DNA of 64,000 bases from Sulfuricurvum sp. GTDB lineage: Bacteria; Campylobacterota; Campylobacteria; Campylobacterales; Sulfurimonadaceae. Location of the stretch: NCBI RefSeq assembly GCF_030691015.1, contig NZ_JAUYFF010000008.1, forward strand, positions 62,001-126,000, in the 5' to 3' direction. Position numbers and translations under genes: made by a program. Below, piece after piece: positions 1 to 64,000 of the stretch. How positions within the stretch are numbered: position 1 is the stretch's first letter; the number at the start of each line of letters is the position of its first letter. Below the pieces are notes generated by a model. The model had not been told where the DNA came from. It worked only from the letters and a program-made list of their open reading frames with translations, and did no database searches.

Positions 1-1
1 A

Positions 2-232
2 GAAGAGTACCACTCCAAAGTTATCGATACCGTTATCGATACTCCGTTCGATCTCGTTGTCACCGTTTGCGATCATGCGCATGAGACCTGCCCGATGTTT
101 CCAAAGGCCGTTAAAACGATCCATGTAGCATTTGAAGATCCAAGCGGCAAAGAAGTGGAAGAGTATGCTAAAACATTAGCACTTATCGAAGAGACCCTCT
201 TGCCGATCATCCAATCCGAGTTGTGTGACTGA
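2..232 (+). CDS. Arsenate reductase-like low-molecular-weight phosphatase, C-terminal part
   Basis: The open frame enters from the left edge and encodes the last 76 residues of a protein related to thioredoxin-coupled arsenate reductases (low-molecular-weight protein tyrosine phosphatase fold). The segment VTVCDHAHETCPMFP carries the two cysteines that form the redox disulfide relay in that family, followed by a HVAFEDPSG segment typical of ArsC homologues. The N-terminal catalytic P-loop (CX5R) lies outside the window, so function cannot be confirmed here. It stops 2 bases before the start of an ArsP-type permease, so the two are probably co-transcribed and form an arsenic-resistance unit. 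An ordinary tyrosine phosphatase is less likely because of the paired cysteines. Confidence 0.75.
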   Translation, partial: EEYHSKVIDTVIDTPFDLVVTVCDHAHETCPMFPKAVKTIHVAFEDPSGKEVEEYAKTLALIEETLLPIIQSELCD

Positions 233-234
233 TT

Positions 235-1185
235 ATGTGGCAGGAGAGCGTCAACGTCCTCGTCTATGAATGGCTGAAAATGCCGCAAGGGGAGAAACTC
301 TCCGATGCTCTCAACTTTTTTATCTACGATACGGTAAAAATCCTCTTTCTCCTCACCACGATTATTTACGCGGTAACCCTTCTACGCTCGTACTTCTCTA
401 CTGAAAAAGTACGGGAGTATCTCAGTAAAAAACATGAATATACGGGGAATGTCCTCGCCGCGCTGTTTGGGATTATCACCCCGTTTTGCTCGTGTTCGGC
501 GATTCCCCTCTTTTTAGGTTTTTTACAAGCACGGATACCGCTTGGAGTGACATTTAGCTATCTGATATCCGCACCGTTGAACAACGAAATCGCCATTGCG
601 ATGCTGCTCACTATGTTCGGATGGAAAGTGGCGGCGTTGTATATCGGATTCGGTCTTCTCGTCGCTATTATCGGCGGGATCGTTATCGGCAGAATGGGGT
701 TGGAGAAAGAGATTCTCATAGAAGTTAAGCCGATTGAGGGGGAGATTCACGCCGAAAATCAGGTGATAGCGTTTAAAACACGTTTGAGTGATGCTTGGGA
801 TTACACCTTCGATATCCTCCGTAAAATTTGGCTCTATATATTGATCGGTGTCGGTGCGGGTGCCTTTATCCACGGCTATGTCCCGACCGAGTTTATCACC
901 TCTATCGCAGGGGCGGATAATCCATTTGCCGTTCCTCTCGCGACACTCTTAGGGGTTCCGATGTATTCCAACGCCGCAGGGGTTATGCCGCTTATCGAAG
1001 TGCTCACTTCCAAAGGGATGCTAATGGGGACGGCATTGTCGTTTATGATGGCCATCACCGCCCTCTCCCTCCCCGAAGCGATGATACTTAAGCGGATTAT
1101 GAGCCTCAAACTCATCGCCATCTTTTTCGGTACCGTAACGCTGGGGATTATGGGCGTCGGATATCTGTTTAATGCCATTTTATAG
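235..1185 (+). CDS. ArsP/DUF318-family permease
   Basis: A 316-residue polytopic membrane protein of the DUF318/YraQ/ArsP permease family. Hydrophobic segments start near residues 30, 75, 105 and 130, then a hydrophilic loop (about 160-185), then further segments from about 200 to the C-terminus. The family signature TPFCSCSAIP is at residues 82-91 and a second conserved stretch SAPLNNE follows near 120. Some members export trivalent organoarsenicals, and the arsenate-reductase-like gene directly upstream and a mini-thioredoxin downstream support an arsenic role here, by inference. The ATG lies 2 bases after the upstream stop with no clear ribosome binding site, suggesting translational coupling. 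Confidence 0.8.
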   Translation: MWQESVNVLVYEWLKMPQGEKLSDALNFFIYDTVKILFLLTTIIYAVTLLRSYFSTEKVREYLSKKHEYTGNVLAALFGIITPFCSCSAIPLFLGFLQARIPLGVTFSYLISAPLNNEIAIAMLLTMFGWKVAALYIGFGLLVAIIGGIVIGRMGLEKEILIEVKPIEGEIHAENQVIAFKTRLSDAWDYTFDILRKIWLYILIGVGAGAFIHGYVPTEFITSIAGADNPFAVPLATLLGVPMYSNAAGVMPLIEVLTSKGMLMGTALSFMMAITALSLPEAMILKRIMSLKLIAIFFGTVTLGIMGVGYLFNAIL

Positions 1186-1193
1186 GAGATAAT

Positions 1194-1454
1194 ATGAAAA
1201 TCGAAATGATGAACCACACAGGTGGAGTCAAAGCCTTTCTCGGTGGATTTAGTACCGAAGAGCTAAGTGCGAAAATCGAAGCGTGCCAGAGCGGTCAATG
1301 TGAGTGTGCATGTGATCCCGCGATCATGCAAAAAATCGAGGGAATTGAACTCTCAACAGTCGAAGGCGGCTCTACCATTACGATTACGGGTGATGTCAAT
1401 GCTGAAACCTTGGCACCAATGATGCAAGAGTGTCTTATAGGAGGAAAAGAATGA
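1194..1454 (+). CDS. Small Cys-rich protein of the permease operon
   Basis: An 86-residue protein of no family I can name. It has no signal peptide or membrane segment. A cysteine cluster, C31-x4-C36-x-C38-x-C40, sits in its middle with another cysteine at 80, a pattern that could bind a soft metal or metalloid. The ATG follows a GGAGAT ribosome binding site 8 bases after the permease stop, and its stop overlaps the next gene's start (ATGA), so it belongs to the arsC-arsP-like operon. A metallochaperone or sensor role for arsenic or mercury-like ions is conceivable but is only inference from context and cysteines. Confidence 0.6.
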   Translation: MKIEMMNHTGGVKAFLGGFSTEELSAKIEACQSGQCECACDPAIMQKIEGIELSTVEGGSTITITGDVNAETLAPMMQECLIGGKE

Positions 1455-1687
1455 AAATCGAAATTTTAGGGACGGGATGTGCGAAATGCAAAGCCCTCGA
1501 AGAGGCGACAAAACAAGCGGTGGCACTTAGCGGTAAATTCGCTCAAATCGAAAAAGTCGAAGACATTATGAAGATCATGGAATACAATGTCATAAGCACC
1601 CCAGGACTCGTTATCGACGGTAAAGTCGTGAGTACCGGAAAACTCATCAGTGTCGCCGAAATCGTCGATTTAATCAAAGCACACTAA
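1451..1687 (+). CDS. Mini-thioredoxin (small redox-active disulfide protein 2 type)
   Basis: A 78-residue thioredoxin-fold protein with a CAKC active site at residues 10-13 and the cis-proline region VISTPGLVIDGKVVS, as in the TM0996/thioredoxin_3 family. I chose the ATG at 1451 rather than the in-frame ATG at 1430 because it is preceded by AGGAGG (from 1439) and overlaps the upstream stop as ATGA. Such mini-thioredoxins are often encoded next to DUF318/ArsP permeases, where they are thought to donate electrons or handle a thiol-bound substrate. Here it is the last gene of the operon and ends 7 bases before the convergent antiporter gene. Confidence 0.85.
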   Translation: MKIEILGTGCAKCKALEEATKQAVALSGKFAQIEKVEDIMKIMEYNVISTPGLVIDGKVVSTGKLISVAEIVDLIKAH

Positions 1688-1694
1688 AGGATCA

Positions 1695-3290
1695 TTACTC
1701 AATAATAAGCTGAGATACCTGCTGGCTCATCACCTGATTTTCGATGATGATGTTGGTGATACCGAGTTCGGCAATAATGTTTTTTTCGTGTTGCGTATGT
1801 ACTTTGACAATAATTTTAGAGTTGTCGACAAACTGCTCTATGGTCTGGCATACGTGATAGAGTTTTGCGGGATTGTCGATAGCGACGATAACGTATTTTG
1901 CGAACTTGATATTGGCTTTTTTTAACACCTCTTTTTTGAGTGCATTACCGAAAATAGCGGGTTCCCCCATCTTCTGAATCTCGTGAAACGTGTTGATATT
2001 ATTTTCGATCGCAAGATAGAATTCACCTTTTTCTTTGAGGGCTACGGCAACGTTGCGTCCAAACTCTCCAAAGCCTAAAATAATCGTGTGGTCTTTTAAC
2101 TCATCCGAAAAGAATTCATTGGAAATGTTTTCATCCTCTTTTTTTATGAACATATCCGTTAATGGCGTTAAATGTTTCAAAATAAGAGGGGTAATGATCA
2201 TGGATAAGACAATGGTCGCAATCAACACTTGGCTGTAGGGCTGTGCAATCAGATCGTTTGATCGCGCCAGCTCCAAAATCGCCAGTGAAAATTCTCCTAT
2301 CTGTATAAGGCTGAGGGCTGTTTTAAGGCTGACTCTTTTACTTTCGTTGAGTCGTACAAGAGCGAAAATGATGATGAATTTTAACACCATAACGCCGATC
2401 AAAAGCCATACGATGATATGCCATTGAGCGATAAGGAGGAAAAAATCTATCTGCATCCCTACCGTGATAAAAAAGATCCCGAGCAGTAAATCCCGAAAAG
2501 GGATCAGATCGGCTTCTGCTTGATGTTTGTATTTGGTTTCGGCGATGAGCATACCTGCGATAAAAGCACCCAGAGAGTACGAAAACCCTAGGATATGGGC
2601 TAAATACGATGCCCCGATAGCCAAAAACAGAACGCTTCCGACAAAAAGCTCATCCGAGTTTGTTTTTAGGATTTGGGTTAAAAAAGGCTCCAATATATGC
2701 TTTCCGAATACCCATAAAAATGCCAACAAAATCACGGCACTGATAGCCATATCCTGCAATGCGGAGGATATATCATGAGCGCTGCTGCTCATAAATCCGA
2801 TGATAAGCAAAATCGGAATAACGGCGATATCCTGCATAATTAAAATTCCCAGTGATCGCTGTCCATGTCGGCGGTTTATCTCACCGCTTTCGTTTAAAAG
2901 TTTGAGAACAATAGCGGTCGAGGAGAGGGCAATGACAAGAGAGATAATAAAGGATGAGTTTTGATCGAGTTTCAAGCCGTAATGGGCAACAAGATACACG
3001 ATCGTGGAAGTGAGAAGAATCTGCAATGTCCCCGTTACAAATACCTCATGTTTCATCCGTTTCAAGTGCGCCAGAGAGAACTCAAGTCCGATGGTGAACA
3101 TCAAAAAGACAACCCCAAACTCGGCAATCTCTTTGAGATCGTGATTACTGACGGCATGATGAAGATCAAAGATATAGGCTATAGCCGTACCGGTAAAAAT
3201 ATACCCGATGATCGTAGGGAGATGAATTTTTCGGACAAAAATATTGATAAGGAGCGACAATAGCAATGTGGTTACAATAATCGTTAACAT
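1695..3290 (-). CDS. CPA2-family monovalent cation:proton antiporter with TrkA-N domain (KefB-like)
   Basis: A 531-residue inner-membrane protein. The N-terminal ~385 residues form the Na+/H+-exchanger fold of the CPA2 family with about 12 hydrophobic segments, including the conserved EFGVVFLMFTIGLEF segment near residue 57. The C-terminal ~135 residues are a RCK/TrkA-N Rossmann domain with the nucleotide-binding motif GFGEFG near residue 402. The architecture matches KefB/KefC and YbaL-type K+ or Na+ efflux systems gated by NAD(H) or glutathione adducts; the ion cannot be told from sequence. It is monocistronic in appearance, convergent with the permease operon and followed by other ion transporters. 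Confidence 0.85.
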   Translation of the reverse strand: MLTIIVTTLLLSLLINIFVRKIHLPTIIGYIFTGTAIAYIFDLHHAVSNHDLKEIAEFGVVFLMFTIGLEFSLAHLKRMKHEVFVTGTLQILLTSTIVYLVAHYGLKLDQNSSFIISLVIALSSTAIVLKLLNESGEINRRHGQRSLGILIMQDIAVIPILLIIGFMSSSAHDISSALQDMAISAVILLAFLWVFGKHILEPFLTQILKTNSDELFVGSVLFLAIGASYLAHILGFSYSLGAFIAGMLIAETKYKHQAEADLIPFRDLLLGIFFITVGMQIDFFLLIAQWHIIVWLLIGVMVLKFIIIFALVRLNESKRVSLKTALSLIQIGEFSLAILELARSNDLIAQPYSQVLIATIVLSMIITPLILKHLTPLTDMFIKKEDENISNEFFSDELKDHTIILGFGEFGRNVAVALKEKGEFYLAIENNINTFHEIQKMGEPAIFGNALKKEVLKKANIKFAKYVIVAIDNPAKLYHVCQTIEQFVDNSKIIVKVHTQHEKNIIAELGITNIIIENQVMSQQVSQLIIE

Positions 3291-3345
3291 TCTATCTCTG
3301 CCCTTAATTTTTTTAGCTTATTGTAACGCAAATATAAGAATGTTA

Positions 3346-4839
3346 TTAATGTCCACCCATCACTTTTTCAATTTCAGAGGGCTTATCGTGAATACCGAAG
3401 CGGTCAATGATGGTGCGGGTTGCTTCGTTTTGTCCGATTACCTCGACTTCTTTGCCCATATTACGCAGTTTTATCACCGCTTTATCGAGGGCGTAGACAG
3501 CCGTAATATCCCAAAAGTGGGCACGGGTAACATCAATAATGACATTTTTGACATCCTCTTTGTAATCGAACGCATCGGCAAAACGATCCGCTGAGTTAAA
3601 GAAAATCTGCCCGATGAATTTATAGACACGGGTACTGCTTGTCTCTTCGAATGATTTATCCCAATACATAAAATGGCTGATTTTATTGGCAAAAAATAAC
3701 GATGCGAGAAGTACCCCCGTAAAGACACCGAGGGCAAGATTATGGGTTCCGACAACGACAAATACGGTGGAGAGCATCACAATATTGGTCGAAAGAGGCA
3801 AGGTTTTCAACCCTTTGATCGAATCCCAGTTAAACGTGCCGATGGAGACCATAATCATCACCGCAACAAGTGCCGCCATCGGAATAATTTTGATCAAATC
3901 CGACATAAATACAACCATAATAAGCAACAGAACTCCTGCAATCAACGTCGAGAGTCGCCCTCGCCCTCCTGATTTTATATTGATAACCGACTGTCCGATC
4001 ATCGCACATCCTGCCATCCCCCCCATACATCCGCTGGCGATATTCGCAATCCCCTGCCCTTTGGCTTCTCGGTTTTTATCGCTGTCGGTATCGGTCATAT
4101 CATCGATAATCGTTGCCGTCATAAACGATTCCAACAGCCCTACCGCCGCCAATGCCACAGAGTACGGAAAAATAATTGCCAACGTATCAAAATTCAAAGG
4201 AACATCCGGCCAGAGAAAAAGAGGAAGCGTATCAGGAAGTTGCCCCATGTCGCCGACCGTGCGAACATCAATCCCCATTGCCACAACGACAAGGGTGAGA
4301 ACGACAATCGTCACGAGCGGTGAGGGAACAAGCTTTCCGATTGTAGGGATATAGGGAAACAAATAAATGATCCCCAGCCCCGCCACCGTTAGAGCATAGA
4401 CGTGCCATGTAACATTGGTGAGTTCAGGGAGTTGCGCCATAAAAATCAAAATCGCCAATGCGTTTACAAATCCAATCACGACGGTACGGGAAACGAAACT
4501 CATCAATACGCCGAGTTTGATATACCCAGCAAATATCTGCAATACCCCCGTCAATAATGTTGCCGCCATCAAATACTGCAATCCGTGCTCTTTTACGAGC
4601 GTTACCATGAGCAATGCCATAGCCCCCGTCGCGGCGGAAATCATCCCCGCACGACCACCGACAAACGCGATGACCGTAGCGATACAAAACGAAGCGTACA
4701 GCCCCACTTTCGGATCAACCCCAGCGATAATCGAAAACGCAATCGCTTCGGGGATAAGAGCGAGAGCAACCACGATTCCGGCGAGAATATCGCCGCGCAT
4801 GTTGCCGAACCACTCTTGTTTTGATGATAAAATCAGCAT
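3346..4839 (-). CDS. SulP-family inorganic anion transporter with STAS domain
   Basis: A 497-residue SulP transporter: a membrane domain from about residue 15 to 390 with the characteristic [19 protein letters not shown] segment in TM1-2, then a C-terminal STAS domain (about 400-490). SulP proteins carry sulfate, bicarbonate or dicarboxylates; the short length recalls bacterial BicA-type bicarbonate carriers, but no residue decides the substrate. I use ATG 4839 because a TAGGAG ribosome binding site precedes it, whereas the longer frame from 4875 has none. It is transcribed divergently from nhaA across about 340 bases; co-location with a Na+/H+ antiporter would suit a Na+-coupled anion uptake, which is inference. 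Confidence 0.88.
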
Positions 4840-5181
4840 AGTAGCTCCTAAAAATATTTTATGTGTACCCTTCAATTACCGCTCTAAGCGACACGAAGCA
4901 AAGTGCTTTTAATACGAAAATAGGATTTCGGAAAGTGCAACAAAAACATGAAGATTTTCACAGTAAGTGAGAGAATTTTACTTAAAAGTGACTTACACCC
5001 GCATTAGCTTTCGTTTGAACGAGACGTTATCCAACTGTTTACTAAACAATTTTATACTTAGACTTCATTGGTAAAACTCCTTAAAAGAAGTTCTTCTCTT
5101 ATTCAGCAGCTAAAGAGAAGAATTATTCTGACTTCTTAACATTCACTCAAAAACGAATCTTTTTTACTTCCAAGGGAAAAT
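4840..5181. other. Intergenic region between divergent SulP and nhaA genes
   Basis: This 342-base AT-rich spacer is the longest stretch without a gene in the window. It must hold the divergent promoters for the SulP gene and nhaA. I see no convincing open reading frame. The only clear structure is the imperfect long hairpin at 5085-5137, described separately, which would lie in the nhaA leader if transcription starts upstream of it. Confidence 0.6.
5085..5137 (+). promoter_or_regulatory. Long hairpin in the nhaA leader
   Basis: TTCTTCTCTT (5091-5100) pairs perfectly with AAGAGAAGAA (5113-5122) around a 12-base loop. AAGAAG (5085-5090) pairs with CTTCTT (5132-5137), giving a two-tier stem with a 9-base internal bulge. 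It ends 44 bases before the nhaA start codon and lacks a T-tract, so it is not a standard terminator. It could be a cis-regulatory RNA; ion-responsive leaders of nhaA genes are known, but I cannot match this one to a described class. Confidence 0.45.
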
Positions 5182-6348
5182 ATGATCAGAACCTCACTAT
5201 TGAATTTTTTTAAACTCGAATCGGCTACCGGTATATTATTGGTTATAGCTACCGTATTTGCAATGATAATGGCAAATACCTCTCTTCAATCGTATTACGC
5301 TTCTCTTACCGCAATTCCTGTTGTCGTCAGCTTCGGGTCGCTTGTTATAGCTAAACCCCTCCTGCTTTGGATTAATGATGGGCTAATGGCCATTTTTTTC
5401 TTTATGATCGGACTTGAAATCAAACGAGAACTGATCGAAGGTTCACTCCGTGACCCCAAAGCGATTACCGTTCCGGCTTTTGCCGCGTTAGGTGGGATGC
5501 TTGTCCCCGCAATGATATATGCATGGTTCAACTGGAATGATCCTGTTGCCATTCAAGGATGGGCAATACCATCAGCTACCGATATCGCGTTTGCATTAGG
5601 AATCCTCACCCTTTTAGGGGATCGTGTCCCCAAAGGGCTGAAACTTTTTTTACTGGCACTCGCCATCATTGATGATCTAGGTGCCATCATAATCATTGCA
5701 CTGTTTTATACGGCTGATCTTTCGACAACATCACTCACTATCGCAGCTTCGATGATCGCACTTTTAGCTCTGATGAACCTTCGAGGAGTCATTAATCATA
5801 CTGCTTATATCCTAGTTGGCATCGTCTTGTGGACAGCGGTGTTAAAATCAGGGGTTCACGCTACCTTGGCAGGGGTTGTCCTCGGACTGCTAATTCCCCT
5901 GAAAAACAACCAAGCCTCTTTTCACGCACTCGAACATTCACTGCATGTTCCCGTCAACTATGTAATCCTCCCTCTATTTGCGTTTGTTAATACAGGGATT
6001 GGATTTTCCAATATATCGGCAAAAGATTTTTATGACAATGTCACTCTTGGTATCGCATTAGGGCTTTTCTTCGGAAAACAGGTGGGAGTATTTCTCTTCA
6101 GTATTTTGGCGGTGTGGATGGGATTTGGCACATTACCGCAAGGGGTAAATTGGAAGCTTCTTTACGGAGTTTCAATTCTCAGCGGAATCGGATTTACGAT
6201 GTCATTATTTATCGGATCACTAGCATTTGAAGAAGCCAGAGCAAGCGATATAGTGTTAACTGATGAGCGTTTAGGAATCTTGATGGGATCGATGATATCC
6301 GGTCTAATCGGATACATTGTGTTACGATTTTTTTTAAAAAAAAGCTAA
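5182..6348 (+). CDS. nhaA: Na+/H+ antiporter NhaA
   Basis: A 388-residue protein, the same length as Escherichia coli NhaA, with about 12 membrane segments. The ion-binding aspartate pair is present as D164-D165 in LAIIDDLGAI, and the conserved SATDIAFALG (residues 131-140) of the unwound TM4 is intact. It extrudes Na+ or Li+ in exchange for protons, controlling pH and sodium homeostasis. The ATG follows AAGGGAAA. A hairpin-forming leader precedes it. It is followed in the same direction by a P-type ATPase gene after about 100 bases. Confidence 0.95.
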   Translation: MIRTSLLNFFKLESATGILLVIATVFAMIMANTSLQSYYASLTAIPVVVSFGSLVIAKPLLLWINDGLMAIFFFMIGLEIKRELIEGSLRDPKAITVPAFAALGGMLVPAMIYAWFNWNDPVAIQGWAIPSATDIAFALGILTLLGDRVPKGLKLFLLALAIIDDLGAIIIIALFYTADLSTTSLTIAASMIALLALMNLRGVINHTAYILVGIVLWTAVLKSGVHATLAGVVLGLLIPLKNNQASFHALEHSLHVPVNYVILPLFAFVNTGIGFSNISAKDFYDNVTLGIALGLFFGKQVGVFLFSILAVWMGFGTLPQGVNWKLLYGVSILSGIGFTMSLFIGSLAFEEARASDIVLTDERLGILMGSMISGLIGYIVLRFFLKKS

Positions 6349-6456
6349 CTACAATGCTGATACAAGGGATACAAGAAAGAAGAGACTTGCAGTATTTAAA
6401 GTATGCTATTATATACAAAGGTTGGTTTAATATATAGCGAGAGAGAGGGTGCGTAT

Positions 6457-8967
6457 ATGCAGATTCCTGATTCACCATGGTCAAAACCCATTGATTCACT
6501 TTTAGAGGAATTAGAAAGCTCACGTGAGGGGCTTGACGCCAACGAAGCGGAAAATCGCTATACACAATTCGGCTCCAATTCCCTTATGGTAGAAGAGCGC
6601 TCCAAGCTCACCATGTTGATATCTCAATTTGCCAGCCCCATTGTTATCATTCTTATCGTTGCGGGGATAATCAGTTTTGTAATGGATCATACCAAAGACG
6701 CCATTATCATCCTAGCTATCCTCATCATCAATGCACTGCTGGGATTTTATCAGGAGCTTAAAGCCGAAACCTCTATTCGTGCACTCCAGCGACTAACCGA
6801 AAATCATGTGCGGGTATTGCGCAGCGGGATTGAGACGCTCCTCCCCTCTCATCAACTCGTCCCCGGCGATATCATCTTACTCGGCGAAGGAGATCTTGTC
6901 CCTGCCGATGCACGATTGATAGAATCGCACGCTCTGCAAGTGGATGAAGCGGTACTCACCGGTGAATCACTCCCATCCGATAAATCAGCCGACTCGGATG
7001 TCAACCCCGAAGCCCCTATGTATGAACGCCATAACTCACTCTATTCGGGAACCTCCATTTTACGCGGGAAAACAACCGCACTCGTGTGTGCAACGGCCTC
7101 TTCGACCGAAATGGCAAAAATTGCGGAAGCGGCACAAAAGATCTCCCCAGAATCTCCATTGACCCGTTCAATGCGCCATTTTTCAAAACAGCTGCTTATC
7201 GCTATTGTCCTTATTTTGTTCATTCTCGGTGCCTTTGCAATTGCCCAAGGACGCAGTATCGATGAGATGATCTCCTTTCTCCTCGCTCAACTCGTCTCCG
7301 CAGTCCCAGAAGGACTTCCGATCGTTATCACCCTCATTTTAGCGATAGGCGCGTATCGTCTCAGCCAGCATAAAATTCTGGTACGTCATCTCCCCTCCGT
7401 CGAATCGCTCGGAAGTACCACCGTTATCGCCACCGATAAAACCGGAACCATTACCGAGGGAATTCTCTCCGTTAAAAAGACGATGATACTCGATGAAGAA
7501 GAACTTTTACGTTGTGCGGCACTCTGCAACGATTCCTACGATGAAAAAGGGGACGGTATCGATGTCGCCCTCGCAAAGTGGCTCGGAGAGAATTTTCAGA
7601 TTTATCAGAAGCAGTTTGAACGGCTCTACTATCACCCCTTTGATCCCATAACGAGAATGATGGGGACGATCAACCGTATCGATTCAGCTGAAAAACTCTA
7701 TCTCAAAGGAGCCTACGAAGCCCTCCTCCCCCTTGCCCAAAATTCCCCTGCCGAACTCCAACAACTCAAGGATTCCCACGATAGTATGGCCTCCAAAGGG
7801 CTACGCGTTTTAGCCTTCGGTGTGAGCGATCAACACTGGGAAGATCCCATTCATGCACCGACACGTATTGTAGGACTTATCGCATTTGCCGATCGTCCCA
7901 AAGCGGATGCCGCAGAGGCGATAAAATTAGCCAAACGTGCCGGGATACGCCTCATCATGATCACCGGAGACAACCCCATCACCGCCGAAGTGATCGCCTC
8001 TGAAGTGGGATTGAACCATGCCGGACAAAAGATTCTCACAGGAGCGGAAATCGATACCCTCAGTGATGAGGATCTAACGAAGCGTTTGAAACAGACGGGG
8101 GTGATAGCCCGCGCTATGCCGGAGCACAAATACAGAATCGTCCAACTACTCCAAAAACAAGGCGATATTGTTGCCGTCACAGGAGATGGGGTAAACGATG
8201 TCCCTGCCCTCAAAGCGGCCGATTTGGGAATCGCTATGGGTAACGGAAGTGAAGCGGCGAAAGCCTCGTCAAAAATGGTACTCGTCGATAACAATCTAGG
8301 GGTCATCGTCGATGCGATCCGCCAAGGACGTGTTATCACTGATAATCTCCGAAAGGTCCTCTTTTATCTCCTCTCCACCTCTTTAGGAGAGATCATCCTC
8401 ATCAGCATGGCCATTTTGATGGCATTGCCACTCCCCCTACACCCGACCCAAATACTGTGGGTCAATATCGTCACCGATGGAATGTGTGATAAAACCTTTG
8501 CGATGTGCGACGAAGAGGAAGATGTGATGAAACGTCCTCTCAGACCTACAAGAATGCAGTTTTTTGATACACCGATGCTTTTTCGGCTGGGATGGTTTGC
8601 CCTCGTCACGGCCACCGTCACCATGGGATTATTCATCTACCTTCACACCCATAACTACCCTTATGAGTCTATCCTCAGTGCTACTTTTACCACCGTTGTA
8701 GCTGCCCAATGGCTCACTGCCGTTTTAGCCCAAAAAGAGTCTGAGCCATTTTTGAAGAATATCCGCCGCAGCCTTACTATCAACCCTTGGCTCTGGGTCG
8801 GAATATCGCTCGGGATACTTCTGCAAACCATCGCCCTCTATCTTTTACCGGAATGGTTCCATGTCGTACCACCTAGTGGAGAAATTCTCGGCTATGTCGC
8901 TATTGCACTGATCACTATTTTTATTTTGGATGAGGGGTATAAATGGGTGGAATACGCTAAGAAGTGA
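6457..8967 (+). CDS. P2-type cation-transporting ATPase (Ca2+-ATPase-like)
   Basis: An 836-residue P-type ATPase. Domains in order: N-terminal cation ATPase domain (1-60), TM1-2, actuator domain with TGES at 168-171, TM3-4 with PEGLP at 284-288, phosphorylation site DKTGT with D327, nucleotide-binding domain, hinge TGDGVNDVPALKAAD, and the C-terminal membrane bundle. The PEGLP motif places it in the P2 (Ca2+/Na+/Mn2+) class rather than with heavy-metal pumps. I use ATG 6457 after a GAGAGAGGG site; the in-frame ATG 6403 adds an unconserved leader. The window contains a second P2 ATPase at 50-52.7 kb, clearly a different subfamily member. Confidence 0.88.
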   Translation: MQIPDSPWSKPIDSLLEELESSREGLDANEAENRYTQFGSNSLMVEERSKLTMLISQFASPIVIILIVAGIISFVMDHTKDAIIILAILIINALLGFYQELKAETSIRALQRLTENHVRVLRSGIETLLPSHQLVPGDIILLGEGDLVPADARLIESHALQVDEAVLTGESLPSDKSADSDVNPEAPMYERHNSLYSGTSILRGKTTALVCATASSTEMAKIAEAAQKISPESPLTRSMRHFSKQLLIAIVLILFILGAFAIAQGRSIDEMISFLLAQLVSAVPEGLPIVITLILAIGAYRLSQHKILVRHLPSVESLGSTTVIATDKTGTITEGILSVKKTMILDEEELLRCAALCNDSYDEKGDGIDVALAKWLGENFQIYQKQFERLYYHPFDPITRMMGTINRIDSAEKLYLKGAYEALLPLAQNSPAELQQLKDSHDSMASKGLRVLAFGVSDQHWEDPIHAPTRIVGLIAFADRPKADAAEAIKLAKRAGIRLIMITGDNPITAEVIASEVGLNHAGQKILTGAEIDTLSDEDLTKRLKQTGVIARAMPEHKYRIVQLLQKQGDIVAVTGDGVNDVPALKAADLGIAMGNGSEAAKASSKMVLVDNNLGVIVDAIRQGRVITDNLRKVLFYLLSTSLGEIILISMAILMALPLPLHPTQILWVNIVTDGMCDKTFAMCDEEEDVMKRPLRPTRMQFFDTPMLFRLGWFALVTATVTMGLFIYLHTHNYPYESILSATFTTVVAAQWLTAVLAQKESEPFLKNIRRSLTINPWLWVGISLGILLQTIALYLLPEWFHVVPPSGEILGYVAIALITIFILDEGYKWVEYAKK

Positions 8968-9039
8968 TAATCTCTTCCCCTCTAGTGAAAAAAAAAGTGC
9001 TACACTATGCACATTATTTTTCCCAAGGACAGTTCTCGT

Positions 9040-10707
9040 ATGTTGCGCTCGATTCAAGACTCTCTAGAGCCGAAACTTATTACCCTTTTCCGACGTCAAG
9101 GCTACAGCCGTTCCGATTTTATCGCTGATGCCATTGCGGGACTTGCGGTCGCCATCGTCGCTCTTCCGCTGGCTATGGCAATCGCTATCGCTTCGAATCT
9201 TCCGCCCGAACGTGGCCTCTTTACCGCTATTGTTGCCGGATTTTTGATTTCGGCACACGGAGGAAGCCGTTACCAGATCGGAGGACCCACAGCGGCATTC
9301 ATCGTCACGGTTGCGATGGTTGCAATGAAACACGGCTACGAGGGGCTGGTTCTGGCCACCATTATGGCGGGTGTCATTTTAATGATCATGGCATTTTTAC
9401 GAACGGGTGAACTGATCAAATTTATCCCCTACCCCGTCATCGTCGGATTTACCTCTGGGATCGCACTGCTCATCGCTTTTTCACAAATACGAGACTTTTT
9501 CGGCCTCTCCATCACCACCGTCCCCCCCGATTTTATCGATAAACTCAGCGTCTATGTTCTCCACTTGCATGAGACCAATTTTTCCGCTGTACTCGTAGCA
9601 TTAACTTCCATAGGGATTATAGTGGTAGCCAAACGCTATATACCGCGTATACCGGGTCCCATTATTGTCGTTACCATCAGCGCCCTTGCCGTATGGGCAT
9701 TTAATCTCCCCATAGAGACGATAGAGAGCCGTTTCGGTGCTATCCCCTCCATGCTCCCAAGTCCCGTATGGCCTGAGATCACCTTCGAAAAGCTCCGTCT
9801 CCTTCTCCCCGATGCGATTACCATTGCTACACTCGCCGCAATCGAATCACTCCTCTCGGCTGTTGTTGCCGATGGGATGACAGGAACGCGTCATAAATCA
9901 AATGCCGAGCTCTTAGGTCAGGGGGTTGCCAATATCGCCTCCGGAATATTCGGAGGGCTCCCCGCCACAGGTGCAATCGCCCGAACCGCTACCAACATCA
10001 AAGCAGGAGCCAGAACCCCCGTTGCGGGGATGATGCACGCCGCATGGCTGTTTCTTTTTATGCTCCTCCTCTCACCGCTGATTATCAAAGTCCCTCTTGC
10101 CGCTTTAGCAGCCATACTGATGGTCGTTGCATGGAATATGTCCGAGATAAAACACGTCCGAGAGATTATGAGAGCACCAAGAACCGACCGTATTGTCCTC
10201 GTTTTGACCTTTTTGCTGACGGTATTGGTCGATCTGAATTTTGCGATCCAAGCGGGAATTGCCCTCGCCTCAATCCTCTTTATCGATCAAATGATGAAAA
10301 CGACCCAAATCCGTGCCATAGAGTCAGAAGAGAATGATCCCGATTCGACCTCCAATAAAATCATACCGAGCGGTGTCGAAGTGTATGAGATACAAGGGCC
10401 CCTCTTTTTTGGAGTCGCAGAGAAACTTGTCGATACCCTTATGCTCTTTGAAAAGCCTCCGCGCATCTTTATCTTGCGTATGCGCTATGTCCCTCTCATC
10501 GATGCAGCGGGGTTGCACGCACTGGAAATACTTCAAGAGAGACTCTCTGAATATCATACACACCTTATTCTATCAGGGGTAAATCCTCAAGTTCGTCGCT
10601 TTATTACATCCTCACATATCGATGAAAAAATTGGTCATCAGAATATCGTCGATCATATCGATAAAGCCATACTAAGAGCCAATGAAATAATGGAAGAAGA
10701 AAATTGA
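9040..10707 (+). CDS. SulP-family anion transporter with STAS domain
   Basis: A 555-residue SulP permease, about 60 residues longer than the one at 3.3-4.8 kb and of a different subgroup. The membrane domain starts with GLAVAIVALPLAMAIAIA and SGGLFT-like helices and contains IGGPTAAFIV, a conserved substrate-site segment. The STAS domain occupies about residues 430-545 with PPRIFILRMRYVPLIDAAG near its core. The start at 9040 is preceded by AAGGAC at a suitable distance; ATG 9007 is possible but lacks a ribosome binding site. It follows the P-type ATPase by about 70 bases in the same direction, so joint transcription is possible. Confidence 0.88.
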   Translation: MLRSIQDSLEPKLITLFRRQGYSRSDFIADAIAGLAVAIVALPLAMAIAIASNLPPERGLFTAIVAGFLISAHGGSRYQIGGPTAAFIVTVAMVAMKHGYEGLVLATIMAGVILMIMAFLRTGELIKFIPYPVIVGFTSGIALLIAFSQIRDFFGLSITTVPPDFIDKLSVYVLHLHETNFSAVLVALTSIGIIVVAKRYIPRIPGPIIVVTISALAVWAFNLPIETIESRFGAIPSMLPSPVWPEITFEKLRLLLPDAITIATLAAIESLLSAVVADGMTGTRHKSNAELLGQGVANIASGIFGGLPATGAIARTATNIKAGARTPVAGMMHAAWLFLFMLLLSPLIIKVPLAALAAILMVVAWNMSEIKHVREIMRAPRTDRIVLVLTFLLTVLVDLNFAIQAGIALASILFIDQMMKTTQIRAIESEENDPDSTSNKIIPSGVEVYEIQGPLFFGVAEKLVDTLMLFEKPPRIFILRMRYVPLIDAAGLHALEILQERLSEYHTHLILSGVNPQVRRFITSSHIDEKIGHQNIVDHIDKAILRANEIMEEEN

Positions 10708-10712
10708 AGAGG

Positions 10713-13058
10713 TTACCCTTGTACCGAACAGTTCTGAACATCATGGGTAAGCAACTCTTCAAATTGTGAAACCTGAACGGGTTTACTGCACAAATACCCT
10801 TGAAAATACTGGCACCCGTGATTTTCGAGAAATCTGAACTGCTCGATCGTCTCGACACCCTCCGCAATCACATCAAATTTAAAAATGGATGCCATAGAAA
10901 GAATCGTTTCCACCAATGCGGCATCATCGGCATCACTCATAATATCCCGTACAAAGCTCCGATCGATTTTTAGTGTCGAAAACGGCAGACGTTTCAGATA
11001 GGCTAATGAGGAATATCCCGTGCCGAAATCGTCCATCGAAATATTAATACCTGCATGCCGTAAACGGTTCATTTTATCGATAACCGTATCGATTTTATCA
11101 ATAACGGTCGATTCTGTCAGTTCCAATTCGAGCATTGAGGGGACAATCCCGCTCTCAGCCACAATCCGTATCACTTTATCCACAAAGTCGCTTTGACGAA
11201 ACTGCACGGCACTCACATTGATGGCGATACGGTCAATATGGGACTGACTCAAATTTTCAGAGCGCCAGTGAACAAACTGAGTGCACGCTTCACGCAATAC
11301 CCATTCGCCGATAGAGACGATCAAACCGCTCTCTTCGGCAATATCGATTATCTCATCGGGCATTACAAGCCCTAATTCCGGATGATTCCAACGCAACAGC
11401 GCCTCTGCACCGACAATCTTTTTCGTCGAAATTTCGATAACGGGCTGATAATAGAGTTCCAATTCCCCGTTTTTGATGGCTGAACGGAGTGCATTTTCCA
11501 AAAAGAGCCGCTTTTTGATCCATTGATCCATCTGATCTTGATAAAATCGGGTTGTGTTTCTCCCCTCTTTTTTTGCTTGGTACATGGCGGTATCAGCGAA
11601 TTTGAGCAAATCGTCGGCACTTTGCACCTCAGAAGAGACCAAAGCTATTCCGATACTGGAGCTGGTAGTAATCGTCTCCGCCGCTCCTACATCAAAAGGG
11701 GTAGAAAAAACCTCATGTATTTTTTCGGCTACCGTTTCAGCCCGCGTTACAGCAACAAGAGGATCGCTTCCCAGATCATTAAGTAAAATAACAAATTCAT
11801 CACCGCCCAAACGGGCAACCGTATCTCCCTCTCGACAAATACGGCTCAACCGTGCAGCCGTTTCGATTAACAACAAATCGCCGACATAATGCCCTAGTGA
11901 ATCGTTGACACTTTTAAAATGATCCAAATCCAAAAACATAACGGCAACCAAACTTCCATGTCGTCGGTAATGAGAGAGGGATTGTTCTAACCGATCTTTC
12001 ATCAACACACGATTGGGAATATCGGTCAGTGCATCGAAATAGGCCTGATGTTTTATCTTCTCTTCAGCTTTGATACGTTCCGTAATATCGGTCACGATGG
12101 CAACGCCGCCGATAATCTCCCTCTGGGCATTGTACATCGGTGATGTTTGGAACGTAATCCACAAATTTACTTTCTTGATCATCGATACATACGGCCCTTC
12201 GTAATACCCTTTTTCCCCTTTGGTAGCGGATATCATGGCTTCATACAAACACGTATCAGGAAGTTTTTTCAGATCCAATCCGATCATTTGTTCCTTATCA
12301 ATTTGAAGTTTTTTCATCATCTCAATATTTGAATTGATAACAATCAAATTAATATCGTAATAAAAAATACCGGTTGGCGCTTCTTTGAAAATCGTTTCAA
12401 AATGCTCTTCAGAGAGGTCTAATGCTTCCATCGCTTTTTGGTGAAGAATTTTTGACTTTAACGCACTCATAATATTCGCGTGAATCCTCTTGGAAGCACT
12501 TGCCAATAAGAAAAAGTATGCGACAACCAATATCCCCATCATCTGAAATTCAAATTCACCTTGCAAAAACATCACCATAAGCATCGGGACTAAAAGAAGG
12601 AGTAAAAAAACAATCGCCATACTAAGCAATGAGGCCAATGTACCCGAGGCAACAGAGGCAATCCCTGTCAGCAAGAAAATTAGAAAAAACTGGTGTAGCT
12701 GATCCGATGTTTGAAAAAGAAAGAATGCCGAACTCCCCCAGACCGCTGCGGAGGTATACATAACGTACATGAAACGTCTTTCCCATGTTTTAGTATTATA
12801 ATCATGAGAATAACGACGATACGCACGCAAAAGCCAAAAACGCCACAACAGTGTTGCAATAACAATACTAAACCAGAGTGCAACTTGAGAGAATAAAGGT
12901 GTTTTAATAAATAAAAATAAAAGGACAGAAGCGCCGAAAAAGAGGGGGAAGAGTGAGGCAAAGGCTTGTTTGAATGCAATGGCAACTTGTTCAGCGTGTA
13001 TTCGCTCTTTATCCGCCGTGTCCACATCTCTAAAAAAATCTTTTTTATTAAAAACCAT
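10713..13058 (-). CDS. Membrane-anchored PAS-GGDEF-EAL cyclic-di-GMP protein
   Basis: A 781-residue protein: several membrane helices between residues 30 and 190 (MASE-like sensor region), a PAS domain (about 215-330), a GGDEF domain (about 345-510) with an intact RLGGDEF signature, and an EAL domain (about 525-775) with EALLRW, an ELTES element and DDFGTGYSSLAYL. Both catalytic signatures are complete, so it could make and degrade cyclic di-GMP; which activity dominates cannot be read from the sequence. It is convergent with the SulP gene (5-base gap) and divergent from flgA. Confidence 0.9.
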   Translation of the reverse strand: MVFNKKDFFRDVDTADKERIHAEQVAIAFKQAFASLFPLFFGASVLLFLFIKTPLFSQVALWFSIVIATLLWRFWLLRAYRRYSHDYNTKTWERRFMYVMYTSAAVWGSSAFFLFQTSDQLHQFFLIFLLTGIASVASGTLASLLSMAIVFLLLLLVPMLMVMFLQGEFEFQMMGILVVAYFFLLASASKRIHANIMSALKSKILHQKAMEALDLSEEHFETIFKEAPTGIFYYDINLIVINSNIEMMKKLQIDKEQMIGLDLKKLPDTCLYEAMISATKGEKGYYEGPYVSMIKKVNLWITFQTSPMYNAQREIIGGVAIVTDITERIKAEEKIKHQAYFDALTDIPNRVLMKDRLEQSLSHYRRHGSLVAVMFLDLDHFKSVNDSLGHYVGDLLLIETAARLSRICREGDTVARLGGDEFVILLNDLGSDPLVAVTRAETVAEKIHEVFSTPFDVGAAETITTSSSIGIALVSSEVQSADDLLKFADTAMYQAKKEGRNTTRFYQDQMDQWIKKRLFLENALRSAIKNGELELYYQPVIEISTKKIVGAEALLRWNHPELGLVMPDEIIDIAEESGLIVSIGEWVLREACTQFVHWRSENLSQSHIDRIAINVSAVQFRQSDFVDKVIRIVAESGIVPSMLELELTESTVIDKIDTVIDKMNRLRHAGINISMDDFGTGYSSLAYLKRLPFSTLKIDRSFVRDIMSDADDAALVETILSMASIFKFDVIAEGVETIEQFRFLENHGCQYFQGYLCSKPVQVSQFEELLTHDVQNCSVQG

Positions 13059-13143
13059 TGTACCCGCATTATTAATTGGATGAGATGGGTTAGGATAACG
13101 TAAAACTAATGAAAAACAAATCTCGTTATGTTACAATTCTCTA

Positions 13144-14007
13144 ATGAATATCCTCTTTTTAGCCCTTTTGCTTTTATTTAACCTACACGCCTATGAACTA
13201 GCCGAAACCTATGAGTACGATACTGCTATTATTTATTCAAACGATCTCTTTCCCACCCTTCCCAAAAAGTTTGAAATTCTCCAAATTCCGTCCGATAAAA
13301 ACCATTACCGTCTTGATGCCCAAATTATCGCCAAAACTTTTGAACTCAACGGGATTACCATCGACATTACCAAAACGCGCTATGTCAATTTTACAAAGCG
13401 TACTACGGTCGATTTTACCCCTCTAAAATATCAGCTTTGGGAGATGTTCAAAGAGCAGTATCCCACCATTGAAATCAAGAGTATTACTATCAGCTCACGA
13501 GGGCACCTCTCCTCTATACGAAAAAACGTGAAAGGTATTTTTGATGATCGATTTTATCAAAATAGCAGCGGAACCTTTTATTATTTCGATGAACAAGGTA
13601 TTCGACATTACCTCGATTATTCCATTCAAGCCATGATCGGAGTTCTTCATACAACCCAAAAAGTCTCCAGAAAAGAGCGGATCAGTGGTTTTAATACCCT
13701 CTTAAAGCCCATACCGTTCACATCCTTTAAAGACAAACCGCTTACCGCACTTCCCGATCAACCGTCTCGTTTTCGATCCAATCTTAAACCATCCAGTCCC
13801 ATAACCCTCCGTAATATCGAAACAATCCCTTTCGTTTTGAAAAATGAAAAAGTGATTGTCGAAGTTAAAAGTGATGGAGTTATCGTGGAGTTTGGGGCAC
13901 TTGCGACGCAAGAGGGGTTACTCTATGATATTATTACAATCCAAAAAAGCGACGGCAAACGAGCCAAAGCCAAAGTGATCGGAGAGAAACGGGTGGAATT
14001 GCAATGA
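13144..14007 (+). CDS. flgA: Flagellar P-ring assembly chaperone FlgA-like
   Basis: A 287-residue secreted protein with an N-terminal signal peptide (about residues 1-17, hydrophobic LFLALLLLFNLHAYA-like). The C-terminal ~70 residues have the FlgA/SAF pattern: VIVEVKSDGVIVEFGALATQ, then a Gly/Asp-containing turn and KRAKAKVIGEKRVEL. FlgA helps assemble the flagellar P-ring in the periplasm. The N-terminal half is weakly conserved, as in other Campylobacterota FlgA proteins. It overlaps ubiX by 4 bases and heads the block flgA-ubiX-coaD-tmk-hisS-speA-cysE, an order I recognise from Campylobacter, which supports the call. No flagellar genes are nearby otherwise. Confidence 0.75.
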   Translation: MNILFLALLLLFNLHAYELAETYEYDTAIIYSNDLFPTLPKKFEILQIPSDKNHYRLDAQIIAKTFELNGITIDITKTRYVNFTKRTTVDFTPLKYQLWEMFKEQYPTIEIKSITISSRGHLSSIRKNVKGIFDDRFYQNSSGTFYYFDEQGIRHYLDYSIQAMIGVLHTTQKVSRKERISGFNTLLKPIPFTSFKDKPLTALPDQPSRFRSNLKPSSPITLRNIETIPFVLKNEKVIVEVKSDGVIVEFGALATQEGLLYDIITIQKSDGKRAKAKVIGEKRVELQ

Positions 14008-14531
14008 AAATCGTCGTCGGTATCAGCGGTGCCAGTGGTGCCAATTTAGGGTTAAAATTAGTACATGCCCTCCCTGATGACGTTCAAAAGCATCTCATCC
14101 TTTCCGAACACGCTAAAATCGTATTGGAAAAAGAAGAGAACCTGACCCTTCACCAAAATAACGAGATATGGGCTTCCGTCGCCTCGGGTTCCTACGGTGC
14201 GGATGCTATGATTATTACCCCATGCAGCATGAATACTCTCGCTAAAATCGCATGCGGTATCGCCGACAACCTGATCACCCGCGCCGCTGCGGTTATGATC
14301 AAAGAGCGCCGTACATTAGTCCTCGCACCGCGTGAGATCCCATTTTCACCCATCGCGCTGGAAAATATGCATAAACTTTCCATGATAGGGGTCATAATCG
14401 CGCCACCTGTTCTTGCCTATTACGGGGATCAGGAAGATTTAGAATCGATGGAAAACTTTATGATCGGCAAATGGTTCGATCTTCTCGGAATCGAGAATAA
14501 TCTTTATAAACGATGGAATCCTGATGCATAA
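14004..14531 (+). CDS. ubiX: Flavin prenyltransferase UbiX
   Basis: A 175-residue flavoprotein of the UbiX/Pad1 family with the N-terminal FMN-binding motif GISGASGANLGLKL, the SGSYGADAMIITPCSMNTLAKIA segment and LVLAPREIPFS, all characteristic. It attaches a dimethylallyl group to FMN to make the prenylated cofactor used by UbiD-type decarboxylases in quinone biosynthesis. ATG overlaps the end of flgA by 4 bases and its own end overlaps coaD by 8 bases, so expression is tightly coupled to the housekeeping operon. Confidence 0.93.
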   Translation: MKIVVGISGASGANLGLKLVHALPDDVQKHLILSEHAKIVLEKEENLTLHQNNEIWASVASGSYGADAMIITPCSMNTLAKIACGIADNLITRAAAVMIKERRTLVLAPREIPFSPIALENMHKLSMIGVIIAPPVLAYYGDQEDLESMENFMIGKWFDLLGIENNLYKRWNPDA

Positions 14532-15015
14532 AATAGCCCTTTATCCGGGAACCTTCGACCCGATTACCAACGGCCATTTTGATATTATCGAGCGTGGAAT
14601 CAAACTCTTCGACGAAGTGATCATCGCCGTTGCCGATTCTCAAGAAAAAAAGCCGATGTTTACGTTGCAAGAACGTGTTGATATGGTTAAGTTGGCGGTC
14701 AGAGACCTTGAGCGGGTACAAGTTGTCGGATTTGATAATCTCACCGTTGAACTTGCTAACACCCTCGGAGCTACCGTACTTATTCGCGGACTTCGTGCGG
14801 TGAGTGATTTTGAATTCGAGCTTCAGCTGGGATATCTTAACAACTCCCTTGATCCGAATATCGAAACGGTCTATCTGATGCCAAAACTCAAACACGCGTT
14901 TATCAGCTCTTCCATTGTACGCAACCTGTTGAAATTCAACGGTAAAACGGTGCATTTGCTTCCTGAGCCGGTTCAAAATGTTATCGGGAGTATGAAATCA
15001 TGTACGTTGCGATAG
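14524..15015 (+). CDS. coaD: Phosphopantetheine adenylyltransferase
   Basis: A 163-residue nucleotidyltransferase of normal family length. It has the (H/T)xGH motif as TNGH in YPGTFDPITNGHFDI, and the C-terminal ISSSIVRNLL segment that binds ATP. It catalyses the fourth step of coenzyme A synthesis, 4'-phosphopantetheine plus ATP to dephospho-CoA. It overlaps ubiX upstream and tmk downstream (16 bases), part of the syntenic operon. Confidence 0.96.
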   Translation: MHKIALYPGTFDPITNGHFDIIERGIKLFDEVIIAVADSQEKKPMFTLQERVDMVKLAVRDLERVQVVGFDNLTVELANTLGATVLIRGLRAVSDFEFELQLGYLNNSLDPNIETVYLMPKLKHAFISSSIVRNLLKFNGKTVHLLPEPVQNVIGSMKSCTLR

Positions 15016-15581
15016 AGGGGATCGATACCGCCGGAAAAAGCACCCAGATCGAAGCGCTTCGTTCCCTTTTTCCCGAAGCACTGATTACCAAAGAACCGGG
15101 CGGTACTCCCGCAGGTGTCGAAATCCGAAACATGGTTTTATTCGGTAATTTAAAAAGTAAAATGGCTGAGATTTTGCTCTTTTTGGCCGATCGTGCCGAA
15201 CATACGGAAGAAATAATATTACCTAATTTGAACAAACTCATTATCAGTGACCGATCCGCCGTATCGGGGATGGCGTATGCCAGTGTCCAAAACCTCTGCG
15301 ATGAATCAACATTGGTATCTCTAAACCGTCTTGCCACCAACGGAACGCTTCCCGAGGTGGTGTTTATCCTAAAATTGACACCCGAAGAACTCAGCTATAG
15401 ATTGAGCCAAAAAGAACACGATGTTATCGAATCACGAGGAGTTGATTATCTTCTCAACATCCAAGATGCCCTCATCGCTTCGGCCTATGCCCTCGGAATC
15501 CAAACCGTCGTAATCGATGCGACACAATCTATCGATACTATTACAGAAGAAATTACCACCTTTATCAAAGGAGCCTTATGA
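15000..15581 (+). CDS. tmk: Thymidylate kinase
   Basis: A 193-residue P-loop kinase with the Walker A region IEGIDTAGKSTQ, the DRS element (ISDRSAVSGMAY) and the EPGGTPAG segment that binds TMP. It phosphorylates dTMP to dTDP. The protein is slightly shorter than E. coli Tmk (213), as is usual in Campylobacterota. The start lies inside coaD and the stop overlaps hisS by 4 bases. Confidence 0.95.
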   Translation: MYVAIEGIDTAGKSTQIEALRSLFPEALITKEPGGTPAGVEIRNMVLFGNLKSKMAEILLFLADRAEHTEEIILPNLNKLIISDRSAVSGMAYASVQNLCDESTLVSLNRLATNGTLPEVVFILKLTPEELSYRLSQKEHDVIESRGVDYLLNIQDALIASAYALGIQTVVIDATQSIDTITEEITTFIKGAL

Positions 15582-16795
15582 TCCAATCTTTGCGCGGAAT
15601 GAACGACATCCTCTCCGAGGACTATGAACGTTTTGAATACTTTATAACCACTGCTTCTACTATCGCCAAGCGTTACGGGTTTCACTACATTGAAACTCCC
15701 CTGCTCGAAGAGACGGCATTGTTCAAACGCTCGGTCGGAGAATCCAGCGATATCGTCGGCAAAGAGATGTATCAGTTTATCGATAAAGGTGAAAACGACG
15801 TCTGTCTGCGCCCAGAGGGAACAGCGGGAGTCGTCCGAGCATTTGTACAGCATAAGCTCGACAAAAAGGGTGGAATCCACCGCTTTTATTACCACGGAGC
15901 TATGTTTCGCTACGAGCGTCCCCAAAAAGGGCGTTTACGTGAATTTCACCAATTCGGCGTAGAGAGTTTCGGGGTTGACTCCGTCTACGAAGACGCATTA
16001 ATGATTATGATGGTGGCCGATATCCTCAAAGCTCTCGGTATCGGGTATCGCCTCAAATTAAACTCTCTCGGGGATCAAAATTGTATGCCTGCATATCGTG
16101 AAAAGCTCGTCAGCTTTGTCGAGAGCTGCGGTGATGCGATCTGCGGCGACTGTGAACGCCGCAAGCTCACTAACCCTATACGAGTTTTGGATTGTAAAAA
16201 CGAAGCATGCCAAAGTCACTATGTCAATGCACCGAAATTGATCAACAACCTCTGTGACGGGTGCCAGAGCGATTTTGATACGTTAAAAACGATTTTGGAT
16301 CAGCACGCTATCGCGTATGAGATCGATACCAACCTTGTACGGGGATTGGATTACTACTCTAAAACAGCGTTTGAGTTTGTCAGCGATAATATCGGGTCTC
16401 AAAGTGCCATCGCCGGCGGCGGGCGTTATGATCGCCTTATCGAATTTCTAGACGGTAAACCGACCCCTGCGGTAGGATTTGCACTGGGAATCGAGCGGTT
16501 GATGGAGCTTATCGTTATGCCCGAATCCGTACGTGAGGGGTATTATTTAGGAGCCATGGATTCTGAAGCCATCGCACCGATACTTTTATGCGCCGAAAAA
16601 ATACGTCGAAGCGATAAAGCGGTCGTCGAATACGAGGCACGCTCACTAAAAGCGCACCTTAAGGGAGCTGATCGTATCAATGCCCGCTATTGCGCCGTGA
16701 TCGGTGAAAATGAGCTGGCTCAAAACACTATCTGGGTGAAAGATCTAGTCGAAAAGACCGAATCTCTCATCCCGCTAAATGATTTTTTTGTATAA
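15578..16795 (+). CDS. hisS: Histidyl-tRNA synthetase
   Basis: A 405-residue class II aminoacyl-tRNA synthetase. Motif 2 is seen as FRYERPQKGRLREFHQFGVE near residues 110-130, the histidine-A loop as LVRGLDYYSKTAFEF, and motif 3 as GFALGIERLM; the last ~90 residues are the anticodon-binding domain. A cluster of four cysteines around CGDCERR and CKNEACQ in the insertion domain may bind a metal. It charges tRNA-His and sits between tmk and speA, with 4-base and near-contact junctions. Confidence 0.95.
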   Translation: MIQSLRGMNDILSEDYERFEYFITTASTIAKRYGFHYIETPLLEETALFKRSVGESSDIVGKEMYQFIDKGENDVCLRPEGTAGVVRAFVQHKLDKKGGIHRFYYHGAMFRYERPQKGRLREFHQFGVESFGVDSVYEDALMIMMVADILKALGIGYRLKLNSLGDQNCMPAYREKLVSFVESCGDAICGDCERRKLTNPIRVLDCKNEACQSHYVNAPKLINNLCDGCQSDFDTLKTILDQHAIAYEIDTNLVRGLDYYSKTAFEFVSDNIGSQSAIAGGGRYDRLIEFLDGKPTPAVGFALGIERLMELIVMPESVREGYYLGAMDSEAIAPILLCAEKIRRSDKAVVEYEARSLKAHLKGADRINARYCAVIGENELAQNTIWVKDLVEKTESLIPLNDFFV

Positions 16796-16805
16796 GGGAG
16801 ATGAT

Positions 16806-18635
16806 GTGAAAACATACGGAATAGATATTTGGGGCGAAAACAACTTTATGATCGACCAAGGGAAGATCAAAGTCAACTACAAAAGTTCCCCCTCATTGCT
16901 TGAAATCACCCAAAAGGTACGTAAAACTAATCTGCGCGGGCCGCTTATCTTACGTTTTCCTCACTTGATCAGCAAACAGATCGATGCTTTGTACTCTAAC
17001 TTCCGCCGCGCCATTTTCGAGAACGATTACACCGGAAAATTTCACGCCGTTTTCCCTCTTAAAGTAAATCAGTTCCCCGAAGCGGTCGATGCTATCGTCG
17101 AACTCGGCGAAAAATACAGCTACGGGTTAGAAGCGGGTTCCAAAGCGGAACTCGCCCTTGCTATGGCCAAAACTGCGTTAGGTTCTCCTATCACCGTTAA
17201 CGGATTCAAAGACGAAGAGATGGTCACGCTGGGCTTTATGGCGGCTCAGATGGGTCATAACATCACGATTACCATCGAAGGGTTAGGGGAACTCGAATGG
17301 ATCATTGACGTCGCCCAATCGTGCGGTTTGAAAGTCCCTAACATCGGTATCCGTGTGCGCTTGCAGTCTGAGGGGAGCGGTATTTGGGCAAAAAGCAGCG
17401 GTATGAGTGCCAAATTCGGTCTTACCTCCACGGAGCTTATCGAAGCGATGCTGATGCTCCAAGATAATAATATGCTCGAGCATTTCAGTATGATCCATTT
17501 TCACATCGGGAGCCAGATGCAAGATATCGCCCCGTTGAAGCGTGTCTTGCGCGAAGCGGGAAATATCTATGCCGAACTCAAAAAAATGGGTGCCGACAAC
17601 CTCCAAGCGATCAATATCGGGGGAGGTTTGGCGGTAGAGTATTCCCAGCACACCTCGACTCGGATGCGTAACTATACCCTCGAAGAGTTCTCCAACAGTG
17701 TCGTCTTTTTGCTTCGTGAAATTATGAATGCCAAAGGGGTAACCCATCCCGATATCTTCACCGAATCGGGACGTTTTATCGTAGCATCTCACTCCGTTTT
17801 GATTGCCCCCGTTTTGGAGCTTTTCAGCCACGATTATCAAGCCAAATCGCTTAAGCTCAAAGAGAATAATCCGCCGCTGATCGAAGAGTTGCGCGAGCTT
17901 AATTCCCTCCTCTCCCCGCGTACCTGTATCGAGTATATGCATGATGCGCTCGATCACATGGAATCTTTGCTCACCTTGTTTAATCTTGGACATATTGACC
18001 TCCAAGACCGCTCAAATGCAGAGATTTTGGTGCACCAGATCATCAAGAAATCACTCTACCTCTCTCAGGATAATCCGATGCCTGAAATCGAGCGCTTACA
18101 GGTGAAGCTTCAAGAGCGCTATTTGATCAATACCTCTATTTTTCAGAGCATCCCCGATTATTGGGGATTGCAGCAGCAATTTCCAATCATGCCGCTCGAT
18201 CGTCTCGATATCCCCGCCATCCGTGCGGCGAGTCTATGGGATATCACCTGTGACAGTGACGGAGAGATTCGCTTTAAACCCGAAACTCCGTTGTACCTTC
18301 ATGATATCGATCTCGATGAAGAGGAGTATTTCCTTGCTTTCTTCAACGTCGGTGCCTATCAAGAGACCTTGGGGATGAATCATAACCTTTTCACCCACCC
18401 GAGCGAATGTACGATCCTTATCAACGAGACCGGATACGAAATCGAAAATTTCACCGAATCGGATAATGTTCTTAATATTCTCGAAGACATAGGGTATGAC
18501 GCTTCAAAACTTCTCACAAACCTTAAAAATAAACTTGCATCCAGTGATTTTAGGACAGAAGAAGAAAAAAGTGATACACTTCAAAAACTCGAAATGTACC
18601 TCTACCAAAACGGGTACCTCCGTACGACACGATAA
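16806..18635 (+). CDS. speA: Biosynthetic arginine decarboxylase
   Basis: A 609-residue PLP enzyme of fold type III. The PLP-lysine segment is FPLKVNQFPE near residue 85, and HIGSQMQDI and GGGLAVEYSQ belong to the phosphate-binding barrel; length fits SpeA (about 630). It turns arginine into agmatine for polyamine synthesis. I prefer the GTG at 16806: GGGAG sits 5 bases upstream and the next residues match the usual SpeA N-terminus. The ATG at 16779 lies inside hisS without a ribosome binding site. Confidence 0.92.
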   Translation: MKTYGIDIWGENNFMIDQGKIKVNYKSSPSLLEITQKVRKTNLRGPLILRFPHLISKQIDALYSNFRRAIFENDYTGKFHAVFPLKVNQFPEAVDAIVELGEKYSYGLEAGSKAELALAMAKTALGSPITVNGFKDEEMVTLGFMAAQMGHNITITIEGLGELEWIIDVAQSCGLKVPNIGIRVRLQSEGSGIWAKSSGMSAKFGLTSTELIEAMLMLQDNNMLEHFSMIHFHIGSQMQDIAPLKRVLREAGNIYAELKKMGADNLQAINIGGGLAVEYSQHTSTRMRNYTLEEFSNSVVFLLREIMNAKGVTHPDIFTESGRFIVASHSVLIAPVLELFSHDYQAKSLKLKENNPPLIEELRELNSLLSPRTCIEYMHDALDHMESLLTLFNLGHIDLQDRSNAEILVHQIIKKSLYLSQDNPMPEIERLQVKLQERYLINTSIFQSIPDYWGLQQQFPIMPLDRLDIPAIRAASLWDITCDSDGEIRFKPETPLYLHDIDLDEEEYFLAFFNVGAYQETLGMNHNLFTHPSECTILINETGYEIENFTESDNVLNILEDIGYDASKLLTNLKNKLASSDFRTEEEKSDTLQKLEMYLYQNGYLRTTR

Positions 18636-18644
18636 GGATTGAAA

Positions 18645-19346
18645 TTGGGACTTTTTTCTGAAATTGCCGAAGATTTTTCGAACGTTTATAAAAATGATCC
18701 CGCTATAAGTTCTCGAATCGAACTTCTCTTCAACTATCCCGGAGTATGGTCTATCTTCTGGTACCGCATCTCCAACCGTCTCTACCGTAACGGCTTTCGC
18801 GCCCTTGCCCGTTGTCTGATGGGGATCAATCAAATCATGACCAACATCGATATCCATCCGGGGGCTACGATCGGACGGCGTGTTTTTATCGATCACGGGT
18901 TCGGTGTCGTCATCGGTCAAACGACCGTTATCGAAGATGATGTACTTATCTATCAAGGGGTTACCCTCGGAGGGGTCAGTCTCACCCCCGGAAAACGTCA
19001 TCCGACGATTAAGAGCGGTGTGGTCATCGGCGCAGGGGCAAAGATTTTGGGAAATATCACGGTCGGAATCAACTCCAAAATCGGAGCCAATTCCGTTGTC
19101 GTGCGTGAAGTTCCCGATAACAGTACCGCTATCGGTATTCCGGCGCATGTGATCCAAAAAGGGAGAGATAAAGATCCCTTCAGCCACAACAAACTTCCCG
19201 ATATCAATAAAGAGATGTTTGAGTACCTGCTCCGTCGTGTCGCCGTTTTGGAGCACTATATGGTTCAAGACAACACGGAGATTTTAGAACAAGACCTACA
19301 GCTTGAAAATATCTACGAATCATTTATCAAGGCCATGAAAAATTAA
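18645..19346 (+). CDS. cysE: Serine O-acetyltransferase
   Basis: A 233-residue left-handed beta-helix acetyltransferase with the hexapeptide-repeat region starting at DIHPGATIGRRVFIDHG and continuing through GVTLGGVSLTPGKRHPTI and GANSVV; His of FIDHG and the GKRHP loop form the active site. It makes O-acetylserine for cysteine synthesis. No ATG exists near the conserved N-terminus. Two TTG codons are candidates, 18639 and 18645; I choose 18645 because AAGGA (18634-18638) then has proper spacing. It follows speA by about 10 bases. Confidence 0.92.
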   Translation: MGLFSEIAEDFSNVYKNDPAISSRIELLFNYPGVWSIFWYRISNRLYRNGFRALARCLMGINQIMTNIDIHPGATIGRRVFIDHGFGVVIGQTTVIEDDVLIYQGVTLGGVSLTPGKRHPTIKSGVVIGAGAKILGNITVGINSKIGANSVVVREVPDNSTAIGIPAHVIQKGRDKDPFSHNKLPDINKEMFEYLLRRVAVLEHYMVQDNTEILEQDLQLENIYESFIKAMKN

Positions 19347-19350
19347 ACTG

Positions 19351-20694
19351 ATGCCGATACTAAAAAGATTTTTACCGTTACTCTTTTTATCCTCTCTCTC
19401 TACTTTCGCCGCCTCATTAAACTCAGATCAACTGCGCGATGGATTGTCCCCCGCTCTTTTCCCACACACCCTTTCATCCCTGTGTGCCGATACCTCCAAC
19501 GACGATGAAATGTGGCATTGGCTCAATCTTGCACGCCTTCAGCAAGCAAACGGTGATTTTAAAGACTCTATAGCCTCATTTGAAAAAGCCTATGCTATTT
19601 TAGACGAATATGAAAATCGAGCTAAAATAAGTATCCGTAATATCGGCTCGTTTATGGGCTCCTCGCTCCTCTCAAAAGGGTCTGAGACCTATTACGCCAA
19701 AGGATATGAGCGTTCCCTCATGCATACGCTCAATGCACTCAATTATGCGATGCTCGGAGATTTCGAAGGGGCAGCGGTAGAGATGCGCCGCATGGAGATG
19801 CGGCAAGAGTTTTGGCTCAGAGAGAGTGAAGAAAAAATAAAAGATGCGGCTGATGAAAAGGCAAAAGCCCAGCGTCAGGGGAGTGACGTCACTTCGATCC
19901 CTACAGGATACTCGATGGGAAGAATGCTCGAAGACCCTGATGTTCGTACGATGGCAAACAACTACCAAGACCCTTTCTCCTATGCTCTTAGCAGTATTAT
20001 CGTGGATATCGCGGGTCACTCCGCCGCTTCAGGCGATGCGTCCGCCATCAGCCTAAAACGGGCATTAGCCCTCAATCCGGATGTCTCTAAAGCATTTTCC
20101 TCCTCTAAAATCAATCCGAAAACACCCTCCATGGATGTTACCGTCATTATTTTATCCGGAGAAGCCCCCTCATTAAAGATCGAAAAGATCCGTTTTCCTA
20201 TTTTTCATGCGGCAGAGTATACCAGTCTTGATTTGCCTTCCTACACTTTACCGATAAATGATCTCTCCTCCGTAGTCCTATCAACCGCTACCCTTCGCCT
20301 TAATCCGCCGAGACTATTAAAATCAAATCTCATGGCCTATAAAACACTCAAAGACGAACTTCCCTCCGATCTGGCAAAAGGGGTCGTTCGGGCAACGACT
20401 AAAGCGGTGGCGGCCAAACAAATTAGTGACAAATTCGGCGATCTCGGCGGATTAATCGCTTCCATTACCATGGATTTAGGAAGCTCCTATGCCGATAAAG
20501 ATTACCGCAACTGGGAACTCCTCCCCAATTCGGGATATATTTCAAAATTTAAAGTCAAAAAAGGAGATACTCTGGATATCATACTTAATGAATATAAAGA
20601 GTCAATTCAATTCCCGAATGATAAAAAAGGGGCCGTTATACTGGTCAATTATTTAACTTCGGACAACATAAGGATTCATCATGTCACCTACTAA
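19351..20694 (+). CDS. COG3014-like envelope protein of the YcfL-LpoB cluster
   Basis: A 447-residue exported protein with a signal peptide at residues 1-21 (ending STFAA). The N-terminal third contains TPR-like helices (LARLQQANGDFKDSIASFEKAYAI; LNALNYAMLGDFEGAAVEM) followed by a charged helical stretch (about 145-185). The C-terminal half is beta-rich, ending in a domain with a KKGDTLDIIL segment. It resembles the uncharacterised COG3014 family, whose genes often sit beside ycfL and lpoB homologues, exactly as here. A role in outer-membrane or peptidoglycan synthase regulation is inferred from that context only. Its end overlaps the next gene by 14 bases. Confidence 0.6.
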   Translation: MPILKRFLPLLFLSSLSTFAASLNSDQLRDGLSPALFPHTLSSLCADTSNDDEMWHWLNLARLQQANGDFKDSIASFEKAYAILDEYENRAKISIRNIGSFMGSSLLSKGSETYYAKGYERSLMHTLNALNYAMLGDFEGAAVEMRRMEMRQEFWLRESEEKIKDAADEKAKAQRQGSDVTSIPTGYSMGRMLEDPDVRTMANNYQDPFSYALSSIIVDIAGHSAASGDASAISLKRALALNPDVSKAFSSSKINPKTPSMDVTVIILSGEAPSLKIEKIRFPIFHAAEYTSLDLPSYTLPINDLSSVVLSTATLRLNPPRLLKSNLMAYKTLKDELPSDLAKGVVRATTKAVAAKQISDKFGDLGGLIASITMDLGSSYADKDYRNWELLPNSGYISKFKVKKGDTLDIILNEYKESIQFPNDKKGAVILVNYLTSDNIRIHHVTY

Positions 20695-21034
20695 AACTGC
20701 CCTTCTTTCCCTCTCACTAGCCCTAGCGTTTAGCGGATGTGCTTCTAAAAACGTTACGATTATCGGCGAAAAACGGGTCGATATCGTTATGCATAAAAGT
20801 TTCCAAGAGGGTTCTTTGCTCAAAGTCGTTGCTGAACTTGAAAACGATGATTTTGATGAAGTTGAAGGGTTCGTCTACCAAATCGAATGGTACGACATGA
20901 ACGGTATTCTTATCGAATCTACCGCTTGGAAACCGATCACAATCCATAAAAATCAAAAAGTTCAAATCGTAGAAACATCGGGAATTCCGAATGTTTCTAC
21001 TTATAAAATTATCGTATCCGTACCCAATAAATAA
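20681..21034 (+). CDS. YcfL-like lipoprotein (DUF1425)
   Basis: A 117-residue lipoprotein. The signal peptide ends in the lipobox FSGC at residues 19-22 and the mature part has the beta-sandwich pattern of DUF1425/YcfL: LLKVVAELENDD, YQIEWYDMNGILIES and a W-containing turn. The function of YcfL is unknown. In many Gram-negative bacteria it is encoded immediately upstream of the penicillin-binding-protein activator LpoB, and the next gene here is LpoB-like. Confidence 0.75.
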   Translation: MSPTKTALLSLSLALAFSGCASKNVTIIGEKRVDIVMHKSFQEGSLLKVVAELENDDFDEVEGFVYQIEWYDMNGILIESTAWKPITIHKNQKVQIVETSGIPNVSTYKIIVSVPNK

Positions 21035-21045
21035 GGACTATACTC

Positions 21046-21663
21046 ATGAAATCTATTACGTTAACCTCTCTCTCAATCGCGGCTGCGGCACTTCTTACCC
21101 TTAGCGGATGTAGCGCTAAAGGGGGTGCTGGTATGACCGGATACGATTCCAACGTCAAATACGGAGATGCCAAAGCGGTTGAAACTCTGACTGCCGATTT
21201 CGGTTCAACCGATTTGCAATCCACGGCAGAAACGATGACTCAATCATTGCTTGAGAGCCGTTATATTTCGAAAACGCATCAAACACCGAAAGTGCGTCTT
21301 CGCACTATCAATAATCTCACCTACGAACATATCGATACCAAAGCGATTACCGATAAAATCCGTATTAAGCTTCTCAAATCAGGACTGGTTCGTTTCTTGG
21401 CTGACAAAGCGAATTTAGAAGAGGTAAACGATGAGCGCACTCTCACGACGACCGCAACAACCAAAACCAAACTCTCTGCTATGACCGATGCCGATTACAT
21501 TATCACCGGAAATGTCCGATCCATTAAAAAAGCTTCAGGGGATGTTCAAGACGTCTATTACAATATTTCGATGGAGTTAGTCGATCCGCAAAGCGGAGAA
21601 GTCGTATGGGCCGATGAAAAAGAGATCCGCAAAGTAACCTCTAAATCATCCGTGGGATGGTAA
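21046..21663 (+). CDS. LpoB-like penicillin-binding protein activator lipoprotein
   Basis: A 205-residue lipoprotein with lipobox LSGC (residues 19-22). The mature domain has the LpoB/CsgG-like pattern: MTQSLLES near 75, VRLRTINNLTYEHIDTKAITDKIRIKLLKSG-type region (85-115), ADYIITGNVRSI and a final VDPQSGEVVWADEKEIRK strand. LpoB activates a bifunctional peptidoglycan synthase from the outer membrane in Enterobacteria; conservation of that partner in this group is not certain. It closes the three-gene envelope operon. Confidence 0.8.
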   Translation: MKSITLTSLSIAAAALLTLSGCSAKGGAGMTGYDSNVKYGDAKAVETLTADFGSTDLQSTAETMTQSLLESRYISKTHQTPKVRLRTINNLTYEHIDTKAITDKIRIKLLKSGLVRFLADKANLEEVNDERTLTTTATTKTKLSAMTDADYIITGNVRSIKKASGDVQDVYYNISMELVDPQSGEVVWADEKEIRKVTSKSSVGW

Positions 21664-21670
21664 GAGGCTC

Positions 21671-22708
21671 TTAAATCCCCTCAGTGGGGTTTATCGTCTC
21701 CACAACATCGAGTCCGAATCCGCCGAGTCCCGCGAAATCAGAAACTTTTGTCTCCGCAATCAGACGCATATGTTTTACACCCAACGATTTCAATATTTGA
21801 GCACCGATCCCGTACTCTTTCATATTGACCTGCTGATGGTGCGGTTTGTTGATGAAAAGCAATACACCGCTGTTGTGTTTAAGATATTGAATCGAATCGA
21901 CCAAATGGGTATATTTGCTTTGGTTTAAAAGCAAATCGATGTCAGGGACGACATTGTGGACTTTGACGTTCGCCGTCTCTCCCGCTTTGTAGAAAACGAC
22001 TGCCGTATGACGGTTCTCCTGATGATCGACAAACTCATATTTTTTGACGTGGACACCGAAAAACTCGATCTCCTCTTCGGAGACCGCCTTTACCAATGTT
22101 TCATTCGCCAAACGAAACTCGACGATATCGGAGATATAGACCGTTTTGAGATCATGCTTAGCGGCAAACAGATCCAAATCATCACGGCGTGCCATTGTCC
22201 CGTCTTCTTTCATAATCTCACAGATGACGGCCGATTCTGCCAACCCCGACAAACGGCATAGGTCTACTGATCCCTCCGTATGTCCGATACGAACCAGTGT
22301 TCCCCCCTCTTTCGCAATCAGTGGGAAAATATGCCCTGGAGCCACCAATTCGGTTGGATGTGAGAGCGGATTAGCCAAAATTTTGATCGTCATGTCACGC
22401 TCGTGCGTTGAAATACCCGTTGTTGCCGCCGTAGCGTCCACTGAGATCGTAAACGCCGTCTCGTGCATAGAAGTATTCGATTTTACCATCGGCTCAAGGC
22501 TGAGACGTTTAGCGATGCTAGGATTGATAGCGACACAAATCAGCCCTTTGGCATGAGTTGCCATAAAATTCACATGATCCGGTGTCGAAAAAACCGACGC
22601 ATAAACAAGATCACCCTCGTTTTCGCGATCCTCATCATCCACCATGATGACCATTCGCCCTTTTTTAAACTCTTCGATAGCATCCAATACCCGTTGCACT
22701 GCTGACAT
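21671..22708 (-). CDS. ribB: RibBA: 3,4-dihydroxy-2-butanone-4-phosphate synthase with degenerate GTP cyclohydrolase II domain
   Basis: A 345-residue protein. Residues 1-200 are a complete DHBP synthase with the acidic DDEDRENEGD loop, GLICVA, THERDMTI and RIGHTEGSVDLCR. This half makes the four-carbon riboflavin precursor from ribulose 5-phosphate. Residues 205-345 follow the RibA fold, but the three zinc cysteines of GTP cyclohydrolase II are absent, as is the usual QEGRGIG motif (NMKEYGIGAQIL instead). The second activity is therefore probably lost and a separate ribA should exist elsewhere. This degeneracy is known in Helicobacter/Campylobacter relatives. Confidence 0.9.
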   Translation of the reverse strand: MSAVQRVLDAIEEFKKGRMVIMVDDEDRENEGDLVYASVFSTPDHVNFMATHAKGLICVAINPSIAKRLSLEPMVKSNTSMHETAFTISVDATAATTGISTHERDMTIKILANPLSHPTELVAPGHIFPLIAKEGGTLVRIGHTEGSVDLCRLSGLAESAVICEIMKEDGTMARRDDLDLFAAKHDLKTVYISDIVEFRLANETLVKAVSEEEIEFFGVHVKKYEFVDHQENRHTAVVFYKAGETANVKVHNVVPDIDLLLNQSKYTHLVDSIQYLKHNSGVLLFINKPHHQQVNMKEYGIGAQILKSLGVKHMRLIAETKVSDFAGLGGFGLDVVETINPTEGI

Positions 22709-22817
22709 TCAAAACTCTTTTGTTATTAATATAGTAAGGCAATTATAGGGTAAAAGGGTTAAAAAACTATCACAATCAAAAAAATGATATTTTTTAAGCA
22801 CGTTGTTTGCGAAACAC

Positions 22818-22846
22818 TTGACAAATTCTCGAAAAGTGTCTATAAT
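22818..22846 (+). promoter_or_regulatory. Consensus sigma-70 promoter of the tRNA operon
   Basis: A perfect TTGACA (22818-22823) and TATAAT (22841-22846) separated by 17 bases lie 23 bases upstream of tRNA-Gln. It is the best match to the bacterial housekeeping promoter in the window and fits a strongly expressed stable-RNA operon covering tRNA-Gln and both initiator tRNAs. Confidence 0.9.
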
Positions 22847-22868
22847 TTCGGCCTCTTAACGAGAACAT

Positions 22869-22943
22869 TGGGGTGTCGCCAAGCGGTAAGGCAACTGGTT
22901 TTGGTCCAGTCATTCGGGGGTTCGAATCCCTCCTCCCCATCCA
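22869..22943 (+). tRNA. tRNA-Gln (TTG anticodon)
   Basis: The cloverleaf folds with a D-arm GCCAAGCGGTAAGGC, anticodon stem ACTGG/CCAGT around loop TTTTGGT (anticodon TTG), T-arm GGGGG-TTCGAAT-CCCTC and encoded CCA. The acceptor stem TGGGGTG/CTCCCCA has one T-T mismatch at pair 6-67. It is the first gene after the consensus promoter. Confidence 0.92.
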
Positions 22944-22955
22944 CCATTTACATAC

Positions 22956-23032
<77 letters not shown>

Positions 23033-23093
23033 ATCTAGACTTAAAACTTCTACCCTATAAAACATAGACAATAGAAACTAAAAATTTTCATAC

Positions 23094-23170
<77 letters not shown>

Positions 23171-23337
23171 ACCTTTTTACTCACTTTTTACAGTTTCAGT
23201 TTGACGCTTATTTATCATTTTCCGGCTATTTTCCGCCATCTTCAAAAATATATTTCTCGCTACTATTACACAAAACACCCCTATCCTACATCTTGTCAAG
23301 TGATACTTACGTACATTTTTAATTCATATGAAAATAT

Positions 23338-26196
23338 TTAACCAATCCATTTATGATATAGACCCCATTGTCGAGCCCATTCAATCATTTTTTCTGAAGG
23401 CATCGGTCGTGCGATTCCATATCCCTGTGCTAATTCGCATCCTAGCAAAAGTAATTGTTTTCCATGTTCATGGGTTTCAACTCCTTCTGCAATCACTTCG
23501 CGACTGAAAGCTGAAGCCAAGCCAACAATACCTTCCAATATTGCCAAATCATCATGATTATCAAACATATCACGAACAAAGCTTTGATCGATCTTCAAAG
23601 TTCTAACGGGAAGTCGTTTAAGGTAACTAAGAGACGAATACCCTGTTCCAAAATCATCCAATGAGAAATGGATCCCCATTGTTTTACACTCTTCAATAAT
23701 AGTAGATGCCAGATTGACATCTTCCAATGCACTCGTTTCGAGTACTTCAATTTCCAGCAATGAGAAATCAAAATTTTCATGTTTAGCAAGAATGAGTCGT
23801 AACCGTTCCATAAAGTTCCCTTGCAATAACTGCAAAGCTCCTACATTCACACTGACGGCTAAATTGAGTCCCTGTACTTGCCATTGTTTGATTTGAGAAA
23901 TAGCTTCATTGATTACCCATTCACCAATTTTGACAGATAGAGGATGGTTTTCGATAATCGGGAGAAAATCAAGCGGAGGGATAAGACCTTTTTCAGGGTG
24001 TAGCCAGCGTATTAGGGCTTCAACACCAATAAGCTCACCTGTACGCATATTGATTTTAGGTTGATAGTAAAGAACAAACTCATCACTTTCTAGAGCTTGG
24101 CGGATACGTTCTAATTTTTTATGTCTAGTGCGTATTGTAAGATCGTGCTCTGGATCAAAAACATCGTAGCGATTTTTGCCTGCTTGCTTAGCTTCATACA
24201 TAGCTTGATCCGCTTGACGTATCAGCTGATCAGCATCTACATCCCCAGATTGTGGATAAAAAGTAACTCCTATGCTGGCTGAAACTTGTAATAAAACATC
24301 ATCCAGCACTATTACTTGACTTGCAGCATCCAAAAGTTTTTGAATAATCGGTGATGCTATAGAAAGATCATCCGTATTTAAAAGAATTGCAACAAATTCG
24401 TCCCCACCTAATCGTGACAAGGTATCACCCTCACGCAGTGCCTGTTGCATACGTGTTGAAAGTGCTATAAGAAGATTATCACCCACACTATGGCTATATC
24501 GGTCATTTACTTGTTTGAAGCCATCCAAATCAAGATAAATAACAGCTATCTTCTCATTTCTGTGATCAGCATGAGTCATCGCTTGTCGCAGCCTGTCTGA
24601 ATTTAAAACACGATTAGGCAAACCTGTAAGGGGATCATAGTGGGCAATATATTCTAGTTGATGTTCGTGTTCTTTATTCGCTGTTATATCAGAAAAAATT
24701 CCTACGTAATTTTGTACCTTTCCTTGAGAATCGAGTATGGAACTGATATTGAGCATCTCGGCATACGATTCTCCATTCTTACGTCGATTCCAAAGCTCGC
24801 CGTACCAATGACCTTTTTCGATCAAATCATGCCACATGGCAGAATAAAATTCTTTTTCTTGCAGTTTTGAGCTTAGTACACGCGGATTTTTTCCGATAAT
24901 TTCATCCCTACTGTAACCAGTCGTACGACTAAACGCATCATTGATGTCAATGATGGCTCCATCAGGTGAAGTGATAACAATTCCTTCACTAGCATGGGTG
25001 AATACATTTGCGGCAAGAAGGAGCTTTTCTTCAGCCTGTTTTCTTTCTGTAATATCATGTATAATTGAGAACAACAGTGTTTTATTATCAATTTCGATTG
25101 GGGTTGAATGTACTTCAACATCACGTATTTCACCAGATGATAAGCGATGAGAAAATAAAAAATAATTTGAATTTTCATGTAACGCTAATTGTATATTCAT
25201 AGTGAGTTTGTCTGGTTGAAGAATATTAATCACGTTAATAGGCATATCGATAAGTTGCTGTTTTGGATAACCGTAATAGCTTACAGCAGCGTTGTTTGCT
25301 TCTTCAATCTTGCCTGATTCGGGATTAATAAGTAACATGATTGAAGAATTTTTTTCAAAGAAATTCCGAAACCGTTTTTCGCTTTTAAGCAATCGCTCAT
25401 CAGAGGATTTACGCTCAGTGATATCACGCAGGAATACAAATATACGTCCTCCTGAAATCGTGTAATGCGACGTACTGATTTCTACATCCCAAATCGATCC
25501 GTCCTTGCGTCTGTGCTTAGTCTCAAATTGAGTGTGTCTCTGTTCAATAATCGTGTTAATACGTTCATCGATGGTTGAGATACTCTGGATTGCATCGAGT
25601 TGAGATATTTGCATTAAAAGAAGCTCTTCACGTGTATAGCCCGATTGTTCAGCATAGGTCTGGTTGACATCAATCAAATTGCCATGGTAATCCACACTCC
25701 AAAATCCATCGAGAGTGGTTTCCAATATATTTTGAAGAATTTGAGAACTTTCACGGAGCTTTTCTTCGACTTGTTTTCGTTCCGAGATATCTTCCACCAT
25801 CGTAATAAAGTAGTTAATAGAACCATCTTGTTTTCGAATACAGCGTGAAGCTAAGTGGGTATACACCGTGTGACCATCACGATGAATAAACCGTTTATCT
25901 AATTCATATTCGTCATGTTCACCATTTAGGACGCTGTTATACAAGGCGATTTGCTCAACAAGATCATCTTTATGGGTGATTTGTTCCCATGTCTTTTTTG
26001 TAAGTTCTTCCCTTGAGTAACCAAGCATTTCACACAATTGGTCATTCACTTGGATACACTCTTTATCAGGAGAGGTGGCTGCCATGCCTATCATAGAATG
26101 TTCAAAGAAGATACGATACCGCTGCTCACTCTGATGAAATGGTTCTTGCACCTCTTCTGTACTTAAATCAACATTGTTTTCCAGTATGCTCGCCAT
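23338..26196 (-). CDS. Soluble multi-PAS GGDEF-EAL protein
   Basis: A 952-residue cytoplasmic protein without membrane helices. Four PAS/PAC units follow each other at about 20-145, 145-265, 270-390 and 395-515, each ending in a DITERK-like linker (DISERKQ, DITERKS, DITERKQ, DITANKE). A GGDEF domain with RLGGDEF follows (about 525-690), then an EAL domain with EALIRW, DDFGTGYSSLSYL and a final GYGIARP (about 700-940). Both active sites look complete. Its stop is 168 bases from the duplicated initiator tRNA. Confidence 0.9.
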   Translation of the reverse strand: MASILENNVDLSTEEVQEPFHQSEQRYRIFFEHSMIGMAATSPDKECIQVNDQLCEMLGYSREELTKKTWEQITHKDDLVEQIALYNSVLNGEHDEYELDKRFIHRDGHTVYTHLASRCIRKQDGSINYFITMVEDISERKQVEEKLRESSQILQNILETTLDGFWSVDYHGNLIDVNQTYAEQSGYTREELLLMQISQLDAIQSISTIDERINTIIEQRHTQFETKHRRKDGSIWDVEISTSHYTISGGRIFVFLRDITERKSSDERLLKSEKRFRNFFEKNSSIMLLINPESGKIEEANNAAVSYYGYPKQQLIDMPINVINILQPDKLTMNIQLALHENSNYFLFSHRLSSGEIRDVEVHSTPIEIDNKTLLFSIIHDITERKQAEEKLLLAANVFTHASEGIVITSPDGAIIDINDAFSRTTGYSRDEIIGKNPRVLSSKLQEKEFYSAMWHDLIEKGHWYGELWNRRKNGESYAEMLNISSILDSQGKVQNYVGIFSDITANKEHEHQLEYIAHYDPLTGLPNRVLNSDRLRQAMTHADHRNEKIAVIYLDLDGFKQVNDRYSHSVGDNLLIALSTRMQQALREGDTLSRLGGDEFVAILLNTDDLSIASPIIQKLLDAASQVIVLDDVLLQVSASIGVTFYPQSGDVDADQLIRQADQAMYEAKQAGKNRYDVFDPEHDLTIRTRHKKLERIRQALESDEFVLYYQPKINMRTGELIGVEALIRWLHPEKGLIPPLDFLPIIENHPLSVKIGEWVINEAISQIKQWQVQGLNLAVSVNVGALQLLQGNFMERLRLILAKHENFDFSLLEIEVLETSALEDVNLASTIIEECKTMGIHFSLDDFGTGYSSLSYLKRLPVRTLKIDQSFVRDMFDNHDDLAILEGIVGLASAFSREVIAEGVETHEHGKQLLLLGCELAQGYGIARPMPSEKMIEWARQWGLYHKWIG

Positions 26197-26274
26197 TCCG
26201 ATGCCTTAGGTAGTAATCATTACAGGTGGTATTATCTTTAGAATAATATATCAGTCAATTACTAAAACAATCCC

Positions 26275-26391
26275 CTAAATAGTAAGATTCGACTGTACAT
26301 CATCAGAAAACTTATAATGATTTTTACCATGTTTTTTTACTTCATACATCGCTTGGTCCGCTATCCGTGTCAAGCGACATTTAAAAATTAC
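26275..26391 (-). pseudogene. Stranded C-terminal GGDEF-domain fragment
   Basis: Reading on the minus strand directly after the stop of the chemoreceptor gene, and in its frame, 38 codons encode RIADQAMYEVKKHGKNHYK and a short tail before a TAG at 26275-26277. The stretch matches the end of GGDEF domains (compare QADQAMYEAKQAGKNRY in the neighbouring 952-residue protein). There is no start codon or remaining domain, so this is the scar of a lost diguanylate cyclase gene, unless rare readthrough of the chemoreceptor stop adds it. Confidence 0.75.
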
Positions 26392-28026
26392 CTACGTACG
26401 AAACTTTTCTAATTTTTGATTAATCTCCGCCGTACTTTGATCAAGACGGAATGCAACATCCGTAATCTCCTGAATACTGTCGGTGTTGGAAGATGCTATC
26501 GTATTGAGGGTATCGATTTTCCCTGATATCAAACGCATCCCTCCCGTTAGATTTTCCAAATTGTCATTTGATGTATGGACGCTATCGGCGGCGATCGAAA
26601 TGAGTGACGATGAGTGGTTGATAATCCGTTGAACGGAGTTCGAATCATTCGAAACACGCAGTACCGAACCGGTTGATTTATCCATTTTATCGCTGGTGGT
26701 GATGATGGCATCAACGATGGTACTGATCGTGCTGTTGATCTGTGCCAGACTCTCTTGCGTTCGCTCCGCCAATTTACGCACTTCATCCGCTACAACGGCA
26801 AAGCCTCGACCGTGTTCACCTGCCCGTGCCGCTTCGATTGCGGCATTCAGTGCGAGAAGATTTGTTTGGTCGGCAATATCTCCGATAATATTTAAGATAC
26901 CTTTGACTTGCTGTGCTTGAGAGGATAACGCTTGCAGTTCAGAAGAGAGGCTTTGTTGAATTTGGGCGACCGTTTGTATATCGTTGTTCATTTTTGAAAT
27001 CTGGGTGTTGGCTTCGCGCAGATTGGTGTTGGCTTCATCGATTTTGCAGGTAGTGTCCTGCGCTGAAGAGGTTGATGCATTGACAATCGATTGCAATTGG
27101 ACAAGTTGTTCATGGGTCTGTGCCATATCGGTCGTACTGGTTTCGAGGCGTTGACGAATGGTATTGGCAACCGTGTTGAGCTCTTGAGCGGTAGCGATAC
27201 TTTCAAACGATGTCGATTTGATATTGGCAAGGATTTTTTGGAGTTCTTCCATCGAGCCGTTCATTTCATGGGCTGCGGTTGAGAGTTCATCTTTTCCATC
27301 GACTTGGATCCGCTCGTGTAGATTTCCCGAGCGCAGATGGTGGATGATGTGGGAGAGAAGGGTGATTTTTTGAATCAGCTCACGGGTAATGAGTCGAAGG
27401 GTAATAAAGATCACGATCATACCGATCGGAAAAATAACCGCTATCAAAAGAAGGGTTTGATTGAACTGTGTTTGTGCCTGATTGTAGAGAATCTGTGTAT
27501 TTTCGAGCTGAAGCGTGATGAGAGAATCAAAAAGATCCCCTAGAGGTGCAAAACTAAAAGGAAAATCGCTTTGAACCAAATCATGAATCTCCATTATGTC
27601 GCGATTTGTGATTGCCGTTTCAAGCGCGCTCATAGAGCGATCAGCCCGTGCTACTTGCATTTGTGCGTCTTCGAGGTGAAGCTGTTCTTTCTCTGTTTTC
27701 GGGGATTTTAGATACGCACTCCATTGTTCTTTAAACTGTTTATGTGCCTCTTTGATCGCTTTTAGATCATTTTCGTAATCCCCCTGCCCTTCGGATATCA
27801 ATTGTGCTTTCGCTTGAATCACATTGACCATAGCATGTTTACACACTCTAAGCTGATCGAGAGGATGGAGACTTTGGTCATTTATCCGCGTTAAAGAGGC
27901 GTTTGAAAAAAACATACCTAGGATACCGATGGAGATGGCGATGATGGCAAAGAGTTGTGTCGTCGCCACAATAAAAGTAATTTTTTGACGTATAGAGAGA
28001 CGGGAGATGAGTCGAATGGAGAACAT
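26392..28026 (-). CDS. Methyl-accepting chemotaxis protein
   Basis: A 544-residue chemoreceptor. TM1 is at about 15-38 and TM2 at about 190-212, enclosing a four-helix-bundle type sensor domain (about 40-185). A HAMP-like region follows (about 210-265) and the cytoplasmic signalling domain carries the highly conserved tip [19 protein letters not shown] with [18 protein letters not shown]. It ends at LEKFRT without a CheR/CheB-tethering pentapeptide. The in-frame GGDEF scar begins immediately after its stop codon. Confidence 0.92.
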
Positions 28027-28105
28027 GAATGTGCCTTCATATAAAGTGCAGAAGTGTAAAACTCTATGGTTACAGAAACGAAACAGAGCCTTTTACCCTT
28101 TCTTC

Positions 28106-28147
28106 TTGACTTTCATCAATTTCCCGCACCCTCTAGCACGCTATACT
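28106..28147 (+). promoter_or_regulatory. FNR/NnrR-type site and promoter of nnrS
   Basis: TTGAC-N4-ATCAA (28106-28119) differs by one base from the TTGAT-N4-ATCAA box of FNR, Dnr and NnrR regulators. TATACT at 28142-28147 is a good -10 hexamer. If transcription starts 7 bases after it, the box is centred at about -41.5, the classic class II activator position. It precedes nnrS, a gene commonly controlled by such NO- or oxygen-responsive regulators. Confidence 0.7.
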
Positions 28148-28172
28148 CCCACATATTTTATAAGGAATCTGT

Positions 28173-29390
28173 ATGCACACATTCTCTGATTCTCTCTTGA
28201 GTAAAAAACAAAACTATTTTCTCTCTCAACCCCACCAGCCATTTTTCGTCTTCGGTCTATTGTGGGCGATCGTTTCGATGGTTCTTTTTACCCTTTCCCA
28301 TAAAGGGATTATTACCCTAAGTCTGAGCGAAAACGAGTTTCACCTTTATACCCTTTCATTTTTAGTATTTGCTCAATTTTTTCACGGCTTTTTATTTACG
28401 ACATTTCCCCGTTTTTGTACCGCTATGGCCATCCCGAAAGAGGTCTATGTCCGAATCGTTTGGCTCTATCAGATCGGAGGCGTTCTCTTTATCGCAGGGG
28501 CATTTCTTTCGGAGTGGATGGTTTTATTCGCAATGTTCAGTGTTTTATTTGCCCACTCTATGGCCATTTTTACCCTCCATTGGGTCTATAAAATCGGTCA
28601 GTCTCCATTGAAACAAGACCCGTATTGGATATTGATTGCCCATGCCATCACGATCGCAGCCCACCTTTTTTGGATAATCGCGTACGGGGTCAATCTGATA
28701 GGGGGGATTCACGATTGGTTTTCGCTGATTACACCGATTATCGTCAATTTCTTTTTCATTTTTCTCACCTTCTCGGTGGCTCAGCGTATGATCCCTTTTT
28801 TCAGCCATTCGCAAGAACCTAAAAGTGACCATTTCGTAAAAATCGTTTTTAGCGCTTTAATCGTAAAAACCCTCTTCGCGATGGTTGCTTTTACCTTAGG
28901 AGAAGCCCTTATCAGCACCCTCCTCGCCCTCTATCTGTTTCGTGAATTTTTGCGTTGGAAACTCCACCCCTTTCATTCTCCGGCTATTGTATGGATACTT
29001 CATCTGGCACTGTTTTGGCTTCCTATAGGGCTTTTCATCGGATCACTGACCCAAATCGCTGAAATGCTATACGGCATATCTTTCTTATTTGCAGGTACCC
29101 ACCTTCTTGTACTCGGTTTTTTGACAACGGTACTGATCGGATTTGGGACTCGGGTAACGCTCGGGCATTCAGGGCAGTCACCTCATGCAGACAACCTTTC
29201 GATAGCCCTCTTTTGGTGGACACAACTCCTTGTCATCAGCCGCTTCGCCCTCTCTGTCGACACGGCTCTGGGAAGTTCTCACGGATGGATTTTTGATGCT
29301 ACGGCGTTTGCGTGGATTGTCTTGTTCGTTGTATGGGGCGGACGGTACGGAAAAACCTTGATTTTCGGGAAACCTACTCGGACACATTAA
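28173..29390 (+). CDS. nnrS: NnrS family protein
   Basis: A 405-residue membrane protein with about 12 hydrophobic segments and the N-terminal QPHQPFFVFGLLW motif of NnrS. NnrS is a haem- and copper-containing protein that reduces nitrosative stress by limiting NO-iron-thiol complexes. ATG follows ATAAGGAA. An FNR/NnrR-type box lies upstream. It faces the nor operon across the HPP and Rrf2 genes, so the region as a whole handles nitric oxide. Confidence 0.9.
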   Translation: MHTFSDSLLSKKQNYFLSQPHQPFFVFGLLWAIVSMVLFTLSHKGIITLSLSENEFHLYTLSFLVFAQFFHGFLFTTFPRFCTAMAIPKEVYVRIVWLYQIGGVLFIAGAFLSEWMVLFAMFSVLFAHSMAIFTLHWVYKIGQSPLKQDPYWILIAHAITIAAHLFWIIAYGVNLIGGIHDWFSLITPIIVNFFFIFLTFSVAQRMIPFFSHSQEPKSDHFVKIVFSALIVKTLFAMVAFTLGEALISTLLALYLFREFLRWKLHPFHSPAIVWILHLALFWLPIGLFIGSLTQIAEMLYGISFLFAGTHLLVLGFLTTVLIGFGTRVTLGHSGQSPHADNLSIALFWWTQLLVISRFALSVDTALGSSHGWIFDATAFAWIVLFVVWGGRYGKTLIFGKPTRTH

Positions 29391-29865
29391 TCTTTTTTTG
29401 TAGTTTATCGATACTGATACCAACCAGTATAAGCGCTATAAGACCGATAAAAAGAGGCCAAATCAAATGAAGGGATAAGTGACCCTGAGTAACAATCAAA
29501 AAATTTGCTCCTGCGGGAGGATGAACCACTTTTAGCAAATGCATCATCATAATGGTTATCCCCAACCCTATACCTATAGGAAGCCATCCGCCTGTCGTAT
29601 ATTCTAGAACACACAGCCCAATCACAGTCGAAATAAAATATCCGCCGAATATGTTTAAGGGTCTTGAAAAAGGGCTATGCGGTGCGCTAAACAAAAGTAC
29701 CGCTGTGGCTCCGAAAGGGGCAATAATCATCAGCATATTTGCTTTTTCTGCAAGTAACCCGATCAAGGAAAGACCTAAAAATGCCCCTACTCCGGCTAAA
29801 ACACTTTCTGTATAATGAAGATTTAGTTTTTTTGTTTTATGCATCTCTAGCTCGCTGTAACTCAT
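29374..29865 (-). CDS. HPP-family membrane protein
   Basis: A 163-residue protein with four to five hydrophobic segments and the signature KVVHPPAGAN near residues 110-120 of the HPP family, plus APFGATAVLLF near 50. HPP proteins have been linked to nitrite transport in cyanobacteria and plastids, which would suit this nitrogen-oxide neighbourhood, but the function here is inference. It overlaps the end of nnrS by 17 bases on the opposite strand and is divergent from the Rrf2 gene. Confidence 0.82.
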   Translation of the reverse strand: MSYSELEMHKTKKLNLHYTESVLAGVGAFLGLSLIGLLAEKANMLMIIAPFGATAVLLFSAPHSPFSRPLNIFGGYFISTVIGLCVLEYTTGGWLPIGIGLGITIMMMHLLKVVHPPAGANFLIVTQGHLSLHLIWPLFIGLIALILVGISIDKLQKKINVSE

Positions 29866-29913
29866 TTTTTTTTAAAATACTACCATAAAGTAGACTAATG
29901 CGATATCGAAAGT

Positions 29914-29937
29914 AAATTAGGTTAAAATACCTTATTT
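29914..29937 (+). promoter_or_regulatory. Candidate operator overlapping the Rrf2 promoter
   Basis: AAATTAGG (29914-29921) and CCTTATTT (29930-29937) form an inverted repeat with one mismatch and an 8-base centre, TTAAAATA. The centre contains the TAAAAT -10-like hexamer of the Rrf2 gene, whose ATG is at 29955. A dimeric regulator bound here would block the gene's own promoter, as is common for Rrf2-type proteins. Confidence 0.5.
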
Positions 29938-29954
29938 AAATCGGAGAGCAAGCC

Positions 29955-30368
29955 ATGCATTTTTCCAAAACTGCCGAATACGCTATCCGTGTATTGAGCT
30001 ATCTGCACCGATACAATGAGACGTCCCATTCTGTCAATGTACTCCATAAAGAACTTGGTCTTCCATACAAATATCTGACCAAACTGATGACGGAACTGGT
30101 CAAAAAAGGACTGGTTTCCGCTTCCCGCGGACGTGAGGGGGGGCTAAGTCTCGCTAAAAGCGCGGATGCCATACGTTTGTGCGACATTCTCGAAGCTATC
30201 GGAGAATCGCTCGAACCCGATCATTGCATATTAGGATTTGAAAAATGTGACGCTTCGAACCCCTGTGCCCTGCATGATCAATGGGCACCGCCAAAAGCGA
30301 TGATCGAAGAGATGCTCACCAACACCACCTTAGCCTCTCTTATTCTAAACAAAGAGACAAAATTATAG
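29955..30368 (+). CDS. Rrf2-family iron-sulfur regulator (NsrR-like)
   Basis: A 137-residue Rrf2 protein with an N-terminal winged helix (MHFSKTAEYAIRVLSYL; recognition region LPYKYLTKLM) and three cysteines C91-x6-C98-x5-C104 that fit an iron-sulfur ligand set. NsrR, the NO-sensing member, has a similar spacing, and the gene lies between nnrS/HPP and norQDBC, so NO-responsive control of the cluster is likely. The exact subtype (NsrR, IscR or other) is not proven. ATG follows CGGAGAG. Confidence 0.82.
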   Translation: MHFSKTAEYAIRVLSYLHRYNETSHSVNVLHKELGLPYKYLTKLMTELVKKGLVSASRGREGGLSLAKSADAIRLCDILEAIGESLEPDHCILGFEKCDASNPCALHDQWAPPKAMIEEMLTNTTLASLILNKETKL

Positions 30369-30370
30369 GA

Positions 30371-31162
30371 CTAGACATTTAGACTTTTTGTAAAATGCAA
30401 CGATATCAGTTTTTCAAGCACCTCTAAAACATCCTCTTCATCACTAAGCGATTCTACAATCGAATGGATACACGCCTGATAGGGATCAAACCCTTTTGTA
30501 ATTAATTTTCCCGCATAAATGAGGAGTCGTGTTGATACCGCTTCTTGAATATCACAATCCCCTAATCGGCGGATTTCACCCGCGATATCGACCAATTTCT
30601 GAGCTATTTTTTCATCAATTCCGCTCTCTTGCATCAGTACTTTCTTTTCAACATCTGCCTTCGGATAATCAAAGCTCAAGGAGATAAATCGCTGCTTGGT
30701 ACTGGGTTTCATCCCTTTTAAAACATTCTGATAACCGGGATTGTAGGAGACAACCAGCATAAAATCAGGATGAGCTTCGATCACTTCACCCGTTCGGTCA
30801 ATCGGTAAAACTCTGCGATAATCGGCAAGGGAGTGCAACACGACCGTCGTATCTTTTCGGGCTTCAATGATTTCATCCAGATAGCAGATCCCGCCGTTTC
30901 GTACCGCTTTGGTCAGCGGCCCGTCTTGCCAATACGTCCCGTTTTCATCAATTAAGTGTCGCCCTACCAAATCCGCGGCACTTAAATCATCATGGCACAC
31001 TACGGTATAAATTTCCCGTCCCAACATCTCCCCCATCGCTTCGATAAAGCGAGTTTTTCCGCACCCTGTCGGCCCTTTAATCAAAATCGGGAGGTTCATC
31101 CCCTCAGCAGCCTTAAAAAGCTCAACCTCATTGGATTGAGGCAAGTAGTATGTTTTAGACAT
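30371..31162 (-). CDS. norQ: NO reductase activation ATPase NorQ
   Basis: A 263-residue MoxR/CbbQ-type AAA+ ATPase with Walker A GPTGCGKT near residue 32, Walker B CYLDEI near 95 and the sensor region SYNPGYQ. NorQ works with NorD to insert the non-haem iron into NorB. Two adjacent ATG codons exist; the second (31162) has better spacing to AAAGGA. It is the last gene of norC-norB-norD-norQ and ends 3 bases after the convergent Rrf2 gene. Confidence 0.9.
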   Translation of the reverse strand: MSKTYYLPQSNEVELFKAAEGMNLPILIKGPTGCGKTRFIEAMGEMLGREIYTVVCHDDLSAADLVGRHLIDENGTYWQDGPLTKAVRNGGICYLDEIIEARKDTTVVLHSLADYRRVLPIDRTGEVIEAHPDFMLVVSYNPGYQNVLKGMKPSTKQRFISLSFDYPKADVEKKVLMQESGIDEKIAQKLVDIAGEIRRLGDCDIQEAVSTRLLIYAGKLITKGFDPYQACIHSIVESLSDEEDVLEVLEKLISLHFTKSLNV

Positions 31163-31171
31163 CATGTTCCT

Positions 31172-32938
31172 TTATTTGGTTAAATTCATATAGATTTCGG
31201 GTAAAACTTTGGGTAATTTCTTGGCATCGCGTATGAGGGCATACGAATTTCTCCCAAAAAGATAGGGAAGATACTCTTTTGCCTCGATATCAATCGTTAT
31301 GCAAAAAGGGGTGATCCCTTTTTTCTTCACCTCTTCAATCGCCTTTTTCGTGTCTTCGATCCCGTAACGGCCATCATATCGATCGACATCATTCGGTTTT
31401 CCGTCACTAAGGATCAGAAGAAGCTTATTCGCACTCTGCTGTTTCTCCAATATCTTGGCACTCTCTCGTATCCCCGCACCGAGCCGTGTGTAATATCCCG
31501 GCTTAATGGCATCAATGCGGCCGCGAATGTCGTCATTGTATTTTTCTTTGAAATTTTTAATAATATGGAAGTTCACCTTTGTATTTTTGATCGAAGAAAA
31601 GGTATAGATAGCAAATCGGTCTTGCAGTCTGTAGAGTGATTCGGAAAATACCATAAGCGAATCTTTTATCATATCAATGACACGTATCTCTTGCGTGATC
31701 CCCGCTTCGGTCGAGAGTGAGACATCGGCCAAAATCAGTGTCGACATATCCCTCATTTTTCGCTCATACGTTTCAAAAAATCGTTGGGGATGGTTTGAAC
31801 GATTTTGATGGCCTTTATAATCGATCCACGTATCGATGTTGATCTCATCGCCATAGGGGAGATTGTCCCGTTTGATCCTATCAAGCTCCATCAGGTCGAG
31901 TTCGCTTTGAATACGGCGCATCATTTTTTCCAGCCGTTTCGGTAAAGCAATCGGTTCCGTATGTATCGAAATAAAGGGTTTAATGCACACATAATTCTTG
32001 AGATAGACCTCTTTTTTATAGTCCCACTCATCGATAAAATGCCCTTTTCCTAGCGGGTATTCTTCAATACTGTTCGCAGATATATCCAAGTCCATTTTAA
32101 GTCGTGCAGAGAGGTTGGCATCCTTTTGTCCCAGCGTAATCTCATCTAAATCTTCGGCATTGTAGAGAGCATCCTCGTCATAACTGTCATTTTCCTGTCG
32201 GTCTACCTTCACCTGTTCCATCAGGCTCATAATGGACTCGGGTAAAAACATTAAAAGACCGTCCGTCTCTTTTTTATCATCAATCTGTTCGGATTTCTTC
32301 TTCATCTGCAAGGTTTCACTCTTGCGCTGTTCATCATTTTGTCTTTGAACTTCCTCTTCATCATCGCTATCAAGGAGTTTATTAGCACTAGAGAGAGAGG
32401 GATATATCCATAAAGGGTTGGGATAATTACCCGCTGATGAGCCTTCGAGGGAAGATTCAATCGTGGATAATTCCGGATAATGATTGAGTAGATACTGGTG
32501 CGCATAGGTATAAAATTCTCTAAAACCGGCGTATTTTTTGATAAGCACTCTCACACCTTTTTGATTTTCAGCTTCTCTATTTGAACCTTTGATGTTTACC
32601 TGTGTCAATAAGGCAACGAGCCAATAGTAGTGCATCTCATTATGTGTTTTAAGGGGAAAATAGCCTAAAGAGGCAGGAAGGTAAAGCCCTTTTTCATCTT
32701 GCCAAGGAAGAAAAAAAGTTTCCCCGTTTCCTGAAATCTTTTCGAGCAGTGTTCTTGAGGTTTTTATGGATCTTTTGTCGGTAATATGAAGTTCTTTCCC
32801 TTTGTCACCCCCTAAGAGGTGATAAAATAGTTTGAGTGTTTTGTTTATATCACTAAAGAGGATTTCTTCTTTTTTATGTATTCGAGAGACTTTTTTTGTT
32901 AAATACTTGTCCCAGAATTTACCGACCTTTTCATCCAT
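31172..32938 (-). CDS. norD: NO reductase activation protein NorD
   Basis: A 588-residue protein with a C-terminal von Willebrand A domain (about 390-585) whose metal-ion-dependent adhesion site DVSLS is intact (LILADVSLSTEAG), followed by LILSDGKPND. The long N-terminal part is typical of NorD. With NorQ it matures cytochrome-c-dependent NO reductase. A charged, low-complexity stretch (about 205-240) separates the regions. It lies 8 bases downstream of norB. Confidence 0.9.
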   Translation of the reverse strand: MDEKVGKFWDKYLTKKVSRIHKKEEILFSDINKTLKLFYHLLGGDKGKELHITDKRSIKTSRTLLEKISGNGETFFLPWQDEKGLYLPASLGYFPLKTHNEMHYYWLVALLTQVNIKGSNREAENQKGVRVLIKKYAGFREFYTYAHQYLLNHYPELSTIESSLEGSSAGNYPNPLWIYPSLSSANKLLDSDDEEEVQRQNDEQRKSETLQMKKKSEQIDDKKETDGLLMFLPESIMSLMEQVKVDRQENDSYDEDALYNAEDLDEITLGQKDANLSARLKMDLDISANSIEEYPLGKGHFIDEWDYKKEVYLKNYVCIKPFISIHTEPIALPKRLEKMMRRIQSELDLMELDRIKRDNLPYGDEINIDTWIDYKGHQNRSNHPQRFFETYERKMRDMSTLILADVSLSTEAGITQEIRVIDMIKDSLMVFSESLYRLQDRFAIYTFSSIKNTKVNFHIIKNFKEKYNDDIRGRIDAIKPGYYTRLGAGIRESAKILEKQQSANKLLLILSDGKPNDVDRYDGRYGIEDTKKAIEEVKKKGITPFCITIDIEAKEYLPYLFGRNSYALIRDAKKLPKVLPEIYMNLTK

Positions 32939-32946
32939 TTGAGTCC

Positions 32947-34329
<1,383 letters not shown>

Positions 34330-34776
34330 TTATCCTTTAATATTTGGTGGCCACTCTTGGTTATTAACACGAGATGTCCAAATCAAGAAATCTGCAAGAT
34401 TATTGACTTGTTCTTGTGTTAGGTGAAACTGCGGCATTTTTCTTCTATCAGGAGTGTCTAAAGGTTGCGCTGCCATCCATCCTGCTAAATAGGTTTTAAA
34501 GGCCTGCTCATCACTTGCGCCTAAACGTTGGAAAGCATTTCCTAATTCCGGAGCGTAATAAGCACCTTCGCCCATGATAGTATGACAACCGACACAGTTG
34601 TTATTCTCCCATACTTGTTTACCAAGAGCCACGGATTCAGTAATTTTGTCATCATGGCTTAATTCCGGAATTTTTTGAACCGTATCAACGGTAAGTCCGG
34701 CAAATACTAATATCGCGAAAAGACCACCGCCAAAGTAAATATTTCTGGCCATATTTTTGGTAATACGCTCACTCAT
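34330..34776 (-). CDS. norC: Nitric oxide reductase cytochrome c subunit NorC
   Basis: A 148-residue protein with an N-terminal membrane anchor (about residues 13-30) and a periplasmic c-type haem domain with CVGCH at 61-65 and a distal Met in PQFHLTQEQ-adjacent RRKMPQF. It delivers electrons to NorB. It is the first gene of the norCBDQ operon; ATG is preceded by a GGGGG-containing site. The upstream 200 bases contain candidate regulator sites shared with the divergent gene. Confidence 0.93.
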   Translation of the reverse strand: MSERITKNMARNIYFGGGLFAILVFAGLTVDTVQKIPELSHDDKITESVALGKQVWENNNCVGCHTIMGEGAYYAPELGNAFQRLGASDEQAFKTYLAGWMAAQPLDTPDRRKMPQFHLTQEQVNNLADFLIWTSRVNNQEWPPNIKG

Positions 34777-34872
34777 TTCAACCCCCGTCTATTATTCTAC
34801 CAATAAGTAGTAATTGAAATAGTATCAAAAAATATTTAATTCTACCTTTGTATAGTAATTATTTTTGGCGAA

Positions 34873-34893
34873 AAGGATAAATATCCTATCCTT
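34873..34893. promoter_or_regulatory. Inverted repeat between norC and the divergent sensor gene
   Basis: AAGGATA (34873-34879) and TATCCTT (34887-34893) are exact inverted copies around 7 bases, and a nested GGATA/TATCC pair overlaps them. It contains AAGG-N8-CCTA, the same core read on the minus strand of the putative Rrf2 operator at 29914-29937. It may be a binding site for that regulator controlling norC (start 34776) or the divergent gene. Confidence 0.4.
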
Positions 34894-34982
34894 AAAAATA
34901 TGCCCTACCTTCAAATTCTCTCTCGCTCTTAAACCATTGAGTGCTAAAACTTAAATTGAAAATTCAGATAAGGAGAGTTTTC

Positions 34983-35843
34983 ATGAAACGGATCATCAGT
35001 ATCTACACCGAACACAAAAATAGTATTCAATATTATCTCCGCAATACGATGGAAAATTTTCATCCCCTCTCAAACGATCCCAAAGATATGCGTCGTTTTT
35101 TCGAGTCTGAAAAGGCAGCCGAAGTTATCTACAGCGTCAATGAGGCATTTACACAATACACACCCAGTTTTGGGAGAAATTACATTGATGAAGAACGTAA
35201 CGGAACCGATAAATCTTTTTATTTCAAATGGGTCAGCTTTGCAGAAGAATCTATCCATATCAGCAACCCCTACCTCCATCATGTAACGGGACTCCCTACC
35301 CTTACAGCCGTCAAACGGGAGAATAATCACTATCTTATTGCCGATTTCGATATGCTAAAGCTTCTCGAAGAGCTTCGTCTGATCGAACACAACAGTGCGT
35401 ATGAGCAAATCAACCGATTGGTCATGGGTATCGGCGGATTATTACTGGGGCTTGTCTCTATCTTTTTAATCTTTTACGGTGCCTATATTTTTTATCATAT
35501 GCTCATCTCTCCCTATTCTGGGGAAGTGGTTATGCATGAGATCTTTACCTCCATTATTTCCATTACTATCGGTCTTGCCATCTATGATTTGGCCAAGACC
35601 CTTATTGAAAATGAGGTACTTTTCAAAACTTTTAATTACGGAAATGATCTTCAGAATAAAACGCTGAGTAAATTTTTGACCTCTATCATTATTGCCCTCT
35701 CTATTGAGTCATTAATGGCGGTATTCAAAATTGTACTGGATGATTACGGCAAACTGATCAATGCTTTTTATCTGATCATCGGAGTAACGTTGCTTATTGT
35801 CGGAACCGGAATTTATAACCACTTATCCCGCCAAAACAAATAA
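34983..35843 (+). CDS. Cache-like sensor protein with 4-TM C-terminal domain, copy 1
   Basis: A 286-residue protein. Residues 1-140 look like a PDC/Cache sensor core (FYFKWVSFAEESIHISNPYLHHVTG, then VKRENNHYLIADFDM). Four hydrophobic helices follow at about 150-175, 190-215, 235-255 and 262-283, with the motif AIYDLAKTLIE and SIIIALSIESLM. No kinase, GGDEF or chemotaxis output is present and there is no N-terminal membrane helix. A clear paralogue is encoded at 48.7-49.6 kb. ATG 34983 follows AAGGAGAG. I do not recognise a function; its place beside nor and a diguanylate cyclase suggests sensing. Confidence 0.7.
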   Translation: MKRIISIYTEHKNSIQYYLRNTMENFHPLSNDPKDMRRFFESEKAAEVIYSVNEAFTQYTPSFGRNYIDEERNGTDKSFYFKWVSFAEESIHISNPYLHHVTGLPTLTAVKRENNHYLIADFDMLKLLEELRLIEHNSAYEQINRLVMGIGGLLLGLVSIFLIFYGAYIFYHMLISPYSGEVVMHEIFTSIISITIGLAIYDLAKTLIENEVLFKTFNYGNDLQNKTLSKFLTSIIIALSIESLMAVFKIVLDDYGKLINAFYLIIGVTLLIVGTGIYNHLSRQNK

Positions 35844-35935
35844 GCAAGAGAGTGAGATTTTTATCTGACTATTTTCTGATATAATTTATGAAATTTTGAA
35901 TAACCATTCAGTTTAGAAGTCAAAGGGCTAGTAGT

Positions 35936-37867
35936 ATGAAAGCGTTAAAAGATTTCCTTAGTGAATACTTTGCCAATAAGCGAATACAACAAACCCCTTA
36001 TTACCTTATTGCGCTCCTTTCATTTAATATGTTTGTTGTCGTCATGTTCACAATCATTCTCTTGTATAACCTCGGCTTTAACCGTCAAAAAGACCGCTTG
36101 CAAGAACTTGTCTCTACCCAAGCCGTTATGATTCATGTCGTGGCGCAACAAGAGTTTCTTCTCCACAAAAATCTCTCTAGCGAAATGAAAAAAAGAGTCG
36201 CCGAGGATATTATTCGAAAAGTATCACAAGCCCATTACGGATATGCGGGATTTGGAAAGACAGGAGAGTTTACCCTCGGAAAACGTGACGGCGACAAAAT
36301 TCAGTTTTTGATCAAACAGCGTCATTATAAAATGGAGAAACCGACTCCCGTACTCTGGAACTCTCATCTGGGTGAGCCTATGCGGCGGGCTTTACAAGGG
36401 GTTAAAGGGGTCGATGTCACCTACGATTATCGAGGAGCCGTCGTTCTGGCGGCCTATGTGCCGATAGAAGATATGAACTGGGGGTTAGTCGCAAAAATCG
36501 ATCTCGCTGAAATACGTGCTCCCTATATCGAAGCGGCGCAATACGCACTAGGATTGACGATTTTGTTAGCCTTGACCGGTAGTGTCATATTTTGGTATTT
36601 TCTCCATCCTTTAGTACAAAATATCGAAGATTCACGCCGCTTTAACCGCATTTTGATTGAAAATTCTTCTACCGGATTGGCTTTGTGCACCTTCAATGGG
36701 GAAATTATCGATGCCAATACCAGCTTTTTGGACATTATTGGTTTGAATGACGACGAAGCGAACCATCTCAATTATTTTGATCTGATCGCAGACGAACTCC
36801 GCGATCAAGAAAAAAAATATCTCAATACCCTTAAAAAAACCGGCTCTATCACCCCGTATGAAAGTATCTTTATCAATGTGTATCACGAGCGTATTTCTGT
36901 AAAAGTTGCGGGCAAGCTTATTTCGATGAAAGGATTATCCTATATCTGGCTGAGTGTCGACAATATTCAAGAGTATAAAATCAGAGAAGCGGAACTTCTA
37001 TTGTCCGATGCGGTATTCCACAATACTTCCGAAGTAATTTTTATAACGGATGCGTCTAAAAATATTATCAAAGTCAATGAAGCCTTTATCACTGTAACAG
37101 GATTTACGTTCGACGAGGTCGCGGGAAAAAATCCCAGAATTTTCAAATCGGGAAAACACGACTCTCAATTTTATGAAGAGATATTCCTTGAGGTCAACGC
37201 AACAGGTAAATGGCACGGCGAAATATGGAATAAACGAAAAAATGGAGAGATTTATCCCTCATTGCAAAGTATCTCGGCTATTCATGATGAAAATGGACAT
37301 CTCATACGCTATGTGGCGGTAATGAGTGACATTAGCCTCCAAAAAGCGTATGAGGAGCAACTGCTCATCGATTCCCATCATGATAGTTTGACAGGATTAC
37401 CGAACCGCCTCTTTTTCAATCAAATGCTAAGTCAGACACTGGCCAGATCGGAACGGGGAAATAAGACATTCGCCCTCTTTTTTATCGATCTCAATCAATT
37501 CAAAGAGGTCAACGATACCTACGGGCATGAATGCGGCGATAAGCTGTTAGAAGCCGTAGCGGAGAGATTGAAGGAAAATATACGGATTGATGACTTTGTA
37601 GCCCGCTTAGGGGGGGATGAATTTACCGTTATTTTTGAATCCATCCAACACCCTGCGGAAGCAATCACCGTTGCGAAAATCCTTATAGAGAAAGCAAAAC
37701 GACCTCTTATCGTTGATGAGTGCACTATCATCCCCTCCATCAGTATCGGCATTGCTTTTTACCCGGGACACGGCACAGATGGATCAACACTCCTCAAATG
37801 TGCCGACCAAGCGATGTATCATGCGAAGCATCAAACAAGCGAACATTACTTTATCTACGGTACATAA
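35936..37867 (+). CDS. Membrane diguanylate cyclase with Cache and PAS domains
   Basis: A 643-residue protein: TM1 near residues 25-45, a periplasmic Cache-type domain (about 50-195; AHYGYAGFGKTGE and AAYVPIEDMNWGLVAKID), TM2 near 200-222, two PAS domains (about 235-345 and 350-470) and a GGDEF domain (about 475-640) with RLGGDEF. No EAL domain follows, so it is a likely cyclic-di-GMP synthase. ATG follows AAAGGGC. The frame ends 9 bases before the convergent polymerase gene. Confidence 0.9.
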   Translation: MKALKDFLSEYFANKRIQQTPYYLIALLSFNMFVVVMFTIILLYNLGFNRQKDRLQELVSTQAVMIHVVAQQEFLLHKNLSSEMKKRVAEDIIRKVSQAHYGYAGFGKTGEFTLGKRDGDKIQFLIKQRHYKMEKPTPVLWNSHLGEPMRRALQGVKGVDVTYDYRGAVVLAAYVPIEDMNWGLVAKIDLAEIRAPYIEAAQYALGLTILLALTGSVIFWYFLHPLVQNIEDSRRFNRILIENSSTGLALCTFNGEIIDANTSFLDIIGLNDDEANHLNYFDLIADELRDQEKKYLNTLKKTGSITPYESIFINVYHERISVKVAGKLISMKGLSYIWLSVDNIQEYKIREAELLLSDAVFHNTSEVIFITDASKNIIKVNEAFITVTGFTFDEVAGKNPRIFKSGKHDSQFYEEIFLEVNATGKWHGEIWNKRKNGEIYPSLQSISAIHDENGHLIRYVAVMSDISLQKAYEEQLLIDSHHDSLTGLPNRLFFNQMLSQTLARSERGNKTFALFFIDLNQFKEVNDTYGHECGDKLLEAVAERLKENIRIDDFVARLGGDEFTVIFESIQHPAEAITVAKILIEKAKRPLIVDECTIIPSISIGIAFYPGHGTDGSTLLKCADQAMYHAKHQTSEHYFIYGT

Positions 37868-37876
37868 CCGATACAT

Positions 37877-39142
37877 TTACAGTTCTCCTCCGCCGCGCAC
37901 GATATCCATCCCGTATTTATCCCTCATCTTCGTCACCGCATCGGTAAGGCTGCGCATTTTGGTATCGTTTTGGATTTCAAGCAAATCAAAACTTTTCGGA
38001 TCATGATGGGTAAACTTGGTCGCACTCATCGCGATATAGCGAACACGGATATGGGGATGGATATCCAACTCTTTAAACTTCTCCGTGGCAAAAGCGTGTA
38101 AAAACGTTTCGTTGAACAGACGGTAGAGGGTGTATTGTTTTTTGGAACTTCCCCAATTCTCATACCCCAAGGAAAAAGAGTAGGTGGTGGGGTTCACCCC
38201 CAGCTTCATAATCGTATGGCTCCAATGACGCACCAAAATATGGATACGCCGATAGAGTTCACTTCGCTCTTGGATAGGGTGATCCATCGAGCGCGATATC
38301 CCAATCCCTTTGCGGGAACGGCTGGGCTGAATCTGCTCGTTGTCCTCACCTCTGAGACGTGCGTAAAGATCCCTCCCCTGATTTCCCCACGATTGTATCA
38401 ACGTATCCGATTTCCATGCATCCCCGATGGTTTTGATGCCATAGCGCTCCATCTTGAGGGAGAACGCTTTGCCGACACCGGGGAAATCGCCTATGGGGAT
38501 ATTTTTGACAAACAATTCGATCTCAGAACGCCGAACGACCCGAACACCGTAGGGTTTGGCCGCAGAGGTGGCTAGTTTGGCGATCCACTTGGAACTGCTT
38601 GCACCGATAGAAACGGGAAGGTTGAACTCCATGGTAATCCGGTTTCGAAGGTCTCGAATAAAATCATACGTATCAGCATCATCAATCCATCCGCCCAGAT
38701 CGCCGAACATCTCATCGATGCTGTACTGCTCCATTACGGGGACTACGGTAGAGAGGTACTCCATCAGTTCATAACTCATCGTATGATAAAGAAGGTGGTT
38801 AGGAGGGAGGACAATCAAATGGGGACAAAGGCGGAGGGCTTCATGGACGCTCATAGCCGTTTTGATCCCGTAAGCCCGTGCTTCATAGCTTGCCGTCGTA
38901 ATTATCCCCCGTATCGTATCTCCGTCTTTAAAATAGTTACGGCTGTCATGGTCGGCATGAAATAAGGAGGGGACAAAAGCTCCCGAATTTAGGGTCATCA
39001 GTTTTTTATCGCGGGAAGGCTTTTTATCAAAGATAAACGGATCTCCCCGCCCCCCGACGGCAACACATTTACCGTTTAAGGAGGGGTTGCGAACCCGTTC
39101 GCACGAAGCAAAAAAACAATCTAAATCTAAATGGATAATCAT
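37877..39142 (-). CDS. Y-family DNA polymerase (DinB/UmuC type)
   Basis: A 421-residue translesion polymerase. Palm motifs are complete: HLDLDCFFASCE at the N-terminus and YSIDEMFGDLGGW for the catalytic acidic residues, then SIGASSSKWIAKLA, the helix-hairpin-helix GVGKAFSLKMERYGI and a C-terminal little-finger domain. An extra loop (about residues 30-65, RGDPFIFDKKPSRDKK) separates the first strand from the fingers compared with short DinB proteins. It replicates across damaged template; the DinB versus UmuC assignment is open, and no umuD is adjacent. Confidence 0.88.
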   Translation of the reverse strand: MIIHLDLDCFFASCERVRNPSLNGKCVAVGGRGDPFIFDKKPSRDKKLMTLNSGAFVPSLFHADHDSRNYFKDGDTIRGIITTASYEARAYGIKTAMSVHEALRLCPHLIVLPPNHLLYHTMSYELMEYLSTVVPVMEQYSIDEMFGDLGGWIDDADTYDFIRDLRNRITMEFNLPVSIGASSSKWIAKLATSAAKPYGVRVVRRSEIELFVKNIPIGDFPGVGKAFSLKMERYGIKTIGDAWKSDTLIQSWGNQGRDLYARLRGEDNEQIQPSRSRKGIGISRSMDHPIQERSELYRRIHILVRHWSHTIMKLGVNPTTYSFSLGYENWGSSKKQYTLYRLFNETFLHAFATEKFKELDIHPHIRVRYIAMSATKFTHHDPKSFDLLEIQNDTKMRSLTDAVTKMRDKYGMDIVRGGGEL

Positions 39143-39202
39143 AAGAGAGATAATAGAGTGATTTTAGAAAAAACCTCTATTACCTGTCAGATTGACATAG
39201 AA

Positions 39203-40468
39203 TTAGAGCAATTCGAGTTTATACAAAAACAATCGCTCTTTATACGAGGGGATATCGAGTTCCTGACGGTATTTGGCGATGACACGGCGTACCATTTTCA
39301 CCCCGAAACGCTCTTCGATCATCTCGTGAAGGGTTTTGTCGCTGAACGGATCATCTTTGTTCTCGCTGGAGACAAGCCGTTTGAGAAAGTGCTTGATCTC
39401 AGAAGTCGATACCTCTCCGATTGAGTTGGAGAAAAAATCTTTGAACGCGTACAATCCCCGCTCCGTTTGGATGTATTTATCGGCAATCGCACGGGAGATC
39501 GTCGATTCGTTGAATCCCAGCTCATCGGCGACATCTTGAAGACGCAAAGGCTTCAGCTCTCCCCCCATAAAAAAGGCGTATTGCTTTTCAAGCAGTACCA
39601 GTGCGACATTATAGAGAGTCGCTTTACGAAGATCGAGGAGCTTAACGAGTTCCCGTGCCTCTTTGAATTTTTGTTTCGCAAAATTATCGTATTTATCGAT
39701 CATATTGACCTGTAAATCGGGATAAAAGGCATGATTGATCCGAATGTTCAGTTCCGAACCCGAAAACTCGACAAAAAGATCGGGAGTGATCTGCGCTTCC
39801 GGCTCCATATACTCCAATGCGGGAGGATTGCGAAGATGCTGCAATACCGCTTTGGCATCATGCAGTCTCGGGTGTTTGATAAATTTTTCCATCTTGTCAA
39901 ACTGTAAAATCATCGCTCCGAGCAAGATAGAGAGTTCATCATCCAAATCATAATCGCTAAGCTGAAATAAAAAAGACTCTTTATAATCGACCGCTCCGAC
40001 ACCCGAAGGCTCCAAATGGGCAAATCGCTGACGTACCCGCTCGACTGTATACGTATCGGTATCACACTGTCGTGCCACCTCTTCGATAGAGCCGTCGAAA
40101 TACCCCTCATCATTGATGTAATAGACGATCTGGCGTGCAATTTTTTGGGAAATCGGTGTCGGAAACAGCGGGGCTACGATCTGCTCATCGAGTTTTTCAT
40201 ACAATGACGTTGATGAGATACTGAGCCATTCGATTTGCTCGCTCGAAGAGTTTGAAACATAATTCTGAAATGCGCCGTAGGCCGCAGTGCCTCCAGATTG
40301 GCTATTGGACTCTTCGAACCCTGATTTAACCTCTAAACATGGGTTTTCATTCGTAATAACCTGCAAATGTTTTTCGAGATCGTTTAGGGAACATTGCAAG
40401 AGCGGCAACCACGTCTGCATCGAGAGTCTAGGTAATTGTTTTTGTTTGTATGAGAGTGATGTTTGCAT
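39203..40468 (-). CDS. rpoN: RNA polymerase sigma-54 factor
   Basis: A 421-residue sigma-54. Region I is the Gln/Leu-rich N-terminus (QTSLSYKQKQLPRLSMQTW), followed by the core-binding region and the C-terminal DNA-binding part with a helix-turn-helix (DVADELGFNESTISRAIADK) and the RpoN box RRVIAKYRQELDIPS that reads the -24 element. ATG 40468 is preceded by TAGGCGGA; the ATG at 40492 adds an unconserved leader. Its place beside the nif operon, whose promoters look sigma-54-type, is consistent with its role, although flagellar genes probably also depend on it. Confidence 0.95.
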   Translation of the reverse strand: MQTSLSYKQKQLPRLSMQTWLPLLQCSLNDLEKHLQVITNENPCLEVKSGFEESNSQSGGTAAYGAFQNYVSNSSSEQIEWLSISSTSLYEKLDEQIVAPLFPTPISQKIARQIVYYINDEGYFDGSIEEVARQCDTDTYTVERVRQRFAHLEPSGVGAVDYKESFLFQLSDYDLDDELSILLGAMILQFDKMEKFIKHPRLHDAKAVLQHLRNPPALEYMEPEAQITPDLFVEFSGSELNIRINHAFYPDLQVNMIDKYDNFAKQKFKEARELVKLLDLRKATLYNVALVLLEKQYAFFMGGELKPLRLQDVADELGFNESTISRAIADKYIQTERGLYAFKDFFSNSIGEVSTSEIKHFLKRLVSSENKDDPFSDKTLHEMIEERFGVKMVRRVIAKYRQELDIPSYKERLFLYKLELL

Positions 40469-40561
40469 AATAATCCGCCTAAAAAAATACACATTTACGC
40501 AATAAAATGCATATTTTGTTCTTATGAAAAGTATAGGCTTTTTTTAAGCAGTTATATGATT

Positions 40562-40612
40562 AAAAAATAGGCAGTTTCCGTTCGTGGTGAGCGAGTCGAA
40601 CCATGAACGGAA
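40562..40612 (-). terminator. Terminator after the nif-associated ferredoxin gene
   Basis: On the minus strand TTCCGTTC-A-TGGT pairs with ACCA-C-GAACGGAA around an 11-base loop, a 12-bp stem with one mismatch. A TATTTTTT run follows after a few bases (plus-strand A-run at 40562-40568). It would end the nifN-to-ferredoxin operon before rpoN, so rpoN needs its own promoter. Confidence 0.65.
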
Positions 40613-40620
40613 GTTTAAAC

Positions 40621-40911
40621 TTAGTATTTGATGCGAACCAATCCGTTTGGTGCAATGACTTTCATTTGACAAGCAAGACGGGCTTTTGGATTACTTTCGT
40701 TAAGCGTTTTAAGTACCGCTTTCTCTTTATCCGTTGTAGGGCTCATATACTCCATACCGGATTCAATCATTACGACACAAGTACCGCACTCACCGTCACG
40801 GCATCCGAACGGCAACGCACTTCCTGAAGCTTCAACGATATCTTGAATCGTTTTGCCCGGTATGACGTTGATCGCCAAAAAGTCATTCATAATTTCTACA
40901 CGTGTTGTCAT
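40621..40911 (-). CDS. Nif-associated 2Fe-2S ferredoxin
   Basis: A 96-residue plant-type ferredoxin with the cluster ligands C-x4-C-x2-C (FGCRDGECGTC) and a fourth Cys in ARLACQM about 40 residues later. Such ferredoxins in nif clusters can supply electrons to cofactor assembly or to nitrogenase reductase; here the position after nifW-nifZ suggests that, by context. It is separated from nifZ by about 90 bases that hold no obvious promoter, so it is probably the last gene of the operon. Confidence 0.88.
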   Translation of the reverse strand: MTTRVEIMNDFLAINVIPGKTIQDIVEASGSALPFGCRDGECGTCVVMIESGMEYMSPTTDKEKAVLKTLNESNPKARLACQMKVIAPNGLVRIKY

Positions 40912-41000
40912 CCCAACTCCTTTGTTGATTACGATTATTTAGCCGCGAGGGCACCAATTCCGCTTGATACGGTATGCAAAAATCTCAGAAGATGTTGATA

Positions 41001-41447
41001 TTACTCCCCCTCTTCTTGAGATTGCGCCGCTTTTTCAGCGGCTCGCTCAGCACGGTGTTCTTTGATCCATCGAAGCTCTTCGGCGACTTCGTCGTATCCG
41101 TCATCTTCGAGGGCACTCTCCAGTTCCGCTTCGCGGCATCCGAAGACCAGCCCCTCTTCAATAAAGTTCACTTCGTACACCCGTATCGTCTGTAAAAAAT
41201 CGCCGATGGCTCTCACATACCCCTCAGCTCCCGCTTCGACGAGAGTCTCACCGACCCCTGCATGAGGATAGGTTCCGTCATTGCGGATCGCTTTTGTGAG
41301 ACGAACCCGCTGACCGACCCGATACAAAGAGAGGATTTCGTCTTTGGTCGACATTTTATAAAGATTGGTTCGACGTGCCTCATCATTAATCGGCATCTCT
41401 TCTTCAGAAACTGATACTATGGTTTGTGGTACAGGCGTGGACTCCAT
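41001..41447 (-). CDS. nifZ: NifZ-domain nitrogen fixation protein
   Basis: A 148-residue protein with a central NifZ domain (about 40-115): VGQRVRLTKAIRNDGTYP, GETLVEAG, GYVRAIGDFLQ and FGCREAEL. NifZ helps maturation of the second P-cluster of MoFe protein. The ATG at 41447 has a near-perfect AGGAGGTGA site, so the 44-base overlap with nifW is probably real. Residues 1-40 and the acidic, Ala/Glu-rich C-terminus are not part of the domain. Confidence 0.88.
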   Translation of the reverse strand: MESTPVPQTIVSVSEEEMPINDEARRTNLYKMSTKDEILSLYRVGQRVRLTKAIRNDGTYPHAGVGETLVEAGAEGYVRAIGDFLQTIRVYEVNFIEEGLVFGCREAELESALEDDGYDEVAEELRWIKEHRAERAAEKAAQSQEEGE

Positions 41448-41778
41448 TACTCACCTCCTCTATAGTGCTACAGCTGCTCGATGTGGAACAGGTACCGCAA
41501 GCGCTGGGTTTATCAAACATCTCCCAGACATCCGCGGCTGAGGGGCTGTAGCCGTTTTCAAAATTTTTATAGACGGTGATAAGGGCAAATCGGTAATACT
41601 CGAGCAGTTTCTCGTCATTTCCGAAATCATGCCCCTTGGCTTTCTCTACCAATTCACCGAATTTTTTCATCATATGGAACCGTTTGACTTGAACCAAACG
41701 TTCATCATATTCAAGATCAAAAAAATCAAAGAAATCTTCCGTATCGCTTATTTGTTGAAATTCAGCTAACGTTCCCAT
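41404..41778 (-). CDS. nifW: Nitrogenase-stabilising protein NifW-like
   Basis: A 124-residue protein. The N-terminal ~85 residues show the NifW pattern: TEDFFDFFDLEYDERLVQVKRFHMMKKF. NifW associates with MoFe protein and protects or matures it. The last ~35 residues are an unusual Ser/Cys-rich tail (ACGTCSTSSSC and a later HAC) that overlaps the start of nifZ. ATG 41778 has AAGGAG upstream; the longer frame from 41835 runs into nifF. Confidence 0.8.
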   Translation of the reverse strand: MGTLAEFQQISDTEDFFDFFDLEYDERLVQVKRFHMMKKFGELVEKAKGHDFGNDEKLLEYYRFALITVYKNFENGYSPSAADVWEMFDKPSACGTCSTSSSCSTIEEVSNGVHACTTNHSISF

Positions 41779-41788
41779 AATAATCTCC

Positions 41789-42304
41789 TTATAATCCCAT
41801 CTCACTTTTGAGTTGGCTTGCCCATGTTTGGACACGTTCTTCGGTCAAATCTTTTTGGTTCACATCATCGATCCCGAGGCCGCAGAATTTTCCCTCACGT
41901 TCCGCCAGTGAAAATTCATAGTCGTATCCACTGGTCGGGATAAACCCGTGTGCTTCAGATCCGAGAGAGACAAACAGATCGTGCATTTTTCCCAATGCGC
42001 TCAAAAAGTGTTCGCCGTGCGTCTTTTGATCGCCCGCACCGAAAAATGCCACTTTTTTACCGCTCAAATCGGGACGTTCGTTATCCAGTTCATAGAGAGG
42101 ATCAACCCAGTCACGCTGTGGATCACCCTGCCCCCACGTAGAAGAACCGAGGATCAATACATCGTACTCCTCAAACTGATCGATCCCGTCAAAATCTTCT
42201 TCCATATCGATGAGTTCAGCACCTTTGATCTCATCTGCCAATAGTTCTGCCGCACCTCGTGTGACACCGCTGCTGCTACCGAAAAAAATTCCTACTTTTG
42301 CCAT
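41789..42304 (-). CDS. nifF: Flavodoxin NifF
   Basis: A 171-residue long-chain flavodoxin. The FMN phosphate loop is FGSSSGVTRGAAE (residues 8-20), the first ring-stacking loop STWGQGDPQRDW and the second GAGDQKTHGEHF with SGYDYEFS. It is a likely electron donor to nitrogenase reductase given its place between DUF269 and nifW. Spacing to its neighbours is about 10 bases on each side. Confidence 0.9.
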   Translation of the reverse strand: MAKVGIFFGSSSGVTRGAAELLADEIKGAELIDMEEDFDGIDQFEEYDVLILGSSTWGQGDPQRDWVDPLYELDNERPDLSGKKVAFFGAGDQKTHGEHFLSALGKMHDLFVSLGSEAHGFIPTSGYDYEFSLAEREGKFCGLGIDDVNQKDLTEERVQTWASQLKSEMGL

Positions 42305-42315
42305 CTTAAGACTCC

Positions 42316-42768
42316 TTATCCTTGTTTATTGCATGGTTTGTATTGTTCGTAAATCGCAATCGCATTAGAAAGATGTTTATCACCGTCTTCAAACAGTGCT
42401 TCGTATGTTCTAAAACCGAAGCGGTGTGCATCTTTAAAATACTTATCGACGATACAGATACGATCAGCGATGATGGCACATCGTCCGAACCCCTCATGAC
42501 TCATCTCCATGATGACATTGCACACGACACCCGTTTGTCGCTCAAACGCCAAAGCGATCGCTTTATAGATCATTTTGATATCGTTGGTGAGCATCTCATC
42601 AATGTCAGCGATCAAAGGGATAGATTTAAGATCCTCTTTGGTTTTGACATATTTTTTCATCAACAACTCTTCATCACTCGTTTTTGCCCAGTTACCGAAC
42701 TGATCGAGTGCACGGATTTGACGTATCAACTCCACTCCGAACGCATTCATTTTCTTTTCCGCTTCCAT
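42316..42768 (-). CDS. NifX-associated protein (DUF269)
   Basis: A 150-residue protein of the DUF269 family, recognised by LIRQIRALDQFGNW, a KYVKTKED segment and the GFGRCAIIADRICIVDKYFKDAHRFGF block. The family is found almost only next to nifX in nitrogen fixers; its exact function is unknown. Its ATG directly follows the nifX stop with a GAGGGAG site spanning the junction, so translation is coupled. Confidence 0.88.
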   Translation of the reverse strand: MEAEKKMNAFGVELIRQIRALDQFGNWAKTSDEELLMKKYVKTKEDLKSIPLIADIDEMLTNDIKMIYKAIALAFERQTGVVCNVIMEMSHEGFGRCAIIADRICIVDKYFKDAHRFGFRTYEALFEDGDKHLSNAIAIYEQYKPCNKQG

Positions 42769-43221
42769 TTATTCTCCCTCTGCCCATCGGTCTTGTCGCA
42801 CATCGTGCTCGGTCTGCATATGCATGATATTTTTAATCCATGGCGGAGGATTAGAGTTGATCATTTGCACTAAACTTTTGAGGACATCTTCGATCCGTGT
42901 AGACTCATTGGCCTTCATCGGATGGATTCCCGCTCGGATCACTTTTGCCGCTGCCGTTCCCCCGATACTCTCACTGTACATGATATTGACACCCTTGAGG
43001 GCACGGACACGATAATCGGTCTTGTCGTCATCTTCGGGAGCGATGCTGTCGGTTTTAATCACCTCGGAGAGTTCAAACCCCTCTTTGGAAACGTTGTAAA
43101 CGACGAACTCTTTCGCACCCCCGAAGTGGGCATTGATCTCTTCCATATCTTTGGTCGCAAAAGCAACTTTGATCGCGTTTTCCATTGTTTTATCCCCTTC
43201 GACTATGATTTTAGTGTTCAT
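42769..43221 (-). CDS. nifX: NifX FeMo-cofactor trafficking protein
   Basis: A 150-residue protein with the NifX/NafY cofactor-binding domain: KVAFATKDMEEINAHFGGAKEF, ALKGVNIMYSESIGGTAAAKVIRAGIHPMK. It carries NifB-co or a VK-cluster to NifEN during FeMo-co assembly. The ATG at 43221 overlaps nifN by 11 bases and has AGAAAGG upstream; ATG 43185 with GAAGGGG is an alternative. Confidence 0.9.
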   Translation of the reverse strand: MNTKIIVEGDKTMENAIKVAFATKDMEEINAHFGGAKEFVVYNVSKEGFELSEVIKTDSIAPEDDDKTDYRVRALKGVNIMYSESIGGTAAAKVIRAGIHPMKANESTRIEDVLKSLVQMINSNPPPWIKNIMHMQTEHDVRQDRWAEGE

Positions 43222-44509
43222 GTTTGACCTTTCTCAATGTGTTGGCTATCTCAAACAAAAAGTACGTACTACCTTCATACAGCTGATCGTTTTTGAGCTG
43301 GTTCCCTAACTCTTCATAGTTCGGGAATCCTCGGAGTACGAGCGCAGTATTCTCTACCGTATGCAAGATTCGTTCTGCATGGAAATTACTGATAACCATA
43401 TCCGCACGATCAAAGAAACGGCGTGCGTCTTCCAAATCCCCGACGAAAACATTTTCCGCTTCAATGGTGTGGAGAACGTCGCTAAACGTCGTCGATACCG
43501 CCGCAATGACAGTTCCCCCGACACTTCGCAAGAGTGCGCACATTCCGACAAGCATATCCGGCTCTCCCGTTACGACGAAATGGGACGTTCCGATAAGAAA
43601 ATGGCTGTCCAGCATCGCATCTTGCAGCCGTGAACGCCACCGTTTAATCATCGGTTTTGGCTCAGAGTGTCGTATTTTCATCAGTGCACTAACAAAATTG
43701 TCACACCCCTCCAATCCCATCAGATGATCGAAATGGAGATGCTCCATAGAGGGGTTCTTTTTTTGCAGAGCGAGTGCCGATTTTTTCATAGAAGCGCCGA
43801 TGGAAACCACGACACTGGACGTTGCTAAATCTCGGATTTGATCCACTGTGATTCCACCGTTGGCGAGTTTCCCCTGCCCCTCTTCCCAGTACCCGTCCAG
43901 TGACGTGGAGAGATCGGGGAGCGCATAAGTCTCAAATCCGAAATCCTCACAGAGAGCTTTGATCTTTTCCACCTCGATAGGCTGCATACTCAAATGGGGG
44001 AGAAAAACAAGTTTATTCGGTTTTGTCTCGGTCGCGGCCTCGGTGAGCTGTTCAATCATCGCCGTTACGGTCAACGCCCATCCGCTCTCCATCCCCCCCT
44101 CGTAATCGGGGGTATTGACAAATACATAGGGTATTTCGATGTGCATCCCCACACCCCGAACATCATCCCCTTTGGTCTCGGTGAGTCCCGTCGTATGCAA
44201 ACCGATCATGGAGGGTTTGAGATTTTTCTCTTTGTTCTGGATATTCTCTATCGCCATCAAAATCGAGTAATCCCCACCATCAAGCACGGCGGTGATGTCA
44301 CTCACGGAGGTGTTGTTGATCGCGATAGGTTCATTGAAATGGCGGGTAAAAAAGACCTTCGTAAACGAGGCACACCCTTGCGCCCCGTGCATAAGAGGGA
44401 TACAATCCTTGACCCCTAGAAATGCGAGGGTTGCTCCCATCGGTTGGGAGTGTTTGATCGGGTTGACTTGAAGCGGTTTGTGCTCTTTATGAGTGAGGGA
44501 GAATTCCAT
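43211..44509 (-). CDS. nifN: Nitrogenase cofactor scaffold subunit NifN
   Basis: A 432-residue NifN: PIKHSQPMGATLAFLGVKDCIPLMHGAQGCASF carries two of the P-cluster-like cysteine ligands (described here by position, about residues 20-50), then HFNEPIAINNTSVSD. With NifE it forms the scaffold on which FeMo-co is finished. ATG 44509 matches the family start; the longer frame begins with TTG. It heads nifN-nifX-DUF269-nifF-nifW-nifZ-fdx and has its own sigma-54-type promoter, because nifE is separated by an opposite-strand gene. Confidence 0.92.
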   Translation of the reverse strand: MEFSLTHKEHKPLQVNPIKHSQPMGATLAFLGVKDCIPLMHGAQGCASFTKVFFTRHFNEPIAINNTSVSDITAVLDGGDYSILMAIENIQNKEKNLKPSMIGLHTTGLTETKGDDVRGVGMHIEIPYVFVNTPDYEGGMESGWALTVTAMIEQLTEAATETKPNKLVFLPHLSMQPIEVEKIKALCEDFGFETYALPDLSTSLDGYWEEGQGKLANGGITVDQIRDLATSSVVVSIGASMKKSALALQKKNPSMEHLHFDHLMGLEGCDNFVSALMKIRHSEPKPMIKRWRSRLQDAMLDSHFLIGTSHFVVTGEPDMLVGMCALLRSVGGTVIAAVSTTFSDVLHTIEAENVFVGDLEDARRFFDRADMVISNFHAERILHTVENTALVLRGFPNYEELGNQLKNDQLYEGSTYFLFEIANTLRKVKHEH

Positions 44510-44521
44510 AACAACTCTTTC

Positions 44522-44538
44522 TGCCTCATAATGAGGCA
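44522..44538. promoter_or_regulatory. Perfect palindrome in the nifN leader
   Basis: TGCCTCAT and ATGAGGCA form an exact 8-bp inverted repeat around a single A, 13 bases upstream of the nifN start. A second hairpin-prone region (CCAATCGGGGC-TTA-GCTCCGATGG) lies about 25 bases further upstream in the same leader. The palindrome is too tight for a good RNA hairpin and looks more like an operator; no regulator can be named. Confidence 0.45.
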
Positions 44539-44608
44539 AGCTTTAGTGCCATAGCGGCCAGCGTAGCCAATCGGGGCTTAGCTCCGATGGCGTTTAAAAC
44601 AATCGTAT

Positions 44609-44624
44609 TGCAAGAAGCGTGCGA
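44609..44624 (-). promoter_or_regulatory. nifN: Sigma-54-type promoter of nifN
   Basis: On the minus strand TCGCACG-CTTC-TTGCA matches the -24/-12 consensus TGGCACG-N4-TTGCA except for one base. An 18-base stretch including it, GCAAGAAGCGTGCGAGAT on the plus strand, recurs exactly upstream of nifE. The predicted start is near 44598, giving an approximately 90-base leader. Confidence 0.82.
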
Positions 44625-44693
44625 GATCACCTCTTATCCCATTAACCCTATCGGAGTACAATCCTCCTCTATATTCATCTCAGGAAAAATACT

Positions 44694-45284
44694 ATGAAAC
44701 ACGTTCTGCTCCTCAACCTCCACCAAAAATACGAAGGATTCGCCAACGGCAATCTAACCCACGATCTCCTCAATGAGGCAAAAAAGTTTTTTACCGCAAA
44801 CGGCTATGACGTACGTGAAACATCGATTGAAGAAGGATACGATGTTGCCGAAGAGCTTGAAAAGTTCAAATGGGCCGATATTTTCTTCGTACAGTCTCCT
44901 GTTTACTGGATGGGACTTCCGTGGCTGGCAAAAAAATATGTCGATGAAGTATTCACGGGCGGAAACAACACCGTCACCTATGTCAGCGACGGGCGGAGCC
45001 GTGAGGATGAGTCCAAAAAATACGGTAGCGGCGGATTGATGCAGGATAAAAAATATATGCTCAGTTTTACTTACAACTGCCCGACAAGCGAATTTAATAA
45101 TCCGGAGGGGTTTTTCGAGGGGATGAGTGTCGATCAGGCGAACATCGCTCTGCACAAACTTTTCCAGTTTTGCGGTGCACAGCCACTACAAAGCTACTCC
45201 GTCCATGACGTCTACAAATCGGATTTCAACCTCGAGGATTCCCTCAAAGAACTGAACCAAACGTTAGCAAAAAATTTCGCCTAA
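44694..45284 (+). CDS. MdaB-like NAD(P)H:quinone oxidoreductase
   Basis: A 196-residue flavodoxin-fold protein of the NAD(P)H dehydrogenase (quinone)/MdaB family: KWADIFFVQSPVYWMGLPWLAKKYVDEVFT and KKYMLSFTYNCPTSEFN are typical. It makes two-electron reductions of quinones and protects against oxidative damage; in Helicobacter it supports oxygen tolerance. It sits in opposite orientation between nifN and nifE and overlaps the nifE end by 4 bases. ATG follows CAGGAAA; a TACAAT (44657-44662) may be its -10. Confidence 0.87.
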   Translation: MKHVLLLNLHQKYEGFANGNLTHDLLNEAKKFFTANGYDVRETSIEEGYDVAEELEKFKWADIFFVQSPVYWMGLPWLAKKYVDEVFTGGNNTVTYVSDGRSREDESKKYGSGGLMQDKKYMLSFTYNCPTSEFNNPEGFFEGMSVDQANIALHKLFQFCGAQPLQSYSVHDVYKSDFNLEDSLKELNQTLAKNFA

Positions 45285-46642
45285 TTCACTTCCCACGGTG
45301 CGGGTTTTCCGACATTGGCAAATACGGGATTACGAAGTGCGTATTTCAAATCTTCGGCGAGATTTAGGAGTCCGCCGTATCCGCCGTAGCTCGTTTTTTT
45401 CTCTTGATTGACATCGATAAAAGAGATTTTTTTCTTGATCGCGGTGTAGAGACTTCGCCCCCCCGCGAGGAGGATATGCGCACCTGTAGAGTCGATAATT
45501 TTTCCCTGCTCGGCAGCGGGCTTCGTCATTAAAACGCCGTTTTCACCTAAATATTCTCGCGCTTTGTCGATGTCGTCTTGGGTCGATTTGGCGATACTCG
45601 TGGCGACCACTTCAATCCCTAAATCCTGTAATCCTGAAGCAATCGACCACGCTTTATTTCCTCCCGTGTTGAGCACCGCTTTTTTACCCGCGAAAAGAGC
45701 TTTATACGGGGCGATTTTTTCTTCCAACGCCGCCTCTTCCTCCGCAATCACCACCTCGGCACGCTCTATCAGTGCAGGATCTCCCAACGCGCTCACAATT
45801 TCGCGGATCGCGAACGTCGTATCGCGCTTACCGTAAAACGAGACCGAAATCCACGGAATACCGTACTGCTCTTGCATCTTGCGGGTCAAGGTGATGAGCG
45901 ATTTAGCACACACGATGACGTTGAGTTTGGCACGGTGGGCGGTGCGGATATCCCCAACCCGACCATCACCGCTCATCGAACTCAGTACTCGAAGTCCGAT
46001 CTTCTCGAAGATAGGAAGATACTGCCACATATCCCCCGTGACGTTGTAATCGCCGATCAGGTTGATATCATAGGGTGTAGTGAATTCAGGCTCTTTGGTG
46101 CCGATGAGATGCTCTAACACCGCTTCTCCCGCGAGACGTGAACCGAGGTTTTTACTCCCCACAAATCCTGCGGCATGGACGGGGACGATCGGAATGGCGT
46201 GTTTTTCAGACGCTTTCTTACAGGTCATATCGATATCATCCCCCACCAACGCCGTCACGCAGGTCGAATAGACGAAAATTGCTTCGGGACGGTAGTTCTC
46301 CATAATGTAGTCAATCGACGCGTCCAGCCGTTTATCCCCGCCGAAGATGACATCATTAGTATTTATCCCCGTCGTAAACCCCATCTGAGTATGATCACGT
46401 CCCGTGTAGGACGTTTTTGTCTCACGGGTCTCCCATGACGCCCCCAAACACGTTTGAGGGCCGTGAACGAGATGTACGGCATCGGCGTAGGGGAAAAGGG
46501 AGATTTGGGCACCGTCAAAGGCACATCCCCCCGCCGCAAGTCCCGGTTTGGGCTTATCGCATCCCTCTCCCGGTTTTTTGTCTTTGCTGTGAGAACATGC
46601 GCTCTCGTTCATGAGTTCTTTGATTTTTGCGCGGCTGACCAT
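45281..46642 (-). CDS. nifE: Nitrogenase cofactor scaffold subunit NifE
   Basis: A 453-residue NifE with GGCAFDGAQISLFPYADAVHLVHGP, then CLGASWETRET and STCVTALVGDDI, covering the conserved cluster-ligand cysteines near residues 40, 64 and 125. It forms the NifEN scaffold with NifN for FeMo-co synthesis. ATG 46642 follows TAGGAGT. The gene is transcribed alone from a sigma-54-type promoter at 46676-46691, an arrangement caused by the mdaB-like gene downstream. Confidence 0.94.
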   Translation of the reverse strand: MVSRAKIKELMNESACSHSKDKKPGEGCDKPKPGLAAGGCAFDGAQISLFPYADAVHLVHGPQTCLGASWETRETKTSYTGRDHTQMGFTTGINTNDVIFGGDKRLDASIDYIMENYRPEAIFVYSTCVTALVGDDIDMTCKKASEKHAIPIVPVHAAGFVGSKNLGSRLAGEAVLEHLIGTKEPEFTTPYDINLIGDYNVTGDMWQYLPIFEKIGLRVLSSMSGDGRVGDIRTAHRAKLNVIVCAKSLITLTRKMQEQYGIPWISVSFYGKRDTTFAIREIVSALGDPALIERAEVVIAEEEAALEEKIAPYKALFAGKKAVLNTGGNKAWSIASGLQDLGIEVVATSIAKSTQDDIDKAREYLGENGVLMTKPAAEQGKIIDSTGAHILLAGGRSLYTAIKKKISFIDVNQEKKTSYGGYGGLLNLAEDLKYALRNPVFANVGKPAPWEVN

Positions 46643-46675
46643 AGGATACTCCTAAAGGTGAAGTATCTATGATAA

Positions 46676-46691
46676 TGCAAGAAGCGTGCGA
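46676..46691 (-). promoter_or_regulatory. nifE: Sigma-54-type promoter of nifE
   Basis: TCGCACG-CTTC-TTGCA on the minus strand, identical to the element upstream of nifN. The predicted start near 46664 leaves a leader of about 22 bases carrying the TAGGAGT ribosome binding site. It lies in the short gap between the methyltransferase stop (46702) and nifE. Confidence 0.85.
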
Positions 46692-46701
46692 GATGAGAGT
46701 T

Positions 46702-47307
46702 TTAGCCCTTTTTAGTGGCGGTTACAAGGAAAATAGGATACGTTCCGTTCTCTTTTTCAACAGTGTAGGCGTTATGAAAACGGACATGCTTAAACCCTCC
46801 GTTTTCGATTGTTGTTCGCAGTGCCTCCCTCTCAAATCCGAAATGGTGTACCCCTTCGTTACCATGCGAATGGAATGTTCCGTCTTCTGCTTCGAGATCG
46901 GCGATGGCAATAAATCCATCCCGTTTTAAATGGTCATGAAAAGCTTTAAAAAGCTCTGCCGTATCTTCGACGTGGTGCATTGCCATCGAACTGACGATTC
47001 CGTGAAACTGTTGATTCAGAGGCTCATTCAAAATATCATGATAGAGGGGGGTTACCTCAAGCGTGGAGCTATTTTTTGATGCCAGCTGTTCGAGCATCTT
47101 TTCGGAGAGATCGACACCGACGACACTTTTTACCAAAGGGGCTATTTTAAAACTGAGTAGCCCCGTCCCCGCGCCGAAATCCATAATATTCATATGATTT
47201 AATAACGAAATACGGCTCGCTATCATTTGAAAAACAGCGTGGGCGATGTTTTGGCGCATATCCCCTTTGTCCCACTCCTGTGCGGCTTGATTAAAACGCT
47301 CACTCAT
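46702..47307 (-). CDS. Class I SAM-dependent methyltransferase
   Basis: A 201-residue methyltransferase with the SAM-binding motif DFGAGTGLLSFKIAP near residue 43, VVGVDLSEKML and a later SSMAMHHVED segment. The substrate is unknown. ATG 47307 has GAGGGG at good distance; GTG 47313 overlaps the mscS stop as GTGA. It is co-directional with mscS and probably co-transcribed, and ends 26 bases upstream of nifE. Confidence 0.85.
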   Translation of the reverse strand: MSERFNQAAQEWDKGDMRQNIAHAVFQMIASRISLLNHMNIMDFGAGTGLLSFKIAPLVKSVVGVDLSEKMLEQLASKNSSTLEVTPLYHDILNEPLNQQFHGIVSSMAMHHVEDTAELFKAFHDHLKRDGFIAIADLEAEDGTFHSHGNEGVHHFGFEREALRTTIENGGFKHVRFHNAYTVEKENGTYPIFLVTATKKG

Positions 47308-47309
47308 TC

Positions 47310-48140
47310 TCACCCCTCATTGGTATGGTGTATTCGAATCTCTCGTTGCGGGTAGGGAATCGTAATATTCGCTGTTTTCAACGCTTTATAAATCGTCATA
47401 TTGACCTCAAACTGTGTCTTGAAATAGTTGCGGGTCGGCACCCAATAGCGAATACCGATCTCTACGGCACTCTCACCGAATTTTTCGATTCCGACAATCG
47501 CTTTTGTCTCGGTAGAGACACTTTCAAATCCTTCAATGGCTTCTCGAATAAGGGCAATCGCTTTTTCGGCATCGGCATCATACGAAATGCCCACACTCGA
47601 TTCGACAACACGGTAATTAAACGAGTTAACAATCACTTCGCCGATCATATGTTTATTCGGAACGGTAATCAGCTCTTCATCCTCCGTGCGGAGCGTCGTA
47701 TAGGCGAGGCGTATCTCTTCGACTTCCCCGTATACTTTATTGATCAAGATCGTATCCCCGATTTTAAAAGGGCGGGTAATGATTAATGAGATTCCGGCGG
47801 CATAGTTGGCAACACTCCCCTGAATCGCCAATCCGGCCGTTAAAAAAATTGCACCCACAGCGGCGATAAAGGGGGCGATCGATATCCCCAGTTTACCGAT
47901 AGCAACCACCAGCATCGCCCCGAAAATCAATACACGAACACCGTTAGCGACAAATTTGCTAAGGGTCGGATCAAAATCGTGCTGCTCTAAAAATTTCATC
48001 ATCACGTTAAAAACGTATTTCGAAAAGAACCAGCCGATTATGACGATGATCAAAGCACCGATAATCTGAAAACTGTAGTTGGCTAAAAAATCGATCACTT
48101 TGAGATAAAACTGATTCAAATAGGCTAATTCTTGGTCCAT
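47310..48140 (-). CDS. MscS-family small-conductance mechanosensitive channel
   Basis: A 276-residue MscS homologue, close to the 286 residues of E. coli MscS. Three membrane helices fall within residues 20-115; the Gly/Ala-rich pore helix is AAVGAIFLTAGLAIQGSVANYAAG-like (about 90-112), followed by the beta domain GDTILINKVYGEVEEI and a C-terminal cage. It relieves pressure after osmotic downshock. Translational coupling to the methyltransferase downstream is likely. Confidence 0.92.
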   Translation of the reverse strand: MDQELAYLNQFYLKVIDFLANYSFQIIGALIIVIIGWFFSKYVFNVMMKFLEQHDFDPTLSKFVANGVRVLIFGAMLVVAIGKLGISIAPFIAAVGAIFLTAGLAIQGSVANYAAGISLIITRPFKIGDTILINKVYGEVEEIRLAYTTLRTEDEELITVPNKHMIGEVIVNSFNYRVVESSVGISYDADAEKAIALIREAIEGFESVSTETKAIVGIEKFGESAVEIGIRYWVPTRNYFKTQFEVNMTIYKALKTANITIPYPQREIRIHHTNEG

Positions 48141-48281
48141 AAACGGCTCCTGATTAGGGGTGTTCTTTATTGCCGTTATTATAGAGCAATTTTATATCAA
48201 TGCCATAATCTTTTATTTAAGATAACAGTAGTATCATAAATTTGAATTATTTAAAACTCTTCGCAACAAAAGGAGACTCCG

Positions 48282-48704
48282 ATGGAACATAACGGCAAAC
48301 TAATTATTGTGGCAGATATGGGTGAACTGAAAAGTTATAAAGTACGAATGATTACTGAAACAAACCGCTACCATCTGGAATTACAAAGCGATATTGATTA
48401 TATAGAGGGTCGTCAGAACATGGGTGAAACACTTAGTGATGATCGGGGTAGATTCGGGCACAAATCAGGAGATGATCACGGTAGTGAACATGAAAGCGAA
48501 CAGCGTTTAGTTCACCAAATCGCAGATGATATCTCGACACTTCTCTCAAACGCACAGCCGAATTCTTGCTACCTTGCGTTTCCTGCTAAGCATCACAAAG
48601 AGTTGATATCAGCCCTCTCTACTCGAGGACAAAAAGCTTTGGCAAAAAACATAGATGCCGATCTCGTCAAATGTCCCGTAGAAGAATTGCTTTCCCACTT
48701 CTAA
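48282..48704 (+). CDS. Host_attach-family (eRF1-fold) protein
   Basis: A 140-residue soluble protein with the pattern of the 'protein required for attachment to host cells' family: an initial LIIVADMGELKSYKV strand, a charged variable middle (about 50-75, many D/H/G/E), then SCYLAFPAKHHKELISAL and a KNIDADLVKCPVEELLSH ending. The family resembles an eRF1/archaeal release-factor domain and occurs widely in free-living bacteria, so the attachment name is misleading; its function is unknown. ATG follows AAAAGGAG. Confidence 0.75.
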   Translation: MEHNGKLIIVADMGELKSYKVRMITETNRYHLELQSDIDYIEGRQNMGETLSDDRGRFGHKSGDDHGSEHESEQRLVHQIADDISTLLSNAQPNSCYLAFPAKHHKELISALSTRGQKALAKNIDADLVKCPVEELLSHF

Positions 48705-49567
48705 ATAAGGGATTTATTTTTATGGCTGACATAATTTAATACTGCCATAGAGATGATCAAAATACCGACTCCGCTAATCAGATAAAAGGCAAAATGCATA
48801 TTAGTGATATCGTTGATAGCGACTTTAAAGACGACCATCAGCGATTCGATCGAGAGGGCGATAATGATAGAGGTCAAAAACTTCGTCAGGGTTTTGTATT
48901 CGTTACCTTCTTCGAGGGTTAGGGAGCGGTAGAATACCTCCTGCTCCAAGATCGTTTTTGCCAAATCGTAAATTGCTATTGCGAGGGTAATACCGATGAT
49001 CGATTTAAAGACATACTGGAGCGTTTCATCACCGGAACTCATAAGTGCTTTGACAAATCCAAGCAACCCATACCCGCCCAAAAACAGTGAAAGCAATACC
49101 AACCCTCCCCCTAGCAAGCCGTAAACCCATACGGAGAGTTTAGAGATGAGACGAGTACTCTCGATAAGGTGCATTTTCCCCAATACCGCAACAAGATCAA
49201 GATCAAATACGGCGATTTTGCCATCGGAGTATTTGCGAGCGACCGAGACTTTCGGCTGACCGCTATTGGCACAGATGTAGGGGTTTGAGATGTAGTTGCC
49301 TTTATCATCAAACTGGATACGGTTGATGAAATAGGCTCTATCGGTACCTTTTAAACTCATATCATGGCCGCTTCTGCGCCATGTCGGGGTGATCTGTTCC
49401 CCTTTTTCATCCATCAGATACATATCGGTGAGACAGGGGAGCCGTTTAAAAAATTGTTTCACTTGCTCATCATCGAAATCGTGATGAGGATTATCGCTGA
49501 TCGTACTCAGTAAAAAACCCTCTACCGATTCACGGTTTTCACGGTATATCTGCATCATTTGTTTCAT
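48701..49567 (-). CDS. Cache-like sensor protein with 4-TM C-terminal domain, copy 2
   Basis: A 288-residue paralogue of the protein at 34983-35843. The sensor part (about 1-140) is a clearer PDC/Cache domain: LTDMYLMDEKGEQITPT, GTDRAYFINR, NYISNPYICANSG, then VARKYSDGKIAVFDLDL. The C-terminal four helices share AIYDLAKTILEQEV and TKFLTSIIIALSIESLM with copy 1. No output domain or N-terminal membrane helix is seen. Its stop overlaps the Host_attach gene by 4 bases on the opposite strand. Function unknown. Confidence 0.72.
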   Translation of the reverse strand: MKQMMQIYRENRESVEGFLLSTISDNPHHDFDDEQVKQFFKRLPCLTDMYLMDEKGEQITPTWRRSGHDMSLKGTDRAYFINRIQFDDKGNYISNPYICANSGQPKVSVARKYSDGKIAVFDLDLVAVLGKMHLIESTRLISKLSVWVYGLLGGGLVLLSLFLGGYGLLGFVKALMSSGDETLQYVFKSIIGITLAIAIYDLAKTILEQEVFYRSLTLEEGNEYKTLTKFLTSIIIALSIESLMVVFKVAINDITNMHFAFYLISGVGILIISMAVLNYVSHKNKSLI

Positions 49568-49713
49568 TCGTTGTGTTCCGTCTTGTTAAAGTTCTTTAGT
49601 GTATCCAAAACGGCTAACAGAAGTCAAAAGTGAGCGTGAGTTTATTTCATACCTTGTTACCATTTTTGAGTTATCATTAATAAGGATTAATTTTTTGTAA
49701 AAAGGGGCTTATT

Positions 49714-50052
49714 ATGAACGCACGAAACGATCTGAATCTCACATCATTCGAAGCAATCCTCCTATCAGAAAAAACAAAAATCGATAAAAATATCGAGCTT
49801 ATCAAAGTGGAACTCAACAGTATCGGAATAGATGGTGAACTTGATGAAATAATAGATATGGCCGAAATTGAAATCGAAAATTCTACCGACCATACCCTAC
49901 TCGAAAAACTGGAAGCAGAAGTCGAAGAGATCAATGCCGCGCTAAATCGGATTGCTCTGGGAACGTACGGTATTTGTGAAAAGACCGGAAAGCCCATTCC
50001 TGTGGAACGTTTGAGGGTATATCCCTCGGCACGAACCGTCGTAAACGTATAA
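49714..50052 (+). CDS. DksA/TraR-like protein lacking most zinc cysteines
   Basis: A 112-residue protein: a coiled-coil region (about 10-82) with the DxxA-like tip around DMAEIEIE, then the C-terminal zinc-finger position as GTYGICEKTGKPIPVERLR-type sequence with only C88 left of the usual four cysteines. DksA-like proteins bind the RNA polymerase secondary channel with ppGpp; zinc-free paralogues such as DksA2 function under zinc limitation. ATG follows AAAAAGGGG. Confidence 0.8.
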   Translation: MNARNDLNLTSFEAILLSEKTKIDKNIELIKVELNSIGIDGELDEIIDMAEIEIENSTDHTLLEKLEAEVEEINAALNRIALGTYGICEKTGKPIPVERLRVYPSARTVVNV

Positions 50053-50065
50053 TACCCATTGTCCC

Positions 50066-52660
50066 TTATCGTCTGATAAAACGGATAATCCCTTTACGAA
50101 TCTCTTCCGCAGCCAATATGATAACCATCACCGCGACAACGGCCCACCAATAGATGGGGTCAAACGGATGGGTACCGAAAACACTACTGAGCGGAGTCAC
50201 AAAAATAAGAACTACTAACAATCCAATCTCAAAAACAACCCCGCCCCAGTAGTATCGGTTGCTCCAAAATCCGATGGTAAACAAAGAGTCTCTTTGAGAG
50301 CGGCATGAGAGGCCGTTGCCGATCTGAGCAAAGACAATGGCGGCAAAGGTCAACGTGACCGCTTCAAGATAAAGAGGATTATCCAAGGAGAGGCTTTCTC
50401 CTCTCCAGCCGTGGGCGGTGAGATAGAACCAAAAAAGCCCCATAGACATCGCGGCACTTAAAAGTCCTAAAAAACCGAAAGCTCTCCCATAAACTCCCAA
50501 CGTCAAAATATGATCTTTACGATTTCGGGGAGGCAGATTCATCAGCCCCTTATTAGGCAATTCCGCCCCCAGAGCCATCCCCGGTATGATGTCCGTCCCC
50601 AAATCGATCGCCAGCACCAGAGGAACGGGAAGTGCCAAAGGGAGCCCAAACGCAAAAAAGAGAACATACGGTACCGCCTCAGGGAGATTACTGGCGAGCA
50701 TATAGGTGATAAAGCGGCGTATGTTTTCATAAACGGCTCTCCCCTCTTCGATCCCTTTGACGATGGTGGCAAAATGATCATCCATCAGCACGGCATCTGC
50801 CGATTGTTTCGCCACATCGGTACCCGAACCCATAGCGATACCGACATCGGCACGTTTCAGCGCAGGTGCATCGTTGACACCATCCCCTGTTACCGCTACC
50901 GTCTCTCCCATCTCTTTGAGCAACGTAATAAGCGTGAGCTTCTGTTCGGGTGATACACGGGCAAATACATGGTTTTTATGCAACAGCCGCTTGATGGCGG
51001 CAGGGGGGAGTGCATCGAGCTGTTCGCCCGTCGTTACCTCCGTGATCAGAGTAATGATCCCCGCACTCATCCCGATTGCTCCGGCGGTCAAAGGGTGATC
51101 CCCCGTAATCATCACAACCCGTATACCGGCTTTATGACATAACCCGACCGATTCTAAAATATCATCCCGCAACGGATCCACCATCGCGATAAATCCGATA
51201 AAGCTCAATCCCTCTTCAGCCTCTTCTCGTGATGTCGGGAGCGTGGTGCATTCACGCGAAGCAAAACCGATAACCCGATAGCCCAATGCCGCTAGAGCGT
51301 CATGTTTATCGATCAGTTTTTGGTGTTCACTCTCATTGATCGGCTTTTTACCCTCTGCGGTAATCACCTCATCGCATAACCCCAATATAACTTCGGGTGC
51401 CCCTTTGGAAAAAATCGAAAATCCTCCGTTGAAAGAGTGGACGGTAGACATCCGCTTTAGATGATAATCAAACGGATATTCAGAGACAATCGGGTATTCA
51501 CTCCGTCGCTGTGCAACATCGGTATAAGTGAGGGCAAAAGTATAGAGAGCCTGCTCCACCGGATCGCCGTTTGAGCCATCCGAGCGGTTGCACAAAAGAG
51601 CGGCATTCAAAAGCTCTTGTGAGGGTGGGTGTTTCTCATCCTCATCCCATGCCGCCACTTCCATCTTGTTTTGGGTTATCGTCCCCGTTTTATCTGTCGC
51701 AATCACCGTTACGGCTCCCAGATTCTCGATCACCGAGAGACCGTTGACTAAAAATCCCTTGGATGCCATCCGCTGTGCGCCAAATGCCAATGCCAGTGTC
51801 ACCGTCGGCAGCAACCCCTCAGGAATCAGCGCAACCAAAACACCGAGCGAAAACAAAAACGTTTTCCATAGCTCGTTGTCTCCGAATCCTGAGAGGAGGA
51901 TCAAACTCCCGGCAATCACCACCGATGTCAATGCAATGAGTTTCGAGATATGGGCTATCTCTTTTTGCAGATGGCTAACACCCGAATCGACACTCTGGGT
52001 CAATACGGCAATCGTTCCGTAGCGGCTCTCCTTTCCGGTCGCATATACCAGCCCCTGCGCCTCCCCTTTGACGACATACGTTCCCGAATAGAGGATATTT
52101 TTACTATGATCGCTCCCTACAGCGTCGGCGGAGACGAGTTCACTCTCTCCGCTGAGGGTACTCTCATTCACCCACACATCCGATGCCACAATCAGATACA
52201 GATCGGCAGGAACTTTATCCCCCTCGCTCAGGAGTACGATATCACCGGGGACAAGGTCGCTTGCCAATACCTCACCCTCAGAGCCTTGACGTCGTACTCT
52301 CACTTTTAGCGGGAGCATATTTCGCAAGGCTTGCAAACTTTTTTCGGTGCGATACTCCTGATAAAAGCCGAATACTCCGTTCAAAACAATCACGATAACG
52401 ATCGCCCAACCGATGGAGAGCATATGAGATGGTGGGTCAATCCACGCAATAGTAAAGCTGATACCCGCGGCAAGCCACAGCAAAAGGGCGAAAAAATGGG
52501 TAAATTGAGCCGTTAATTTAAGATACCACGGTCTAGTAGGAATTTGTGAGAGGAGATTGAAACCGTGTTGAAGATGTCGCTGTTTAACGTCCGCATCACT
52601 TAACCCCTCTGCAGAAGAATCGAATGTTACAAATAGCTCAGAAAGTGTCATCGTTTTCAT
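50066..52660 (-). CDS. P2-type cation-transporting ATPase
   Basis: An 864-residue P-type ATPase with SGES at 170-173, PEGL near 280, phosphorylation site DKTGT with D323, ITGDHPLTAGAIG and TGDGVNDAPALKRADVGIAMG, and a C-terminal six-helix region. It belongs to the P2 class; the acidic and polar residues of the Ca2+ or Na+ sites cannot be assigned here without alignment. It differs clearly from the ATPase at 6.5-9 kb. It lies 3 bases upstream-side of amrS (downstream of it in transcription), so both may be in one transcript. Confidence 0.88.
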   Translation of the reverse strand: MKTMTLSELFVTFDSSAEGLSDADVKQRHLQHGFNLLSQIPTRPWYLKLTAQFTHFFALLLWLAAGISFTIAWIDPPSHMLSIGWAIVIVIVLNGVFGFYQEYRTEKSLQALRNMLPLKVRVRRQGSEGEVLASDLVPGDIVLLSEGDKVPADLYLIVASDVWVNESTLSGESELVSADAVGSDHSKNILYSGTYVVKGEAQGLVYATGKESRYGTIAVLTQSVDSGVSHLQKEIAHISKLIALTSVVIAGSLILLSGFGDNELWKTFLFSLGVLVALIPEGLLPTVTLALAFGAQRMASKGFLVNGLSVIENLGAVTVIATDKTGTITQNKMEVAAWDEDEKHPPSQELLNAALLCNRSDGSNGDPVEQALYTFALTYTDVAQRRSEYPIVSEYPFDYHLKRMSTVHSFNGGFSIFSKGAPEVILGLCDEVITAEGKKPINESEHQKLIDKHDALAALGYRVIGFASRECTTLPTSREEAEEGLSFIGFIAMVDPLRDDILESVGLCHKAGIRVVMITGDHPLTAGAIGMSAGIITLITEVTTGEQLDALPPAAIKRLLHKNHVFARVSPEQKLTLITLLKEMGETVAVTGDGVNDAPALKRADVGIAMGSGTDVAKQSADAVLMDDHFATIVKGIEEGRAVYENIRRFITYMLASNLPEAVPYVLFFAFGLPLALPVPLVLAIDLGTDIIPGMALGAELPNKGLMNLPPRNRKDHILTLGVYGRAFGFLGLLSAAMSMGLFWFYLTAHGWRGESLSLDNPLYLEAVTLTFAAIVFAQIGNGLSCRSQRDSLFTIGFWSNRYYWGGVVFEIGLLVVLIFVTPLSSVFGTHPFDPIYWWAVVAVMVIILAAEEIRKGIIRFIRR

Positions 52661-52663
52661 ATA

Positions 52664-53689
52664 TTACTGCCACACCCCTTCGATTTCCGTCCCACAGGTG
52701 GGACAGTGATTTGCCTCTACCAAATGGTTGGTAACGTATTGTCCGATATTACCGTGACGCTCAATAACTATTTTTTGACAGCTCGGACAATAGGTCGATT
52801 CGCGCGACGCATCGTCAATGTTTCCGACATAAACGTATTTTAACCCCGCTTCTTTACCGATCTCATAGGCACGCGCTAGAGTTGAAGCAGGGGTTCGGGG
52901 AGTATCCAACATCTTATACATCGGATGAAATCCGCTGATATGCCACGGCATCGAGGGATCAAAATCAGCTTGAAATTTGGCAATGGCACGTATTTCGTCG
53001 TCCGAATCGTTCAATCCCGGAATAAGGAGGGTCGTCGTCTCAATCCATATCCCTTTTTTATGGGCATATTCGATGGTGTCTAAAACGGGTTTGAGGGATG
53101 CGCCGCAGATATCTTTGTAAAACGATTGTGTGTGCCCTTTTATATCGATATTCATCCCGTCCAAATAAGGTGCTATCGTATCAATCGCTTTGTGGGTCTC
53201 ATAACCGCTGGTAACGTAGATATTTTTCAATCCCACTTCATGGGCGAGCTTAGCAGTGTCGTAGGTATATTCGAAAAAGACCACCGGTTCGTTGTAAGTG
53301 TAGGCGATGCTTTTGCATCCGTGTTCGAGTGTCAAGGCTACGGCATCTTTCGGTGAGAGGGGACGTCCGATGATTTCGTGATGATGCTCTTTAGGGTATT
53401 GGGAGATATCGGCATTCTGGCAAAATTTGCATGAGAAATTGCACCCGAGCGTACCGAACGAAAAAATGCTCGTATCGGGTAAAAAATGAAACATCGGTTT
53501 TTTCTCAATGGGGTCAATATTGAGTGCCGCGGCAAGGCCGTAGGTGAGAAGATAGAGTTCGCCGTTTTCTACTTTGCGGATACCGCAGATACCGTATTCC
53601 CCCTCTGAGAGCTTGCAGTGCTGAGAACACGCTTCACACGCAATCCGTCCGTCCGAGAGTTTTGACGAGAGCCATGCTAAAGATGACAT
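52664..53689 (-). CDS. amrS: AmmeMemoRadiSam-system radical SAM enzyme AmrS
   Basis: A 341-residue radical SAM protein. The cluster motif is FSCKFCQNADISQ (CxxxCxxC as CNFSCKFC), preceded by an N-terminal Cys set (CEACSQHCKL, GICGIR) and followed by a C-terminal zinc-ribbon-like CPSCQK and CPTCGTE. It fits AmrS, formerly annotated as pyruvate formate-lyase activating enzyme. The partner AmmeMemoRadiSam genes (AMMECR1 and Memo) are not in the window. The substrate is unknown. Confidence 0.9.
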   Translation of the reverse strand: MSSLAWLSSKLSDGRIACEACSQHCKLSEGEYGICGIRKVENGELYLLTYGLAAALNIDPIEKKPMFHFLPDTSIFSFGTLGCNFSCKFCQNADISQYPKEHHHEIIGRPLSPKDAVALTLEHGCKSIAYTYNEPVVFFEYTYDTAKLAHEVGLKNIYVTSGYETHKAIDTIAPYLDGMNIDIKGHTQSFYKDICGASLKPVLDTIEYAHKKGIWIETTTLLIPGLNDSDDEIRAIAKFQADFDPSMPWHISGFHPMYKMLDTPRTPASTLARAYEIGKEAGLKYVYVGNIDDASRESTYCPSCQKIVIERHGNIGQYVTNHLVEANHCPTCGTEIEGVWQ

Positions 53690-53755
53690 TACCGCCCCCT
53701 GCTTATTTTCTCCATTCTAACTCTACAGACATTAAAAGATACATTAAAAAACAAA

Positions 53756-55876
53756 TTAAATTATTATATCCCTCAAACTTAGCCCCACTTTCCCTTTGGC
53801 CACATCGACTTCAACGACACGGATAGCAGAGAGCTGTTGATTGACGCTCAGCACTTCGAGGGGATGAGAAATCCGCTTCTCCGACATCTGGGAGATATGG
53901 ATCAATCCGTCGTTTTTGAGTCCAATATCGACAAACGCGCCGAAATCAGCGATATTGCGAACAACCCCTGAGACGATTGACCCCTCACGAAGTTCTTTGA
54001 TGTCGGTAAGATCGGAGCGAAACATAATAGGGGGCAAGCTCTCGCGGGGGTCAAACCCCGGTTTTCGTAGCTCCGCGATGATATCACTGAGTGTCGCTTC
54101 CCCTACCCCTAACTCCTGCGCAATACGGGGAATCTGATCTTTGGTGATCATCGAGAGATCATAGCATTTTAAAAGGGTATTCGCCGCTTCGTAGCTCTCG
54201 GGGTGAACACCCGTGTTGTCCAATAGACTTTTCCCCTCCCGTATCCGAAAAAATCCCGCACACTGCTCGTATGCTTTCGCCCCCAGCCCTTTGACTTTGA
54301 GAAGCTCTTGTTTGCTTTTAAACGCTCCGCTTTTTTCGCGGTACTCTACTATCGATTTGGCAACTTTCGCCCCCACCCCCGCGACGTAGGAGAGGAGTGA
54401 GACCGAAGCGCTATTAGGATCGACCCCGATACGGTTAACCAAATCTTCGGTAACGTCTCCGAGCTTCTTTTCAAGCAGTTTTTGATCGACGTCGTGCTGA
54501 TACTGCCCAACCCCAAGCGATTTGGGATCGATCTTCACCAGTGCCGCCATCGGATCGCGCAACCTCTGGGCTATCGAGATCGCACCGCGTATCGTCACAT
54601 CGAGCTGCGGATACTCCTCTTGGGCGATTTTGGAGGCGGAGTAGACCGATGCCCCCGCTTCGGAAACGACGGTATAGGCGAGATTCAGCCCCTCATCACG
54701 GTTTAGTCTCGCGAAAAATTCCTGTGTCTCCCGTGAGGCCGTTCCGTTACCGATAGCAACGGCATTGATCCCGTAACGTTCACACAACTGCTTTACAACC
54801 TTTGCACTCTTCTCATAGTCGCTCTGCGGCGGTGTCGGATAGATGACGGCGTGATCCAAATACGTACCGTTTTCATCGACGACGGCAAGCTTACACCCCG
54901 TGCGATACGCTGGATCGGCTCCCAAAATGGCACGCTTCGTGACGGGAGGGGAACCCAAAAGCTGGGAGAGGTTTTTGCCGAACGTATTGATCGCTTGGAT
55001 ATCCGATTTCTCTTTAATCATCGCGTGCACTTCCCGCTCCAACGAGGGGAAAAGGAGCCGTTTAAACCCGTCGAGATAGCTCGCCAACAGCAAAGTCTGA
55101 GAGCTTTTGGCACTACGTGGGATACGGTAATTTTTAATCGTATTCTCCACCCGATCCATATCGAGGGTGATCTTGACACTCAACTCTTTTTCACTCACCC
55201 CGCGCATAATCGCGAGATAACGGTGCGAGGGGATGGAGGCTATCTTCTCACTCTTTCCGGCGAGCTTGGCAAATAACCCCTCCTCACTCATCCCTTTGGC
55301 CGCTTTGATCTCAAACGAGGAGTAATCGAGTATCTGACGTCGCCAATGGTCGCGCTCTTTCGGGTCGTCGCTGTAACGCTCCGCCACAATATCCTGAGCT
55401 CCTTTGATCGCATCTTCACGCGAAGTGATAGAACCTTTTACAAAACTTTCAGCACGCTTCGTAAATTCTCCCAACTCTAACTGCGCACGCTCCAACAGAT
55501 CCGCCAACGGTTCCAACCCTGCGGCGATAGCGATACTGGCACGGGTATTTTTCTTCTCTTTAAAAGGACGATAGATGTCTTCGACCTCTTGCAACGTTTG
55601 AGCGTTGTTCAGTCGTGTACGCAAATCGCTATTTAACTCCGAGCGCTCTGCAATGAGACGGGAGACCTCCTCTTTACGATCCAACAGTTTTTTCGAATAG
55701 CCGTAGATGCTCTCGAACTCACGCAACTGCTCATCGGTAGCACCGCCTGTCATCTCTTTGCGGTAGCGGGCGATAAAAGGGATAGTAGAGCCCTCTTCGA
55801 GGAGTTTTAGGATATTGGTAACGGTTTTGAGAGTGAGTCCCGTTTTTTTTGAAAGTAAATCGATGAGGCTATTCAT
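53756..55876 (-). CDS. tex: Transcription accessory protein Tex
   Basis: A 706-residue Tex homologue: N-terminal helical domain, YqgF-like RNase fold with GADPAYRTGCKLAVVDENG (about 315-335), helix-hairpin-helix segments (LSYVAGVGAKVAKSIVEYR and LKVKGLGAKAYEQCAGF) and a C-terminal S1 RNA-binding domain (about 625-700; GSIVSGVVRNIADFGAFVDIG). It binds RNA and the transcription machinery. ATG overlaps the helicase stop by one base (TAATG), showing an operon. Confidence 0.94.
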   Translation of the reverse strand: MNSLIDLLSKKTGLTLKTVTNILKLLEEGSTIPFIARYRKEMTGGATDEQLREFESIYGYSKKLLDRKEEVSRLIAERSELNSDLRTRLNNAQTLQEVEDIYRPFKEKKNTRASIAIAAGLEPLADLLERAQLELGEFTKRAESFVKGSITSREDAIKGAQDIVAERYSDDPKERDHWRRQILDYSSFEIKAAKGMSEEGLFAKLAGKSEKIASIPSHRYLAIMRGVSEKELSVKITLDMDRVENTIKNYRIPRSAKSSQTLLLASYLDGFKRLLFPSLEREVHAMIKEKSDIQAINTFGKNLSQLLGSPPVTKRAILGADPAYRTGCKLAVVDENGTYLDHAVIYPTPPQSDYEKSAKVVKQLCERYGINAVAIGNGTASRETQEFFARLNRDEGLNLAYTVVSEAGASVYSASKIAQEEYPQLDVTIRGAISIAQRLRDPMAALVKIDPKSLGVGQYQHDVDQKLLEKKLGDVTEDLVNRIGVDPNSASVSLLSYVAGVGAKVAKSIVEYREKSGAFKSKQELLKVKGLGAKAYEQCAGFFRIREGKSLLDNTGVHPESYEAANTLLKCYDLSMITKDQIPRIAQELGVGEATLSDIIAELRKPGFDPRESLPPIMFRSDLTDIKELREGSIVSGVVRNIADFGAFVDIGLKNDGLIHISQMSEKRISHPLEVLSVNQQLSAIRVVEVDVAKGKVGLSLRDIII

Positions 55877-57126
55877 TAGTTTCCTGAGTTTTTAGCATTT
55901 TTGGCGGCAAGTTCACGCGCTTTGTCTTTTTTACTCTTCCCTTTTCCCTTGATCGGTTCGGGTCCTTTGACTTTGGGCGGCGGAGTTCCGACCAGTTCAA
56001 ACCCCTCGATCTGCTCACGCGGCAGTTTAATAGAGGAGCGTTTTTCGATCAATCTAAAATGATCCCGTTCCTCGTAACCGATAAACGAAATCGCGAGACC
56101 CGATTTGCCCGCACGACCCGTCCGCCCGATACGGTGGATATAATCTGCCGGAGAGCGGGGAAGATCGAAATTGATAACGCAGGTGATGTCGTCGATGTCC
56201 AGCCCGCGCGCGGCGATATCGGTGGCAAAGAGGATACGGATTTTTTTCGCTTTGAACTGCTCCAATACATACCTACGATCCTCTTGGAGGAGATCACCGT
56301 TAAACGAATCGGCCGAAAATCCGTACTTGCGAAACTTTGCGGCGATATTGTCGGAGGCTCTTTTGTTCGCCATAAAGACCAGTACCTGCTCCCATTTTTC
56401 ACTCTCAAGAAGGTGTCTCAGCAAAGGCCCCCGATTCTCGGGATTCACCTCGATAACCCGCTGTCGGATACTCTGTACGGTCGGCATCTCTGATTCTATG
56501 GAGATATGGATCGGGTTTTGAGTGATACGGGAGGCGATCATATCCATCTTCGGCGGATAGGTCGCGGAGAAGAGGAGGTTTTGACGCTGTGAGGGGATAG
56601 CTTCTAAAATCAATTCCAACTCTTCGGCAAATCCGAGATCGAGCATTTTGTCCGCCTCATCAAGGACAAAAAATTCCAAATGCGACAAATTCATCTGCTT
56701 TTTTTTCAGTACGTCGAGAAATCGCCCCGAAGTTGCGACAAGAATGTCGCACCCTTGTTGTATTGCGTAGAGCTGATCACCGATACTCTCTCCGCCGATG
56801 ACACTCACCACCTTCGGTTTTGTCGGCAAATGTTTTCCCATCGTCTCGAACGTCTGCGCTACCTGCAGTGTCAATTCGCGCGTCGGAGTGAGAATGAGGG
56901 CTTTGATCTTCCCTTTCCCTTCGCCGCGCGTTGCCGACCAAAGCTGTAAAATCGGCAAGACGAAACTGGCACTTTTGCCGCTTCCCGTCTGTGCACGAGC
57001 GAGTACGTCTTTGTGCTCTAAGACGAGAGGGATCACTTTTTCCTGAATAGCGGTTGGCTCAGTGTAGCCCTCTTCACTCACCGCACGGTGAAGCAAAGGT
57101 GAAAGTCCGAGTTGTGAAAATGGCAT
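55876..57126 (-). CDS. DEAD-box RNA helicase (RhlE-like)
   Basis: A 416-residue helicase with Q-motif (SQLGLSPLLHRAV with EPTAIQ), Walker A ARAQTGSGKSA, PTREL, DEAD box VLDEADKM, SAT and the C-terminal motifs ARGLDI and HRIGRTGRAG. The basic C-terminal tail (about 385-416, KGKGKSKKDKARE) suits RNA binding. It could act in ribosome assembly or mRNA decay. It precedes tex in one operon. Confidence 0.93.
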   Translation of the reverse strand: MPFSQLGLSPLLHRAVSEEGYTEPTAIQEKVIPLVLEHKDVLARAQTGSGKSASFVLPILQLWSATRGEGKGKIKALILTPTRELTLQVAQTFETMGKHLPTKPKVVSVIGGESIGDQLYAIQQGCDILVATSGRFLDVLKKKQMNLSHLEFFVLDEADKMLDLGFAEELELILEAIPSQRQNLLFSATYPPKMDMIASRITQNPIHISIESEMPTVQSIRQRVIEVNPENRGPLLRHLLESEKWEQVLVFMANKRASDNIAAKFRKYGFSADSFNGDLLQEDRRYVLEQFKAKKIRILFATDIAARGLDIDDITCVINFDLPRSPADYIHRIGRTGRAGKSGLAISFIGYEERDHFRLIEKRSSIKLPREQIEGFELVGTPPPKVKGPEPIKGKGKSKKDKARELAAKNAKNSGN

Positions 57127-57256
57127 GGAAGTTCCTCGTAAATAGTAGAGGAAGTATAAGTTTATTTAGGTGTCAAGCGGATTAAATACGATTTTATCTC
57201 CCTTGTATAAGAACATAAAATGCATCTTACTTTCCAAAGCTCCACAAGGGATCACG

Positions 57257-58087
57257 ATGGACACCATAATAGAGACGATCAAAAAAGAGTTGCGGAATCA
57301 GACCACGATCCCCTACTTCGGGTTAGGGGTGTTTGAGGGAATACTAACCAAAGAGGGAGAAGCTGTCCCGCATGATAGCGATTCGCTTATTTTGGCGATG
57401 AACGGGGGACGTGCGATGTCACCGCGCCTCATGTTCGAATACTCCCGTGCCGCGATGCATCTCGAACAGCGTCGTGGGGTTGAGTATATGACACAGCTTA
57501 TGACCCATATCTATACAAAACCATTCGAATCCACCCCGCTGCACAAAGCGATAGCCGATATGTCTCCGCGCTACATTGTCGATACGAATCGTGACACCAA
57601 ATTTCAAGAACTCTTAGCCTACACCCCGCACTGTCTTATCATCGGTAAATCACGGATTATGGGTCATTTGAACCGTTATGAAGTGTACGAATACGATGTT
57701 GAAAACCAAAAATATTTTTTAGTGGATGACGAAGTGCTCGAAACTGCCGAAAAAATCCTCTTTAAACCGATGGGTTCACCCCTTCCCAATCCAACCTTCG
57801 TCATCTCTGACGCCGACTACGTCGATTGGCTCACCGAAGCGATGGGGGGATTTGCCGTTCCGAAGATCCTCAAAACTTACCGCAAAGCGAAAAAATACCT
57901 CTTTTTGGGAACGTCGTTCGACCGTGATACCGACCGTATGGTGGCCAATGAGCTGAGTCTGGATTTAGAGGGGGGATACGTCATTACCGACAAAGAGCTG
58001 GGTAAAAAAGAGAAAAAGTTCATCGAAAAACACCATATTGAAGTGATCCCTATGTCGCTTCCTGAATTCATCAAAGCATTTGTATAA
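57257..58087 (+). CDS. SIR2-like protein upstream of clpP-clpX
   Basis: A 276-residue protein resembling SIR2_2-type NAD-binding domains: TIPYFGLGVFEG near the N-terminus, HKAIADMSPRYIVDTNRDT in the middle and a C-terminal FLGTSFDRDTDRM segment with the expected Rossmann layout. No signal peptide or membrane segment. ATG 57257 follows AAGGGAT; the longer frame lacks support. The next gene, clpP, starts 10 bases later, so the three form SIR2-clpP-clpX. NADase, deacylase or a simple binding role are all possible; none is proven. Confidence 0.6.
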   Translation: MDTIIETIKKELRNQTTIPYFGLGVFEGILTKEGEAVPHDSDSLILAMNGGRAMSPRLMFEYSRAAMHLEQRRGVEYMTQLMTHIYTKPFESTPLHKAIADMSPRYIVDTNRDTKFQELLAYTPHCLIIGKSRIMGHLNRYEVYEYDVENQKYFLVDDEVLETAEKILFKPMGSPLPNPTFVISDADYVDWLTEAMGGFAVPKILKTYRKAKKYLFLGTSFDRDTDRMVANELSLDLEGGYVITDKELGKKEKKFIEKHHIEVIPMSLPEFIKAFV

Positions 58088-58097
58088 GGAGCCTCGT

Positions 58098-58694
58098 ATG
58101 CCGTTTATTCCAACCGTCAAAGATGTTTCACCGCGTGGAGAGCGTTATTTTGACCTCTTTTCCAAACTCCTCGGAGATCGTGTTATCGTTATCACCGAAG
58201 CAATAGATGATCATATGATGGGAGTTATCGTCTCCCAGCTCCTCTATCTGGAGGCGATGGATCCTGAAGAGCCGATCCATATGTATATCAGTTCACCCGG
58301 TGGTTCGGTGATGGCGGGATTAGCCATATTAGATACTATGAATCTCATCAATGCCCCTGTTCATACCTACGCTATGGGTCTTGTCGCGTCGATGGCGGCG
58401 GTACTCTTTACCTGCGGCGAAAAAGGGCATCGCTATATGCTCCCAAATGCTGAAGTGATGATCCATCAGCCTCTGGGAGGGTATTCGGGTCAAGCGAGCG
58501 ACATCGAAATCCATACCAAACATATCCTGAACCTCAAACGCCGCCTCTACGTAATCCTCGCAGAAGCAACGGGTAAAAGTGCTAAAGTAATCGAAAAAGA
58601 GTCCGACCGCGACAACTATATGGAAGCCTCGCAGGCAATCGAATTTGGTCTAGCCGATGAAATCCTCACAAAATTCACCTCAAAGGATGTCTGA
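58098..58694 (+). CDS. clpP: ATP-dependent Clp protease proteolytic subunit
   Basis: A 198-residue ClpP with the catalytic triad S98 (GLVASMAAV), H123 (EVMIHQPLGG) and D172 (ESDRDNYM). The usual GQAASM is GLVASM here. It forms a tetradecameric protease with ClpX, whose gene overlaps by 1 base. ATG 58098 follows TAAGGAG. Because the pair lies between a SIR2-like gene and nifS rather than by tig or lon, it may be a second, dedicated ClpXP set. Confidence 0.92.
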   Translation: MPFIPTVKDVSPRGERYFDLFSKLLGDRVIVITEAIDDHMMGVIVSQLLYLEAMDPEEPIHMYISSPGGSVMAGLAILDTMNLINAPVHTYAMGLVASMAAVLFTCGEKGHRYMLPNAEVMIHQPLGGYSGQASDIEIHTKHILNLKRRLYVILAEATGKSAKVIEKESDRDNYMEASQAIEFGLADEILTKFTSKDV

Positions 58695-59905
58695 TGAGTA
58701 CTGAAAAATCGTGTTCATTTTGCGGGAGAAAGCAAAGCGAAGTGAAAAAAATGTTCTCCTCGGAGACGACCCATATCTGTAACGAGTGTGTCACCACCTG
58801 CTCGGCAATACTCCAAAAAGAGGTACGTTACGAGCAACGCTCCGCGATGCAACAACAACTCCCGACCCCTGAGAAGATCGTCGAGTTTTTGGACAAATAC
58901 ATCATCGGTCAATATGACGCGAAAAAAGTCCTCGCCGTCGCCCTCTACAACCACTACAAACGGATCGAAAACCCGATCTACAATAATGTCGAACTTGAAA
59001 AATCGAACATTATGCTCGTAGGACCGACGGGAAGCGGTAAAACCTTGCTCGCCAAATCGCTCTCTAAAATCATGCAAGTCCCCTTCGCCGTTGCCGATGC
59101 GACAGCCCTCACTGAAGCGGGTTATGTCGGTGAAGACGTCGAGAGTATCCTCAGCCGCCTCCTTGCCGCCGCGAACTATGACATCGAACTCGCACAACGG
59201 GGGATCATCTACATCGACGAAGTGGACAAAATCGCCCGCAAGGGTGAAAGCTCCACGATGGGTCGCGATGTCTCAGGCGAGGGAGTACAGCAAGGATTGC
59301 TCAAAATCCTAGAGGGTGCCGAAGTCTACGTCCCCGTCAAAGGGAGCCGTAAGAACTCTACGACGGAGACGGTACTCTTTAACACCGCTCACGTCCTCTT
59401 CGTCTGCGGAGGAGCCTTTGTCGGTCTCGTCCCTGACACCCACACGAAAAAAACGAACAAAGTAGGATTCAGCAAAAGTGCCTCTGCCGATGCGAAACCG
59501 AAAAAAATCGATGCCAAAGCGCTCGTCCATTACGGGATGATCCCCGAATTTATCGGACGTATCCCCGTCGTCGCACAGCTGGGTGAACTCACCAAAGCTC
59601 AAATGATCCAAATCCTCCAAGAACCGGATAACGCCCTCATCAAACAGTTCCAAGCATTGTTCGACATGGACGGCATCGAGTTGAATTTCGAGCCAAAAGC
59701 TCTCGAAGCGGTCGCGCAAAAAGCAATCGATAGAGGTGTCGGTGCGCGGGGATTACGGGGGATTATCGAGGAGGCAATGCTTCCGTTGCAGTTTAGCTGT
59801 CCGTCGAAGAAGAATCTCCAAAGCGTCACTATCACCGAATCGGTCATCGACAATCCGGACAATGAGCCTATCTACGTCTACAAAGAAGAGCACGCAGAAG
59901 CGTAG
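58694..59905 (+). CDS. clpX: ATP-dependent Clp protease ATP-binding subunit ClpX
   Basis: A 403-residue AAA+ unfoldase. The N-terminal zinc-binding domain has C7, C10, C29 and C32; Walker A GPTGSGKT is near 109, Walker [10 protein letters not shown] near 175, and the RKGES, pore-loop GYVGED and sensor-2 [10 protein letters not shown] motifs are intact. It feeds substrates to ClpP. In Azotobacter a nif-linked ClpX2 controls NifB/NifEN levels, which is the reason to consider a nitrogen-fixation role here. Confidence 0.94.
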
Positions 59906-59920
59906 TTGAAATACACCCTA

Positions 59921-59950
59921 TTGCCTATGGGGTGTCAGTTAGGTTATAAT
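59921..59950 (+). promoter_or_regulatory. Promoter of the MNT gene, giving a leaderless transcript
   Basis: TTGCCT (59921-59926) and a perfect TATAAT (59945-59950) are 18 bases apart. The ATG begins only 7 bases after the TATAAT, so transcription would start at or next to the start codon. No ribosome binding site is seen, which agrees with a leaderless message. Confidence 0.6.
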
Positions 59951-59956
59951 CATCGT

Positions 59957-60247
59957 ATGAAACTGCAAGATGCCATTGAAGTATTAGAATCGTACAAACG
60001 TAACCACGCTGAGGAATTCGGAATTGTTCGCATCGGTATATTCGGCTCCGTGGCACGAGATGAAGCGACACAAGAAAGCGACGTCAATGTCGTTATTGAG
60101 ACGAAGCATCCCAATCTTTTTAAACTCTCCCGTATCCGTCTCGATCTCGAAGAACTGATGCACACCCATGTCGATCTCATCAGCTACCGTGAGAGCATGC
60201 ACACGTTCTTAAAAGAACGAATCCAAAAAGAAGCGATCTATGCCTGA
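59957..60247 (+). CDS. MNT-type nucleotidyltransferase, orphan
   Basis: A 96-residue minimal nucleotidyltransferase domain protein with the GS motif (FGSVARDEA, G30-S31) and then SDVNVVIE. The second metal aspartate of the usual DxD is N44, so activity may be reduced or absent. In MNT-HEPN systems a HEPN toxin gene is adjacent, and none is present here; instead a RelE-like toxin fragment follows 33 bases on. The start ATG 59957 is chosen because the alternative TTG at 59906 abuts clpX and has no conserved extension. Confidence 0.75.
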   Translation: MKLQDAIEVLESYKRNHAEEFGIVRIGIFGSVARDEATQESDVNVVIETKHPNLFKLSRIRLDLEELMHTHVDLISYRESMHTFLKERIQKEAIYA

Positions 60248-60280
60248 AAAGGCTCTGCTGATTGAAACCCTAACAATAGT

Positions 60281-60388
60281 ATGATTCTTCAGTTGCAAAA
60301 AAAGCAACCTGTCCTCTTTTTCCTTTTTCCAATTGAAGACGATACAGTCATACTCGCACGACTAGGCAGTCTATGTTATATAAAATAA
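60281..60388 (+). pseudogene. RelE/YafQ-like toxin C-terminal remnant
   Basis: A 35-codon frame starting at ATG 60281 encodes a run ending IEDDTVILARLGSLCYIK, which resembles the last strands of YafQ/RelE-type mRNA interferases (IEDDTVILARxGxHxxL-like). The N-terminal two thirds of such a toxin is missing and there is no antitoxin beside it, so it is probably a decayed gene end. The hairpin GTTGC-A7-GCAAC at 60292-60308 lies within it. It stops one base before the convergent partner gene of the ATPase operon. Confidence 0.5.
60290..60333 (+). terminator. Possible terminator after clpX/MNT
   Basis: GTTGC (60292-60296) and GCAAC (60304-60308) pair around an all-A loop, followed by a pyrimidine tract with two T5 runs. 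The stem is only five base pairs with a possible bulged extension (CAG/CTG), so efficiency is uncertain. Confidence 0.4.
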
Positions 60389-60937
60389 TTAGGAACAGAT
60401 TGTCGATAATTTAGACTGCAAAGAAGTACACTCAATAAATGGAGCTTTTCTATGAATTGTTGATACTAAAACATTCATGATAGTATCTATTGGTGTACCA
60501 CTATGACAATATAAATAAAAAACAGGCATATTGGCAGTTTTAGCTGGGTTATATTGTGTTGCCAATATATGTGTGGTGTTAGATACTTTTCTTAATGAAG
60601 TGGATAATAAATCACTAATAGTTTGGTGAAAAATTCGTTTTTTGACATCTATATCCATTGGTCTGATTAATAACATTACATCTGTGAGCTTAAGATGAGT
60701 TATTCCACCTCTATCTTCTTTATATGTTTCCAGATCTTTTCCTAATTCTTTGCAACACATGTCAAAAAAAGAAAGCAATAAACTTTTTTCTTCTACTAAA
60801 ATATACTTATCTGCACACTCAATGATTTTATCACAGGTAGATCCTTTTGAATCCAAAGGATCACCATCAATAATAGTGTATGAATGAAGATTGCTATCAC
60901 AGCAACCTTCTTGAACTTTACTTAAAGGTATTGCCAC
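60389..60937 (-). CDS. Unknown partner protein of the AAA ATPase
   Basis: A 182-residue soluble protein that I do not recognise. An element YILVEEKSLLLS (about residues 45-56) has the E-x-K spacing (E49, K51) found in PD-(D/E)XK nucleases, with aspartates upstream at 24, 26 and 36, but no full motif can be confirmed. Seven cysteines are scattered. It starts with GTG at 60937 after GAGG and overlaps the ATPase gene by 16 bases, so the two form one translation-coupled unit. Base composition is clearly more AT-rich than in clpX or nifS. A nuclease or effector role is speculation. Confidence 0.6.
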   Translation of the reverse strand: MAIPLSKVQEGCCDSNLHSYTIIDGDPLDSKGSTCDKIIECADKYILVEEKSLLLSFFDMCCKELGKDLETYKEDRGGITHLKLTDVMLLIRPMDIDVKKRIFHQTISDLLSTSLRKVSNTTHILATQYNPAKTANMPVFYLYCHSGTPIDTIMNVLVSTIHRKAPFIECTSLQSKLSTICS

Positions 60938-62049
60938 ATTACATCCTCAAGTGGACCCAATAATTCTTTTTGTAGATTTTGCCAATTTTCTTCATTTAAA
61001 ATGGTATTCGAGACAACACCATCTACTTCATTCAAAAGATTGAATGAAACACGGTCTCTAATGCCTTTATTTTTTGCTAAAGCATTAAGATAATCAGCCA
61101 TATACGGGCTATGTGTTGAAAATACAATCTTTACTCCTGCATTCATGAGTTCTATAAACAACTCTACCATTTTCAACTGCCATGTAGGATGAAGGTGTAC
61201 TTCAGGTTCTTCCCAAAATAGCGTTGAACCTTTTTTGAGAGCCTTATTCGTAACAAGATATTGGAGCAATCCGATGCTTTTTATACCGGAAGAAGCATTT
61301 ACTATATCAAAAATCTTATCATTTGATTTAAATATAAAGCTGTCACCACTATCCTCGATGTTACCTTTGATAATTGCTTTTGATTTTATTATAAAAGATT
61401 TTATAAACTCGTCTTGTTCTTCATCTGTAAATGAATAGTCTTTATCAAGTATTTTAAGTAAAGATTCAATGTGATAAGGTGTTTTTCCTTTATCTCGAAT
61501 CATAAATTTTTTAAACTCAAGGATAAGTGGTGTTTCAACAAAAAGTACATTATCCGGTACTTCCCAATCATCTTGCTTAGAAGTTATAACATCAATTGAC
61601 AAGTTATTCTCATCATATTTCAAGTTAAAAAAGTCGCTTGTAATTTCAAATTTATTTGATATTTGATTTAAGTTTCCAAAAATCGATTCTAATATATTTT
61701 TGTATGAAAACTTTACCAGTTCCTCTATATCTTTTTCTTTTTGAGAAATTTTTTCATTTATATCTCTATAATTTTTTAGATGAAATAAAATTTCATCAAT
61801 TTTTTCTTTTGATAAATTTGGCATAACATTTTTTTTAAATTTATCATAGTCACTCAGTACTTCCTTCGCGACTTCTAAACCAACTTTATACTCTGATTTC
61901 GTTTTATGAAACGACTCGTCAAATGCATACAAAAGTTTCATAATATAGCTTTTACCTGAACCTGGTTTACCAGTAAAAACAGTTATATCTTGTATATCAA
62001 AATCACTATCTTTTATTTTTGCAAAGTTTTTCAGATTTAAATGAGCCAT
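60922..62049 (-). CDS. AAA-family (AAA15/SMC-like) ATPase of a putative two-gene defence module
   Basis: A 375-residue ATPase. Walker A GKPGSGKS is at residues 27-34, a coiled-coil-rich middle spans about 75-150, an ABC-type signature-like ASSGIKS near 262, Walker B TLFWEEPEVHLHP near 286 and the H-switch VFSTHSPYMADYL near 320. This layout is that of single-protein ABC/SMC-like ATPases often paired with nuclease or toxin partners (OLD, Septu, PARIS and similar), but I cannot assign it to a known system. It is AT-rich, encoded divergently from nifS and followed at once by the unknown partner. Confidence 0.8.
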   Translation of the reverse strand: MAHLNLKNFAKIKDSDFDIQDITVFTGKPGSGKSYIMKLLYAFDESFHKTKSEYKVGLEVAKEVLSDYDKFKKNVMPNLSKEKIDEILFHLKNYRDINEKISQKEKDIEELVKFSYKNILESIFGNLNQISNKFEITSDFFNLKYDENNLSIDVITSKQDDWEVPDNVLFVETPLILEFKKFMIRDKGKTPYHIESLLKILDKDYSFTDEEQDEFIKSFIIKSKAIIKGNIEDSGDSFIFKSNDKIFDIVNASSGIKSIGLLQYLVTNKALKKGSTLFWEEPEVHLHPTWQLKMVELFIELMNAGVKIVFSTHSPYMADYLNALAKNKGIRDRVSFNLLNEVDGVVSNTILNEENWQNLQKELLGPLEDVMWQYL

Positions 62050-62090
62050 TTTTCTTCTTTATTTTACAATTTCATAAGGGTTTGAATCAC

Positions 62091-62159
62091 TTTACCACAT
62101 GATGAATTTATTAAGTGCATATATTTTACCACTTCATACATAAATATTTAACTTTACCA
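62091..62159. repeat. Three TTTACCA direct repeats upstream of the ATPase operon
   Basis: TTTACCA occurs at 62091-62097, 62125-62131 and 62153-62159 in an AT-rich 198-base gap between the divergent ATPase and nifS genes. Spacings are 34 and 28 bases, about three helical turns each. On the minus strand they read TGGTAAA and precede the ATPase start (62049), so they could be operator half-sites; this is inference. Confidence 0.4.
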
Positions 62160-62194
62160 TCAAATAATATAAAATATAAATTCTAACAAATTTC

Positions 62195-62210
62195 TCGAAC
62201 AAATCTTGCA
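62195..62210 (+). promoter_or_regulatory. nifS: Sigma-54-type promoter of nifS
   Basis: TCGAACA-AATC-TTGCA resembles the nifE/nifN elements (TCGCACG-CTTC-TTGCA) at the key positions and the Campylobacterota GGAACA-N4-TTGC pattern except for one G. The predicted start near 62222 gives a leader of about 25 bases with the GAGGAC ribosome binding site. Confidence 0.68.
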
Positions 62211-62238
62211 TTCTCTCCTCATACTATCCGACATATGA

Positions 62239-63431
<1,193 letters not shown>

Positions 63432-63432
<1 letters not shown>

Positions 63433-63770
63433 TGCGCCCTTACCGCAATATCAGTGACTCGGAACTCGAAGCACTCGGTGCAACGCGCGAATGGAACAGA
63501 GAATTTCTCCTCTCCCTAGCGCTCCCCGCACACATCCTCTGGGTACATACTGCCAGAGAAAAATATCATCGCCTTGATCCGCTTGACCCCTCTTTGGTAC
63601 GTACACTCACGATAGAGCGCATCCAAGGGGATGTGATTAAAACCGATTTCGGAAGTTACTCCCTCGATACGGGAAAAAATATATTTTATGCGTGCGGCTG
63701 TAAAAAGTTTTGCGATTGTTACGGGCAGCTCTATCCGCTGATGAAAAATACCCAACAATCAGCTTCCTAG
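63432..63770 (+). CDS. Unknown Cys-rich protein coupled to nifS
   Basis: A 112-residue soluble protein not recognised by me. Its C-terminal third has C-x-C-x3-C-x-C (ACGCKKFCDC, about residues 88-97), a compact soft-metal or cluster-binding pattern. It shares one base with the nifS stop, so it is translated with it; nifU is usually the neighbour of nifS but is not seen here. A sulfur-acceptor or assembly-helper role is possible but unproven. Confidence 0.65.
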
Positions 63771-63844
63771 CAAAATCGCTTATTCTTATACAAATACCTC
63801 GGCAATGTGCTATTATAGTACGCAAATTTGATTAAAGGTTTTTG

Positions 63845-64000
63845 ATGAGTCTCCCGGAAAAAGAGGTATTTTTAATCACTGAAAATGATGTATGCAGTAA
63901 GCTTTTCCAATCCGCCATCGACACTCAAACTAATTTAATCATCCTCATGCATCACAATACTCCCGTACTTTTTAATAAAGCGTTTCAAACTTTTACCGGT
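63845..64000 (+). CDS. Start of a PAS-domain protein (truncated by window edge)
   Basis: The frame from ATG 63845 (AAAGG upstream) stays open to the right edge, 52 residues. The segment ILMHHNTPVLFNKAFQTFTG looks like the beginning of a PAS domain, as in sensor kinases or diguanylate cyclases. What follows is outside the window, so the class cannot be told. Confidence 0.6.
   Translation, partial: MSLPEKEVFLITENDVCSKLFQSAIDTQTNLIILMHHNTPVLFNKAFQTFTG

Follow-up and report, generated by a model that had tools for sequence, protein, structure and literature searches.

How a sensor protein would act when no output module is attached to it is the question raised by a gene found in a 64,000-nucleotide stretch of a Sulfuricurvum sp. 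genome (contig NZ_JAUYFF010000008.1, hereafter the window). Prokaryotes are described as relying mainly on Cache domains for extracellular sensing; the original prediction for this locus was a two-copy membrane family in which a Cache-like sensor precedes four transmembrane (TM) helices, with both the N-terminal membrane helix and any output missing. The analysis described here suggests that the membrane domain itself is probably the effector, with the Cache domain serving as its cytosolic input.

The two genes (Table 1) are both real and, as predicted, share their layout and motifs: the encoded proteins align end to end (36% identity, 61% similarity, E 2e-52), and AIYDLAKT (residues 199-206) and SIIIALSIESLM (residues 234-245) are the same in both. 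The ATG at 34983 is the right start of copy 1 because it is preceded by AAGGAG (34970-34975) and orthologs begin at the same place; a mechanically called GTG start at 34941 was rejected on these grounds. The hydrophobicity profiles of both copies contain about four hydrophobic helices, all located after residue ~146. Scans of both copies with the Pfam and NCBIfam models produced no domain at its cut-off and, therefore, neither protein carries an attached kinase, GGDEF or MCP part, so that the reported lack of the N-terminal helix and of the output holds for both. Elsewhere in the window, positions 40621-46642 resemble a nitrogen-fixation cluster (nifE/nifN-like genes, flavodoxin, ferredoxin), an assessment based solely on visual inspection of the translations.

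Table 1. Coordinates of the Cache-4TM genes, their domains, and the neighboring and compared genes (positions in the window unless a locus is given)
Feature	Position	Strand	Basis
Copy 1, Cache-4TM protein, 286 aa	34983..35843	+	start matches orthologs; AAGGAG 7 bases upstream
Copy 1, N-terminal amphipathic helices and Cache domain, residues 1-135, predicted cytosolic	34983..35387	+	AF2 model, VIA, profile matches
Copy 1, four-helix membrane domain, residues 138-284; conserved D202, K205, E209, E242, K249	35394..35834	+	
Copy 2, paralog, 288 aa	48701..49567	-	
Copy 2, Cache part, residues 1-135	49163..49567	-	alignment
Copy 2, four-helix membrane domain	48716..49156	-	alignment
Membrane PAS-PAS-GGDEF protein, neighbor of copy 1	35936..37867	+	Pfam
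Protoglobin-PsiE	L159:1492-2388	-	
Protoglobin-PsiE	L160:955-1857	+	
Protoglobin-PsiE	L161, L162, L163		

As originally proposed, the sensor in the N-terminal part belongs to the Cache superfamily. The AF2 model of copy 1 (mean pLDDT 79) adopts a Cache/PAS-like fold with a long N-terminal helix, and Foldseek comparison of this model with solved structures identified YkuI, an EAL c-di-GMP protein, as the best match (E 8.5e-5). The same match was the strongest in the VIA comparison (Z 14.4, rmsd 2.9 over 128 residues, spanning residues 6-134), followed by the next different protein at Z 11.8 and by many Cache domains at Z 9-12. Comparison of the family profile with the PDB retrieved Cache structures at E 1e-8, including McpA (7w0w), KinD, and YkuI; in the profile alignment with the latter, the positions Y..DE..Q.T, S..Y..TG and D are kept. 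In Pfam scans, a member from Acidithiobacillus caldus scores above the dCache_1 cut-off (45.9 bits), a few other relatives produce weak matches to dCache_1 and MCP-like_PDC_1, and the window copies produce none; at E 0.01, none of 77 members matched the YkuI_C model, even though YkuI tops the structural comparisons.

The affinity with YkuI bears on the side of the membrane that the sensor occupies. YkuI_C is one of the two Cache families reported to be mainly intracellular (Upadhyay et al., PMC4822843). In nearly all of the more than 100 members, there is no hydrophobic helix before residue ~146, and the mean net charge is positive just before TM1 (+1.3) and at the C-end (+1.7), and negative in loop 1 (-0.9) and loop 3 (-1.2); the free-standing and gammaproteobacterial forms described below also have acidic loops 1 and 3. 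Because of this charge pattern and the lack of an early helix, the topology is likely N-in/C-in, with the Cache domain facing the cytoplasm. The absence of the N-terminal helix, which looked like an oddity under the assumption of an extracellular Cache domain, is thus explained by the predicted cytosolic location. The charge bias is modest, and the prediction is somewhat weakened by the TM2-TM3 loop (loop 2), which is net negative in Campylobacterota rather than basic, and by the net negative C-end of the free-standing form.

Two copies turned out to be too low a count: the source genome encodes four paralogs, the two in the window, L003 (contig C8), and L004 (contig C3), the last of which belongs to a second, deeply separated subfamily. 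In a quick phylogenetic tree, the window copies fall into separate, supported groups, each with orthologs elsewhere (80% and 84% best identity), and hence are old paralogs rather than products of a recent duplication. A profile search with a four-row alignment detected the family in 242 of the 298 sampled Campylobacterota genomes, representing 52 of the 58 genera. Additional members come from Sulfuricurvum, Sulfurimonas, Sulfurovum, and relatives of Arcobacter, along with the Gammaproteobacteria Thiomicrorhabdus and Hydrogenovibrio. One member is named 'PDC sensor domain-containing protein' by NCBI, that is, the sensor half has already been recognized; for the membrane half, there appears to be no earlier description, and a literature search found no paper naming the Cache-4TM family.

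A profile of the membrane part matched 117 of the 150 Campylobacterota genomes searched, nearly always within frames of ~280-360 residues; in the longest exception, a 431-residue frame in G060 (L017), the start lies upstream of that seen in other members, probably through an artefact of start-site calling. Judged by frame length, none of the 117 genomes with a match contains a fused output domain, and none was seen in the gammaproteobacterial proteins that were read. A likely pseudogene at G084:C1:287384-287674 retains a decayed membrane domain in which four stops occur in frame. The absence of an output domain is what one would expect of a degenerate receptor that has lost its function and persists as a passive remnant. 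This explanation is highly improbable, being contradicted by the wide retention of the family in Campylobacterota along with its strong conservation, and by the finding of a single clear pseudogene-like match.

The search for the membrane domain yielded a form that lacks the sensor altogether. In plasmid records, the domain was found alone, for example, in Azospirillum sp. B510 (WP_012978319.1, 88.7 bits), and free-standing proteins of 155-197 aa are encoded in Alphaproteobacteria (Azospirillum, 182 residues; Phyllobacterium, 170; Methylocystis, 178) and in several Gammaproteobacteria. In the class to which Thiomicrorhabdus belongs, the domain occurs in 33 of the 274 sampled genomes, in some alone and in some combined with Cache. 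The Methylocystis plasmid gene L185:1581-2117, a free-standing 4TM domain (87 bits), is labelled 'GNAT family acetyltransferase', which is probably a mis-annotation.

The membrane part is also the better conserved half of the protein. Across 77 aligned members, the mean pairwise identity is 32% in the Cache part and 46% in the membrane part, reaching 62% in TM2 and 72% in TM3. F188, T195, A199, D202, L203, F231, I235, A238, I241, E242, L244, F248, and K249 are invariant in all 77 sequences, K205 is kept in 76, and the 16 gammaproteobacterial Cache-4TM proteins retain the invariant residues at the positions checked. In the free-standing form, A199, F231, E242, and L244 are kept, and T195, K205, and K249 are relaxed. 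Given this conservation and the existence of the domain without a sensor, the membrane domain is more likely the working part of the protein than a tether, with the caveat that strong conservation of the TM2-TM3 hairpin can also reflect a protein interface.

A match of the C-terminal part to a characterized domain, the observation that would have refuted the original prediction, was looked for and not found: in Pfam, no form of the membrane domain produced a match above the cut-off, nor is there an NCBIfam family for it. When the 4TM domain was compared by itself with known folds, the matches were helix bundles such as BAR domains and GPCRs, all of them within the range that the tool flags as noise; the lack of a match in this search proves nothing. 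Several candidate identities were considered and dropped. The helix order and the K/R-12-E/R spacing are similar to those of PsiE, but hhalign does not support kinship (probability 5%, with P 0.0076 against 0.088 for the reversed control; 1.6% when the alignment was broadened), and a search with the PsiE model (PF06146) gave no match in genome G000. Matches to DUF2975 (PF11188) were weak, with two of 21 members (best E 1.9e-5) and one of 77 (E 0.0047), and were lacking in G000 and in 60 other genomes; DUF4271 and DUF4870 matched few members, also weakly.

Taken as a whole, the anatomy of the Cache-4TM proteins is well supported; we infer the cytosolic location of the sensor, the direction of signaling, and the active, rather than only anchoring, role of the membrane domain. 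At about even confidence, we propose a two-part receptor, with a cytosolic YkuI-type Cache domain as the input and the four-helix membrane domain as the effector. The Cache domain would recognize either a partner protein or a small molecule present in the cell, and its state would be passed through the long helix of residues 138-175 into the membrane domain, the putative effector itself. The TM2-TM3 hairpin would form the core of the effector, its conserved charges being predicted to extend from D202, K205, E209, E211, and K/R230 near the cytoplasm through the mid-membrane E242 to K249 at the outer side. Such an effector might move an ion or a proton, or else serve as a docking site for a diguanylate cyclase, a chemoreceptor or another partner in the membrane. 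Sensing would, under this model, be reversed relative to the common scheme, with an intracellular Cache domain signaling toward the membrane rather than away from it. A bolder version, which we regard as rather unlikely, posits a new class of ligand-gated membrane effectors, channels or transporters with four helices per subunit that are gated by Cache from the cytoplasm, the membrane domain being an ancient unit to which sensors (Cache and, in parallel, globin on PsiE) were added. Because the 4TM part resembles only generic helix bundles, there is no positive sign of a channel or transporter, and the ion channel regulator suggested in the original prediction is likewise only a possible role.

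The same conservation pattern might be read in the opposite direction, with the membrane part sensing membrane potential, quinone, lipid or pH, and the cytosolic Cache domain serving as a mere dimerization platform that reports inward. The invariant charged residues within TM2 and TM3 and the existence of the 4TM part without Cache fit this scenario, but Y50, Y97, and D121 of the Cache domain are invariant in 77 of the 77 sequences as well, and there is no downstream domain to take the report; we consider it distinctly improbable.

A third possibility, suggested by the gene neighborhoods, is a membrane-tethered adaptor in which the 4TM domain docks a separate GGDEF, EAL or chemoreceptor protein and the Cache domain modulates this partner, so that the output would be provided in trans and relate to c-di-GMP or motility. 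The PAS-PAS-GGDEF gene, a possible partner, starts 92 bases downstream of copy 1 on the same strand; GGDEF/EAL neighbors recur in orthologs, and copy-1 orthologs are often adjacent, in varied arrangements, to genes for GGDEF, HD-GYP, MCP, CheB, CheR or FliK. The gene lies close to, or directly beside, one for an EAL protein in several genomes of Thiomicrorhabdus and Hydrogenovibrio, and an MCP gene is often found between the two or adjoining them; when three such genomes were searched with the Cache profile, the C-terminal Cache domain of the EAL protein was the only other match (E about 3e-7), and one such EAL protein aligned with YkuI across both EAL and Cache. The gene for the L004 paralog overlaps hisH, and hisA, cheY, and prmA come next (L156:3995-7506 and orthologs; hisH and hisA were named by eye from sequence), with ftsH next after prmA in many of these loci, a recurring gene order in Campylobacterota. 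Matches to signaling-gene seeds were found for 35 of the 292 neighbors within two positions of the family genes compared with 20 of the 434 farther out (p 3e-4, an optimistic value given that several seeds were chosen from the neighbors themselves and that the loci share ancestry), an enrichment to be taken as a lead, not proof. Many members, however, adjoin unrelated genes, including nitrate/molybdate ABC transporters, Amt/PII, and SHMT, and the free-standing 4TM proteins lack the sensor. On balance, the adaptor is a possible explanation that we entertain only tentatively. A role in nitrogen metabolism, considered in view of the nrtABC, modABC, Amt/PII, and norCB/NnrS neighbors, was dropped because these are too scattered among other contexts.

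Thiomicrorhabdus/Hydrogenovibrio EAL proteins with a C-terminal YkuI-like Cache domain are encoded at L092:4610-5866, L098:1994-3253, and L114:4577-5827; a Pfam scan of the L092 protein reported no Cache model.

The preferred reading, a Cache input coupled to a membrane effector, concerns a domain that has no Pfam or NCBIfam model and yet is carried by most Campylobacterota, often in several copies; with a defined domain boundary, invariant residues, and a form that lacks the sensor, it lends itself to direct tests of function.

Among the known systems, the Bacillus subtilis YkuI (EAL with the YkuI_C Cache; PDB 2bas, 2w27) shares the Cache fold, and its Cache domain is intracellular, the location predicted for the Cache-4TM sensor, but it is a soluble protein that carries EAL at its N-terminus, whereas in Cache-4TM proteins the N-terminal Cache is followed by four membrane helices and EAL is absent. 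The extracellular dCache/sCache receptors (McpA, KinD, PctA, Tlp3) contain homologous Cache domains, each framed by two membrane helices and linked to a chemotaxis or kinase module; the Cache-4TM proteins share neither feature. The Azospirillum protein WP_012978319.1 has the same membrane domain, with E242, F231, A199, and L244 kept and T195, K205, and K249 relaxed, and no Cache domain. A parallel in architecture comes from ~300-residue proteins of sister Campylobacterota genomes, in which protoglobin (PF11563, 93-96 bits) precedes PsiE (PF06146, 79-81 bits), apparently a cytosolic heme sensor coupled to PsiE. Like the Cache-4TM proteins, these combine a cytosolic-type sensor with a four-helix membrane domain in about 300 aa, with no output; the sensor in this case is a globin and the membrane domain is PsiE.
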